From positions 2,165,596-2,229,595 of the forward strand of contig NC_061067.1 in the NCBI RefSeq assembly GCF_021917145.1: 64,000 bases of DNA, read 5' to 3'. The notes below the pieces were generated by a model. The model saw only the letters and a list, made by a program, of their open reading frames with translations. It made no database searches and was not told the DNA's origin. Below, in pieces: positions 1-64,000 of this stretch. The stretch's first letter is position 1; each line of letters begins with the position of its first letter. The position numbers were made by a program, and so were the translations under genes. Source of the DNA: Hypomesus transpacificus. Its lineage: Eukaryota > Chordata > Actinopteri > Osmeriformes > Osmeridae.

Positions 1-264
1 AGATTAGACCAAACTGGAGAAGCTGAGCCAACCAGAGAATATAGTTTAATGAGCGTATGGCAAGTATACTCCAAGTAAACTCTACATAAAATGTCCAACT
101 GATGTCCAATGAGAGAGAACAGGGCCATCGGGTGCAACAGCCTTTTTCAAACCTCAAACAAAAGAATATTAGCTTTTGATAATTTGAGCCCAATAATGTG
201 TTAATTAGGTCTAGAGGACCCAGTGGGTCCAGAGTCTTGTACCAGACCAGAACCGATCTGTACC
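1..264. other. 3' flank of zfhx2
   Basis: Sequence downstream of the zfhx2 stop codon, probably 3' UTR and intergenic. No gene or repeat recognised. Confidence 0.5.
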
Positions 265-3200
265 TTAGCTGGTGCTGCTGGCTTGAGGTGAAGAGGACTC
301 AACAGTCTCTCCACCAGAACCAGTGACAGAACTGGATCCAGCAGCAGACCCATTGTTGTTGACAACAGCACCCGTCGCAGGCTGGCCAAAGTTAGTGGTT
401 CTCAGAGTGGCTAGATGTCGGGGGGAGAAGACGTGGGCTCTGGCAGCGGCCCTGGACTGGAAGGCCACACTGCAGGCCTCACACCTGCCCCTCAGACTCT
501 CCCGAGCCGCGGGCTGGCCGGCCGGCGGTGGGCTGGACGGCTCTACCACGCTGAGCTGGACTGGCTTGGGCAGGATAGGGCGGTTGGCCCTCAGAGCGTT
601 GTAATGCAGGTAGCTTCCAGAGCTAGTGTCTACCTTCTTCGCGGGGTCCGATGATGGAGACTACACGAGGATGAGGTTGAAATAGAAAAAGGGACATGGG
701 GAAAGGTTAATATCAGTATCAAAGGCTTGTGTCTACAATTAAATCACATACACAGTTAGGGAGGAGGCAATGAAGTGGAATTCTTAAATCAGATTGAAAT
801 GAATCCAGTGGAATCCTGGTGCTTACCAGCTTTTCCTGCTGCAGGCGCCATCGCTTCTCCTTAGCCCGTGTGTTCTGGAACCAGATCTGAACGACCTTGA
901 GAGGAAGGCCTAGCTCGGTGCCAATGGCCTCGCACTCCAGCGCGTTAGGGTGAGCACACGTTTCGTAGCAGGACTGCAGGATGGACAGCTGTAAGCAGGA
1001 CAGGTGTGTGCGTGGCCTGCGACTAGTGGAGTGGTGAAGGAAACTGGACTCCGTAGATTTGGGGACACTGGGGGAGCTGGTGGTGGCGTCTGTGCCCGAG
1101 CGCCCTGTGGAGGAGGTGGTGGTTGTGGAGGAGGTGGTTGTGGTGGGGGATGTGGTGGTGGGGGATGTGGTCATGGAGGGGGCAGGAGCAGGAGTGATGG
1201 TACGGGGCTTAGAGACCGACAAACCCAACTGTTCCCTTGAGAGCGTGTTGATCTTGAAGGCTCCTTTAGGAGACCAATAGCTCAGCCCATTCTGCTTCTG
1301 AGCAGCAGAGGGTGGTTTGTTGATTGGTGTGGACGTCAGTTTGGGTACCATGCGGCTGGAGACTGCAGGACCAACCTTTTCCTCACTTCCATCATACTCC
1401 TCGTCTGTTCTCTCTTCGTCCGCGCTTTCCTCTTTCATCTTGCGTTTCTGCGGTGAGCGAGTTGGGACGGGGAGCGTCTCCTTAGGAGCTGCAGGAAGAA
1501 TTGGAGGTGTGATTTTCGGTGCAATTTTGACCATGGTGATGTTGCTAGTCGTCTCCAGCTTGGTCTTTGGCACTGCAGACACACTGCTGCTCACAGACGA
1601 GACCGTGGAGAGGGCAGCATCCTTCGGCTTGAAGGGAACCGGATTGGAAGATTTCACAGCCACCTTCTCTTTCGCGGGCTCTTTGTCAGGCTTCAGGAGT
1701 GTCCGAACAGGCGTGGCTGCAGTCGAGCCACTGCTGTTGAAACTGGCGTTTGACTTGGGAAGGGTGGAGAAGATGGGTTTTGAAAGGGGCCAGGTGAACT
1801 TGATGAGCGGTTTGCCCACTGCCGCCAGAGTGCCGTCACTAACGAAGCGAACCTCCCCCTTACGCTCTCGGGCTCTCATGTTCTGGAACCAGATCTGCAC
1901 CACTTTTTTGGGGAGGTGGACCCACTCCGATATCTGCTCAAACTCGTTCTTTCCAGGATTGGGGTCTTTGAAATAACAGCCGTACAGCACATCCAGCTGC
2001 TCCGCCTGGATGATGGTTCTGGAACGCCTCATGTCCCTGTATCGCTTTCCTTTGGACTTCCTCTGCTCCTTATCCTTCTCTTTCTCTTTCTCCTGCTCCT
2101 GCACCTTAGCCCTTTCCCGCTCTCTCTCCACGAGGGTGGCGTTCATTCTCTCGGCCGCCCTCATGTAAACAGTGCTGGGTTTGGACATGTTATTGCTATT
2201 GATAAACCCCCCACTGTTGGAAGTGGACGTGTTGCCAGCAGGGTCAGGTTTTACCTGGACCACTATCAGCCCTTTGGCTGTGGGCCTCAGGCCGAGGCCG
2301 TCCAGCAAACGTCCTTTCTGTACTGAGGTCTTGTCGACCATGGAGGACAAGGAGGAGGAAGCCTGCGTTGTGCTGTGGCTCTTCCCCATGCTGAGGTCCA
2401 GGGCAGCCTCGCTGTCTTCGCCGTTGGGAAGGTACGGAGAAGCCTGACGGTACGACGAGAGGGACGGTGTGAGGAGAGGGTCGGAGAATCTTGTGACGTT
2501 GGGCGGGCTTGGAAAGGCAGGCGCTTTACCGCCATCCCCTTCTGCCACGCCCACCCCGACCACAGAGGAGGGAAGGGAGAGGACATAGGGGCTGAGGAAC
2601 TGGGTGGAAAACGGAGCGAGGGAGAGGGACAGAGGCAGGGACTGCAGGAGGCTGCTGGGAAGTCCGGGATGGTCCATGGCGACTTGAAGAGGGTTGGGAG
2701 GGTCAGCCTGGGCTTCCAGCTCCAGATCCACATCAGGGTCCAGCCTCTCCCTCTTGATTTCCACCTCCTCACGTTCCAACTCCCTCCTCCTCTTCCTCCT
2801 CTTGGCCTTCTGCGCTACGGCTTCCTCATCATCATCCTCGTCTTCGGCGTCTGAGAGAAACACGGTGGTGGAGCGCAGTACCTTCCCTCCGCCCAAGCCC
2901 TTGTCTCCCGCTGGGTCGCTCCTGAGCTCCTCCCTGACAGGGCTGTCAGGCTGCTCCCTCATGAACGCACTCTGACTGTCCTCATCTGACACGATGACTG
3001 AGGTGTAGACCTCTTCGTTGTCCGAGTCAGAGGTCAGACAAGAACCCGCTGGAGTGTCCGTCCTCCTGCCTCCACTGCTGGAGAGATCCATGGCCTGACT
3101 GCTGGACGCCTCGCTCTCTACCATCGCAAGAACGCGGTCCTTCTCATTGTTTCCCGTGCCCCGGTCGCGCCTGGCGTACCTTGCCATGCTGCGTCTGTTT

Positions 3201-6200
3201 TGTGTCGCCAGGGCTTTTTGCCTTTCTTTGGCGTTCCGTGCATCGCAAAGCCACTTCCGCACCTCCACCTCCGAGAGGCCAACCTCCTTCCCCAGAGCTT
3301 CACAGTCCTCGTGGGGCGGGCTGACAGCGTCGGCCTCACTACGCGACTCCAGGAAAGCCAGGAGGACCTGTGACTGGAACTCTGACAGCGTGGGCAGGCC
3401 TGGAGAGATGTGCCAACCTCTTGGATTGCGCAGGTGGCGAGTTTGGTCTGGGAAAGTTAAGGTGCATCGAAAGGGGCTGGATTTCGGGGTGCTGACCGAA
3501 GTGCATGGGCTTGTGCCGGCTTGAGATTTTTGAGGGGTGGAATCTGGGCTAAGCGTGAGGTTTAAATTCACCGGGCTGTAACTGGAGTTGCTGGGAACAG
3601 ACACAGAGGGCGAACGGTTGTCGTTGAGGAAAGTTTTGTCTGTAGACATTGGGGACAGCGTTAGATTTGGTTTAGCCAATTTGCCACCGCACTTGTCAAT
3701 GTCTCCACTTTCATCTGGACCAGAGATTCTCCCATCTGTTGTGCTATCTCTATCCGCCATTTCATTGTCTCCCTCTTTTATACAGGCCTCAAATCTGTTC
3801 TTTCTGCCATCTTTCAGTTGATGTGCAAACTTTTTGTCCTCTTCCTCCCCCATCTCTTGCCCTCTTTCCATCGTCAAATTATCTTCCTCCTCAACCTTAA
3901 CGTTTGGTGACTCTCTTTCAGAAGCACATTTACCCTCTTCCTTCGCCGTCTCCTTTTCACTCTTGACATCCTCCTTTCGGTCGTCTGAGCTTGTCGGCAG
4001 GGTCGTTGGGATTCCCAGCGTGGGCCATTGGGTGTGCAAGGTGCTGAGTCTTTGGGCTAGGAGGGCTTGCTGGGCTGCATTGAGACCCAGTAAGGGCATG
4101 GACTGGGTGAGGTGCTGGGCATCTGACCCCAGGCCCTGACTCTGTGCCAGGCCGTTCAGGATCATAGGCATCAGCATCTGAGGCTGTGGGATCAGCTGGG
4201 TTGTGGCCGCGCCAGGTCCCGCACCAGCCGCAAACAGGGAGGGGAGGAGGGAATGCGGGAGGGAGCCGGGGCTGGACGTGAGGAGGGTGAGAAAGGCAGA
4301 GACAGCCTGGGACGAGGCCACAGGGGAGGAGAGCAGAGAGGAAGCTGACACGGTCTGAATCTGATCTCCATCTTTGGCTGTGGTCACCGCTGCCGTCAGG
4401 TTTCCTGGGGCAATGCAGTTGCCGCTGGTGGCTGGGACCATCTGGGAGGCTCCTCCCCCGGAGGTAACGACCAAGCTAGGAGCTTTGTTGTTGTTGCCGC
4501 CGGTACTTCCAGCGTTTCCAGCTGCACTGCTTGCTGCGTTTCCAGCATTTCTGCTGCGGGTCTGATGTAAAACAGATTTCATATGACTCTCCAGAGTTAT
4601 GGCATGGTTATAAGAGACTCGACACACGGCACACTGGTAGGGCTTGGTTGATATAAAGGGCCGAGAGAGAGAAGGGAGCAGGGGAGAAGGGTTGTCATTT
4701 TCTCCACACTGATTTGAGGACCCCGTTCTCATCCTTTGGATATGGGAGGTGGAGTTGTAGTGGACACTCAATGCAGTCTTGGTAGGAAAAGCCTCCAAAC
4801 AGGCACTACATCTGAACGGTCGACTGTCGCCGCTTTCCGCCACAACACCGTTTTTACCAGCTGATCTGTCGTTGTCTGGAAACTCTGTTCTTGCGAGTTC
4901 CTCCGTTTGTTCCTTTTCTGGATGTGACTCCAGGTTAACGTCATCCCTTTCCGGTTCCCCCATCCTTTCTAGCTCTGCATCAACCTCAGGGTACTTTTCT
5001 GGTTCAGAAGTCTCATCGGGTTGACATGATTCTGTGGGGGAATTTGAGGCATGCTTCAGATGTGATGATTCGGTATCTGATTTGAAAACAAAAATGGTAG
5101 TTATTAGTTTAAAACATTTTCAAACCTACTTTATCAACTTTGACAACACCTGCATGTCCTCTACCTGATGGCAGGTTTGATACCGGTCTGATACCGTTCG
5201 CTGTGATGCATTTAATAAACACTGTGGGAAAGTGAGTAACTTCTGCCCCGCTGAAGAGAAGCTCACCTGTGGCGTTCTGAGAACCTGGATCCTCCACTCC
5301 ACTCACACTCTGTTTGGGGGCAGCCTGTGGAGAAGACATTTGTCAGGTTATTTTGTTTAACGTAAAATAAAAAGGAACTTTAAAATATTCCACTCTGATC
5401 TGCAGGACACAACAGCTTAGCATCAATGGGACATCGGTTTAGTACCAGTGAGGGTGACACATTCAAGGCATTGTTGCCCATTTAAAACAACTAAAAGGCC
5501 TACTTTACTTCCTCATGCAAATTAGATTAGTATAATTGCATAGACATCAGCCACCACAATGTACAGTCCGATATCTGTGTAAATGTCTCCACCCATTGAC
5601 TCTGTAGTAATAAATAGCACAACACAGATAATGGTTGTCATTCATCCAGTCTTGCAGGCTGATCAGTGGAGTGCAATGACATTTCTTTGAGGCCTCCAGA
5701 CTCTGCATCATCCTCCATATACAAGAATAACATTGACCCGAGTGCTGACTGAATACATGATAGATTAGTTTCCCAACCAGGACTTGGTTCAGACTTAATG
5801 AAAGCGTAGCCTCAAGCTGTATTCACATGACAAGCAACTCGTTGCTGGGGCAGACCGAGCAGCATCATCATCATGTCAAGATTTGACATGAACACCCTCA
5901 TTCAACAATGACTGTTCCAACACTTGCTTCCCAGTTGCATGGAATGGCCACTTAGGCTAATGCTAATGTGCCGAGGACAGTCTCCTTCCAATCTAAAATA
6001 ATCTAGATAACGTTTTGGGGACCCATTTGTGTCAAATAACTCCCCCAGTGGCAAATCTTCCACACAGCATGTATATAATACTTACTATGTCCAGCAGTTT
6101 GTCCACACAGGTAGGAAGAACACTGTGTCTGTCAGTCAAATGCTGAGAGAGGGAGCCCCGGTCTAGTTGCTCTTGTTGACACAAAGGACACAGCCACTTT

Positions 6201-6244
6201 GCCACCCCGTTGCTGTCACTGCACACTGTCTCTCCAGACTCCTC
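265..6244 (-). CDS. zfhx2: Zinc finger homeobox protein 2 (zfhx2-like), N-terminally short
   Basis: Large nuclear transcription factor with C2H2 fingers and three homeodomains. Coding exons (plus coordinates, read right to left) are 6086-6244, 5267-5324, 827-5076 and 265-660; phases agree at every junction. Exon 6086-6244 carries a finger (WLCPLCQQEQL...HLTDRH) followed by LPTCVDKLLDI, as in ZFHX proteins just before the homeodomain half. The big exon holds two more fingers (FRCSACLEAF, YQCAVCRVSY), a divergent homeodomain (EVRKWLCDARNAKERQ), and two typical ones (KKVVQIWFQNMRARERK; LKVVQIWFQNTRAKEKR). The last exon adds a finger (RCEACSVAFQSRAAARAH) and stops at 265-267. Three homeodomains and thtpa as neighbour favour zfhx2 over zfhx3/4, which have four. 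Mammalian ZFHX2 is about 2,570 residues; this model is about 1,620. No exon for the many upstream fingers is visible before thtpa, so the start is unresolved: open exons ending near 6667 and 7171 have the right phase but no family similarity that I recognise. Confidence 0.85.
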
Positions 6245-8818
6245 CTGGCAGACAAAGATGCGTTTTAAAATGTTACAAAACGTACAGACATCTTTTAAAA
6301 CATTAGCCTCATTTCTAAACAACACTGCACAGCCACGTTATGATGAATAACTTAAACCTGCAGAAATGGCCTGATTATTGACCTTGATAAGAAATTTGCA
6401 CCAGAATCAAACAATATGAAGACTGCACACCTTCATTACAATGCACGAATCATGATCCATTAGCTAAAACATTTCCCCACACACCACCAAAATACCAACG
6501 ACCGACATAATCCACCGTCAACAACTCAATGCAGTGCTGTTTTCAAGTAAGAAAGAAAATACTCGACACGCATTGAGTGATTAGTTACCATATCTGGCAG
6601 ATACCATTTTAAATAATACCAACATAATCTACAACTACAATGCACCGTCTTGCAGAGTAGAAACTTACCGATGTGAACCCGTTTTCCCCAAAGAAAGATA
6701 CCAACACAGCGCTTTTGCCCACTTGCGTCCTTAACCTCATGCCAATTACCAAGCCGTGCCCAGAAAATATCGTTTTAGCAGCAAGCCGACTTAAGAACGC
6801 TGGGCTGCATATCAATGTGTAATCATATATTTGTGGAAAAAATCACAAGTCTTCATTGTTTAGAATTCGCTCTAATTAATGAGCAGCCTAATTAGCTGTG
6901 CCGACCAGTGATGAATCAATTACCTAGCACAGGCTAGTTAGCTTGCTAATAAGACACAACGTCGTAGTTATGTTGCTAGCTGGAATGCTATGAATTCATT
7001 AAAAAGGAGGACCGCAAGATCGCTGCTATGCAAATCAAGCAAAGTACGGCTGAAAATAGTAACATACACATCTAGCTACTGCTTTGTCTGGTATAATAAG
7101 AGATACCGTTAGCTAGCAATAAATGTAATAAACAAAAGGGCTAAAGTCGTGGCACTAAGCCTGCTCCTTACCTTCCTCCCACTAGACTCGACAGAAAAAA
7201 AACTTATCTTACCTAACAAACCCAGGTGTACATGGCTTGGTACTTGGCTACCCATCTCGAGGCATATGTGGTCGGCTTCAGATACCAAATAGATTAAGTA
7301 GGCTTTTAGGCGTCTCATCCAAAACCTCGGCCTCGAGTTGTTTCCTTACCCCACTGATTGTGGACTGCCAATGGGGCATCTAGTATTACACCACCCGCCG
7401 CCTGCTCAACAGCGCAAATTGAGGCCTACACGGACTAAGCTATTTAATTAATGAATATGGGTTCCCTTTACAGATGTGTAAAAAACCTCGCGCCCCCTCC
7501 TCCCTCTCCATTCCACAGAACCCATGAACGCATTTTAATAGTCAACTTCATTATTCTACATACTTTCGCTCGATTCATGGCCATTTCAACTAGCTTTTAC
7601 ATCGTTTCAAGTCGTAATTGACGATAGAATTAAATGCTAGGCTACTTGAAACACACTAGCTACGTGCACACAGAGAACGGCGAAGGGGTGGCGGAGAGAG
7701 GGAGAAAAGACGGAGGTTGAAAAGTTTGGAATTTAATGTTCGAAATCTGTTTATGGAACTGCATGACTTTCAACATAATCATTCACTCGAAACTATGAAT
7801 TGCACACCACCCTTCCAAATACAGCAACACTAATTCGATGTCGGCTATCTTGTTTAATTAACTTCAGAGCAATTAGCTAATGCATTTACCTGCATGGTCG
7901 CCGCTCCAGCGCACGCTTCCCCTTGCTCTTCAAAACTGAAAAGTTTTCTCTAGCTCGCCCTCCCTCGCTCGCTCTCTCGCCCTCCCTCATTCGCATTCAC
8001 CCTATCCGTCTCGCTACGTCCCTTCTTCCCTCTAGTAAACACACGACAGCTCCCCCCAAGGCTGATTGCTGGCATTCAGGGACACATCCGTCGAAAACAC
8101 ATTTAGTATTTGTATATTTGAATTATCCGTCTACACAATCACGTCTGCAACTGTATGTTCAATACAAATCTTGAAAGAGGTCGAGGAAAGTCTAGAAATG
8201 TGTGCTCTCAACAAGTTTAAAATTGTGATTTCGGCCAAAACGTGCTCGTGAGTAGATGAGTAGGCTGTCATGATAAAGTGATTAAATAACTAATGTGATT
8301 TTGCAAACATTTATTTTCGACAGTTTATCGTTTTATTGTATTTCCATCACTCTTATTGCAGACACAGCTGAAGCCATCAAATGTTAAGGACACTTCATCA
8401 CACCCTAATCAGAGTAAAAAACACTTTACCAACGATTCAATTCATTAAAAGTGCATTACCAAATGTGCGCCTGCGTTGGTGTGACGGCACTTTGACGCTC
8501 ACGAATGGACATCAAGGTGCCCATACTGTGCCAGTGTAAAACAATTTACTTATGACAGGGATATAGCTAACCGAGTTAAAATCACACGCGATTGCTGTTT
8601 TATTCTACTACGTGATTCGGTTGTTTTGTTTGTTAACTGTAAGGTGAGAGAGACTGTAGATTTGATTGATGGTTTGGCTGTGTCTTTCATGCATAAACTC
8701 CGCATTTAGACTGCAATATCTGTCGACTGTTTAGCTTTACAGCATAAATTAGCTTCTGTTTGAAATGCAAACTGATTAATGTGGCATTAATCTGTATTTT
8801 GTGTTCGTTTGGACAGCA
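6245..8818. promoter_or_regulatory. Divergent 5' region between zfhx2 and thtpa
   Basis: About 2.5 kb separate the first certain zfhx2 exon (-) from the thtpa start (+). It must hold both promoters and the zfhx2 5' exons. Candidate zfhx2 donor sites on the minus strand lie near 6667, 7171 and 7212. I see no long coding frame, no recognisable transposon and no clear TATA box. Confidence 0.45.
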
Positions 8819-9826
8819 ATGAGCGTGGAGGTGGAGAGGAAATTTGTGTGTGATGCTGACATTCAGAAAAGACTGGAGGAGGTAGGAGGTGTGTTCATAC
8901 TTCATACTATTCTGTATTCAGGACTGTACACCAATATCCAGTAGAGAGGGGATACGATTTGTTGAACATCAAGTTGTCTACTATGGGAACATTTGATTTT
9001 CATTTATGCATGTAGACTTATTATCGTTGCACTTAATCAGTCAAAACAAGAAACCCATTCAAATTGTTCTCTCTCTCCCTTTTCCTTCAACCCCTCACAA
9101 GCCGTGTGCATTGGCCAGTGTGAGTTTCAAGACCGCTACTATGACTCTGCAGACTTCCACCTCACCTTGAGAAATGTCTGGCTCCGCTGTCGCCAGGGCA
9201 GCTGGGAGCTGAAGTACCCCACTGTTACAGAGCTAGAGGACAGAGGGGGGGCTTCGCTGTGTTCCCGATATGTAGAGGTGACAAATCTACCTCAGATTCA
9301 ACTGAAAGTCAGAGAAATGATGAGTGAGAGTGATAATGAGCCAGAAGTGAAGGAGGGAGGTTGTGCCAGCAACACACACCCAGTCCACGGAGACAGAGCC
9401 TGCACAGGAGCCAATGAGAGCAGCCCTGCAGACCACGCGTGGCTGGCTGAACTAAAACTGGTTTGCTTTGCAAATTATACAACTGTGCGACGTTCGTTCG
9501 GTTTTAAAGAGGAAGGAGTTCGCGTGGACTTGGATCAGGCAGACTTTGGATACTGTGTTGGAGAAATCGAGGTGATTGTGCCTGAAGGAGAAGACACTCA
9601 GCCTGCTTTGAAGACAATTAGAAATACTGCTCAGAAGCTGGGTGAGTTTAGGAAATGTGTACCTAATGGGAGAATACTTTTTTTTGTCTGTATATTTAAT
9701 GTATAATTGTTTTTCTTCCATTCAGGCCTGTCTGGTGATCAAAGAGTTCAGGGGAAAATGGATGTCTACCTGCAAACCTACTGCCCAGAGCACTACACTA
9801 AATTACTGAATGCACATATATTGTAA
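8819..9826 (+). CDS. thtpa: Thiamine-triphosphatase
   Basis: Cytosolic enzyme that hydrolyses thiamine triphosphate to the diphosphate; member of the CYTH (triphosphate tunnel) fold. Exons are 8819-8888, 9102-9641 and 9726-9826, giving 236 residues (human 230). The start is set by MSVEVERKF, which carries the CYTH signature E-x-E-x-K at residues 4-8. Further family landmarks are DRYYDSADFHLTL, WLRCRQGSWELK and RVDLDQADFGYCVGEIE. Exon 1 could also end at 8881, but the GT at 8889 keeps phase and restores LEEVGA before VCIGQCEF, matching the family. It lies head to head with zfhx2, as the human genes are neighbours. A polyadenylation signal follows at 10149-10154. Nothing is broken. Confidence 0.93.
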
Positions 9827-10148
9827 GAAATAGGATAACTTGTAGCAATGCATTTTTCATCTATTAATATCCTTTCACATTTCCATACCCCCACTTGCAT
9901 ATTTGATTGCTTATCTAAACTGTCAGTCTCACATTATTCTAACAAAGTAATTCCTATGTAATTCAAAACGAGCAAAGATTTTGTCATATCATAAAGTAAA
10001 GATTGTTGTGGCTGCCATTTGATCCCGTTTTGAATTCATGTGATTTCTGAGGTAATCGACTTTAATCTGGGACCCTCTTTAGAAACATGTAGTGCCTGTT
10101 ACTATTGACAGTGAAGTTTTCTTTGAGTGCCACTCTTTTGAAAGACAC

Positions 10149-10154
10149 AATAAA
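10149..10154 (+). terminator. Polyadenylation signal of thtpa
   Basis: AATAAA about 320 bp after the thtpa stop codon. Confidence 0.6.
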
Positions 10155-11460
10155 ATGGCCTATTCTTGAAAAGTTATGACCATGGGAGTATTATTGACGT
10201 TTTAAAAATTAAGAGCTTGTAAAACGGCCATTTGCTAAACGGTGGGTCTACGGAATGTGGTAATGCGTGCAGACATGTGGCCCTCAAACACCTATTTTGC
10301 ATATAATAATTCATTTTCTTGCTTTCGAACACCACATCAGTCATCTTCAAAACGTAGGTCATACACAGCAGTTATCTTACGACGCCACCCCCCTTTTCGG
10401 ATCTGCTTTTTCCGGACATGTGAGGGGATACATTTTCAGACATTTGGCACATAGCCTACCTCTCATATAATAAAAAATTGAAACATGTAGCATATGCTAG
10501 ATGTTTAGCACCGAAAAGTTGTGTTTCCTTTTCAATTACGAAACGGTCCTCTGATTGGTGATCAAAACAGACTCCACGTGCTGACGTAGGCACTACTAGG
10601 CCTGGCCTCGTCTGTAGTGATCAAGTTAGTGCTGCAGTTTGAGAACACTGCTTTCATTTGTATCGTGTATTTTATCATCATTTCAGCCGACACATTGAGT
10701 TATACCAATATTTATCAAACTTCTGTTAAACTTTTAGCTACAAACAGAGAGGTTTCAACGAGGCAAACAAATTAGTGGTTTGATCCCTCCTCGCGATAGT
10801 TGATCATGTGACTGCCAAAGTGCAGGGGCTCGTGAAGAGGGCTTGTATTTTGTAAACAACATGGCGCAACACGGACTGGGCTAGAAAAACTACTCCAGTT
10901 TGGACAAAATCGAGATTGAAAACATTTCTCACATATAACACCTTTTGTCTTTGTCTAACTTGTATCGATATATCTGACGAAGAATTTAACTTCCAGTACA
11001 ATTGGTTCCAAGGAACTGTCAACGACAATAACATAGGGGTATGTACAGTAGCTAGCTAGCTAACGCTAGTTACAGTCTATAATCAATCTTTAGTTCTAGC
11101 TGCTAGTTCAACCCTAATTTACATGTTATATGTTTTATACATAAAATTACTAACAGTGTGTGTAGTGTTCAATTTTAAATCCAAAATGTGTTTGTTGTTG
11201 AATCTGTTAAGCAAGGACGAGGGAAGACCTCCACCGTGCATTACTCAACTATCCACATACTGCGCATTAATTGTAAACTGCCGAAGAGATTGTTACGTGT
11301 GTGTGTGCGTGTATGGATCAGAAAAATGGCTTTTATAATGGCTTGTATTCATATAAGTGTGTGTGTGGTCGCACGAACGAGAGAGAGGGCGCGGTGTTTG
11401 ACACCTTCTGGGCATAAACATTTCCGTTCAACATTGTTGTGCTCGCCAGACTCTCGGTCT
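10155..11460. other. Intergenic region and 5' region of dcaf11
   Basis: No protein-coding gene recognised. A 3' splice site immediately upstream of the dcaf11 start (AG at 11448-11449) implies a 5' UTR exon further left; a donor-like GGGGTATGT at about 11037 is a candidate end for it. The region around 11044-11065 is a run of GCTAGCTAG-type palindromic repeats. Confidence 0.4.
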
Positions 11461-14400
11461 ATGGGCTCTCAGTCCAGTTCTGGGATGTCCGGCGGTCGGG
11501 GTTCCAGCGGCAACCCAGACCAGTCTGATCAGGAATCCAACCAGAGCAGCGGCACGCGGGGCCGCAGAGCTGCAGAGAGACAGTCTACCGCTGAAGAGGA
11601 CGTTGATTTAGCGCAAGTGCTGGCTTACTTACTGAGGAGGTAAGATCCAACGGCCTTTGATCTTAGATCAAGAGGTTGCAGGTTCAGGGCAATACAGGTG
11701 TGTTTGTGTGCAGGGGCCAGGTGAGGCTGGTCCATGGCAGTGGGGCGACCGGGCTGCAGCTTGTCCAGTCATACTCGGATTCTGACGAGGACAGCGATGG
11801 AGCGTGGGAGGGTCGCCTTGGAGACCGCTACAACCCCCCAGGTAACCATGACAACGTAGAGGTTGTTTCACACACCAGTCATCACCTGATGATGTTTTGT
11901 GCTGTTCACACTAACAAAGAAAACTTGTCTTAGATAGGAGTGGGTTTTCACTACAAAATGTAATAGTGTCATGAAGCCTGTGTTGATGGAGGCCTGTGTT
12001 GATGGAGGCCTGTGTTGATGGAGGCCTGTGCTGATGGAGGCCTGTGTTGATGGAGGCCTGTGTTGATGGAGGCCTGTGTTGATGGAGGCCTGTGCTGATG
12101 GAGGCCTGTGTTGATGGAGGCCTGTGCTGATGGAGGCCTGTGCTGATGGAGGCCTGTGTTGATGGAGGCCTGTGTTGATGGAGGCCTGTGTTGATGGAGG
12201 CCTGTGCTGATGGAGGCCTGTGCTGATGGAGGCCTGTGCTCCTGTGTTCTAGTGGACTCCCAGCCAGACACTCAGGACGTGGACCAGAGTGAGATCAGGA
12301 CCCAGATCCTCCTGGCTACCGCCTCCTCAACCCTGAGGGGCAGAAACAGCTTCACACACATGCTCACAGAGGTACTGCCCCCTTTAACAGGCTGTGTTAA
12401 ACCTGCTCACAGAGGTACTGCCCCCTTTAGCAGGCTGTGTTAAACCGCATAAGACTGGGTCAGAATCTGTCTCATTATCGTGTCATGTTCAGACATACTT
12501 TCCTGTTATCCGAGATATCGTGCTCTCATGGTTATCGTGTGGTCCTAGTTAGTTATCCTGGGTTGTGTTCTGCAGAGGGAACAAGGCAGGTGTCTTGGCT
12601 CCAGTTTTTCTCATGGGGAGTGCAGCCGCATCCGCTCACAGTGAGTACACAGCAGGAAGGTATTAACACTTTTACTGTCTTGAAAATGTAACAAATTAAG
12701 GTGCGTCTCCTCAGCTTCCTGCCCAACTGTGTGTCGTGTAAAGACACCTACAGACAGAAAGCCTTCTGCGGGGTTTACAGTGAGGATGGCAACATGTTCC
12801 TCTCTGCCTGCCAAGGTAACTAACACTTTTTTCTAAACTAAGCTGATATCACAAGTCTGTACGTATGTACGTTGCTTCTGTTCAAGTTGACTGAAGAACT
12901 CACTTTGACACATTTTCTAATCCCATGGGTCACTAATCCTCCTGTCTGTCTGTATTTCTTCCTTGTCTGTCATCCCCCCAGACCAGAACATCCGCCTGTA
13001 TGACACCAGCAGGGGTGGGTTGAGTCTGAAGCGGGCGGTGAAGGCCAGGGATGTGGGCTGGAGCGTCCTGGACGCGTGCTTCTCCCCTGATGCCAGCTGC
13101 GTGCTCTACTCCAGCTGGTCTGACTACAGTAAGGCTAGGGAACCATCTAGAACCTTGTGGGCCACACCGGGCTGGTCAGCTCTACCACGGGTGCAATGAC
13201 AGTCACAGAGTAACTGTAGAACTGAGTAGAAGAGCAGTTTGGCTAATAGTTGACGGTGTATCAAATAAGAAGTAAACAAACTTCTTTCATTAAAAGAAAA
13301 TCACCCAGCTGGAGCATAATATGGTAGTCTTGATGGTGTTGACTTGCTGTCTCTCTCCCCCTGCAGTTCATGTGTGCAGTATTGAGGGAGACAGTGAAAC
13401 TCACACGGCGCTGGACCTCAAGTGAGTGTTTCCCTCCTAGCGCCTCTCACAGCAACACCTCTCCAGCACCACCCTCAGGTCCTCTCACAGCACCACCCTC
13501 AGGTCCTCTCACAGCACCACCCTCAGGTCCTCTCACAGCACCACCCTCAGGTCCTCTCACAGCTCCACCCTCAGGTCCTCTCACAGCACCACCCTCAGGT
13601 CCTCTCACAGCACCACCCTCAGGTCCTCTCACAGCACCACCCTCAGGTCCTCTCACAGCACCACCTCTCACAGCTCCACCCTCAGGTCCCCTCACAGCAC
13701 CACCCTCAGGTCCTCTCACAGCACCACCCTCAGGTCCTCTCACAGCACCACCCTCAGGTCCTCTCACAGCACCACCCTCAGGTCCTCTCACAGCACCACC
13801 CTCAGATCATCACTCGCTCACACATACAGCTGTGGCTTCTAATCCTGATGCTGTATCTGCATTTATCATCCAGCCAGCCAGCCAGCACAATATTAGGAAT
13901 CCTCACAGTTCATTCACTAGAACGGATGTACATGCTGTAGTCCTGTATGAGCCGGTAATTCATCGTACCGTGTAGCTGGTGATCTGAGGGGCGTGTCTTG
14001 TCTTGCAGCCCAGACGAGAGGAGGTTCTGTGTGTTCTCTCTGGCCGCGTCCACGGACGGGAAGGAGATCCTGGGAGGGTGAGTTCCACACGCTCCACACC
14101 ACTTCAGACTGCTGCTTAGGAGAGGACTCATTTATGTAAGCTTCTCTCTCTCTTCCACTCTCCTTTCTTTCTATCTCTCTCTCTCTCTCAGGGCAAACGA
14201 TGGCCGCCTCTATGTCTTTGATCGTGAACAGAACAAGAGAACATTAAAGGTCAGTGTGTGAGTGTGGCTTCACACCTCTACCTTTAAGTGGTACCAGAGA
14301 GCAGACCTACCCACACACACAAACACACACACTCTCCTTAGAACCCCTCTGTGACTGTCACAACCTGCCTGACCTCTACCATCTGTTTCTCCCTTTCCCT

Positions 14401-17400
14401 CTCTTCCTCTATACATTTCTCTCTGTCTCTCTCTCTACTGGTCTCCTGTACTCTTCACCCTCGCTCTCTCGTTTCTCCCCTGCAGATCGACGCCCATGAG
14501 GATGATGTGAACGCGGTGGCGTTTGCAGATAGCTCCTCCCAGCTGCTGTTCTCTGGCAGCGATGACGCGCTGTGCAAGGTCTGGGACCGCCGCACCCTGC
14601 GTGAAGACCGGCCCCAGCCCGTAGGTCAGCTGGCCGGGCACAGAGACGGCATCACCTTCATCCACAGCAAGGTACAGCCTCATCCACAGCAAGGTACACC
14701 CCCCCCCTCATCCACAGCAAGGTACACCCCCCCCCCTCATCCACAGCAAGGTACACCCCCCCCCCTCATCCACAGCAAGGTACAGCCTCATCCACAGCAA
14801 GGTACACCCCCCCCTCATCCACAGCAAGGTACACCCCCCCCCCCCTCATCCACAGCAAGGTACACCCCCCCCCCCTCATCCACAGCAAGGTACAGCCTCA
14901 TCCACAGCAAGGTACACCCCCCCCCCCCTCATCCACAGCAAGGTACACCCCCCCCCTCATCCACAGCAAGGTACACCCCCCCCCTCATCCACAGCAAGGT
15001 ACAGCCTCATCCACAGCAAGGTACACCCCCCCCCCTCATCCACAGCAAGGTACAGCCTCATCCACAGCAAGGTACACCCCCCCCCCTCATCCACAGCAAA
15101 GTACAGCCTCATCCACAGCAAAGTAAAGCCTCATCCACAGCAAGGTACACCCCCCCCCCTCATCCACAGCAAGGTACACCCCCCCCCTCATCCACAGCAA
15201 GGTACAGCCTCATCCACAGCAAGGTACACCCCCCCCCCCTCATCCACAGCAAGGTACAGCCTCATCCACAGCAAGGTACACCCCCCCCCCCTCATCCACA
15301 GCAAGGTACACCCCCCCCCCCCCCCTCATCCACAGCAAGGTACACCCCCCCCCCCCCCTCATCCACAGCAAGGTACAGCCTCATCCACAGCAAGGTACAC
15401 CCCCCCCCCCCCTCATCCACAGCAAGGTACAGCCTCATCCACAGCAAAGGCTATTTCTGTACTCCTAGCAGCGGAGCCGACAGCTACAAGCCGGTGCTCA
15501 AACACAACTGACCCTCGTTTTTTTTTCCGGCTAATTAACAGAGCTTCATGAAAAACTTTTGCCCTCAACAATTCTTAAGGGTACCATATCCATCTCGATG
15601 GACTTGCAGATCCGTTGGGTAATTTTCTCTGCTTGTTGTGCATCGCAGCTCCTCCGTGCTAACACCGAGAGCAGGATGCACCGCCACTAACCAGGGTCGG
15701 ATGTACGTTTTTCAAGTGGTACATCATTTGAGTCGTGGAGGAGTTGTATTTATACTCAGCTTCGCAGTGTTGGCAGTGAACAAAGTCATTTTTAAGTCAA
15801 AATGGTCTCACGCTACACTTTGCTGTGACCTCTTCCATGTTTACTTTTGAAATACATGGAAACTAGCCGGTAACTGAGTAGGCCTGTGGCGTTATTTCCC
15901 AAACATTGCCTTTGTGTGGTAAAATGTTTAATTGCTGCCACATAGCGAAATCCCTTGCATTCCTTCAAGACTCACACTACGCAACAGAACACGCATTAGT
16001 TTTATAGATGAAAAAATGATCTTAATGATCAATTAATCGATCGTCGATTAATGATGCCCATCCCTATTAGCTGGCCTGAAACGACATCACTACACTCCTA
16101 CTCCTGTTTCTGTCCACACCACAGCACAGTGAAACGACATCACTACACTCCTACTCCTGTTTCTGTCCACACCACAGCACAGTGAAACGACATCACTACA
16201 CTCCTACTCCTGTTTCTGTCCACACCACAGCACAGTGAAACGACATCACTACACTCCTACTCCTAAGTTTCTGTCCACAGCACAGCACAGTGAAACGACA
16301 TCACTACACTCCTACTCCTAAGTTTCTGTCCACAGCACAGTGAAACGACATCACTACACTCCTACTCCTAAGTTTCTGTCCACAGCACAGTGAAACGACA
16401 TCACTACACTCCTACTCCTAAGTTTCTGTCCACACCACAGCACAGTGACGTGGAACGAGATTCAAAATAAAAAATGGAAATAATTGAAAACGTTTCTGTG
16501 GTTTGTACCGCCCACCAGGGTGACGCTCGCTACCTGATCAGTAACTCCAAGGACCAGTCCATCAAGCTGTGGGACGTGAGGAGGTTCTCCCCCAAGGGAG
16601 GGCCTGGCTGCATCCCGGCTGGCCGTCACCCAGCAGAACTGGGACTACCGCTGGCAGCAGGTCCCCCAGAGAGGTGAGGAGGGGCTAGGGGGAGAGAGAT
16701 GAGGAGGGGCTAGGGGGAGAGAGATGAGGAGGGGCTAGGGGGAGAGAGGGACCTGGGGGGGGGCAGAGAGGGACCTGGGGGGGGGGAGAGAGGGACCTGG
16801 GGGGGGGGGGGGGAGAGAGGGACCTGGGGGGGGGGGGGGGGGAGAGGGACCTGGCAGGGGGGGAGAGAGGGACCTGGGGGGTGTAGAGAGGGACCTGGGG
16901 GGGGGGGGGGGGGGGGCAGAGAGGGACATGGGGGGTGTAGAGAGGGACCTGGGGGGGGGCAGAGAGGGACCTGGGGGGGGGCAGAGAGGGACCTGGGGGG
17001 TGTTAGAGAGGGACCCTGGGGGGGGAGAGAGGGACCTGGGGGGTGTAGAGAGGGACCCTGGGGGTGGGGCAGAGAGGGACCTGGGGGGGGGCAGAGAGGG
17101 ACCTGGGGGGGGGGGGGAGAGAGGGACCTGGGGGGTGTAGAGAGGGACCTGGGGGGGGGCAGAGAGGGACCCTGGGGGGTGTAGAGAGGGACCTGGGGGG
17201 GGGGGCAGAGAGGGGACCTGGGGGGTGTAGAGAGGGACCTGGGGGGGGGGCAGACTGTCAATAGCCACTGTCTATTGACTCACCTGGCATTGGCTCACCT
17301 GGCATTGGCCCATCTCCCCCATCCACCCCCCCCCAACCCAACCACACACACACTTCACCCCCCCCAACCACACACACACTTCACCCCCAAACCCCCCCAA

Positions 17401-18290
17401 CCACACACACACTTCACCCCCCCAAACCCCCCCAACCACACACACACTTCACCCCCAAACCCCCCCACAGCTCTGAAGAGACACAAGCTGACAGGAGACA
17501 CGTCGGTCATGACGTACCGGGGGCACGGCGTGCTGCACACTCTGATACGCTGCCGCTTCTCTCCTGAGTTCACCACCGGACAGAGGTTCATCTACACGGG
17601 CTGCTCCACGGGCAAGATCATCAGTAGGTCACCGGGGGGCTGGCTCTCTCTCTGTCTGTCTCTCTCTCTTTCTCTGTCTGTATCTGTCTGTCTGTATCTG
17701 TCTGTCTGTATCTGTCTGTCTGTATCTGTCTGTGTGTCTGTATCTGTGTGTCTGTATCTGTCTGTCTGTATCTGTCTGTCTGTATCTGTCTGTCTGTTTC
17801 TCTCTTTCTATGTAACATGCATGTGGGTGTGGGTGTGCCTGTCTTTGTCTCTCTGTTTCTGTGTCTCGCTTTTCTCCATCCGACTGTTTCTCTCCCTCTG
17901 TGTCTCTAACTGTGTGTGTGTGTGTGTGTCCAGTCTATGACGTGCTGACCGGCAGCGTTGTGTCCCGGCTGTCGGAGCACGAGGCCTGTGTGAGGGATGT
18001 GACCTGGCACCCTTACAAGGACAGCATCATCAGCAGCTCTGTGAGTACAGGCCTCCTGCAACACTCCTGGGCCAGCTGCCCACCTGGTGGACATGGAGGG
18101 AACACCTCACAGATTCACTCTGTTTCTCCTCCTCATCCCCTCTCTCTCATCTTTCATCCCCGCTCGCTCGCTCGCTCTCTCTCTCTCCCTGTCCCCCTCT
18201 CTCTTCCTCCAGTGGGATGGTGCTGTGCGATTGTGGGAGCACAGACAGACCCATCCGCTCAACGAGGACAGAGAGAGGGAGAGGGAGTAG
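11461..18290 (+). CDS. dcaf11: DDB1- and CUL4-associated factor 11, with one frameshift in this sequence
   Basis: WD40 substrate receptor of the CUL4-DDB1 E3 ubiquitin ligase. Fourteen coding exons: 11461-11639, 11714-11841, 12253-12371, 12576-12640, 12715-12815, 12982-13128, 13367-13421, 14009-14077, 14192-14249, 14486-14671, 16519-16673, 17471-17623, 17934-18040, 18213-18290. Family landmarks are [32 protein letters not shown]-like [76 protein letters not shown] and [19 protein letters not shown]. Exons 1-10 close in frame. Exon 11 carries one surplus C in the run at 16589-16593: without it the exon reads on to [12 protein letters not shown] and joins exon 12 in phase, giving about 532 residues. 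Nearly every intron holds a minisatellite, two of which copy the exon's own splice donor. Confidence 0.9.
11648..11700 (+). repeat. tRNA-derived SINE fragment
   Basis: GATCAAGAGGTTGCAGGTTCA resembles the B-box region of the tRNA-derived SINE seen more fully at 59270-59362. It lies in dcaf11 intron 1. Confidence 0.4.
11970..12241. repeat. 18-bp minisatellite in dcaf11 intron 2
   Basis: About 15 copies of an 18-bp unit, TGATGGAGGCCTGTGTT or with C as the last base of the variant. The array ends only about 10 bp before the exon 3 acceptor, so the usual polypyrimidine tract is largely replaced by repeat sequence. Confidence 0.9.
12361..12446 (+). repeat. 43-bp duplication of dcaf11 exon 3 end plus donor
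   Basis: Two 43-bp copies differing by one base (AACAGG against AGCAGG). Each contains CTCACAGAG|GTACTG, the last exon 3 bases and its 5' splice site. Confidence 0.9.
13462..13805. repeat. 24-bp minisatellite in dcaf11 intron 7
   Basis: About 14 copies of a 24-bp unit built on AGCACCACCCTCAGGTCCTC, open in two plus-strand frames. Begins about 40 bp after the exon 7 donor. Each unit holds a CAGGT donor-like core. Confidence 0.9.
14659..15449 (+). repeat. Minisatellite made from the dcaf11 exon 10 donor, about 30 copies
   Basis: The unit is CATCCACAGCAAGGTACA followed by either GCCT or a C-run of variable length ending in T. The first copy is the exon itself (FIHSK followed by GTACAG), and about 29 more copies follow in the intron. 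Two copies near 15100-15125 read CAAAGTA and have a weaker donor. Confidence 0.95.
15510..16066 (-). mobile_element. hAT-type DNA transposon remnant with BED zinc finger
   Basis: Read on the minus strand, the right end starts TAGGGATGGGCATCATTAA, typical of fish hAT elements of the ZBED kind. About 280-370 bp in (around 15693-15785) it encodes a BED finger: [13 protein letters not shown] then YHLKNVH. The left end is not clear and no matching inverted terminus was found, so this is a partial copy in dcaf11 intron 10. Confidence 0.55.
16075..16446. repeat. About 53-bp tandem repeat upstream of dcaf11 exon 11
   Basis: Seven copies of a unit beginning GAAACGACATCACTACACTC and ending CACAGCACAGT, with indels of the CC/AGCA parts. 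Each unit carries several CAG acceptor-like triplets after a pyrimidine-rich stretch. Confidence 0.9.
16675..17254. repeat. G-rich minisatellite in dcaf11 intron 11
   Basis: About 25 copies of GAGAGAGGGACCTGG plus a G-run of 6 to about 18. It starts immediately after the exon 11 donor. The coding strand is almost pure purine. Confidence 0.92.
17635..17815. repeat. (TCTG)/(TATCTGTC) simple repeat in dcaf11 intron 12
   Basis: Interrupted TCTGTCTGTA repeats following a CT-rich stretch. Confidence 0.85.
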
Positions 18291-18396
18291 GGCCAAGGAA
18301 AAGCAGGAAGTGATGTCATAGGCAGGATCCACCAGTCGAGAGAGAGAGGGCGTCTCTCAGAGCGAGATGTTAAAGCTCACACTATCAATGCTGGAT

Positions 18397-18402
18397 AATA
18401 AA
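18397..18402 (+). terminator. Polyadenylation signal of dcaf11
   Basis: AATAAA about 110 bp after the dcaf11 stop codon. Sequence from here to about 19560 is AT-rich and holds no gene that I can recognise. Confidence 0.6.
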
Positions 18403-19562
18403 GTGTGATGTGTAAAGTGTTATTCTTCTGACGTGGCCCTCCTAATGTCCCCTGGTTAGGGTTAGTCATATAATAACATTGTATTCAGAAACCTGCAGGA
18501 AAGGATGGAGTTTTCATGTGACATTGGAGCGTTTTTGTCCCTTTTTTGGATGTGTTCCCACTGCCATGCTGTGTTAGAAGCTGTGGGGGGGGGTGTTGGT
18601 CTGGAGGTCCTCAGAAGTCGATTTTAATGACGACAGTCTTCTGGTGCTTTGTTTAAAATAATTTCATAAATAATGTTAACATTAAATGAAAAAAGTATGT
18701 CATAAATACTAGGGAAATTGTAAGAATCATTCATGAATAATGGGAATAATTCATTATAAATAATGTATCATATTTTATCGTTATTATTGTCCAGGGGTGG
18801 AAAATAAACGCAAGATTTTGTAGCCTGAGGTAAACATTTTCCAGTTGAAAGGTTTGAGTGTGTGTTTGTGCTGGGATGATGATATAGGGTGAAGGGTAGA
18901 AGATGTGTGGATGGGATTTGAGTGTATTTATATCTCAATGTCCATATTTCACTCTCAAAACAATGTTTTACAATAACAAATAAAATATTTCTTTAAATGT
19001 TAATCTTTGTCTTTGAATTTGCTTCCTGGTAATCCTTATCTCTATGCTTGTGTATTACCTAATTACACTTGTTAAATAGCCAGGCAGCTTGTCTGGTGAA
19101 TAGTATGGAGGCCTATCTGGACAGACCGCTGACACAGCTTCAGCACTATGCACCAAGGGCTTTGTTACGTGAGGAATGTTGTAAGTGCTCTAAAATTAGA
19201 ATCAGAAGCTCCACACCCTGAAGAGCCAGGATGGGGGAACACAGGGCCAGTGAGCCCGAAACCAGGATGAAACTGTCTGGGGAGCTGTAAGTGTATCTGT
19301 CTGTTGTATGTTCTCATTTAGCATTCATCCAAATGTGACGTATACCACAACCTGGTGATCTGTGGTCCAGTTCTCTGACTGTTGAGCAGGACGGTTCTCT
19401 GGTGTCCCATCAGGGCTTGAAGCTGCACTACGAGGCAGTGACTCGTAAGTTTCTGTAAAAAATACTTTTTACATCAAAAATGTGGGACAGTTTTGCCTCT
19501 TCTTTTTACAGTGGCAGTATAATCTGACAGGACAGCCAAGGGGGGGCGACATGCAGTAAAGC
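18403..19562. other. Intergenic region between dcaf11 and fitm1
   Basis: AT-rich, with no recognised gene. Another AATAAA occurs near 18979. A short open stretch at 19231-19290 followed by GTAAGT was tested as an exon and gives no sustained frame. Confidence 0.5.
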
Positions 19563-20763
19563 ATGGACCCTGACCATTTTGACGTCAACCAGAAATCCCA
19601 GCAGGCGGCTGGTGAACTCTGCCGGGCAGGGAGGCTTGGTCTGAGCCTCCTCACCTGGGTGCTGCTGGTGCTGACAGACGTGGCGGCTGGGTTCCTGCGT
19701 TGTTCACTGTTCAGGCGTCATTTTGACCTGATGGTGTCTGGAGTGCTGCTGTTTGGGCCGGCTCTGGGACCCTGGGGGTCCAGGAACAGCATCTTTGCCA
19801 ATAGGAACCACTTCCTCTACAGGTCAGTACAGGCTGTTGTTATAACAACAAACCATTCAGTACTGTTTCTCCTCAGTCTTCTGTGACAACGCTTATGGAA
19901 AAAAAGTTGCTAATTACGTTTTTGTGAGTGTACAAAATACAAATTGAAGTTATTTTTTGTAAAGAAATCTCAACAGTGATTGAGCTCCTGTGCTTCATCT
20001 CGCATCCAGCAGTGTTCTGTCTGACTCGCAGTAAAACCTGACTTCTCCCTCCAGGAAGTTCCTTGATTCCTGCTGGGGCTGGACCTTCATCTCCACCAGC
20101 TCCTTCGTCTTCATCCTCTCCTTCTCCCTCCGCCCCTCCCTCGCTCTCTCCCTCCGCCACCTCTCCAGGGTGGCTGTCACCGGAGCCATGTGGTGGGGGG
20201 GTGTCTGGCTCCTGGCCTGTCTGGAGGACGCTGCAGGGAGCTGCTACCAACCCCTTCCCCAGGCTGGAAGCTTGTCCGTGAGGCCTGGAGCTGTGGTTCA
20301 ACCTCTATCCCAGGCCGGGGGCCTGTTCCTGGGGCGAGATGCGGTGTGCCAGCCCCTGCTGCTCCTCCCGGGGGTGAGCAAGGCCTCTTGTCTGAGAGCA
20401 GGCCTGCTGTGGCGCGGCTGGTATCTGTGAGAAGACACCCTCCTGCTCTGTCTGTGCTGCCTGGTCCTGGCTGAGGAAGGCTCCGTGTTCGAACCCCGCC
20501 TGGTCCTGGGGAAGCCCTGGGGGAACCCGCTGCGCCTCCTCTTCCTGCTGTGTGTCTCCCTGCTGGCTCTATGGCTCAGCCTGCTGATCTGCCTGCTGGC
20601 TCACCTCCCACAGTTCCCCTCCCAGCTGCTGGGGGGCGCTGTAGGGTGCCTGATGTGGAGGGGCCTGTACCGGGGGTGGTGCTGCCTGGGGCCAGGCTGG
20701 TGGTGTCCAGGGAGGCCGGGAGAGGGACTCTTCCTCACAAATACGGACGGACAAACAGAGTAG
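19563..20763 (+). pseudogene. fitm1: Fat storage-inducing transmembrane protein 1, in-frame stop
   Basis: FITM1 is an ER multi-pass membrane protein that promotes lipid droplet formation, mainly in muscle. Two exons as in the family: 19563-19822 and 20055-20763. Recognisable parts are RNSIFANRNHFLYR, SCWGWTF, RHLSRVAVTGAMWWGG, LEDAAGSCYQPLP, LAEEGSVFEPRLVLG and LRLLFLLCVSLLALWLSLL, plus hydrophobic spans. The frame is open except for TGA at 20428-20430 (codon 212 of 322). It falls where the family has GYTVSSHTFLL: this copy reads GWYL, stop, EDTLLL. The catalytic-type His of that motif is also replaced by Asp (GAC for CAC). The conserved C-terminal Tyr/Trp cluster is poorly kept. Its place between dcaf11 and psme1 matches human. 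It may be a decaying gene or a sequencing error on a fast-evolving copy; the lost His favours decay. Confidence 0.75.
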
Positions 20764-21386
20764 CCCAGACCACGCCTGCTCGACTCTTTCTAGGACCTGT
20801 GTGGCCCGACAGCGTGGTATGATAGCTCTGCCGCAGGGGCCTGGACTGCAGAGATGTCTGTGGGGGTCAGAGGTCATGGAGGCTTGTGTTGGCTGCCAAC
20901 CCTCCTTCATCTGGTGTGAGGTCACAGCTTCTCTCCCCCTCAGACTCACCGCTTTTAATTTCTCTGAAATGTTAGTCCTCAGTCCTCAGAGAAGGGTTCA
21001 TGCATGGGAAACTGTCTTATGTCACCTTACATTTGATTTAATATCATTAATACCTCACTCCCACATCAGACGAATTTGAGGGATCACTCAAGGCTTATTC
21101 ATTAGTTTAGGTAAACGATTGATCTGTTTTCACTTTCACATAATTTAACACTTCGGCAACAAAAATTGGCAATTCACAGAGTAACGAGAAATCTCACAGA
21201 TTTATTTTGTAGCCTGAAAATGGTTAATACAACACTATTTACTAACGGCTGGGGAAATTAAAATGTGAAACTAAACACTACTGAGTCAGTGTCTCTATAT
21301 ATCAGATCGTCCGTGGTATTTCAAATGAACACATCTGGACAGTGTGTGTGTTGGTGTGTGTGTGTTGGTGTGTGTGTGTGTGTGTC
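20764..21386. other. Convergent 3' region of fitm1 and psme1
   Basis: Both genes end here. TTTATT at 21201-21206 is the minus-strand polyadenylation signal expected for psme1. A GT-repeat lies at 21342-21388, right up to the psme1 stop codon. Confidence 0.5.
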
Positions 21387-24283
21387 TCAGTAGATGAGGG
21401 CCTTGCTGTCTCCTCTGGGCTTCTTGATCTTGTCGTAGTTCTTGTCGATGATGTCAAACAGCACAGCCTGGACAGCAGCAGGAGAACAGCATCATGACAT
21501 CAGCAGCCTTTCATCTCACCCCAACTGCCTCGTCACCAAACGCATCAAACAGAGGAACACAGCAAGGGGCAGATCTGCCACCAGAAAGACTGAACAGGAG
21601 AAGGGCACCATCTGCTAGATGACTACAGGCAGATAGAACTACAGGCAGATAGAACTACAGGCAGATAGAACTACAGGCAGATTAATGACATCACTGAGTC
21701 ATGGGAAGTTTTGGTCCTCAAATAAAAGATCCTAAAATACCTCTGTAATACATTCTCCTGTGAAATCTATACAGTGGTGCCTAGTGAATTTAAATTAATT
21801 CCTTTCAATGAAATGTAATTCGATATTTTCTAATTGTTCAACGTTGCATCTGTTCAGTGTACTCAATTGAGTCCTTTGTTTGTGTAATGAGGGGCTCCTC
21901 CCCTGGTCACTGCTAACAGCTTTGCATGGCCACAACCTGCTGGAGGGGGGAGGAAGTACGAGGAGGGAAACAGGAAGTGACCCGGGCTTACGTATGTGTT
22001 ACGTATCTCCAGGACCACCACTCTCAGCTCACAGTACTGGGACTGGTCCAGCTCATGCACCAGCTGTCTGTAGTCTCCCTGGAGACCCCGGAACACAAGT
22101 CAGGCCAGCAGGTCTGGGTGTACATGTGTATACTGTACACACACACACGTATACTGTACAATTACACACACACACGCAGGAATACTGACCACGTGAGGTT
22201 GTTTGGATGCTTTGGCCACAGCATCGCCCCTCTCGCTGTAGTACCTAACCACACCAGAACACGTCAGCATATTCACACACACACACCAGATCATCAGTTA
22301 ACACCCGTGTTCTCAGTATCACATCTTACTTGGAGATCTGCGTCTGGAATCCCTCGATCTTGGTACGAGTGTTGGTCAGAAGTTCAAACACCTTCTCCTG
22401 TGGAGCCACATGTAGGAATACTGGATCAGAGGTGTGCAGTTCAACAGTGTTATGGTAGTCAGGGTCACGTATCCTAACAGCTCACCTGTACAGCCACGCC
22501 AAAGTTGTTTCCATCCTCGATCTTGGGAATCTGGAGCTGAACCCACATGGATACCTGGGAGCACAGGGACACAAAAATACACTTAAATATGACTCATATC
22601 CTTTCACGATTTACTCTCTGCAGCGAGGTAAACAACTGACTGTGTTGAGCTTCTCCTTGAGGGTCTGGATCTGAGGTTTGATCTCCTTCAGCAGACGCTC
22701 CACCCTCTCATTACAGGCGATTGGGCCGCAGGGAGGACCTGGCAGAAGACCACAACCCTGTCTTTATGTCCAATATAATGTAGCACTTCTGTAATGCAGC
22801 AGCTTACTACTTAACAGACTCCACACAATCCCTGCTGTAAGGCCATCAACAATGGCTTTTATACATCGTTGAACACCCCCACCCTTTTCCCAATATAAAT
22901 CACTGCCTCACTGTTAGACAGAGATCCCCCCCCCCCTGACAGAGATCACATGACAGTGAGAACAGGGGTAGCCTTGTGCCACTTACACAAAAACAAAATA
23001 CATAAGATGGATATTAGGATTGTTGTACAGCAGCAGAAGCGTGGTACCACCATGTTCCCCCTCTCACCTGCATCCTCCTCCTCCTTGTCCTCCTTGTCCT
23101 CCTTGCCCTTCTTGCCCTCCTTGGCTTCCTTCTGCAGGATCCAGAGAAGAGGGTCAGTACAGGGCCTCTGGCTGGAGGCTTACACTAGAGCATGGATAGG
23201 AGGGTGTGTGTGTGTGGGGGGGGGGGGGAGGGTGGTGTATGTGGGGGGGAGGGTGTGTGTAGGGGGGGGGGGGGGGGGGGGGGAGGGTGTGTGTGGGGGG
23301 AGGGTGTGTGTGTGTGTGGGGGGGGAGGGTGGTGTATGTGGGGGGGAGGGTGTGTGTAGGGGGGGGGAGGGTGTGTGTGGGGGGAGGGTGTGTGTGTGTG
23401 TGGGGGGGGGGGGGGGTGTGTGTGGTGTCTCCACCTCCTCCTTCCTCTTCCTCTTGGCCTCCTCCTTCACAGGGTCAGGGATGGGGATGTCCAGAGGAGC
23501 CTTCAAGGTCACCAGGTTATCCAGGCTCAGCGAGCTCTGAAGAACATCCACACCAACATCACAATATCATAAACAGCCTGACTTCATGTCTCCTGTGAGT
23601 CTTGAGCGCTTGTGTTCCTGCCGCTGGAGCGTCAGGTGTCTGTCTGCCTTCTTACCTTCAGCTGCATCTCCATCTCTACAATCTGTCTGCTGTCTTACCT
23701 TCAGCAGCATCTCCATCTCTACAATCTGTCTGCCTTCTTACCTTCAGCAGCATCTCCATCTCTACAATCTTCTGAGGGAAGAAGCCTGTAAGCAGGGCCT
23801 CAGCCTGTATGACACAGGGGACAGATGTGTTTCCTAAATATGAAAAGCTCGTAGTTATGCATGATGAAGTGCTTAAGTTGTTCAAACTGGCTATGTACCT
23901 CCTTGGTAAGTTGCTTGCAGAAGTCATCGACCTGTAGTGTGGTATTTGGAGAGGAGGAGAGTGATCACTGTATCACTGATATCTCACTTACAGACACCCA
24001 ACTCTGACTGTGTCCGAGTTGTCTGACAGGTAGTTTCACTCCACTGCGGGTCAGACGGGTCGAGTTCCATCTGGTGATCTCATGGCCTAACACTTTACTA
24101 TCAGTTAACTTAACACACGGGGAACTATGCTCCTAAAACGCTGCCTAGGCAGACTATGCTGTCTTGGTATCCATCTCGGCTGTCGATAATTTCATTTAGT
24201 TACTTTGAAGTGAATTTAAAAGAAGACAACGTCGCTATTCTTACCTGTTTCTTCGACTCCGGGCGGATGTCTATGGATGTCAT
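21387..24283 (-). CDS. psme1: Proteasome activator complex subunit 1 (PA28 alpha)
   Basis: Subunit of the 11S/PA28 ring that caps the 20S proteasome and aids production of MHC class I peptides. Eleven exons (plus coordinates, read right to left): 24245-24283, 23899-23931, 23742-23804, 23435-23536, 23068-23131, 22641-22738, 22486-22554, 22330-22397, 22190-22244, 21992-22078, 21387-21467. Together they give 252 residues (human PSME1 249). The protein starts MTSIDIRPESKKQ, then TLKAPLDIPIPDPVKEE, a Lys/Glu-rich linker (KEGKKGKEDKEDKEEED), GPPCGPIACNERVERLL, IPKIEDGNNFGVAVQEKVFE, YYSERGDAVAKASKQPHV, GDYRQLVHELD and the C-terminus KKPRGDSKALIY. The KKPRG..K..IY tail and the Lys/Glu linker identify the alpha rather than the beta subunit (psme2). 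The exon 3 end with its donor is present three times. Confidence 0.95.
21619..21684. repeat. 16-bp tandem repeat in psme1 intron 10
   Basis: About four copies of CTACAGGCAGATAGAA. Confidence 0.85.
23199..23434. repeat. GT/G-rich repeat abutting psme1 exon 4 donor
   Basis: GGAGGGTGTGTGTG units with long G-runs, read as CA/C-rich on the transcribed strand, starting right after the exon 4 splice donor (minus strand). Confidence 0.85.
23651..23780 (-). repeat. 43-bp repeat of psme1 exon 3 end plus donor, three copies
   Basis: On the minus strand each copy reads ATTGTAGAGATGGAGATG, then CTGCTGAAG (CAGCTGAAG in the last copy), then GTAAGA. Donors sit at 23741, 23698 and 23655, spaced exactly 43 bp. 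Confidence 0.95.
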
Positions 24284-27200
24284 CGTCTCTTTTAATGAAA
24301 AGGGAAATCACTTTGTTGTGTACAAGTTGTGTACACAATTAGACATTGTCACAACAATATCGTGCAAATACACAAAACAGTGTGAGAAATTAGTGGTTTA
24401 CCTGTTAATTGTGAATGATGCACAGCACGGAAAAGCAGTCGTTGTTAGTCAGCATTAAAAACTGAAAATGAAAGTAGGGATATTTCCGTACTTTCCAAGT
24501 TGGCACGGGGTTCGCGTTCATCATGTGGCATTGTGGGACTTGAAGTTTCTGAGGCTTAAAATCATTGGCAGATGTTTCAGTGTGATACATTTACCAGACA
24601 AATAAATCAGTGCAAATTATTCTCAGTTACACTGGGTGTTAAAAGTAAAATAACTTCGATACGTTGACCTATGTTCTGCGGTTCCTAGTGTGTCCGCTAC
24701 GGAATGCGCTTCCATCAACTTCTGAACGTAGTGTATTGAACCTGAAACATCCTCGTACAATTTAACCGCTATTCGCGTCAAAGGTTTGATAAGTTGAAAC
24801 ATCTCACTGGTGAATTAACTAGATTATGCATTTGGTTTCTTATTGCTTTTAATCGGTATCACATATACCATACTTAAACAAACTAGTAGACTTTCCTCAT
24901 GGTGAGTGTAGGCCTAGAAATTGAAAAAACATTTTATAACAATATTCTAGTATCGCGTTCACTATTAATGCACTTGCATACGTAGTGTTAGGCAGTGACG
25001 ATGTCGGCACACGAGACCCTCACTGTCAACAGAGCAGGGAGAACAGGAACCTGGTGTTTGTGCTACTCTGTAACTGAGAGTTAATAATTTTCCAATCAGC
25101 TGCAATAGTATAGCCTACTCAGACAGTAAATGCCTAACTAATTTAATCTGAAATTAAATGAAATGTCTGACCATATCTCAAATTGTTAAATTGGCTGAGT
25201 ATTGTTGAACCATAAAAAATTGCATTTGAGAAAATGCTGAGTACGAGCATTGCATGTATCTTCTAACACATGTTGAACAGTATTTATTAGTGACATCAGG
25301 CTCATAGAGCGGTGGTTATCTGCCTCATCATTTATAACCATCTAGGTGTTTGCTAATATTGTGAGCAATTAATTGTTCCTTTGCTTTGTGCTTGTATGTC
25401 ATTAAAATATGTCAGAGTTACATGCAATAAATTACAATAAATTGTGGACTTTGTTTTTGGACTTTGGATTTAATCCAAAGGGTGAAAGCTGAAGTGTTTG
25501 TAAGGCCATTAATTATTGATTTAAGTGATGAGAGTGAGAGATCTAGAAAGTTGTTTTCCAGCATTTCAAACTTGTTTGTGAAAGACTCAGTGCAAAGGTC
25601 TGAAAGTCTGTGGAGCCGAAGGGAGGGTGGGGAGGGTGGGTGAGGAGGGAGAGGGGAGGGTGGGTGGGTGGGGGAGGAGGGAGAGGGGGGGGGGGGTGGG
25701 TGGGGGAGGGGGGGGAAGAGAGAGGGGAGGGAAAGGGTAGGGTGGGAGAGGAGGAGGAGTGGTGAGAATGGGGAGAGGATGTCAGAAAAGGATCTCCCTC
25801 CCTTTGGCAAACTTTATATGGTATCAAATTCACAACTGAAACTCTTATGCAAAATTGAAATCACGTTATTCACAGTAACAAATTGTCCTGGTCTCTGTAG
25901 GGTTGAAGCGTAAAGCCTAGTTGAGCATGTCTGTTGAACAGATCCTAGTCTTAGTACAGCAGCAGCAGCAACGTCACATACCACTCCAGTAGACAGAGCA
26001 GCCAGTGAAACCAGAAGGAGGGTGTGTTCTCCCGGTTCATATCTTGCTTTTGCCTTCGACAGCATTCGTATCTCTTTTATACAGAAGAATTGCATCTGTA
26101 GGCTTGGAGGCGTGTGTGTTCTCACTGTGCAAGAAACCTGTTTCTGAAGTAGAATTGAGTGTGTGTGTTCCCAGACTGTGTAGAGGTAAGAGTCTGAAGT
26201 CAAGTCTGCTCTGATTATTAATCTCTCAGTTTCCCAACATCCTAACTCAGTCTCAACCCCCCCCCCCCCCTACACACACACACACGCACACACACATACA
26301 TGTTCACATACACTCCCACCCTCTCTTCATCCTGTTTACTATTTCTCCCAAGTTAATGTTTCTTCTTGACCTGAATGTCGTCGACCTAACCCTACCACCT
26401 ATACACCCACCCCCCTGACAGGCTCGTGTTAACCACAACAGACCCACATGACAATTCGTTTTTTTTGTGCATTTTCAAAAATTATATATATATTTTTTAC
26501 AACGCATCAACAATATTGCCTGCTAGCTAATTGGTCCAATTAGGCCAGTTCTGAGTAGACAACTGAAACTGCCTATATCCTTCCGCAGTACTATTTTTTC
26601 AATGACTTTGCGTTTTTATTTTGCTGACTCTGCTCAGCTTTTCACAACACACTCGTACTGAGCTTTCAACTGACGAGGTCCATTGCCAATTTCTCAGCTT
26701 CTCTAGCCCGTTCATTGCAACCCTTTAAAAACTGTCTCACTGTTCCGCGTATTTAGCTGCTGATACAGGAACTTCGAACTTGCATCATCCAGCCGGGTCG
26801 AGTTTGCCCGTGTCTGGATCATGAGGAAACTTGGTTGTATGAAGTAGTACTCCGTGTCTTCCGTGTCTCGCGTGTTTTAAAAGAACGCAAATTATTTAAA
26901 ATGAACGCTCGCGGATTTTGTCAATGCTTGAACGAGATTACATCAATTTAAGTTATCGTAGTTTTCGTACTTAGACTGCGTTTGAGTCTCAGATTATACA
27001 TTTCGTCCAGAGGCACATCTGCTTACATTGCACGAAGTATGTTTTATCAGTAGATAATTGAGCTACGACACATTTAACCTGTGTCAAGGTGTGCGTGCAT
27101 GTTTGCGCCTGTGAACGTACACGTGTTACTAAGGGCAAGGTTCTCTCGTTAGGTCTCTCTACCTCAGCATTCACACTGCTATCTGACCGATCCGATATGA

Positions 27201-27300
27201 GATGTGATTGGTTCTGAAGTACACAAGACCACTTTCTGCTACTAGATCTTTTGGGAGTTTGTGAAACTTAATTCACTGCCACAGTTTGTGTTACAACAAG
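24284..27300. promoter_or_regulatory. Intergenic 5' region between psme1 and pck2
   Basis: A 3-kb stretch between divergently read psme1 (-) and pck2 (+). Contains a purine/G-rich tract at 25619-25770, CA repeats near 26275-26300 and otherwise unique AT-rich DNA. It should hold both promoters. No gene or clear transposon recognised. Confidence 0.4.
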
Positions 27301-30300
27301 ATGTCGTGTCTCATTCTCGGAGTTTTCAAACGGTGAGTATTTTCTTATTTCAGTCATATTTAGAGTGCACTATAAGATGTGCTTTCTGACCCGGATAACT
27401 ATTTATAGTACTCCGGAACTACGGGGTACATAGTGTTCTATAGTTAACTTGACTACTGGTCGCGTTGCAACATTTCAACCCATTGATTGTGTTGTAGCCA
27501 ATTATGCATGCACAATATTTGCAATAAGTGGAAACAAATGTCAACCGAATCAGACTCTTTTGAATACGACGACAAATTGTTTTTGCAATCTACGCAAGAT
27601 TATGGCAATTGGCTCGTATCCTAGATAAACATCCTTATAGTATTATGACAACAACCACATTAAACACACCCTACAGGTTTAATAAGTTGTTTTTTTTCTT
27701 TACGTCAATAAGTGCCATGTTGACATAAAAATGTATTCCGAATCATATCCTAGTAGCATTCAATTCTCTGAATTCCTCCCCCCCCCCAGGCTATCTGACC
27801 ATGTTGCACAAAGTAGGCTAAATGTGAGCAGCCTTGCATCATGTTGTGTTTACAGCTCGTCATTTGTGTGCGGTGTTCGCAACTCTGTCTGAATTAACTG
27901 TCCTCCCTGCATGTTTAAACCAGGATTCAGGCGACCCAACGTGATGCATGCCTGTGTTACGTGCGTGTAGTGCCCTCAGGGTTCTGCACAGACCTCAGGA
28001 ACTGTTATCCGATAACTGGTAGGGGGAGTGTGGGTGGAACTGCTTGTGGTTCCCGATGATTGGTTGACTTTTTCTGGAGGGGTGTTGGATTGGGAAATGG
28101 AACCGTGCAAAGCTCAACTAGTATCATGGGAGGAAGAGGGGGGCAGAGGGTGGAAGAGGGGGGGAGAGGGTGGAGGAGGGGGGGGGGGGGGGGAGGGGAG
28201 TGGGAGGGGAGTGATCTCTGTTCCATTGTGCTCATCTGTTTCAGTCAGTGATCCAATGGGAGAAAATGCTCAAATCTGTGAGTTAGTTACACAGAGAAGA
28301 TATCCATGAGGAGGGAGGGGTTTAGACTCAGCTTGACTTTAATCTCTGCTGCTCACACAACCAGAGTCTGTCAGGGGGGGGATGGGGGGGTTGCCAGGGG
28401 AGGAAGAGAGGTTAAAGGTCAAACGGGCAGCCATGTCTTGAAGCTTCAGAACAAATTGTCGTTGATGTCCAGTCTCACTCTGTACAGCAGGCCTCCTGTT
28501 GCAGATAATACATAGCAGTTAACAAGCAGCAGCTTGTGGGTCATTAAGGGTGGCTTCAGTAAGGTGCTCCTTTAAGGATGTATGCCAAATTCAGATTTTA
28601 ACCTCCTTAAAGTGTCTTGAACAAAGGTCTTTCTTTCTCTGTGTGTGAAGCAGTGGTCAGTGGCCTCATGTCTGAGCTCTGGTGCTGTTGGCATGATGGC
28701 ATGTTGGCATGTTGGCATGATGCCTGCTTTATCAGCACGTAGTTATCTTCTCTGCATGTGCTTGTTGGCCTCTGCCCTCTAGACCCTATCCTTAAGAGAG
28801 AGGGGGAGAGAGAGAAAGAGAGAGAGAGAGAGTGTGGGTGTGTGTGTGTGAGAACTTTAATGACTCTGTGCTGCTAGTTTGGACTGCATGTGCCCTCTGT
28901 CAGAGAGACTCTCAACTGAAGTAGAAATGTGTGATTCAAATTAGCCAGTGGACCCAAAACCACCAGTTAAAAATGTGAGTCAGATTATACAGCAGATCCC
29001 GTGGAGTCCAAATTGAATTTGTAGAAAAAAAATTGAAAATCGAATCAATCCAAGTTGGGTGGACTGGAGAGTAAGGACTGTCAGCTCATCCTGTCTGGTG
29101 TTTCCAGAGAGAGGTTTCTCTCTGTTTAACAGCTGTCTGACCCGCCATCTTCCTGGCTCGACACCAGAGACGGCTTGGAGGTGATCCTGGTGTTTCACCA
29201 AGAAGGGGCCCTCTGTCACCATGAATGAATGAGGGAGCTGATAAAAGTTCCCCTTAAACTGCATGTCATGGGGGTCCAAATCTAAAAACATGAACCCAAA
29301 CTGGAGGACAGCAGGGATGGGGTGCCACCACACAGAGGCAGATCACATGTATCTGTGTAAAAATCCAGTTTTTATCACCTTGAGTGTCGTCACCCTAACC
29401 TCCTTTGTGTTCCCCAGGCGAGGCTGTGTGGGGGCGGGGATGGGGGTCCGCTCCCTGGCCTCAGTGCCCTCCCTGCCCTCCGCCGTGGCTGACTTTGTAA
29501 AGGGGGCGGTGGCCGAGTGCCAGCCCGCCCGCGTGCATGTGGTGACGGGCACGGCCGAGGAGGCGTCCGGCGTCCTGGCCGGGCTGGAGAAGGACGGCAT
29601 GGTGAAGAGGCTGCCCAAGTACCACAACTGGTGAGGACTGCGCCACGCCCTGCCCCCAGAGCCACGCCCTGCCCCCAGAGCCACGCCCTGCCCCCAGAGC
29701 CACGCCCTGCCCCCAGAGCCACGCCCTGCCCCCAGAGCCACGCCCTGCCCCCAGAGCCACGCCCTGCCCCCAGAGCCACGCCCTGCCCCCAGAGCCACGC
29801 CCTGCCCCCAGAGCCACGCCCTGCCCTGCCCAGCAAGACATCCAGGTTGTAAAGATTAGATTGACTTGTTTGACCTTTCACCCCTGCCCAGCTGGCTGGC
29901 AAGGACCGATCCCAAGGACGTGGCGAGGGTGGAGAGTAAGACGGTGATCGTGACCCAGCGTCAGTGGGACACGGTGCCCATCCCCAGCCCCGGAGCCAAG
30001 AGCCAGCTGGGCAGCTGGCTGAGCGAGGAGGACTTCCAGAAGGCCCGGCAGGAACGCTTCCCTGGCTGCATGGCTGGTAAGGCTGGATCTCTGTCTCTCT
30101 CTGCCTCTGTCCGTTTCTGACGGAAGTATGTGGCCCAACGTTTCTCCATACCTCCCCTACCCTAAAAGCCCTGGGGTGACGGGCTCGGGAGAGGGTCTGG
30201 TTTGACACCACTGCTCTTCCATGGGAGAGATGCCCTGTAGTTCTGGATTCACTTAGACAGCAGGTGCTAAGTAACAGTTCTGTGTGTCTCTGCTTGTGTC

Positions 30301-33245
30301 CTCCGCCAGGGCGTACGATGTACGTCATCCCGTTCAGCATGGGTCCTGTCGGCTCGTCTCTGTCCAAGATGGGCGTGCAGGTGACTGACTCCCCCTACGT
30401 GGTGGCCAGCATGGGCATCATGACCCGCATGGGCACGCCCGTCATGGAGAAGCTGGCGGAGGGGGCGGAGTTTGTACGCTGCCAGCACTCTCTGGGGCAA
30501 CCCCTGCCTCTGAAAGGTACTGCTCACCTCTTTCTGGGTGGGGTATCATCAGCTATTGGTGTGGTGTGTGTGTGTGTGTGTGTGGTCCTGGGAGGATCCT
30601 GTATGGCTCCCTGACCTGGGCGTTCACCAACCTCTCCCCCCAGCCCCCCTGGTGAGCTCCTGGCCGTGTAACCCAGAGAAAGTGCTCATCTCCCACCTGC
30701 CAGACAGCCGGCAGATCCTGTCCTTCGGCAGCGGCTACGGGGGAAACTCCTTGCTGGGGAAGAAGTGCTTCGCCCTGCGCATCGCCTCCCGCATTGCCAA
30801 GGACGAGGGCTGGCTGGCCGAGCACATGCTGGTGGGTGTGACGGGGGGCAGACTGTGACTTGGAGATGAGCACTCTCTGTTTCTTGACCTTCCTGCTTCT
30901 CCCTCCTCCAGATCCTGGGCATCACCAGCCCCCAGGGGGAGAAGCGCTACGTGGCGGCAGCGTTCCCCAGTGCCTGTGGAAAGACCAACCTGGCCATGAT
31001 GAAGCCTGCCATGCCGGGGTGGAAGGTGGAGTGTGTGGGCGACGACATTGCCTGGATGAAGTTCGACAGCCAGGGTATGGAGACTCTTATTCACACACAC
31101 ACAAATATGCGCCAAAAGTAACTCTCACTCACAAAAAGTGAGTACCCAGTCTGTTTCAGACTGGGTATTAGTACCTGGGGCCTTGCAGTTTGTCCTGCGA
31201 GAGTCAGCAGTTGGACACCAGTGGTTATGCGTGTCACTGCTCTGCAGGGAAGCTGAGGGCCATAAACCCAGAAAATGGCTTCTTTGGCGTGGCGCCCGGA
31301 ACCTCCATGAAGACCAACCCCCACGCCATGGCAACCATCGCCAAGAACACCGTGTTCACCAACGTGGGCGAGACCAGCGACGGGGGGGTGTGGTGGGAGG
31401 GTCTAGAGACCCCAGCAGAGGGCGTGTCGCTGATGGACTGGCACGGCAAATCCTGGACGCCCGGTGAGCTACGAGGGGAGAAACAACGCCACTTGGTGGC
31501 AGGGGACATGTGACGTTATTAGTTCTGTTGGAGTATTTCTGTGCAGTTTAATTGCCCGCAACCTTGCACTGCTGCTAGAATAGCAGTGTTTATATCACGG
31601 CGTTCAGGTGTGGTGTGTTCTGTCTCATCACTCCTCCCCTCCTGCTCCTCCTCTCCCAGGTGACTCCACCCTTTGTGCCCACCCCAACTCCAGGTTCTGC
31701 ACCCCGGCCGCCCAGTGCCCCATCATCGACCCCCAGTGGGAGAGCGAGGAGGGGGTGCCCATTGATGCTATCATCTTCGGAGGCAGGAGACCAGAGGGTG
31801 AGGATGACTCTCCTCTTCCGCTCCCCTAAAAATGACCAAATATATAAAATGATGCTTTATATTCCCCCCCAAAAAGAGAGCGCTGTTTTCACCGTGGCGT
31901 TGCCCTTGTTATTTACACCTCCTTGCCTGAGTACACTGGATCCTCTGTGTCGATGAGGACACTGGATCCTCTGTGTCGATGAGGACACTGGATCCTCTGT
32001 GTCGATGAGGACACTGGATCCTCTGTGTCGATGAGGATACTGGATCCTCTGTGTCGATGAGGACACTGGATCCCCTGTGTCGATGAGGACACTGGATCCT
32101 CTGTGTTGATGAGGACACTGGATCCTCTGTGTTGATGAGGACACTGGATCCACTGTGTTGATGAGGACACTGGATCCTCTGTGTCGATGAGTACACTGGC
32201 AGCGACTGAATTTGCTTGTGAGTGGCCCCGTGTGGTGTTGCATAAACTGTGCTAGCTGTGTTATGCTAGCTAGTTTAGTTTTGACTGGAAACACACTTGA
32301 CTCTACTCGTCCACAAATGCCCTAATAAATGCATGGAATAGGGTTGGCTTCTCCTGCTAGGTTACCTTTTCACGGTGCCAGGTAACTCACACTGCCAGGC
32401 CTTCCACGTGACGTCCGTTGAAAGTGAATCGGAGGCCAAATGTTGGCCAAAAAGTCCTAGGGGAAACACTGAAGGTCTTCTTCTATTGTTACATGTTAGG
32501 ATAGCTAATAGGATCGGCAACAATGTCACTGTGGCCCCCCTGGCCCGACCCCTGTTAATGCCTGACCTCTGACCCCTGTTCTGCTGTCCCAGGAGTCCCT
32601 CTGGTGTACGAGGCCTTCAACTGGCGCCACGGGGTGTTTGTGGGAGCAGCCATGAGATCTGAGTCCACAGCAGCAGCTGAACACAAAGGTACTGACTCTT
32701 TCACATGCATCTGATCTTATAAAATGATGCAAAATGCTTTTCAAGGAAAATAAACATTTGTTTGTTCGATACCAGGGAAGGCCATCATGCACGACCCCTT
32801 CGCCATGCGGCCGTTCTTCGGCTACAACTTTGGAGACTACCTGGCCCACTGGCTGAGCATGGAGACGCGTCGGGGGCCCACCCAGCTGCCCAAGATCTTC
32901 CACGTCAACTGGTTCAGGAAAGACCCGGCGTCCGGATCCTTCCTCTGGCCCGGCTTTGGGGAGAACGCCCGCGTGCTGGAGTGGATCTTCAGGCGCTGCG
33001 GGCGCGAGCGGGAGGACGAGGCAGCCCGGAGGAGCATGGTGGGCTGGCTGCCCCAGGACGGCTCCATCAACGTCCAGGGCCTGGCTGGGGACGTGGATAT
33101 GGCCGCCCTCTTCGACCTGCCCAAGGCATTCTGGGAGAAGGAGACCCAGGAGCTGAGGGCGTATTTCAGCCAGCAGGTGGGGGCGGACCTGCCCCAGCAG
33201 GTGGGGGCGGAGCTGGACGCGCTGGAGAAGAGGGTGAGGAACTGA
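27301..33245 (+). CDS. pck2: Phosphoenolpyruvate carboxykinase (GTP), mitochondrial
   Basis: Converts oxaloacetate plus GTP to phosphoenolpyruvate, GDP and CO2; the mitochondrial isoform feeds gluconeogenesis and serine/glycerol synthesis. Ten exons: 27301-27332, 29418-29630, 29892-30076, 30310-30516, 30644-30831, 30912-31074, 31248-31463, 31660-31797, 32593-32688, 32776-33245. Product 635 residues (human PCK2 640). The first exon ([11 protein letters not shown]) and the start of exon 2 ([13 protein letters not shown]) are basic and hydrophobic without acids, fitting a mitochondrial presequence. Catalytic landmarks are [53 protein letters not shown], the P-loop [58 protein letters not shown] and [17 protein letters not shown]. 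Linkage to dcaf11, fitm1 and psme1 matches human PCK2, not PCK1. All exon phases close. Confidence 0.95.
27333..29417 (+). other. pck2 intron 1
   Basis: A 2.1-kb first intron. It has GA/G-rich stretches (28130-28215, 28370-28410) and a GA plus GT microsatellite near 28795-28852. No recognisable transposon or nested gene. Confidence 0.6.
29641..29830. repeat. 19-bp minisatellite in pck2 intron 2
   Basis: About ten copies of CCACGCCCTGCCCCCAGAG, starting 10 bp after the exon 2 donor. Every unit ends in a pyrimidine tract plus CAG, so it mimics a 3' splice site. Confidence 0.95.
31928..32200. repeat. 26-bp minisatellite in pck2 intron 8
   Basis: About ten copies of a 26-bp unit containing ACACTGGATCCTCTGTGTCG, with BamHI-type GGATCC cores and a few point variants. 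Confidence 0.93.
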
Positions 33246-33670
33246 CCAGGAAGGAAGGATGAAGAGGTAACAAGCGAAATGATGGACGTTACACTACAGT
33301 GATGCTAACATGAGGGGATGGGTGGGTGGGGGGGGTAAACTCAGGGCAGTCTTGGGAGGATACATGGAGATGTAAACTAAAGGTTGGAGATGTAGAGGAG
33401 GTAGAATGATCTGAAGGGTTTCTCACTGCCTGATGCTTCCGGGTCACTGGGGTGTGAGATGAGGAAGGGCGTCGTGGCTGTGGGGGAACAGTGACGAGTC
33501 GTAGTGCCTTACTGACATTCTGCAACCAAGCTGAACGCTTGGATGTTTACCAGCTGCACCCCAAAGAATCACGTCTGACCTGATGAAGTTTGTTTGGTAG
33601 AAGAAGGCATGAACACTTTACTGTATTCAGGTCATTTCTCCTGAATGCTAATGCTGGCTTTATGTTCAAG

Positions 33671-33676
33671 AATAAA
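33671..33676 (+). terminator. Polyadenylation signal candidate of pck2
   Basis: AATAAA 425 bp after the stop codon; a second (CAATAAAAG) lies near 33810. Confidence 0.5.
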
Positions 33677-34325
33677 CGTATCCTATTAGCTCAGGGAAAC
33701 ATTGTAAAGGAATGCCTTCGGGAAACAGGATGATTTGCAAGGTTGCCACTTTTATATTATTCTGAATTAAAAAGCATGAATGTTTACACCATATGTCACA
33801 TTTTGGACCAATAAAAGCAAGAGATTTGAAAAATGAACGTGAAAGTGTTTGAGTGCAATGAATAAATAACTTTAAATTAATCTCCAGTGTTCTACAAAAC
33901 CTCCTGTGTCTACTGTTAACATAGCTATGTAAAGTACATAATACATAAACTAAACATTGCTGACTTTTCTGGAGGCTAAATGTAAAATCAGTGTTGACCA
34001 CTAGATGGACATCAGTGCATCACTAGTACATCAAAAGGAAGGTTTGTTGGAAAGGCTTCAAGTTACTAAAATACCCAACATGCTAGTGTAAAAGGAGACT
34101 GACATTGATATTGTTTCCTAAAATTATACTAGTTTAATTCAAAACAAAACAAAAATCTGATTGCGAGGAGCACTTCAGACACTGACGGACTAGAACCCAA
34201 TTCAACTCAAAAGAACAAGTCAAAATACTTATATTTAAACATCCCCAAGGATGAGATGTTAAAGAAAAGGTTTATGTTGGCCTAATTAAGAAAATAATTG
34301 ACTTAAGAGGAGACATGGCAAATGC
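33677..34325. other. Convergent 3' region of pck2 and the Siglec-like gene
   Basis: AT-rich sequence with no recognised gene; 3' UTRs of both neighbours are expected here. Confidence 0.45.
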
Positions 34326-37249
34326 TTATTTGTTGACTTGAGCGTTGAGGTCTTCAGGGTCCTGTGCAGGCAGCTGCCCCCCTCCCTTCCTCACCTCAGA
34401 GTACTCTGTCTTTTCTGAGCACTTCTCCAAATTCCTGTTGGCTCTGTGCTGCAGTTTGGAGAAGTCTATTTCACCATACTGGATCTCCTCAGACTGGATT
34501 GGAGGTTCCTCTGCTTCCACAGGCACCCTGGTGGCATGGCTGGTGGCATGGCTGGTGGCATGGCTGGTGGCATGGCTGGTGGCATCTGTCTCTTCACTCC
34601 CAACAGGCAGGGTCTGCCACACAGGCCACAGACGAGGATAAACCACCGCAGTTAAACGAGATGCTTAACATGGCTCACAGCACACTGAGGGACCATGTTA
34701 GTGGAATTTACCAAAAACTTCACAGGTTCCCTATAAGCCTTAACACACACACACATACACACACTGAGGAAGCATGTTACAGTTCTGTACCAAACAACAC
34801 ACAATTTCGTAATCTACAAAATTCTATTTTCACCACTTCCTTGTTTTTGTTCAACTTACTACAATAAAATATATTGTTGTATTGACTATTATGATATGTA
34901 TAAGAGAAAGCGTGCTCACCTGCTCTGACGTGCTGGCTGTCATCTTTGCTCCCCTGTCGACAGAACCGCTGGATTTTCTCCTCCTAAAATACATTTATTT
35001 TTAATTTAAGAGCATCAATTTGTCTACATGAAGATCTCCAGGGTCTTTCCTCACCAGACAGCCAGCAGAACGAGGAAGAACATGGCTGCAGACCCTCCTG
35101 TGATCGCATAGTACAACATGTTTGTCGGTTGCTCTATAAACAAACAAACAGAACGTGAATATATGAAGTTGTAAATGCTGTTACCGTTTACACAACACGT
35201 GTTGTGCAAAAATCGGTCGAAAACTGTCCAGGGACCGCTGTTCTAATGGCTTGCCATACTGTTCAGCAAATGTTAGATGTAAGGGTTCGAACATTCGCCG
35301 AACAATATGGCAAGCCATTTGAACAGTGACCCGATGTCAGTTTTCGATAGGTCACCGATTTCGGTACAACAGTGCGGCTGACTTCTATTGATGCATATAA
35401 GGGCCACCTCTAATCACCAGCTGAACCTCAGGTGAACTCTGCTGGCCAAGGCGGTTTCTGGCCACGCAGGTGTAGCTTCCTTTCTCAGCTTCGGTCACAT
35501 TGATGGTGAGGGTGTCTCCAATACCAACTGACGTGTTTCCGCTGATCCTGACCCAGCTGAAGGTACTGACCGGAGGGTTAGCACTGCTGGTGCAGGTCAG
35601 AGTCACGTTGCTACCAACTGACACCGGATCAGTTGGGTGGATGGAAGCGGAGGTATTTTGTGGAGAAACTGAGAGGGGATTCATAAGACATGAATAATGA
35701 TCCAGTATCTGCTCATTCAAGTAGACGGAGAATGTTTGAACAACATGCTACTGATGCATCATGTTTTATCACTCATACCAAAACAAACAATAATGTTACA
35801 GCAGTACACGTTACGAAATAACTATTCTTGGAACGTGGATGCTCTCGTGTAAATATAAAATAGGAGGATGGATGGACGGACGGACGGACAGACAAATATA
35901 TAACTTACATGAAACATTGAGAGTCACAGTTACTTCTGATGCGTAGGCCTTCTGACTCTCAGTTGGATATATAGCTGTACAGGTGATGTTCGTCCCATGG
36001 TGACGGGCAGCGGTAGTGAAGTTCACCGTGAGCTGGGCTGACTTGGTTCGGTCTGAATTCTCCTGAAGTGTTTTGACTGTAGCTGTCCCCTTTGGGCCAG
36101 TCCATTTCAGCTCAGTGGGGTGTGTGGGGCAGGGTGCCACAGCAGAGCAGGAGACAGAGACAGAGACGCCCTCCTTCAGACTCCCTGGGTCGGTGATGGT
36201 CGGTCTGGGAGGCACAGCTGAAGAACATTACAAAGTTATGCCATCTACCATCTACCATCTACCATCTGCCATCTACCATCTGCCATCTGCCATCTGCCAT
36301 CTACCATCTACCAGACCTTCAGTCACTTAAAGCCCAGGAATATCAACATGTATCATATCATATTCAGACAATGGTGTGAGTTGTTATTGAGGATCCAGAT
36401 AATGTTGTAGGCCTAATCTACGCATTAAAGCTATTAAGTAGTTACATTGTAGAGAATATAAAAGGGTGCCGTCAATTGTTAAATATTTAACAGTTTTGTG
36501 ACACAAGTCTATAGGCTACTAAAAGGATGCCAGCTGTTTTCCGTCTTTCATGCAAACGATACAAAACTGTGAAGAAAGTCTGTTCAACATTCTTTTACCG
36601 TGAACATTTATTTTACAAGCATTGGCTGTGTCTGTTGCTCTGAATGATGGGTCCTCTATTCTGAAGTAGTAGGACTGTGCATCATTTAGCATTGTTACAT
36701 TGTTCAGCAATGAGGTGCAGTTTCTCTCTGTGAGGTTTCCAATTATCTTCATTGAGTAGATATTCTCCGGGTTACTGCTATTGTAGATGACATTCCGTGG
36801 ATTATTGGCAAATAGTGGATCGTTGATTATCCAAACTCCTTTTGAGTTGGATGTAAAGATTGGTACAGTAGTGGTAGTGGGACTAAAGAGACATGGGATT
36901 AGCACGCAGGAGCCTGACAGTGCTGTGATGCTGCTTGGCATCGTAGCAGTGACATCACGTCTAGCCGCAGCACCTGCAACAGGGACGCGCGCATGATCAA
37001 CCTCAAACCACAGCCGTTAATCAACAGAAAGTTGTTTTATCGTTCAAGTGTTCTTTACAAGTAACATATTAAAATGTGAACACAATGCTGAGTATCAGCA
37101 TATTTCTTTACATAATTATTATAACAAATACTACTACTACAATTAATAGGTTTTAAAACCAATGTATACTTTTGAGTTTGTTGGCATTTAAACTCACCTG
37201 ACAGGAAAAGAACGATGAGAAACATCCTATTCCAAATCTGATGTTCCAT
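34326..37249 (-). CDS. Siglec-like inhibitory immune receptor (CD22/MAG-like)
   Basis: Type I membrane receptor of the sialic-acid-binding Ig-lectin kind. Seven exons (plus coordinates, read right to left): 37198-37249, 36599-36973, 35909-36217, 35408-35668, 35055-35133, 34920-34983, 34326-34613; 475 residues with all phases closing. Order: signal peptide (MFLIVLFLSG), V-set domain (MPSSITALSGSCVLIPCLF, with several N-glycosylation sites), C2-set domain (VSVSCSAVAPCPTHPTELKW ... NITCTAIYP), second C2-set domain (NVTLTCTSSANPPVSTFSW ... GSYTCVARN), membrane segment (ITGGSAAMFFLVLLAVW), then a cytoplasmic tail with an ITIM (IQYGEI) and an ITSM-like site (TEYSEV). These would recruit SHP phosphatases. 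The tail contains an in-frame 12-bp repeat (ATSH). The exact fish orthologue cannot be fixed from sequence alone, so no symbol is given. Confidence 0.85.
34528..34585 (-). repeat. 12-bp coding repeat, ATSH
   Basis: Four copies of GCATGGCTGGTG on the plus strand, encoding ATSH repeats in the Siglec cytoplasmic tail. Copy-number change would keep the frame. Confidence 0.93.
35201..35370. mobile_element. Foldback MITE in Siglec intron 4
   Basis: The sequence is a 170-bp imperfect hairpin. The left arm GTTGTGCAAAAATCGGTC...ATGGCTTGCCATACTGTTC pairs with the right arm GAACAATATGGCAAGCCATT...ACCGATTTCGGTACAAC. The loop is about 40 bp. Short size, no coding frame and the palindrome point to a MITE; the family is not identified. 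Confidence 0.7.
36236..36314. repeat. 7-bp repeat (CCATCTA/CCATCTG)
   Basis: About ten copies, in the Siglec intron 2 close to the exon 3 acceptor (minus strand). Confidence 0.85.
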
Positions 37250-38477
37250 ACAAAAACACATTTTATAATGAGTAACAATCACCCACTTGTAGACAGCACC
37301 GTATATGGCTGTTAAAATACACGCTGGATTAGAATGAACTTTTAAGAGCCCATACGGTTTCTCATTAGAAAAGATTATACAATTTTAATAAAAGACAAAT
37401 GTTAAATGCTTGCCTCAATGCGACGCTGACGGGAAGATATGCTGATGGAAGCTTTGACAACATCTAAATATAGCAACTTCTGTGTAAACGGAGTTATGAA
37501 CAACCAACTTCCCTTTTCCCTCTGGTGTAGTTAGCTAAATAAGACATCTGATTGAGTGGGACTCAAACCTATATATATTAAGGTGTTTAGCTAATACAAT
37601 GTTCTTCATAAACAAAATTGTTCAATCAAAATAATATTAAAGATTAAGTTGAACTCCGTAGAGAAACATTATTCTTAATGTAAAAGGTAATATATTTTTA
37701 TCTTTATCATTAACTAAAGTGAGGTATCTGTACTTGATTTTAATTTATACTGTGAACCCAAAATACATAGTAAAAAGAACTTGATCAAGAACGTTTCTTT
37801 AACTTGTAAAATAAAATGTGATAAGTGTCTCTTTGATGTAATTTAATGTATTACAATCATTGGTGTAATGCAATTTTTTATGTCGTTTATTATTTATTTT
37901 ATTTAATCAACTTCTACAGTGTGATAGTGTGAGGGGAGATATACCGTGGGAGATTGAGCGGAGCGGCATCTTACAGTACAGGTCCTAATGTAACTTCCGA
38001 CAACAGAAACTGCTAAATTAGTCAATGAACCACTATAGATGCAAGATACATTTTGGACTAGAGCTGTTAGCAGTTAGCAACAGATCATGGGTAACATTAT
38101 GTAAATCGGGTTAAGATATTTCACATGTCACAGTATTAATGCTGTCACTGCATATCACCATTGCTCTAGCGCATTGCATAAGCTGCCAGTACAGTAAGTC
38201 ACAACATTCAAGTTTTGGTTAGTGGCTACCAACTAAAATTGTACCAGAAAAAAAACTACAATGATTCAAACAAGTTCTCCCAGAAGGCATTACAACTTTT
38301 ATTCTAAGAAAAAAACATTTCCTAAAACATTTACTTCACATTTCTTCATAAAAAACTCAAATTCAAATGCATTTTTTTTCAACATGAAAAAGTGTTGTTT
38401 CACAGGGCTTTTTTAGAGCTGTTCCACTTCCTTCCTCCACAGGAAGCCCTGCTGACAACGTCTTGCTTTGTCTTCTC
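37250..38477. other. Region between the Siglec-like gene and fen1
   Basis: AT-rich. The right part is the fen1 3' UTR: TTTATT at 38298-38303 is the minus-strand polyadenylation signal. The left part should hold the Siglec promoter. No other gene seen. Confidence 0.45.
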
Positions 38478-41400
38478 TTATTTACCCTTCTTAAACTTTC
38501 CGGCCGTGGCTCCAGTCTTCAGCTTCTTCTTTGTGGATCCCTTCATCTCAGGCTCCTGAGCAGAGGGGAAGAGGAGGAGATGACCAACCCAGATACAAAA
38601 CTGTTGCAACTCCACACAGCCCACCAGGAGCCAAGATGGCGTCCGGTTGTCACTACCTTGCGTTTGGACGACAGAGATCCCGTGACGGAGAAGAAGGAGT
38701 CCAGCCGGCCTTGAGTGCTGCCCTGGCGGCTTTTCAGGATCTTCTTACAGCCGTTACGCATGCGGTCCTCACTGTCAACACACACACACACGTTTGTTTT
38801 TCTATCCTAGTGGGGTCCGACCACTTACTTCCATTCAAAATTGTGTTCTGTCTAACAACTAACTTTTTAGGTAATTCAGTTTCTACCCCTAAAAAAGGAT
38901 TTGAAGTCTCCTTGACAAGGTCCATTTTCTTGTCTCACTATACTTGTGAAGAGTTTAGTGGTTCAAGCAAGGGTAGTTACACAAGACAAACAGGTCCAGC
39001 ACCACAGCAGGGTGAGTAGAGAGGGAGGGTTCACACCTGAACTGTTTCTCTGCACACCTGAACAGTTTCTCTGCACACCTGAACAGTTTCTCTGCACACC
39101 TGAACTGTTTCTCTGCACACCTGAACAGTTTCTCTGCACACCTGAACTGTTTCTCTGCACACCTGAACTGTTTCTCTGCACACCTGAACTGTTTCTCTGC
39201 ACACCTGAACTGTTTCTCTGCACACATGAACTGGACAAGTCCGTCCTCATCCGGCTCACTCCACTTCAGCTCCAGACAGGAGCAGTCCACCACGTCTGGG
39301 GTGAGGAACAGACCGCGTGCCTCCTTGTACAGCCAGTCTTCCGGTACAGGGTGCTTCTACACCAGAGGAGACAACAGTCACAGGTCTGAGTTCACAGGTC
39401 AGAGTTCTTAAAGGAGCAAATTCTCTCCCAGGTCATCTGTCAGCTTCATCACTATCAACAGCATGTGACCCAGCCTATGCAGTACACTGCATTGTTGGTC
39501 TCAAAGGTTTATCCCGCTAGACGAGGGGAGCGCTGTGAGGATCCCTCTGTGGACCAATGAGTGAGGAGCGGTGTGTGTGTGGGAGCTCACTGATAGGTCG
39601 ATGTTGTCGAGGATCTCCTCGATGGAGCCGTGCTGCCTGATGAGGTCCATGGCCCTCTTGGGCCCGATGCCCTTGATGGTGCCGCAGTAGTCACAGCCCA
39701 GCAGGATGCACAGATCTATGAACTGAGATGGAGGGGAGGGTCAGATAACATGGTACCAACAGGGCCCAGGGCCCTGGACTGGGGAGGAGGTGTGGTGTGG
39801 GGGGGAGGAGGTGTGGTGTGGGGGGGAGGTGGTGTGGTGTGTGGGGGGGGGGGGGGTAATGCTGAGGTACCTGTTCGTGAGTCAGACCGATGTCCTGCAG
39901 AATACGACTGAAATGGAACTCCTGGATAGGCAACTTTCTGTCAAAGACAAAAACACTAAATCTTCAGTGAGCTCAAACAACCAAAAATAGGATACATCTA
40001 CTTGATACCTTTACATTACATTTGAGTAAGGCTGCCACTAACGACTATTTTTCTATCGATTAATCTGTAGACTATTTTATCAATTAGTCGATTAATCTAA
40101 ACGATTAATTTTCCTTAAAAAAAAAGGCTTACAAATTAAAGTGCAAAACTGTAGGTTTAAACTATCAACTCCAACGTTAATTAAAATATTTAGATAAGGT
40201 ACATAACATGTCCCAACAAACCTGAACACACACCCCTTTTAAACTAAAAATTCCAAGGTGCTGGTTCTGGGCTGGTGCTTATACCAGTTCGGTAATGATT
40301 CAATAGCGATACTCGCCAATTATCTAAGAACCAGGTAGTCTACATTTACCACACACTAGAGCCGGAGTTGGGCTAACGTCTTTAAATCACTTCATACGCC
40401 TCCATTGTCCAAGCAACGCGTCATGGTTACGGTTAACAAGTTAGCTAAAGAGCAAGAGCTAACCTAGAGAGCCATCCTATCAACCAACGTAGAATAAACC
40501 CAGATTCTAACCTACCTAAACATTTATTCAATGGAAACTCTAAGGTAGCAGGCAGACGACTTTATAGCTTTAATAATGCATGTATTTAGCAGCTACAATG
40601 ACAACATATATTAAAAAGGCTCTCCCTAATAAACATGAATACACAACACCATACAACGGTGGTTTTGCCTTTTCTGGCAGTCCAGTATAGCGCCTGTATG
40701 TTTTCTTTTCAGGTGCTCGTGCAAAGCGCAAGTGCTGCTGTGGTATGCCATTGCAACTTTGCACAATGTACAAACCACCTTATGTTTGGTGATGGCGTTA
40801 AGTCGAAGTGTTAAGTCGAAGTATTCCCATACTTTTGAAGCCTCTGGTATTTGGGGACTCGGGTTTCGGAGCCCAGTCGGACTCTGCTGCAGCTGCCATG
40901 ATATTTGAGCGTTGACTGGAGCCGACCAATAACTTGAGCCAACAACGACTGACGTCATGCAAGCACCAATTACGTTGTGATATTGAATAACATTTGTTAT
41001 AATGAATTGAAGCGTTTTTTGTATTTTCTTATAATTAACAACAATTTTAAAAAGATGCATCGATTTAAAATATTGATGTCGACGCATTTTCAGCGTCGAC
41101 GTCGTTGATGTCGACGAATCGCGGCAGCCCTACATTTGAGTACATCACATATGAGTACATTACATGTCGGGAGTGTGGGGGGAGGAGCTAACGGTGTGAG
41201 TATTGGGGAGGAGCTACAGGTGTGAGTATGGGGCAGGAGCTACAGGGGTGAGTATGGGGGAGGAGCTAAAGGTGTGAGTATGGGGGAGGAGCTACTTGGC
41301 TTCGCTGGCGGTGAGGTGTCTGAGCAGGACGCCCGTCCCAAACGTCAGCCCGTCCATGTCCTCCGTCGCCGTGGCGAACACCTTCCCTGCTTTCACCAGA

Positions 41401-43792
41401 GCGGCACAGCTGGCCTCTGCTTCACATGGGGCCTGGAGGGAACACCACACCTGCCTCAGGTACGCCACACCTGCCTCAGGCACGCCACACCTGCCTCAGG
41501 CACGCCACACCTGCCTCAGGCACGCCACACCTGCCTCAGGCACGCCACACCTGCCTCAGGTACGCCACACCTGCCTCAGGTATGCCACACCTGCCTCAGG
41601 TACGCCACACCTGCCTCAGGTACGCCACACCTGCCTCAGGTACGCCACACCTGCCTCAGGTACGCCACACCTGCCTCAGGCACGCCACACCTGCCTCAGG
41701 TACGCCACACCTGCCTCAGGTATGCCACACCTGCCTCAGGTACGCCACACCTGCCTCAGGTACGCCACACCTGCCTCAGGTACGCCACACCTGCCTCAGG
41801 TATGCACAGCTATCATCTTCACATTCACATATCTGAATATGTTTGTAGAGAGGGGAGAGGCTGTGGGTAGAGAGGGGAGAGGCTGTGGGTAGAGAGGGGA
41901 GAGGCTGTGGGTAGAGAGGGGAGAGGCTGTGGGTAGAGAGGGGAGAGGCTGTGGGTAGAGAGGGGAGAGGCTGTGGGTAGAGAGGGGAGAGGCTGTGGGT
42001 AGAGAGGGGAGAGGCTGTGGGTAGAGAGGGGAGAGGCTGGGGGTAGAGAGGGGAGAGGCTGGGGGTAGAGAGGGGAGAGGCTGTGGGTAGAGAGGGGAGA
42101 GGCTGTGGGTAGAGAGGGGAGAGGCTGTGGGTAGAGAGGGGAGAGGCATCTGGACTCCTACCTCTACGTACGGAACCCCCATGAGTGTAAGGAGCTTCTT
42201 ACACTCGTCGTTGTGTTGCCTGGTGACTTTCACCAGACGCTTGCTGAACTTGTCTATGTTCTCCTGCTCCCCTAGTGGTCAGAACAAGCATGTCAACCAG
42301 GGCTCCAAATGATCGTGTCCCAGGGACAATGAAAAATAAATCGTAAATATATTTTCAACCTTTCAAAGCTTTTTTTCAAAAAACATTTTTCCAACCTTTA
42401 GAAACTTTTACTACAGCCACACCAAGCATTGTGTCAGCCCCAACATGAAACAAGCAAGAACATTGTGTATTCTATTGTGTGGATTCAGACATTGATTTGA
42501 GCCCCGCGACTGTATGGATTACTTAAATAGTGTTACAAATAACCTAGACCCATGATGGAATGCAAAAACACAAGAATTTACATTTTGTGACAGGTCAAGT
42601 TTAGTTTGGGACGGTTCATTTTGCACTTTGAGACGGTACTGGGACAGTGAGGGGGAACATGTATTTGCCAGCCCTGGTGTCAACACAGGGGCGGTTCTCC
42701 ACGGGGGCTACAGGGGCCAGGGCCCCTGTAAGAATGTCCCTGCCCCCCCTGAGCTGACTGAATTAAATGAATGAATTTACACGCTTTTCTGAAAGGTCAT
42801 GTCTGTTTATGAAAGGTCATGTCTGTATGAGGTGAAAGGTCATGTCTGTATGAGGAGAAGCTTCCGTCAGCTGTAAAGGGTTCTCTCACCTGCTTCCTGA
42901 GCCTGGGCGAGCAGCTTCTCAGCCTCGGCTCTCCTCTCCCCTCTCTTCTCCAGCTGTCACACACACACACACACATGCATATGTATGTATATTTATATGT
43001 ATGTATATTTATGTGTATGTATATTTATATATATAAATAAATGAACAAGCTTGAGACGCTTACGCAGACCTATAGGTGTTTGTAACATAAGGAACTGAAG
43101 GTACAAGCCAGGTACTAGTATAACCCGAGAACACACCTCTCCTGACTTGAGCTGCGGAGGCTTGCCGTCAAACACGTACACCGGTTTAATACCATTCTCC
43201 AGCATGCGGATGGTCCGGTAAAACATGCCCATCAAGTGGCTGCAGATACACAGGAAGAGAGATAGAACAGGCCAGACACTAGTTAGTGATCAAGGATAAA
43301 AATAATAAAAAGTATATGCCCCCCATAAAGGAAGTGTATACTGTAATTGATGTGGAGACGAGTAATCATGAGATGGTTACCTGGTTGTCTCTCCGTCCTC
43401 ATTCTGCAGAACATTACCATCCTGTCTGACAGCGATGAGGAACTGATAGATGCACATGGAAGCGTCAATGGCGATCTTTCGCCCTGTGTTAAAACATAAT
43501 ACATGCAAACCCACGTTAGTCACAATTCCTTCGCCACCTAGCTAAACAACCTGCGTTGTAGCCAGTATGTTGTGTCGTGCTTTGGAGTTGAGAGCTGGTC
43601 TGCTAGCTGGCTGGCTAACTGGCCAAAGTGTACGTAAGGGAGACGTTCAGCTCATAGCAATGGATATAATGTAGCTTCTAACAATGCTGCTTAGAAATGG
43701 GGCTGTTTACCAAAGAAGTTCTTCATTTCTTGTTCTTTGATGGCACCTGGTGCCTGGTCGGCTATCAACTTCGCAAGTCCGTGAATTCCCAT
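38478..43792 (-). CDS. fen1: Flap endonuclease 1
   Basis: Structure-specific nuclease that cuts 5' flaps in Okazaki fragment maturation and long-patch base excision repair, working with PCNA. Eleven exons (plus coordinates, read right to left): 43711-43792, 43381-43483, 43137-43239, 42890-42953, 42162-42271, 41296-41432, 39871-39937, 39591-39722, 39205-39356, 38657-38771, 38478-38555. They give 380 residues, the same as human FEN1. Metal-binding acids are in place: [47 protein letters not shown] and [16 protein letters not shown]. The C-terminus has the PCNA-binding box QGRLDSFF and a Lys-rich tail. Human FEN1 has its whole coding sequence in a single exon, so the interrupted fish gene is notable. 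Exon 9 ends in a 21-bp array that repeats the donor nine times. Introns 4-6 carry two hAT-type elements and two long minisatellites. Confidence 0.95.
39033..39235 (-). repeat. 21-bp in-frame repeat of fen1 exon 9 end plus donor
   Basis: On the minus strand the unit is CAGTTCAG|GTGTGCAGAGAAA (with CTGTT variants), i.e. EKQF plus the splice donor. There are nine CAGGTGTG donors at 21-bp spacing from 39207 down to about 39039. All units stay open in the fen1 frame, reading CAEKQFR. Confidence 0.95.
39785..39857. repeat. G/T-rich repeat in fen1 intron 7
   Basis: GGAGGTGTGGTGTGGGGG-type units ending in a long G-run, close to the exon 7 donor (minus strand). Confidence 0.85.
40027..41132 (-). mobile_element. 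hAT DNA transposon, internally deleted, with BED finger
   Basis: Flanked by a perfect 8-bp target duplication CATTTGAG (40019-40026 and 41133-41140), diagnostic of hAT. Terminal inverted repeats are TAAGGCTGCCACTAACGAC on the left and, reversed, TAGGGCTGCCGCGATTCG on the right. Around 40640-41087 the minus strand encodes a BED zinc finger (VWEYFDL..., [18 protein letters not shown]). No transposase catalytic part is present, so it cannot move alone. It sits in fen1 intron 6 in the same orientation as fen1. The exact target duplication and intact BED frame suggest a fairly recent insertion. Confidence 0.9.
41448..41802. repeat. 20-bp minisatellite in fen1 intron 5
   Basis: About 18 copies of ACGCCACACCTGCCTCAGGT with T/C variants at two positions. 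It ends about 15 bp from the exon 6 acceptor (minus strand), so repeat sequence replaces the usual branch point and pyrimidine tract. Confidence 0.95.
41846..42146. repeat. 22-bp minisatellite in fen1 intron 5
   Basis: About 14 copies of a 22-bp unit containing GTGGGTAGAGAGGGGAGAGG, starting 15 bp from the exon 5 donor (minus strand). With the neighbouring 20-bp array it makes up almost the whole intron. Confidence 0.95.
42298..42676. mobile_element. hAT-type MITE in fen1 intron 4
   Basis: Ends CAGGGCTCCAAA and TTTGCCAGCCCTG form short inverted repeats of the classic CAGGG hAT type. Flanks ATGTCAAC and GTGTCAAC are an 8-bp target duplication with one mismatch. Non-coding, 379 bp. A second hAT-like end (CAGGGGCGGTTCTCC) begins just beyond it at 42687. 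Confidence 0.75.
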
Positions 43793-44965
43793 GGCGGTGG
43801 AGTTTCAGACACCAAACTAAAAAGATGCAAAACAATGAGTCCGTTCATGCCGGATTACCTCAAATCTGCAGCGGGACGTTTTAAATACACACTACCGTAA
43901 TTTTTGACAAAGACAGAATGAGACATTTCATATAATGGAAAAAGGCCCTTGTTTACACCGGACTTACCCTTGTTCTGCAACCGTGGCGCAGAGAATGATG
44001 TCTATTTCGCGCGAAAATTACATCTAGACATTACAAGAAGAGCTTGAGCGCATTACGCTATTGGAAGCAGGGTTATCGATGATGCAGTGTTGATGTACAT
44101 GTCTGTGTCTTTGAAAGTGGCACCAAGACGTTCGATTGGTGAGATTCAGGGAAATCCGGTAATGAAAAAACTATAAACAAAGAATCAGAAACAAAAATAT
44201 TTGACATACAACGTTTAATCGATGTATTTAAATCTACAAATCACACATACACATGTTTCTATAACGTGTTTTAAAAATCGTAAAAAAATAAAGATTTGGT
44301 TCAGGTAATATGGAGGTGTGGTTAGCTTTACCCCGCCCACTCCGGAAAAGTCGGTCGTCGTTATTTTCATTTTTTAGGTGACGTGGAGTCGGTTCCCTTC
44401 GCTCAACCAATTTAATGTGTCTTTTTAAGTACGGTCTTAACCCGTATCTGTATATAATCAGTGTACTGCATTTGAACAAAACGGATATTAAAAATGTCTT
44501 CAAATATTTCGATTAGATCCCAGCAAAACTGAAGAGAAGGGGTGCGAAGAGCCGAGTTCCTGGGCCTGGAGTCTGAGGAATCCAGAGAGAACAGGAGCGT
44601 TTGGTACGATCTGTCCTGTAGCAAGCCTACATCAGGTCGCTAGTTTGACGAGGATAAAAATAATCTGCCACAATAATTGAACATTCTGGCTTGATGCTAA
44701 AGTAGTTGCATCTATTGGTTAAAATGTTACATTGTAACAATGATGTCTTTCGTGGCCAGCGCTGTTGTTATTATTGTTAGATATTGTCAGCTAGATGTTG
44801 TGCAGCAGCCGTCATAGTAGCAGCCTGCCTATACTATTCCTCAAACCTTTTAACACCTGCACGACTGTGATTAAACTTGACGCCTGTCCATGTCTGATTG
44901 TGGTCCCGTACATCAGTCGCTCATATAAGTTATCCGAGTCATTCGTTTTCTCGACAGAGACCACA
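43793..44965. promoter_or_regulatory. Divergent promoter region of fen1 and tm9sf1
   Basis: 1.17 kb between head-to-head start codons. Holds the 5' UTRs of both genes; the CpG-containing stretch at about 44300-44560 is the most promoter-like. No other gene or repeat recognised. Confidence 0.5.
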
Positions 44966-47900
44966 ATGAATGGAGCGAAAAAGCTTGTCCCACGAGCAGC
45001 TGGCCAGATGTTACTCTTTGTTTTGTGCCTTTTGCCACATTTCGGGTGGGCAGCAAACTTCAAGCAAGGGGACCCGGTTACTCTATATGTAAACAAAGTT
45101 GGGCCTTATCACAACCCCCAGGAAACGTATCATTATTACACGTTGCCTGTTTGCAGGCCGAAAGAGGTGAGTTTGAATATGACAAGTGTTTAACTAGGAT
45201 CAGTATAGATATGAGCTCTTACTTCATGACAAAATTACCTTACAGTTACATAAATGACTTAGAGTTTAATGTGATGGAGTCACTCTCAGTGTAGATAGAT
45301 GATAGACAGATACTTTATTGATCCAGAGGAAAGTCTAGTAAGATATTCTAGTCACACAGTTGCACAACGTGGTCTGTGTTGATGGCGTTCCTCTCCAGGT
45401 GCACCACAAGTCTCTGAGCCTGGGAGAAGTCCTGGATGGAGACAGGATGGCAGAGTCTCTCTACGCCATCCGCTTCAGAGAGAACACAGAGAAGAACCAG
45501 CTGTGCCAGCTGACCCTCACAGAGACGGAGGTACATGGCGTGTGGAAGGTTTCCCAGCGGGGGCCCGGCCCGGGGGGGCCGTGGGGTCACCGTCTCTGGC
45601 TGTGTGTTGCAGGTGGACCAGCTCAGAGAGGCTGTGGAGGAGCTGTACTACTTTGAGTTTGTCCTGGACGACATTCCGATCTGGGGCTTTGTGGGATACA
45701 TGGAGGAGAGCGGCTTCTTACCTCACAGTCACAAGGTGGGCGCTCTTCTTCTCCTGTCCTCTCCTCCTCTCCTCCTGTCCTCCTCTCCTCCTCTCCTCCT
45801 GTCCTCCTCTCCTCCTGTCCTCTCCTCCTCTCCTCTCCTCTTGTACTCTTTTCCTCAGCCAAACACCCTCTCAGCTCCCCTCTGCATCCTATAAACTGAC
45901 CCTGCGTGTGTCCCCCCCCCTCCCCTCGTGCAGGTGGGCCTGTGGACACACCTGGACTTCAACATCGAGTACAACGGCGACTCTGTGATCTTCGCCAACG
46001 TGTCTGTGAAGGACGTGAAGCCCGTGCCCCTGGAGGAGGCTGGCGGTGGGGGCGGGGGGCAGGGCGGGGGGCTGCAGGTCACCCACACCTACAGCGTGCG
46101 GTGGTACGAGAGCCCGCTGAGCCCTGCGCGGCGCGGGGAGAGGCTGAGGGATCACTCCTTCTTCCCCAAGACCCTGGAGATCCACTGGCTCTCCATCATC
46201 AACTCCCTGGTGCTGGTGGTGCTGCTGCTGGGCTTTGTCATCATCATCCTCATGAGGGTGCTGAAGAACGACTTCGCCAGGTATGTGTGGTGGATGTTGG
46301 TGATGGGGTGGGTTGGGGGTGGATGCTAGTGATGGGGTGGGGGTGGATGCTGGTGATGGGGTGGGGTGGGGGTGGATGCTGGTGATGGGGTGGGGTGGGG
46401 GTGGATGCTGGTGATGGGGTGGGGGATGGAGGTGAAGTGGGAGGTGGGGGAGGCTGGTGAGGACAGCTGTAGGGCCACCAGCCTGGAGAGCTGAGCTGCT
46501 GTTCTGCAGGTATAATGTGGAGGAGGAGGGGGGCTGTGAGGATATGGACCAGGGGGACAACGGCTGGAAGATCATCCACACAGACGTGTTCCGCTTCCCC
46601 CCCTACAAGAGCCTGCTGTGTGCTGTACTGGGAGTAGGGGCTCAGTTCCTGACTCTGGCAACAGGTTAGCACACACACACACACACCACACACACACACA
46701 AACACACACACACCACACACACACACACACACACCACATACACAAACTCTCTCCCCCTCCCTCCCTCACTCCCCCCCCTCCCTCCCCACAGGCATCATTG
46801 TCCTGGCGTTGCTGGGAATGTTCAATGTGCATCGTCATGGCGCAATCAACTCAGCTGCCATCGTGCTGTACGCTCTGACGAGCTGTGTGTCTGGGTATTG
46901 TTCCTGCGGCTTCTACACACAGATCCACGGGCAGCGCTGGGTGTGGAACATCATCCTCACCTCCTCGCTCTTCTCCGGTGAGGAGGAAGGCCATGGCCAG
47001 GGGAAACTCTGGGTGGAAATAACAATCGGGTTCATTTAGCTGCAGACGCTTTTATCTGAAGCTGTGAGATGGGATTTATCTCCTATGAAATGTTATTTCT
47101 CTGTTCTGTCTATGTGGGGGTGAGTACATAAAGATGTAGTTTTTTTAAGAACATGATTTGGAGCGTAGGCTTCTTCCATTTTGTTTCAGGTTTTGTGTTC
47201 CGTGCCCCGAGAATGTCCCTGTAATGGATTGGTGCACTGGAGCTTGAACTGAATTTTTGAACCATAAATCTTTTTTATTTCTATTGATGCTTTTCCCCTT
47301 GTCCTTCCTTCTCTGCTCTCTCTCCCATCCTCCTTACTTGCTATACTTCTATCTTCCTCCACTCATTCCACAAATCCCCCCATCCTCCCCGTCCTTCCCA
47401 TCCCCTCTCATCCGTTTTGATTGTTCCTGTCCCTCTTTCCGTCCATCCCACCCCAGCCCCCCTCTTCCTGACGTGGAGTGTGGTGAACTCAGTCCACTGG
47501 TGGAGCGGCTCCACTCAGGCTCTGCCCGCCTCCACCGTGCTGCTGCTGCTGGGCGCCTGGGCGCTGGTGGGCTTCCCTCTCACCGTGATCGGAGGCATCG
47601 TGGGGAGGAACCGGGCCGGAAGCTTCCAGGCGCCCTGCCGCACGCGCAACATCCCCCGGCAGATCCCCAAACAGCCCTGGTACAAGCACCCAGCCGTGCA
47701 CATGGCCATAGGGGGCTTCCTGCCCTTCAGGTGAGGCTGGGGGGATAGATGGGGCAAGACGATGTGTAGCAATGCTAGGAGTTCAAAGATCCACGGTAGC
47801 AATGAGCAAATCGGCTCTTAGAGATCAAAGTAATTCACCTATTGTAAATGATGACAGATTTTTTTATATTGCTCTGGCAGGATACTCATATGAACCCCCT

Positions 47901-48317
47901 GAATGTGTCCCTCTCCCCCTCAGTGCCATCTCAGTAGAGCTGTACTACATCTTTGCCACGGTGTGGGGTCGTGAGCACTACACGCTGTACGGCATCCTGC
48001 TGTGTGTGTTTGCCATCCTGCTGTCTGTGGGCGCCTGCATCTCGGTGGCACTCACCTACTTCCTGCTTTCTGGAGAGGACTACCGCTGGTGGTGGCGCAG
48101 CGTCCTGAGCGCAGGCTCCACCGGCATCTTCATCTTTGTGTACTCGCTGTTCTACTACCGGAACCGCTCCTCCATGAGCGGCCTGGTCCAGAGCGCAGAG
48201 TTCTTCGGGTACTCGCTGCTCACAGCGCTGGTGTTCTCCCTCATGCTGGGAACAGTGTCCTTCTGGGCATCACTGGCGTTCATACGCTACATCTACCGCA
48301 GCCTCAAGATGGACTAG
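44966..48317 (+). CDS. tm9sf1: Transmembrane 9 superfamily member 1
   Basis: Nonaspanin of endosome and autophagosome membranes. Eight exons: 44966-45166, 45399-45530, 45613-45735, 45934-46280, 46510-46664, 46792-46977, 47457-47730, 47924-48317; 603 residues (human 606) with all phases closing. The signal peptide is at the start ([15 protein letters not shown]). The lumenal part contains [54 protein letters not shown] and [10 protein letters not shown]. Nine membrane spans begin at [20 protein letters not shown], followed by [43 protein letters not shown] and [19 protein letters not shown]. The C-terminus [10 protein letters not shown] has the family's K-x-D Golgi/COPI signal. A Gly-rich insert ([11 protein letters not shown]) sits in the lumenal loop. 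It lies beside ipo4 in human; here nanog lies between them. Confidence 0.96.
45290..45345. repeat. Interspersed retroposon tail fragment
   Basis: Read on the minus strand it is GGATCAATAAAGTATCTGTC followed by ATCT-type repeats, a motif common at the 3' ends of fish non-LTR retroposons. Too short to assign to a family. Confidence 0.4.
45740..45845. repeat. CTCCT-rich repeat in tm9sf1 intron 3
   Basis: Imperfect CTCCTCTCCTCCTGTC repeats near the exon 3 donor. Confidence 0.8.
46290..46435. repeat. About 30-bp G-rich repeat in tm9sf1 intron 4
   Basis: Copies of GGGGGTGGATGCTGGTGATG beginning 10 bp after the exon 4 donor. Confidence 0.85.
46668..46742. repeat. CA microsatellite in tm9sf1 intron 5
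   Basis: Interrupted (CA)n starting just after the exon 5 donor. Confidence 0.9.
47033..47063 (-). repeat. SINE tail fragment
   Basis: Reverse complement reads CAGATAAAAGCGTCTGCAGC, close to the shared 3' tail of fish tRNA-derived SINEs. Confidence 0.45.
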
Positions 48318-48636
48318 TGCACGCACACACCTGATAGAGGAAACAGTACCTTCACATACACATTCCCCATCATGTCAGACAAAAAAACAGTGCGTGTGCA
48401 CACCCCTCTGGCTGGGGGAGAGCCTGAGGCCTTCTGGGGGCAACAGGAGCCTAACCCCATCATAGTTGAAAAGGGACGTACAGATGGTGAGGGGAGATAA
48501 AGGGATGAGTGATGCTACGTATGAATGACTTGTTCTAGGGTTTAGAGTGATTGTAAAATGGTGATGGGAGCAATATTGACTTGTATATTACGGTCACCCT
48601 CAACTGTTGGTTCTGATGTAAATATACAATCTTTTC

Positions 48637-48642
48637 AATAAA
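48637..48642 (+). terminator. Polyadenylation signal of tm9sf1
   Basis: AATAAA 320 bp after the stop codon. Confidence 0.65.
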
Positions 48643-48747
48643 AACCTTTGTTACAAGACACACGTTTTGTACATTTGTTTCAAAGAATCAGAGGTGCTGA
48701 TCATGAAAAATGATTTTTTGTATTTCAGCCTCATAATGCAAGATATC

Positions 48748-49125
48748 TAGCCTGACATTGTCATACTCATAATTCTAGTCAGAATATGAGTCTGAAAACT
48801 CTCCGTTGGGCTGTGACTACGGGGCGTGTTTCAACCGAACTCGTAAAACAAATGCCTCTTCGCTCAATTGGATAGACCTACAACCAATCAGAGCACGTAA
48901 TATGTTTGTTGAAAACGAATTCAACCCAAGCGCTCTTTCGTGACGTTGTTGATTACGTTACTGTTGATCATCTGTCCATGATCGTATAAAGCCCGCCCTG
49001 GCAATTTCATTGGTCCGTCCCAATTCTGGTTTTCTGTAGTTGTCCCCAATACGAGACCCTCCAGACCCAACTTCCCGACCAAATTTGTTTGTGGGCGGGG
49101 AGAAGTTGGGCTGGCAGCCAGGCTA
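48748..49125. mobile_element. MITE-like element with TAGCCTG ends
   Basis: Begins TAGCCTGACATTG and ends GGCTGGCAGCCAGGCTA, giving short inverted TAGCCTG termini. No coding frame of note. Flanks show only a weak direct repeat (AGATAT/AGATCT). It resembles a widespread fish MITE end but the family is uncertain. Confidence 0.5.
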
Positions 49126-49750
49126 CCAGATCTACATACTTCATTACAAAAACAGTCAGACAAAATCAGTTAACAGGCATTTATTTGGAAATACCCCAAA
49201 GTTCATACCCAACAGGGAGCCCAGTTTCCATTTGAGTAAAAAACAAACAAAAAAACATTCCAAATCAGATCTTATGAACACCAGGCCAAAATCATTGATG
49301 TTTATTTAAAACCGTTTCCAACAAAAGGGAAACCAACCAGGGTTTATATTTAAAAAAAATAAGCCAACCCAAATAAAAACCTGTTAAGCTGAAAGGGGAG
49401 CAGCTCTTTCACCTTTGGGACTTGGAATGACAACCATTCAGTGCAATAAGATGTGTACACATCAGACGTGTGGCAGTTCCTTATACAAGTCTAGATGGAA
49501 TTAAACAAGCTGCTCCAGGCACACTGCAGAGAACACATCCACTATAAATACTCTGGTAAGAACTTTGATAGACATGGTATACAAATATAAAAAGATATGA
49601 CCAATAAAAAAACCTCCTAGCTCATGACACTAACATTAACACTCCATTGAATAGATGGCAGAACTACTGACACCCATTTCATTGTAAACAGCCCATGGAA
49701 ACTTTACAAGGCAAAAAAACCACAAGGGAAATGTGTGGTGTTCCTGGCGT
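49126..49750. other. nanog 3' flank
   Basis: AT-rich 3' UTR-like sequence. TTTATT at 49301-49306 could be the minus-strand polyadenylation signal. No gene seen. Confidence 0.45.
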
Positions 49751-51752
49751 CTAAAGGCCGGCCTCGTGGGGGGGCCCGGGGAGGACAGGGTTCCCCTCGT
49801 CTCTGTTCATGCTGGTGATGGAGACGGCCTCCGCGGGGCTGTAGCCAGGGTGGGTGTACTGGTAGTGGGTGACAGCAGGGGGCCGAGGCCAGCAGGGGGC
49901 CAGGGAGCGGGGCCCGGGCTGGGGGGAGGGGGGAGGAGGGGCAGGGTAGGCCCCAGGACCGGGGTAGTAGGGCAGCTTGGAGACGCTCTGTCCTGATTCC
50001 CTCATCGGGTGGGTGTAGTAGTCTGGAGTCTGAGGACCGGCTGGAAACTGGCACACAGAGAGAATGTTATGATCACACACGTAGCAATAAACATTTAAAG
50101 GAGAGGGCTCCCCTCATGTCCTGTATCATCCTGCCTTTAAGACCTCATCCAGACTGTGAAGAGGCCTCCATTGTGGATGAGTTACTTTAAGTCCGTGCCT
50201 CAAGAGTCTCTGTTATTGAACAGGACACATTGGCTGGACTACAGATGACCCAATTATTAACACACCCATCTACATGATATAATGACACATGTATCCATAG
50301 TACCTGGTGTCTAATGAGCTCACCTGGTTGGCTGTGGGGGTGCTGGGGTAGCCTGCTGGGCCTGTTGGGGTGCTGGGGTAGCCTGCTGGGCCTGTGGGGG
50401 TGCTGGGGTAGCCTGCTGGGCCTGTGTACCTCTCAGACACCCAGCTATTGTCCTTCTGGTGTCTCCTAAGCTTCATCCTCCGGTTCTGGAACCAGGTCTT
50501 CACCTAACACACGTTTACATTATTCATTAGCAGACTAAAATGTGATTGATCCAAACTCACGTACAAACAGTAGATTAAGGATTAGAATTGCACAGCTCTA
50601 ACAGTATTTCGCGGTCAGTGTCATGAACTGTGTTTTCCAGGCACAGTTCAGAACTAAATCACCAACCACAAGTATATGCGTTTCAAGTGAAGTAATGATA
50701 TTGGTCTCACCTGTTTGTACGTCAGCCCGGTCAGCCTTGCCATCGTTTTCATCTCCACCGGGGTGAGGTATCTCTGCATGCTGAACCGGTGGGTCAGGGC
50801 GGTCATTTGGCTATCGGAGAAGGCCGCCCGCGCCTTGGGTTTCGTCTTCGATGTCGACAGGGGAACGGGTCCGGGGTTACTGACCGCCTCGCCGCCCGGA
50901 GGAATGGGGTCTTCTTCAGGCAGAGAGCTGGATACGTTTCCAGGGCTCCCGCCGTCTGTCTCCTCGCCCGGATCGTCCCGCTTCCAGTCGGCAGGGTGGG
51001 TCTGAGGAACAAAGCCTCTGTTGCTCCCTGAACTCCAAGAGTCTGAACGAGACGAAAAGTAAAATACCAAATTTGAGAATGCAAACGAGAGCCACACGGC
51101 GGCGCCATACATTACTGAGACCTCCAAAAAACGCACAGTCGTCGCTCTAACTACTTTCAAGATGGCTTTGAATTCATGGTTGGCGGTGGAGATCGCAGCC
51201 CTTGACCGGGACCCAGAAAATGTAGGTTACCGGTGCCGTGCACATCACTTAATAGTAAATATTAGCTTGCAGATGTGTATTGCTTGCCAAAGTTAATTAG
51301 CCATCTATCTAGGTCTACTAGCACACTAGCTAGCTAGCAGTGCTAGCTATACACATACCTGGCGATGTGTGAGCCTCAGAATCACTTGTTGGGGGGTCGC
51401 TATTTACGTGCTCAACTTTAATCCTTTCATCAAGTTCGGTCCGGTTGTGGGACAGGAAAAGCCGCCCGGTCTGCATGTGAGAGTCGCCAAAATACAGGAC
51501 ACCCGGTCCTGGGTAATGGACGTTATTTACAGCGATGTGTTCTGGGCTCCGGGGTGGCGATTCTTGCTGCGGCGCCGCGAGCTGCGGATTCGAATAGTAG
51601 CCTCCATTAGCCCCCGTTTGATACGCGGCCTCGGCCCAACCCGGTAAGTTTGAGTTATTTTGCTCGGATCCCGTTTGGTACATGAGACCATATGCGTACG
51701 CGTGGTAGGACGGGTTGTAGTTGTAGTTAACTGGGATCTTCCAGTCTGCCAT
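49751..51752 (-). CDS. nanog: Homeobox protein Nanog
   Basis: Pluripotency and maternal-zygotic transition homeodomain factor. Four exons (plus coordinates, read right to left): 51359-51752, 50711-51042, 50324-50503, 49751-50047; 400 residues, phases closing. The start is fixed by MADWKIPVNYNYNPSYHAYA, matching fish Nanog. The homeodomain spans exons 2 and 3: KPKARAAFSDSQMTALTHRF, QRYLTPVEMKTMARLTGLTY, then KQVKTWFQNRRMKLRRHQK with the Nanog/NK-type NRRMK helix 3. After it comes a 10-residue repeat (GPAGYPSTPT, three copies), then a Pro/Tyr-rich tail (SKLPYYPGPGAYPAPPPPSP). The intron inside helix 3 is at the position expected in Nanog. Placement between tm9sf1 and ipo4 differs from mammals. 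Confidence 0.93.
50334..50427 (-). repeat. 30-bp coding repeat in nanog exon 3
   Basis: Three copies of a 30-bp unit, GGGGTAGCCTGCTGGGCCTG being its core on the plus strand, encoding GPAGYPSTPT. One copy has a single silent change. Confidence 0.93.
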
Positions 51753-52683
51753 GCTGAGTGTCGGCCCGTTCGGCTCAAGCAGGATGTTAAGGTTAAAAAT
51801 GTTCGGTTCTTCGACGCCGTCCGATACGCTTCTCCGTCGCACTGCCACAAAAGTCATGAGTGTACCAAGCCAAATGGAAACAGGTGGCGTTTTTAAATGA
51901 AGGTGCGTTGTGGGTGTGGAGACCAATGTAGGTGTGGATCAAGATTGCAACCAATCAGTTACGTGTATTCAGGTCTACGCAGGTAAAGGCCGCGCCCCTA
52001 GGCCGTGTGCGACATGAGGCAGGTCAAGTTTGGAGATTACGAACAGCGACCTCCAAATTCAACTGATTCAGTTATTAGTTAGATCTAAGATTGACTAAAT
52101 GAGGGACGAAACAATTCCTCACAATCAAAGATAATTTAAAAACTAAAATTATAGCCTAGATGTGGTTGCTATTGTCTCATATTTAAACCATCCACATTTT
52201 GGGGGGTAAGGTAACAGTGTAATGATTGTACAATGGCAGATAATGCACACTTCTAGAAACATCTATTTCCGCCAAACACAGGCATTAGCATTGCATATGC
52301 TTGAACTGTGTAACATTGCAGCTGAGAGGATGTTGTACTCATCCGTTCACTGCTGATCTGCTTTCCTCACTAGATGTACTTTTTATGTTCCAAATAAAAA
52401 CGTCAATACAATATCAACAATACACTATTTTAAGATGCTTTGTAGTCCAAACATTATGTATGTTTAGACTCCAAAAATCAAGATGTGATTTGGATAAATA
52501 GCAGACATTTTATTTAAATGATGACAAATATACTTTCAGAGTCACTAGATGGATCTATGACCCAGACAAAAGGGTGTAAGCTACTATAGATGTGCTAGCC
52601 TGACCAGAGCAGCTATGGGTCCAACTATAACTATAGTCTTCCAAGTAGCAACTCACAAGAAAGTAAGGGGATACATTTCCATT

Positions 52684-52730
52684 ACCTTTCATTCATTTAG
52701 CAGACACTTTTTGTATTCAAAACAACCATA
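52684..52730 (-). repeat. SINE tail fragment
   Basis: Reverse complement reads AAAAAGTGTCTGCTAAATGA, the common 3' tail of fish tRNA-derived SINEs. Confidence 0.5.
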
Positions 52731-53123
52731 CAAATAATGCATGTAATAAGTACAGCAGATCACGGGTCAGAAGTGTGTGTGGGGAAGTTTGGTTTTGGAC
52801 AAGCAGTCCAGGGTAGCCTGTGACTTTGAAGTATGAGGAGCACTGTTTAATAATGTGTGTGTCTTGGAATGTGAACGTCTGTAATGTGTGTGTGTAAAGT
52901 CAGGCTTATTGTATCAATAGGCACAGCTGTGGTTGTGCAAGTTCCCCACCAGGATCCATTAGCAAAAACCTTTCACCAAAATGAAGAATTACCATCCAAA
53001 TGCTTGTTTGTGGTCCACCTCCTTGACTAGATTGGAATGGTAATATTTCAGTTGGAGGTGAAAACAAGTGATGATGGTGAGCTGATGGTACTGTTAGCAT
53101 ACTCACTGAACTCTGCCTGGACA

Positions 53124-53127
<4 letters not shown>

Positions 53128-53157
<30 letters not shown>
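53128..53157. repeat. Poly-G run
   Basis: About 29 consecutive G; the length is probably unreliable in the assembly. Confidence 0.8.
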
Positions 53158-53659
53158 GTTAGGCATGGCTGGAATGTAGGGTGTGGTTGTGTAGTTAACA
53201 CACATTTTAGTTGCACAGCCTGACCATAATTGTATGTATCGTTTCTCATCTATGTCTCCAGTTGATGCTTGAGGAGTAACTGAACTTTAGGCTGTTGTAG
53301 TCAGTGTTGGATAAAATATGTGCTTTCATCATCACGTTTATTTTGACCAAATCATGCAGTCTTTTTAATGGGTTGAGCATAATGTTGCAGTTATTTAAAT
53401 CCTGTTTTAATGTGGTCCTTTCAGCTATAGCAACTGTAAGCGAGATGTCATTGTTGCACTGTAGTTGCACTGTTGCACAGATATCAGCCTATTATTTTTA
53501 TTCACCGCGCCTTTTCAGACATGGTAACTTTTTTAAGAGGCAAGTAATTACAGAGAATTCCTTGACTGACCACCGGAAACCTGTAGAACTATGAACATAT
53601 GAGTATGAACTTATGATCCTTGATCTTCAACTACTTTTTATGTACGCTAATTGTGCGTC

Positions 53660-53690
53660 GTTTTAGATAAAAGCGTATGCTAAATGTTTA
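53660..53690 (+). repeat. SINE tail fragment
   Basis: TTTAGATAAAAGCGTATGCT followed by AAATG, again the common fish SINE tail. Confidence 0.5.
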
Positions 53691-54419
53691 AAACAGGCGC
53701 TTTAGGTGGCAAGATCGACCAGCAAAGGTGTTTTTTTAAAGTTAACTGGTGGTTTTGTGTCATTGTGTGACAAGGTACTCCTGCTTTGTTCGCTAGACGA
53801 GGTGTAAATCGCTATAGGCCCTACTTGTCTCTCCGCACACCTATGAATGTGAATTACCCGGTGATCAACAGGATCTGAAGTTTTTTATTTTACTTGCCTC
53901 CCGTCCGTACCTTTTCATCGTAACCACATTTTAGATTTGATTTGTAATTCCTCCTCACCACATGCCGGCAGTGTGTGCATGTATTGCGACTACAGAATGT
54001 CATATATTTGACGTGGTCCCTTTAACAAGTTGACTCTCTCCAGAGAGAACCCTGTCTCCGCTCACGTGGAGTTCTGACCCGTCCTGTCCGCGTGCTGGCT
54101 GACTTGACTGAACGAGCCAGACAGTCAACGACACTCACATCTCAACTGCCAGCTGTGTGGGTCTGGGGCATCCACCGGTTTATTATATTTATTCATACCG
54201 AATAGATCAAACTAGCTAGCAAGCAAAGTTGCGATCTAACCAGAGAAGGTGTTGTCATATACGTTGATCCGACCAAATCAAACATTTAGGCGCATATTTC
54301 CCCGTACGAAAGCCCTTCTGTACAGTACAGTAAGGGCGAACTTTGGCGAAATACACGTTTGTTTTTGAACAATAACATTTCAAAGCATCAGATCTTGGTG
54401 AGATTTTGGACAAGCCAAG

Positions 54420-56273
54420 ATGTCAGAGGAACTGGAGCACATTCTCTCTCAGCTCACTCAACCTGACAATACGATTATTCAGCAGGTAAAATGATCCATC
54501 ACGCTTTATGGATTTAGGACACTTTCTCGTTAGCTAGCTGATATGGTTTAACTTCCGTCAGCCAGAATGCCTACCAACTGCACTAGTACTGTCACTGTAG
54601 CTAGCTAGTACAGCAGTTATGATGGCGGTTAGTCATCGATGTGTGTAGACCTAGCAAGCTAGCTAATGGTAGTGAGTATCACTCTATTATCCTTTTTTCT
54701 GTCACCATTCATGCCAGTAATTTAACCAAAAGCTGTTTTGTTTCACCCCCTTTCTAGGCTACGGCGCAGCTGAAACAAGCTTTTAAAGACCCAGCCATCA
54801 TCCCTGCATTATGTGCTGTCATGACCGGTTCACAGAACCCACAGGTGAATAATCAACTTCCTGTTCAAGTCGACTCTCTCATCCGAACTTGAACATGAGT
54901 TTAATAACCGTCTCGACTGTGAAGATGTTTGTGTCTTGCTGACGGTGTGGCTGTCTCCTAACCGTCAGATCCGCCAGTCAGCTGCGGTGATGTTGAGGAT
55001 GAGGGTGAAAAAGCACTGGAAGAAGATCAGCCCTGATCACAGAGAGAGGTCAGCTTTGATCTTAACATACATGTTTGTGTTGGTTTAGCTATCACTTTAA
55101 TTAACATGTATGTTGATTTCTGTCCTTTCAAAGTCTGAAGGCAGTGGTGCTGCAGGCTTTCACCCAGGAGACAGAGTAAGACACTGTTCATATTCATATT
55201 GAAGTAGTAGACTTCCCAAGTGAAAAGCGATAAGCATAGACAACATCTGACAGTAAACAATGTAGCAGTGGAACACTTCAAACTCTCTTGTCTTAATGTC
55301 CGGTCCGTTGGTTTTCCGTTATTTTCAGTTTGATACTTTTATCCAACAGAACTAATGAATAGAGCCCACTGCTCCTTGACTGAGGTCAGTGTGTTGTTTA
55401 ACCATGTGTTTGTATTGCAGGCACGCTGTGCGCCACTCCCTGTCCCAGCTGAGCGCTGTGCTGGTGAAGCACGAGAGCCCAGACCGCTGGCCTGCCCTGC
55501 TGGATCTGCTCAACCAGTCCACCAGCTGCAACAACCCGCATGACAGACAGGTGGCGCACCTCTCCCTCCCTCTGGACGTTCATCACTACATACTTCAGCT
55601 CCTAGTGGGGGATCTCCTCAAAGCCCATTGAAGTGTATTGATGGTCAATCTGAGCCTGAGATGAGGTCAACAACATGGCTGCATTGAGATATCAGTGCTG
55701 TGAGATGTGGTAGCCAGGCAGACAGACAGACAGACAAACAAACAGGCAGACAGACAAACAAACAGACAAACAGACAGGCAGACGCAGACAGACAGACAGG
55801 CAGACAGGCAGGTCACATTAAGGACGTTGGGTTTCTCCTGCCTCCTCTTAGGTGGGCCTCCTGCTCCTCAGTAAAGTGGTGGACTCGAACCCGGAGCCCT
55901 TCAAGCCGCACTACCGCCAGCTGCTGCAGCTGTTTGGCACCGTGCTGCAGGACCTGAACAACCCCACCGCCATTTATTACTGCATCCTCACCCTCACCTC
56001 CATGACGGCCTACACAGGCACCGAGGAGATGGTGGGTCCCACACCAGCTCAGACCTGGCCTCGCTCTGGACCTATAGGCCAGTCTTCCCTCCCCCCGGTC
56101 TGTACTGAGGGGTTGTGTTTGGTCTGTTTCAGAATCTCATGCGCTCCCTTGTTCCCAAACTGATCACTGCTCTCAAACACCTCATCAAGGGTGACCAGGT
56201 AGGGTGCCATCCAGTTGTGTCTTCCTGTCAAGAAATACAATTGTATGTTTTTTGCTCCTTATAAGGGATGGTG

Positions 56274-56314
<41 letters not shown>

Positions 56315-59300
56315 TGTGTGGTGCAGGACCAGGCCAGCGAGGCCATGGAGGTGTTGGATGAGCTAATGGAGAGTGAAGTATCCATCATCGTCCCTCACAT
56401 CAACGACATTGTCCACTTCTGTCTGGAGGTCAGCGTTGTGTCCTGTGCCATGTCTCTGTCACGTGGGTTGTTGGAACGAGGTGGTGCTCATGCTGTGTGT
56501 GTGTGTGTTCCAGATGAGTGCTGACACCACTCTCAGTGATTCCCTGCGTGTGAAGGCTCTCTCCTGCATCGCTTTCCTCATTCGGCTCAAAAGCAAGGTA
56601 AACAAACCAGTCTCTCCCCACGCCTCTCTCCCCACGCCTCTCTCCCCACGCCTCTCTCCCCACGCCTCTCTCCCCACGCCTCTCTCCCCCCCTCTCTCTC
56701 TCCCCACGCCTCTCTCCCCACGCCTCTCTCCCCCCCTCTCTCTCTCCCCACGCCTCTCTCTCTCCCCACGCCTCTCTCCCCCCCTCTCTCTCTCCCCACG
56801 CCTCTCTCCCCACGCCTCTCTCCCCCCCTCTCTCTCTCCCCACGCCTCTCTCCCCACGCCTCTCTCCCCACGCCTCTCTCTCTCCCCCCTCCCTCTCTCC
56901 CCACGCCTCTCTCCCCACGCCTCTCTCCCCACGCCTCTCTCCCCACGCCTCTCTCCCCACGCCTCTCAGGAGCCGGTAGTGATGCTTCTCTCCTCTCCTC
57001 TCAGACTGTGCTGAAGCAGAAGCTGCTGAATCCCATCCTGCAAACAGTGTTTCCTGTGCTGAGCGCAGCGCCCCCTCCTGGCCAGGAGGACCCGGAGGAC
57101 GAGGAGAACGACGACGAGGACGATGTGGATAACGAGAGTCCCAAACACTTCGCTGCTCAGGTTTTAACTCCACTCTCCCTGTTTACAGAACACTGAAGTC
57201 GATTTGAAGACACTTGAGTCACTTGATTTGAAGAGAAATATTTTTATTTTATTTTAATGAAAAAACTTTATATGTGTTTCAGGTGATTGATACCATGGCC
57301 CTCCACATGCCACCAGAGAAACTGTTTCAGCAGCTGGTGAGTGGCCGTATAGAAGTTGATCACAATCAATAAGTTGATCTGACCCTTTCACAGAGAACTA
57401 GCCTGGTGGATGGAGGAGTAGCTCTGGTGGTGACCTGTGTGTGTGTGTCTGTGCCAGATGCCCCTCACCCAGGCGTGCCTGGCCAGTGACAAGCCGTATG
57501 AGAAGAAGGCAGGCCTGATGTGTCTGGCTGTGCTGGCTGAGGGCTGTGCTGACCACATCCGCACCAAGTACGTCTCAAACACCCTACATCCTCTCCTCAC
57601 CTGTCAGCCCCATGCCCTGAAGCTGACTGTGTGTGTGTGTGTGTGTGTCAGGATGCTGTCGTCCATGCTGCAGACAGTGTGCCAGAGTCTGTCAGACAGT
57701 AACCAGGTGGTTCGCAGTGCTGGGCTCTTCGCTCTGGGACAGTTCTCTGAGCACTTGCAGGTCAGGCCCGTACCAGCATACTAGAGGACACCTAGTACAC
57801 CAGAGGACACCTGGTACACACTAGAGGACATCTAGTACACTAGAGGACACCTAGTACACCAGAGGACACCTGGTACACACTAGAGAACACCTAGTACACC
57901 AGAGGACACCTGGTACACACTAGAGGACACCTAGTACACCAGAGGACACCTAGTACACCAGAGGACACCTAGTACACTAGAGGACACCTAGATGTGAGCC
58001 TGATGTGCTGATATGCACCTGCCCACCATAGTGAAGTCCTTGTTTGTGAACACTTACTTGGCGATGAAACCTGATTGTGATCTCCCCCCCAGCCGGAGGT
58101 GAGTAAGTACTCTGCAGAGCTGATGCCCCTGCTGCTGGGGTACATGTCAGGCCTGAACCAGGCCAAGATCGGACACGTCACCAAGGCCTTCTACGCCCTG
58201 GAGAACTTCCTGGAGAACCTGGGTGAGCCATGCTGGTCCACCTCACACACACAACATCCCAGTCACCTGTGTGTGTGTGTGTTCAATCATACCACAAACA
58301 CTTCGACCTTGCAGTGATCCACCACCTCTATCTGCCCCCTCTATCGGCCCCCTCTATCTGCCCCCTCTATTTGCCCCCTCTATCTGCCCCCTCTATCTGC
58401 CCCCTCTATCTGCCCCCTCTATCTGCCCCCTCTATCTGCCCCCTCTATCTGCCCCCTCTATCGGCCCCCTCTATCTGCCCCCTCTATCTGCCCCTGCCAG
58501 GGGAGGAGATCCAGCCCTACCTGCCCACCCTGATGGACACCATGCTGTCTGCTCTGAACAATGCTGACAACCTGAAGCTAAAAGAGCTGGCTGTCTCTGC
58601 TATAGGAGCCATAGGTACACCTAGACACACTGAGCTGTCTCTGCTATAGGAGCCATAGGTACACCTAGACACACTGAGCTGTCTCTGCTATAGGAGCCAT
58701 AGGTACACCTAGACACACTGAGCTGTCTCTGCTATAGGAGCCATAGGTACACCTAGACACACTGAGCTGTCTCTGCTATAGGAGCCATAGGTACACCTAG
58801 ACACACTGAGCTGTCTCTGCTATAGGAACCATAGGTACACCTAGACACACTGAGCTGTCTCTGCTATAGGAGCCATAGGTACACCTAGACACACTGAGCT
58901 TGATCCTAGCCTCAGTACAGCTGTCAATAGAGATGATCAGGCTGACTCTAGGATTAGGCACAACGGATGTCCAGGAAGCTGGTAGCGTGTGTGCGTTGAC
59001 CCTGTGTGTGTGTGTGTGTGTGGTCCTCAGCTAACGCTGCTAAGGAGCTGCTGGTGCCCTACTTCCTGCCTGTCATCGACAGTCTGAAGGGCTTCCTGAC
59101 TAACACCCGGGACGAGATGCGCTCTCTGCAGACCCAGGCCCTGGGTGAGACCCTGACCTCTGACCTCCCCTGACCTCTGACCCTGTGCTCCTCTGACCTC
59201 TGACCTTGTCCCCCCTGAACTCTGTCCCTGTCCTCCAAAGTCTAAATACGTCATATGTCAGGACTTGCTATCTCAGCGCTAGATCATTTGACTGCAGATC

Positions 59301-62300
59301 AAGAGATTGCAGGTTCAAATCTTCCCATGTATGTAGCTTTGGGTAAAAGTGTCTGCTAAATGAAGTCCTTCTGGTTCCTGTTGTGCGTGTTACTGCTGCT
59401 GCTGTGTGTGGCTGGCAGACACCCTGTCGGTGCTGGCTCGCACCGTGGGCCACGACGTGTTCAGCTCCCTGGCTGCAGAGTGCGTCCAGCTGGGCCTCAA
59501 CCTCATCGACGCCGTGGACGACCCAGACCTGCGACGCTGCACGTACGTGTGTGTGTCAGTGTGTGTGACAGTGTGTGTTCCCTGGTCAGGGCTGTATGGA
59601 GTTAGATTAGTTTCATAATTCAAACAAACAAACGCAACACGATTCAAACAAACTTAACACGATCCAAACAAACGTAACACGATTCATACAAACATAACAC
59701 GATTCAAACAAACAAACGTAACACGATTCACAAATGTATTTCGTGATTCACAAATGTAACGCGATTCACAAATAAATGACCCTATTACATTCGTTTGCAA
59801 CCTGACAAACACAAGTTACAAATCCCTGCATTCGTTGGTGTGAATCCTTGCATTCGTTCGTGTGGATTTTTGGAACTTTCCTGACGCGCTTTGATCCACA
59901 AATGCATTTTTTCTAAAAGATATCCTCAGCAGCCTATCAGGTCGTCTCTTCCAATTTTAGCCAATCACCGGAGAATGTCTAATATGGGTAGACGGGCTCT
60001 GCGTTAGCCTAGGAAACACGGAAAATGACTACACATGAATCCTGCCATTCTCAACAATATTTAATCAGGTATGATCATCGGTTTAATAAGATTAACAAGC
60101 AATATTTCACCTACATGCAACCAGACGACATTGCTCATGATCTGAAGGAGACGATGTCCGTCATAATGGCAGGTTGTTGAAGTCCACATAGACACGTTAA
60201 TGTGATTGGCTAAAATTGGAAGAGACGACCTGATAGGCTGCTGAGGATATCTTTTAGAAAAAATGCATTTGTGGATCAAAGCGCGTCAGGAAAGTTCCAA
60301 AAATCCACACGAACGAATGCAAGGATTCACACCAACGAATGCAGGGATTTGTAACTTGTGTTTGTCAGGTTGCAAACGAATGTAATAGGGTCATTTATTT
60401 GTGAATCGCGTTACAATTGTGAATCACGAAATACATTTGTGAATCGTGTTACGTTTGTTTGAATCGTGTTACGTTTGTTTGTTTGAATCGTGTTATGTTT
60501 GTATGAATCGTGTTACGTTTGTTTGGATCGTGTTAAATTTGTTTGAATCGTGTTGCGTTTGTTTGTTTGAATTATGAAACTAATCTAACTCCATAGGGCT
60601 GACAGTGTGTGTGACAGTGTGTGTTCCCTGGTCATGGCTGACAGTGTGTGTGTCAGTGTGTGTTCCCTGGTCAGGGCTGACAGTGTGTGTGTCAGTGTGT
60701 GTTCCCTGGTCAGGGCTGACAGTGTGTGTTCCCTGGTCAGGGCTGACAGTGTGTGTGACAGTGTGTGTTCCCTGGTCAGGGCTGACAGTGTGTGTTCCCT
60801 GGTCAGGGCTGACAGTGTGTGTTCCCTGGTCAGGGCTGACAGTGTGTGTGACAGTGTGTGTTCCCTGGTCATGGCTGACAGTGTTCTCTCTGGGTGCAGG
60901 TACAGCCTGTTCTCTGCTGTGTCCAGTGTCAGTCCAGCCTGCCTCAGCCCCCACCTCACCACCATCACCACCACCATGCTGCTGTCTCTCAGGTCCACCG
61001 AGGGAGTCACGGTCAGCCTCACACTCACAGATACACACACACTCACAGATACACACACACTCACAGATACACACTCACACTCTGGTGTCCTGCCAGGCTC
61101 ACCTGGAGGAAGAGAAGCAGTTTGTCCTGCTGGACGATGATGATGATGATGAAGAGGGGGACGCCATCTTGGAGGATGAAGTGGAGACAGATGGACGAGA
61201 CGTGTCAGGGTACACACACACACACGCTACAGACACAACCCTCTCTAGTTGTGGTGTACACAGTGCAGTGTTTCCTCTAGGTGCCCCCATGGCATCAGAA
61301 ACAGGGCTGTACTAAAGGCCGTGTATCAGCAGTGATTGTTAGAGTGCATGTCGGAGAATAGCACGGACTAACGCTTCACACCGCAGTTGAGATTGCGTGT
61401 GTGCGTCCTTGAGAACTGTAAGTCGTATAACATATGTTGTCAGTGAGTCCATTTAAGCCTGTTATTGTATTAGTCTATAGTTCTTGCACATTTAAATCAA
61501 GTTAACTGGTGTTTTTTGTTGTTTGTATTCTTCCCCTGCTAGCTAAATTGCAAGTCTGTTGATTCGTTAGCGATTGCTGCCCTTGCTCACGTTTGTATTT
61601 TAGGTGCATTATTATGCTGAAGTAGTTTTAATTAATAAATAGTGGGTTTATTGTTATTATTTTCTACAGAATGCTTAGCCTATCAAGATCAAATGAAGCA
61701 GACAGTGTACTTGCTTTCGAGTGGCCTACCTGAATCGATAGGCTAGGCTACTGACCATTTACAAGAAGTTGTTACGCCAATTATTAATTGGCAGCATTTA
61801 TGTCATTTAGAACATACTTGAGTGGAAGGTGTCTTTAAGTAGCCTAACCTTATTGCTTTAGGGGAAATAGGACGAAAATATGTGCAATATTACATTAGGT
61901 ATTAGACTATGACATTAACCTGCTCCGAAATATAGGGTTAGGACTTAGTTTCGTCTGGGCGGGGGTTGTTCGGACAGAGCTGCCCCCCCACTGCTAAAGA
62001 GAATCCCAAAGGAAACTCTGCTGTGGTTGTGCTGTGTGTTAGCTTCAGTGTGGAGAACGCCTACATCGATGAGAAGGAGGATGCCTGCGATGCCCTGGGA
62101 GAGATGGCCTTCAACACAGGGTACACACTCAGCACACACACTCAGCACACACACTCAGCACACACACACAGGGTTGCAGGTCTTAGTCCTGGTGTGTCTC
62201 CTCAGATGTTCCTTCCAGCCCTTCCTGGAGTCCAGCTTCCAGCAGGTGTTCCAGCTGCGGGATGTGAGTGTTCCTGGGGGTGCGGCCTCAAGCGTGTGTT

Positions 62301-62794
62301 AGGGTACAAGTGGTGTGTGTGTGTTGTTGAATCATGTGCCCCACTACCCTGAGCGTGCTGTCCCCTCAGTTCCCCCTCTACCCTGAGCGTGCTGTCCCCT
62401 CTACCCTGAGCGTGCTGTCCCCTCTACCCTGAGCGTGCTGTCCCCTCTACCCTGAGCGTGCTGTCCCCTCTACCCTGAGCGTGCTGTCCCCTTTACCCTG
62501 AGCGTGCTGTCCCCTCAGTTCCCCCTCTACCCTGAGCGTGCTGTCCCCTCTACCCTGAGCGTGCTGTCCCCTCTACCCTGAGCGTGCTGTCCCCTCTACC
62601 CTGAGCGTGCTGTCCCCTCTACCCTGAGTGTGCTGTCCCCTTTACCCTGAGCGTGCTGTCCCCTCAGTTCCCCCACGAGGACGTGCGCAGGGCAGCCTAC
62701 GGGGCCATGGGACAGTTCTGCAAAGCTCAGCACAAAGTCTGGCAGGAGAATCCTACTGAGGCCAACCAGCAGGGTAGTTATCTCTCTGTCACTG

Positions 62795-62861
<67 letters not shown>

Positions 62862-62932
62862 CTCTCTCTCTCTGTGTCTCTGTCTGTCTCTCTCTGTCTC
62901 TCTGTGTTTCTCTCTCTCTCTGTCTCTCTCTG

Positions 62933-62965
<33 letters not shown>

Positions 62966-63029
62966 GTCTCTCTCTCTCTGTCTCTCTGTGTCTCTGTCTT
63001 TCTCTCTGTCTCTCTCTGTCACTCTGTGT

Positions 63030-63123
<94 letters not shown>

Positions 63124-63130
63124 GTCTCTG

Positions 63131-63166
<36 letters not shown>

Positions 63167-63921
63167 TGTCTTTCTCCACACACACACTGTTCATGACAAT
63201 GGAGTATTTAACTCCTGAGCAAGAGGTCGCAGGTTCAATTCCCCCCTGTCCTGTACCTGTCCTTGGATAGCAGCGTGTGCTAAATCAAGCCCTCCTTCCT
63301 GTGCTGACCCCCAGCCCTGCAGAAGCTGCTGGAGGTGGCTCTGCCCAGCTTCCTGGAGGCGGTGCATGCGGAGCGCGAGCGGCAGGTGGTGATGGGCGTG
63401 CTGGAGGCCATGAACGGTGTTCTGAAGGCCTGCCAGGGGGAGGCGCTGCGGAGCCCTGGGAGGCTGCAGGAGATCAGCCATGCCATCAGAGACGTGCTGA
63501 AGAAGAGGGTGAGACACACACACACACACTGTCTGGCCCACACTCTGGACACACACTGGACACACTGTCTGAGCGTTCCCCTCCATCCCTGCTCTCAACC
63601 CTGGTGTGTGTGTGTGTGTGTTCGCTCCAGACCACCTGTCAGGATGGAGGAGGAGGAGATGAAGCTGATGATGACGAGCAGCAGGTGGGACCTCCGCTTT
63701 CTCTCCACACACACAGTCACACACACACTGATAGACATAAAGGTACTACACACACACGTACAGACGCGGTAGCTGTGTGTGTGTGTGTGTTTCAGGCCGA
63801 GTATGACGCCATGCTGCAGGAGTTTGCAGGCGAGGGCATCCCCCTGCTGGCATCAGCCGCTCCAGCAGAGCTCTTCTGGCCCTTCCTCAACGAGCTGCTG
63901 CCCCTCATCACCAACAAGGCC
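54420..63921 (+). CDS. ipo4: Importin-4 (incomplete, continues past the right edge)
   Basis: Karyopherin-beta that imports histones and ribosomal proteins; an all-HEAT-repeat superhelix. Twenty-five exons are visible: 54420-54485, 54758-54844, 54969-55048, 55134-55175, 55421-55550, 55852-56031, 56133-56198, 56327-56428, 56514-56597, 57005-57160, 57283-57336, 57458-57567, 57652-57760, 58093-58222, 58501-58614, 59031-59144, 59419-59542, 60900-61011, 61097-61209, 62043-62120, 62206-62263, 62668-62773, 63315-63508, 63631-63684, 63796-63921. All phases agree, giving 863 codons of about 1,080. Landmarks include QIRQSAAVMLRMRVKKHW, FALGQFSEHLQ, YALENFLENLGEEIQPYLP, KELAVSAIGAI, DDPDLRRCTYSLF, the acidic loop LLDDDDDDEEGDAILEDE, VENAYIDEKEDACDALGEM, ERERQVVMGVLEAMNGVL and AEYDAMLQEF. 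Start MSEELEHILSQLTQPD fits the family. Many introns are minisatellites; two arrays copy splice sites of exons 15 and 22. Confidence 0.95.
55705..55815. repeat. CAGA/CAAACA-rich simple repeat in ipo4 intron 5
   Basis: Tandem CAGACAGACAAACAAACAGG-type units. Confidence 0.85.
56274..56322. repeat. GT microsatellite in ipo4 intron 7
   Basis: (GT)n just before the exon 8 acceptor. Confidence 0.9.
56614..56970. repeat. CCCCACGCCTCTCT minisatellite filling ipo4 intron 9
   Basis: About 25 units of 13-14 bp (CCCCACGCCTCTCT, some CCCCCCTCTCTCT). It starts about 17 bp after the exon 9 donor and fills most of the intron. Confidence 0.93.
57770..57992. repeat. About 19-bp minisatellite in ipo4 intron 13
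   Basis: About eleven copies of AGAGGACACCTAGTACACC and close variants, starting about 20 bp after the exon 13 donor. Confidence 0.92.
58320..58496. repeat. 12-bp minisatellite before ipo4 exon 15
   Basis: About 14 copies of CTATCTGCCCCCT, ending a few bases before the exon 15 acceptor and acting as its pyrimidine tract. Confidence 0.92.
58591..58901 (+). repeat. 44-bp repeat of ipo4 exon 15 end plus donor, seven copies
   Basis: Unit CTGTCTCTGCTATAGGAGCC then ATAGGTACACCTAGACACAC then TGAG. The first copy is the exon end (AVSAIGAI) and its donor GTACAC. Six more follow in the intron, one with GGAACC. Confidence 0.95.
59255..59365 (+). repeat. tRNA-derived SINE, 5'-worn copy
   Basis: Contains a B-box-like GATTGCAGGTTCAAATC and the fish SINE tail TTGGGTAAAAGTGTCTGCTA. 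Lies in ipo4 intron 16. Confidence 0.6.
59547..59594. repeat. Left part of the ipo4 intron 17 GT/CCCTGGTCAGGGCT minisatellite
   Basis: CAGTGTGTGTTCCCTGGTCA units; the same array resumes at 60598 beyond the foldback element. Confidence 0.85.
59595..60595. mobile_element. 1-kb foldback element with long terminal inverted repeats
   Basis: Left arm 59595-59968 and right arm 60202-60595 are near-perfect reverse complements of about 375-395 bp, around a 233-bp centre. Termini are ATGGAGTTAGATTAGTTTCA. Each arm holds about six short subrepeats of the ACACGATTCAAACAAAC kind. Flanks show a 7-bp direct repeat AGGGCTG. No coding frame for a transposase is present. It interrupts a minisatellite in ipo4 intron 17. 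Confidence 0.85.
60598..60892. repeat. Right part of the ipo4 intron 17 minisatellite
   Basis: About nine units of GACAGTGTGTGTTCCCTGGT plus CAGGGCT, some with an extra GTGTGACA. It ends next to the exon 18 acceptor. Confidence 0.92.
61210..62042 (+). other. ipo4 intron 19
   Basis: An 833-bp intron, AT-rich in the middle, with no recognised gene or repeat apart from a short CA stretch after the donor. Confidence 0.6.
62341..62667 (+). repeat. 23-bp minisatellite with copied ipo4 exon 22 acceptor
   Basis: Unit CTACCCTGAGCGTGCTGTCC plus CCT, about 13 copies. A longer variant containing CCCCTCAG|TTCCC, the acceptor and first bases of exon 22, occurs at 62370, 62519 and 62668, spaced 149 bp. 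Confidence 0.93.
62789..63176. repeat. CT microsatellite in ipo4 intron 22
   Basis: Nearly 390 bp of (CT)n with TCTCTGTCTCTGTC interruptions, starting just after the exon 22 donor. Confidence 0.95.
63205..63285 (+). repeat. tRNA-derived SINE fragment
   Basis: AGAGGTCGCAGGTTCAATTC (B-box type) followed by CCTTGGATAGCAGCGTGTGC, then TAAATC. Same family as 59255-59365. Confidence 0.55.
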
Positions 63922-64000
63922 GTGAGTCTCCTCGTCACCATGGAGATGGGGTGGGTGGAAGGGAGAAGGAGATGTTTGGGTGGTTTTTGGACTGTTTGGA

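Follow-up and report, generated by a model that had tools for sequence, protein, structure and literature searches.

The 64-kb stretch of DNA analysed here (the window) carries a tandem repeat at the end of exon 9 of fen1 that multiplies the splice donor, and the question arises of which donor closes the exon and whether the repeat serves FEN1 or reflects a habit of the genome. The window lies on contig 8 of a 437-Mb genome of 376 contigs and contains fen1, dcaf11, pck2, a gene for a PA28 subunit, tm9sf1, nanog and ipo4, a gene content that fits a teleost. FEN1, IPO4, DCAF11 and PA28 were matched to chains of the PDB, PEPCK, EMP70 and the homeodomain were identified by Pfam, and the remaining gene names are presumed.

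Results

The exon-9 donor of fen1 lies in a nine-copy array

The gene model of fen1 comprises 11 coding exons on the minus strand. The initial annotation had described a 21-bp array with nine in-frame donors at the end of exon 9 and, indeed, nine copies of CAG/GTGTG were found on the minus strand (donors at 39204, 39183, 39162, 39141, 39120, 39099, 39078, 39057 and 39036), all of them open. The donor was said to read GTGTGC in every copy, which applies to copies 1–8, and the ninth reads GTGTGA. Every unit was said to read CAEKQFR without a stop; all nine are stop-free when translated, six reading CAEKQFR and three CAEKLFR. The inner copies of the unit differ at a single base, which marks the array as either young or homogenised. 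When the whole 437-Mb genome was searched at the DNA level, with simple repeats skipped, no other copies of the array came up; the two matches were the array itself and an unrelated GTGTGCAGAGAGA-like simple repeat.

Splicing from donor 1 gives a product of 380 amino acids, exactly the human length as had been claimed, and this product aligned with human FEN1 (chain 8yjh_D) from 1–380 to 1–380 with an E-value of 1.7e-193 and one 1-residue gap per side. The predicted gain of seven residues per later donor was also borne out: each inserts its heptad ahead of SEDRMRNG, and donors 2–9 give 387 ... 436 amino acids. SEDRMRNG opens exon 10, which we take to encode the PCNA-binding region. The 21-bp unit is composed of the end of exon 9 and the adjoining donor GTGTG(C), and only its exon-side copy is present in the donor-1 product, where it retains the conserved protein, as seen in the FEN1 alignment. 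In both respects the array is built like a mirage, the boundary-crossing tandem repeat of amphioxus. Besides the arrays, fen1 intron 6 contains an open reading frame (40626–41129, minus strand) which by eye looks like a fragment of a BED-finger/hAT transposon; 40800–41129 gave no Pfam match.

Arrays span the donors of other genes

A sample of the genome was taken by Pfam matches and comprised ten chaperonin (CCT) genes, seven cullin genes and one Sec1-family gene, of which two share the contig of the window, at a distance of approximately 1.8 and 3.8 Mb, and 16 come from different contigs. Of 122 Pfam matches, 97 were used (chaperonin 46/53, cullin 46/48, Sec1 5/21), and 43 arrays were found. 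Together with the window, this gave ten donor-spanning arrays (Table 1), six in the window (fen1, PA28, ipo4 and three in dcaf11) and four elsewhere (two in CCT7, one each in a cullin gene and VPS45). Acceptor-spanning arrays were not seen in the 18 genes outside the window. The spanning arrays were compiled by eye, and the automatic count differed from this list: it overlooked the second array of L026, and it misplaced two donors, those of L037 and of the third array of L038, which by eye lie approximately 33–36 bp from the array, the latter having been wrongly called spanning.

Table 1 Features of the fen1 exon-9 region and arrays at other splice sites. Positions are those of the window unless a locus is named.
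Feature	Position	Strand	Description
fen1 donor-spanning minisatellite	39032–39233	−	21 bp x 9.6, 97% matches, nine donor copies
fen1 exon 9 closed by donor 1	39205–39356	−	152 nt; gene model and alignment
fen1 donor 1 (GT), most probably the used one	39203–39204	−	sequence, and by analogy with sister arrays
fen1 donor 9 (GTGTGA), intron-proximal	39035–39036	−	probably holds the ancestral intron start; sequence and analogy
fen1 exon 10, SEDRMRNG...	38657–38771	−	gene model; acceptor after exon 9 at 38771
fen1 exon-6 donor-adjacent array	41178–41294	−	26 bp x 4.5; begins 1 bp inside the intron
dcaf11 exon-3 donor array	12361–12446	+	43 bp x 2.0; donor 12372
dcaf11 FIHSK-exon donor array	14658–15447	+	donors mostly 22–34 bp apart, 27 donor copies; donor 14672
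dcaf11 third donor array	16668–16748	+	25 bp x 3.2; donor 16674; later copies AT instead of GT
PA28/psme donor array	23639–23774	−	43 bp x 3.2; donor 23741
ipo4 donor array	58590–58900	+	44 bp x 7.1; donor 58615
ipo4 acceptor array	62345–62674	+	23 bp, 149-bp higher-order period, three CTCAG/TTCCCC copies; acceptor 62668
CCT7 donor arrays, two neighbouring exons	L026 1599–1952 and 2186–2412		62 bp x 5.5 and 61 bp x 4.1
cullin donor array, on the contig of the window			44 bp x 2.3
VPS45 donor array	L040 3152–3834	−	37 bp x 18.5; at least 14 copies CAG/GTGAGA

Four further observations were made in the window. A dcaf11 exon has an apparent one-base frame slip after WDVRRFSPK (16585–16602, plus strand), which may be a sequencing error, a polymorphism or real. 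Within an ipo4 intron, a segment of approximately 1 kb (59618–60572) carries mirrored tandem repeats at both ends and by eye looks like a non-autonomous DNA transposon. Directly after the nanog-like homeodomain exon, a 30-bp repeat of 3.2 copies (50332–50426, minus strand) reads TGPAGYPSTP in one frame, and near a gene presumed to be siglec-like, a 12-bp repeat of 4.8 copies (34528–34585, minus strand) reads as HATS units in one frame.

Arrays lie at donors more often than at acceptors

For the window, 68 introns were modelled in eight genes, and tandem repeats with a period of at least 10 were merged to 55 array loci. Left out were the genes presumed to be thtpa and zfhx, two exon pairs that scored poorly (one of PA28 and the last of nanog) and a dcaf11 pair that is really a single exon; a few weak-scoring ipo4 junctions were retained. 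Seven of the 136 junctions were found inside arrays, six of the 68 donors and one of the 68 acceptors. When the 55 arrays were placed at random and allowed to cover up to 20 exonic bases, 0.97 donors (P = 0.0013) and 1.00 acceptors were expected, and P for all junctions combined was 0.002; with up to 40 exonic bases, the values were 2.03 donors (P = 0.015), 1.89 acceptors and a combined P of 0.096. Therefore, donors are struck in excess, albeit modestly under the permissive null.

That donors are not special, and that minisatellites form throughout short introns of gene-rich DNA with some of them landing on junctions, is a serious possibility, if short of an even one. Arrays are indeed dense, with 55 in the 64-kb window and 92 in the 200 kb of 20 random 10-kb loci, and the overlap with junctions as a whole exceeds the permissive null only modestly. 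Further, donor-like motifs were not enriched in the array units of the 20 random loci (2 of 50, compared to 3 in the reversed control and a mean of 1.3 after shuffling), where arrays need not adjoin exons.

Against chance landing stands the position of the arrays within introns. The 43 intronic arrays of the window are distributed over 29 of the 68 introns. A distance of at most 25 bp separates 20 of them from a donor and 9 from an acceptor. When each array was slid freely within its own intron, introns shorter than 80 bp being omitted, 6.4 were expected per side; the donor count was reached in 0 of 20,000 draws, and the acceptor count had a P of 0.16. Without the 12 dinucleotide-like arrays, 14 of 31 lay near a donor and 5 of 31 near an acceptor with 3.8 expected (0 of 50,000 draws and P = 0.33, respectively; sign test 14 vs 5, P = 0.064). 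In the genes elsewhere, nine arrays within 25 bp of a donor were found vs two near an acceptor (automatic count, in which two of the nine are misplaced as judged by eye; two-sided P = 0.065), and pooling with the window gave 29 vs 11 (P = 0.0064). Donor-spanning arrays exceeded acceptor-spanning ones by 10 vs 1 (two-sided P = 0.012), and the parts of this count amounted to 6 vs 1 in the window and 4 vs 0 in the other genes (P = 0.125 each). Several of these sign tests (0.125, 0.125, 0.064 and 0.065) are weak alone, as chance landing would have it, but the excess near donors and both pooled comparisons argue against it.

Five genes with sister arrays would need the first donor

All nine fen1 donors score alike (3.9–4.0), and RNA folding revealed no masking fold over the later donors in comparison with shuffled sequences (z = −0.15, ordinary). 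Nothing in the sequence itself favours donor 1. Given the equal scores and the ordinary fold, order of transcription or exon definition would be the likeliest basis of a donor-1 choice. Against a donor-1 choice, the available part of one report describes for two competing donors that SRSF1 bound just upstream suppresses the intron-distal one (PMC5585400).

The joins made by donor 1 were compared with known proteins for six of the ten arrays, one each in fen1, CCT7, dcaf11, VPS45, ipo4 and PA28. Apart from fen1, the join was gap-free over 114 of 114 residues in CCT7 (first of two arrays) and over 74 residues in VPS45, matched 85 of 85 residues in DCAF11 (one of three arrays) and was colinear in PA28 apart from one 1-residue gap; in IPO4 the best stretch ran from 264–474 to 335–545 (211 vs 211), as judged by its end points. 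Downstream donors outside fen1 were in frame and open in 9 of 57 cases, counted by sequence pattern, so that diverged copies are uncounted, in eight arrays with GT-bearing copies; the dcaf11 array whose later copies lack GT was excluded. Most of the others shift the frame or hit a stop, and the last donor does so in all eight arrays. Since CCT7, DCAF11, VPS45, IPO4 and PA28 are colinear at donor 1 and later donors are mostly unusable, these genes depend on the choice of the first among several near-identical donors, and the failure of the last donor in all eight means that an earlier one must usually be used. By analogy, fen1 probably uses donor 1, too. Unlike in the sister genes, the later fen1 donors spare the frame (8 of 8 in frame and open), and fen1 is the sole array among the ten whose entire donor series is usable; selection against their use should therefore be weaker.

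What the initial annotation had made of this array, a repeat-driven series of FEN1 isoforms, fits these data less well. It holds that several donors are used and give isoforms of 380, 387, ... 436 amino acids with heptad repeats before the PCNA-binding tail, and alleles of varying length, which we now regard as unlikely. The nine donors are all in frame, open and equally strong, and seven residues per step correspond to about two helical turns, which speaks for such a series; however, arrays of the same design on the donors of dcaf11, PA28, ipo4, CCT7, the cullin gene and VPS45, with so few usable copies, are unable to serve such a purpose, and the mirages of amphioxus reportedly undergo normal splicing, according to the accessible part of the source (PMC3087553). 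By chance, one array in three or so would have a period that is a multiple of three, and the in-frame period of fen1 is probably such a one-in-three accident. Since similar arrays lie on the splice signals of other genes, the array looks more like a quirk of the genome than like a special set of FEN1 variants.

It is very unlikely that the intron-proximal ninth donor, probably the ancestral one, dominates and gives a FEN1 of 436 amino acids with 56 extra residues. Among identical competing donors the intron-proximal copy is classically preferred, which would favour donor 9, contrary to a donor-1 choice, and donor 9 keeps the apparent original intron start. Nevertheless, in no sister array with GT-bearing copies does the last donor leave the frame intact and open, and the length of human FEN1 comes from donor 1. 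An assembly artefact multiplying a short repeat is hardly credible, since, even though there is a single assembly and copy numbers of arrays are error-prone, the fen1 units bear distinct variants (the three CAEKLFR units, the terminal GTGTGA) and similar arrays with different units lie on three further contigs or regions.

Discussion

We are fairly confident that the fen1 array is a passenger minisatellite seeded on the donor of exon 9, and thereby a mirage in a vertebrate, with donor 1 as the true exon end. It would have arisen when a segment across this donor was duplicated in tandem, possibly through slippage between two near-repeats, TTCATGTGTG in the exon and TTCAGGTGTG at the donor, which lie 21 bp from each other, as read from a single sequence. 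Such slippage would explain the chimeric GTGTGC in copies 1–8, with the original GTGTGA kept in the last copy. More copies may have been gained later through unequal exchange or slippage. The exon-side copy would have stayed the true exon end and donor, the remaining copies being intronic passengers, and donor 1 may be the one spliced since it is the first to be transcribed and gives an exon closest to the normal length.

Amphioxus mirages are described, in the accessible parts of the two reports, as tandem repeats across exon–intron boundaries of both types that are variable in length and leave regular splicing undisturbed; they were found in the genes for Adh3, globin and troponin C, with imperfect ones in PGBD5 and units of 10–72 bp in Adh3 (PMC3087553, PMC3902484). 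As far as these descriptions go, the fen1 array is similar in that its unit crosses the boundary in many copies bearing the splice signal, its unit length falls into the published range and its exon-side copy keeps a coding role. It differs in that the host is a teleost-like vertebrate, donors are struck more than acceptors and the fen1 series is fully in frame. Length instability together with normal splicing is reported for the amphioxus mirages in these parts, and the fen1 array is likened to them by its sequence alone. Among the matches listed in the open-access literature, mostly titles and starts of abstracts, boundary-spanning minisatellites of vertebrates were not found. The mirage kind is already known; its density in a vertebrate and the donor bias look new.

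Tandem alternative donors are pairs of closely spaced 5' splice sites. The fen1 array resembles them in having several close in-frame donors, but has nine copies that stem from a minisatellite and of which donor 1 is probably the one used. With coding minisatellites, such as those of MUC1 and PRDM9, it shares a stop-free unit whose length is a multiple of three; unlike them, it is probably for the most part intronic and untranslated. The introns of the gilthead seabream growth-hormone gene hold polymorphic minisatellites (PMC3045353), and the fen1 array likewise sits in a fish intron; splice sites inside the unit are not described for the seabream minisatellites in the accessible part of that report.

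More tentatively, and with considerable doubt, we suggest that 5' splice sites in this fish lineage are hotspots of minisatellite birth through a process tied to exon ends or to splicing, that a strict first-donor rule holds over up to 27 near-identical donors, and that fen1 is the array found where a slip of this rule would still yield working, heptad-lengthened proteins at every copy.

How a choice is made among identical neighbouring splice sites is a long-standing question. Since in this genome single donors are present in series of 2 to 27 copies, in genes such as CCT7, VPS45, ipo4 and fen1, one RNA-seq data set could show how donors are chosen. The occurrence of donor-side minisatellites in a vertebrate, with an apparent first-donor choice, is the more interesting result compared to FEN1 isoforms. 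If true genome-wide, the donor-side bias would suggest that exon ends undergo tandem duplication from a so far unrecognised source, and would indicate a route to altered exon ends or intron gain, as proposed for amphioxus mirages in the accessible parts of those reports, and fen1 would be a natural place for variation in protein length if the first-donor rule leaks.
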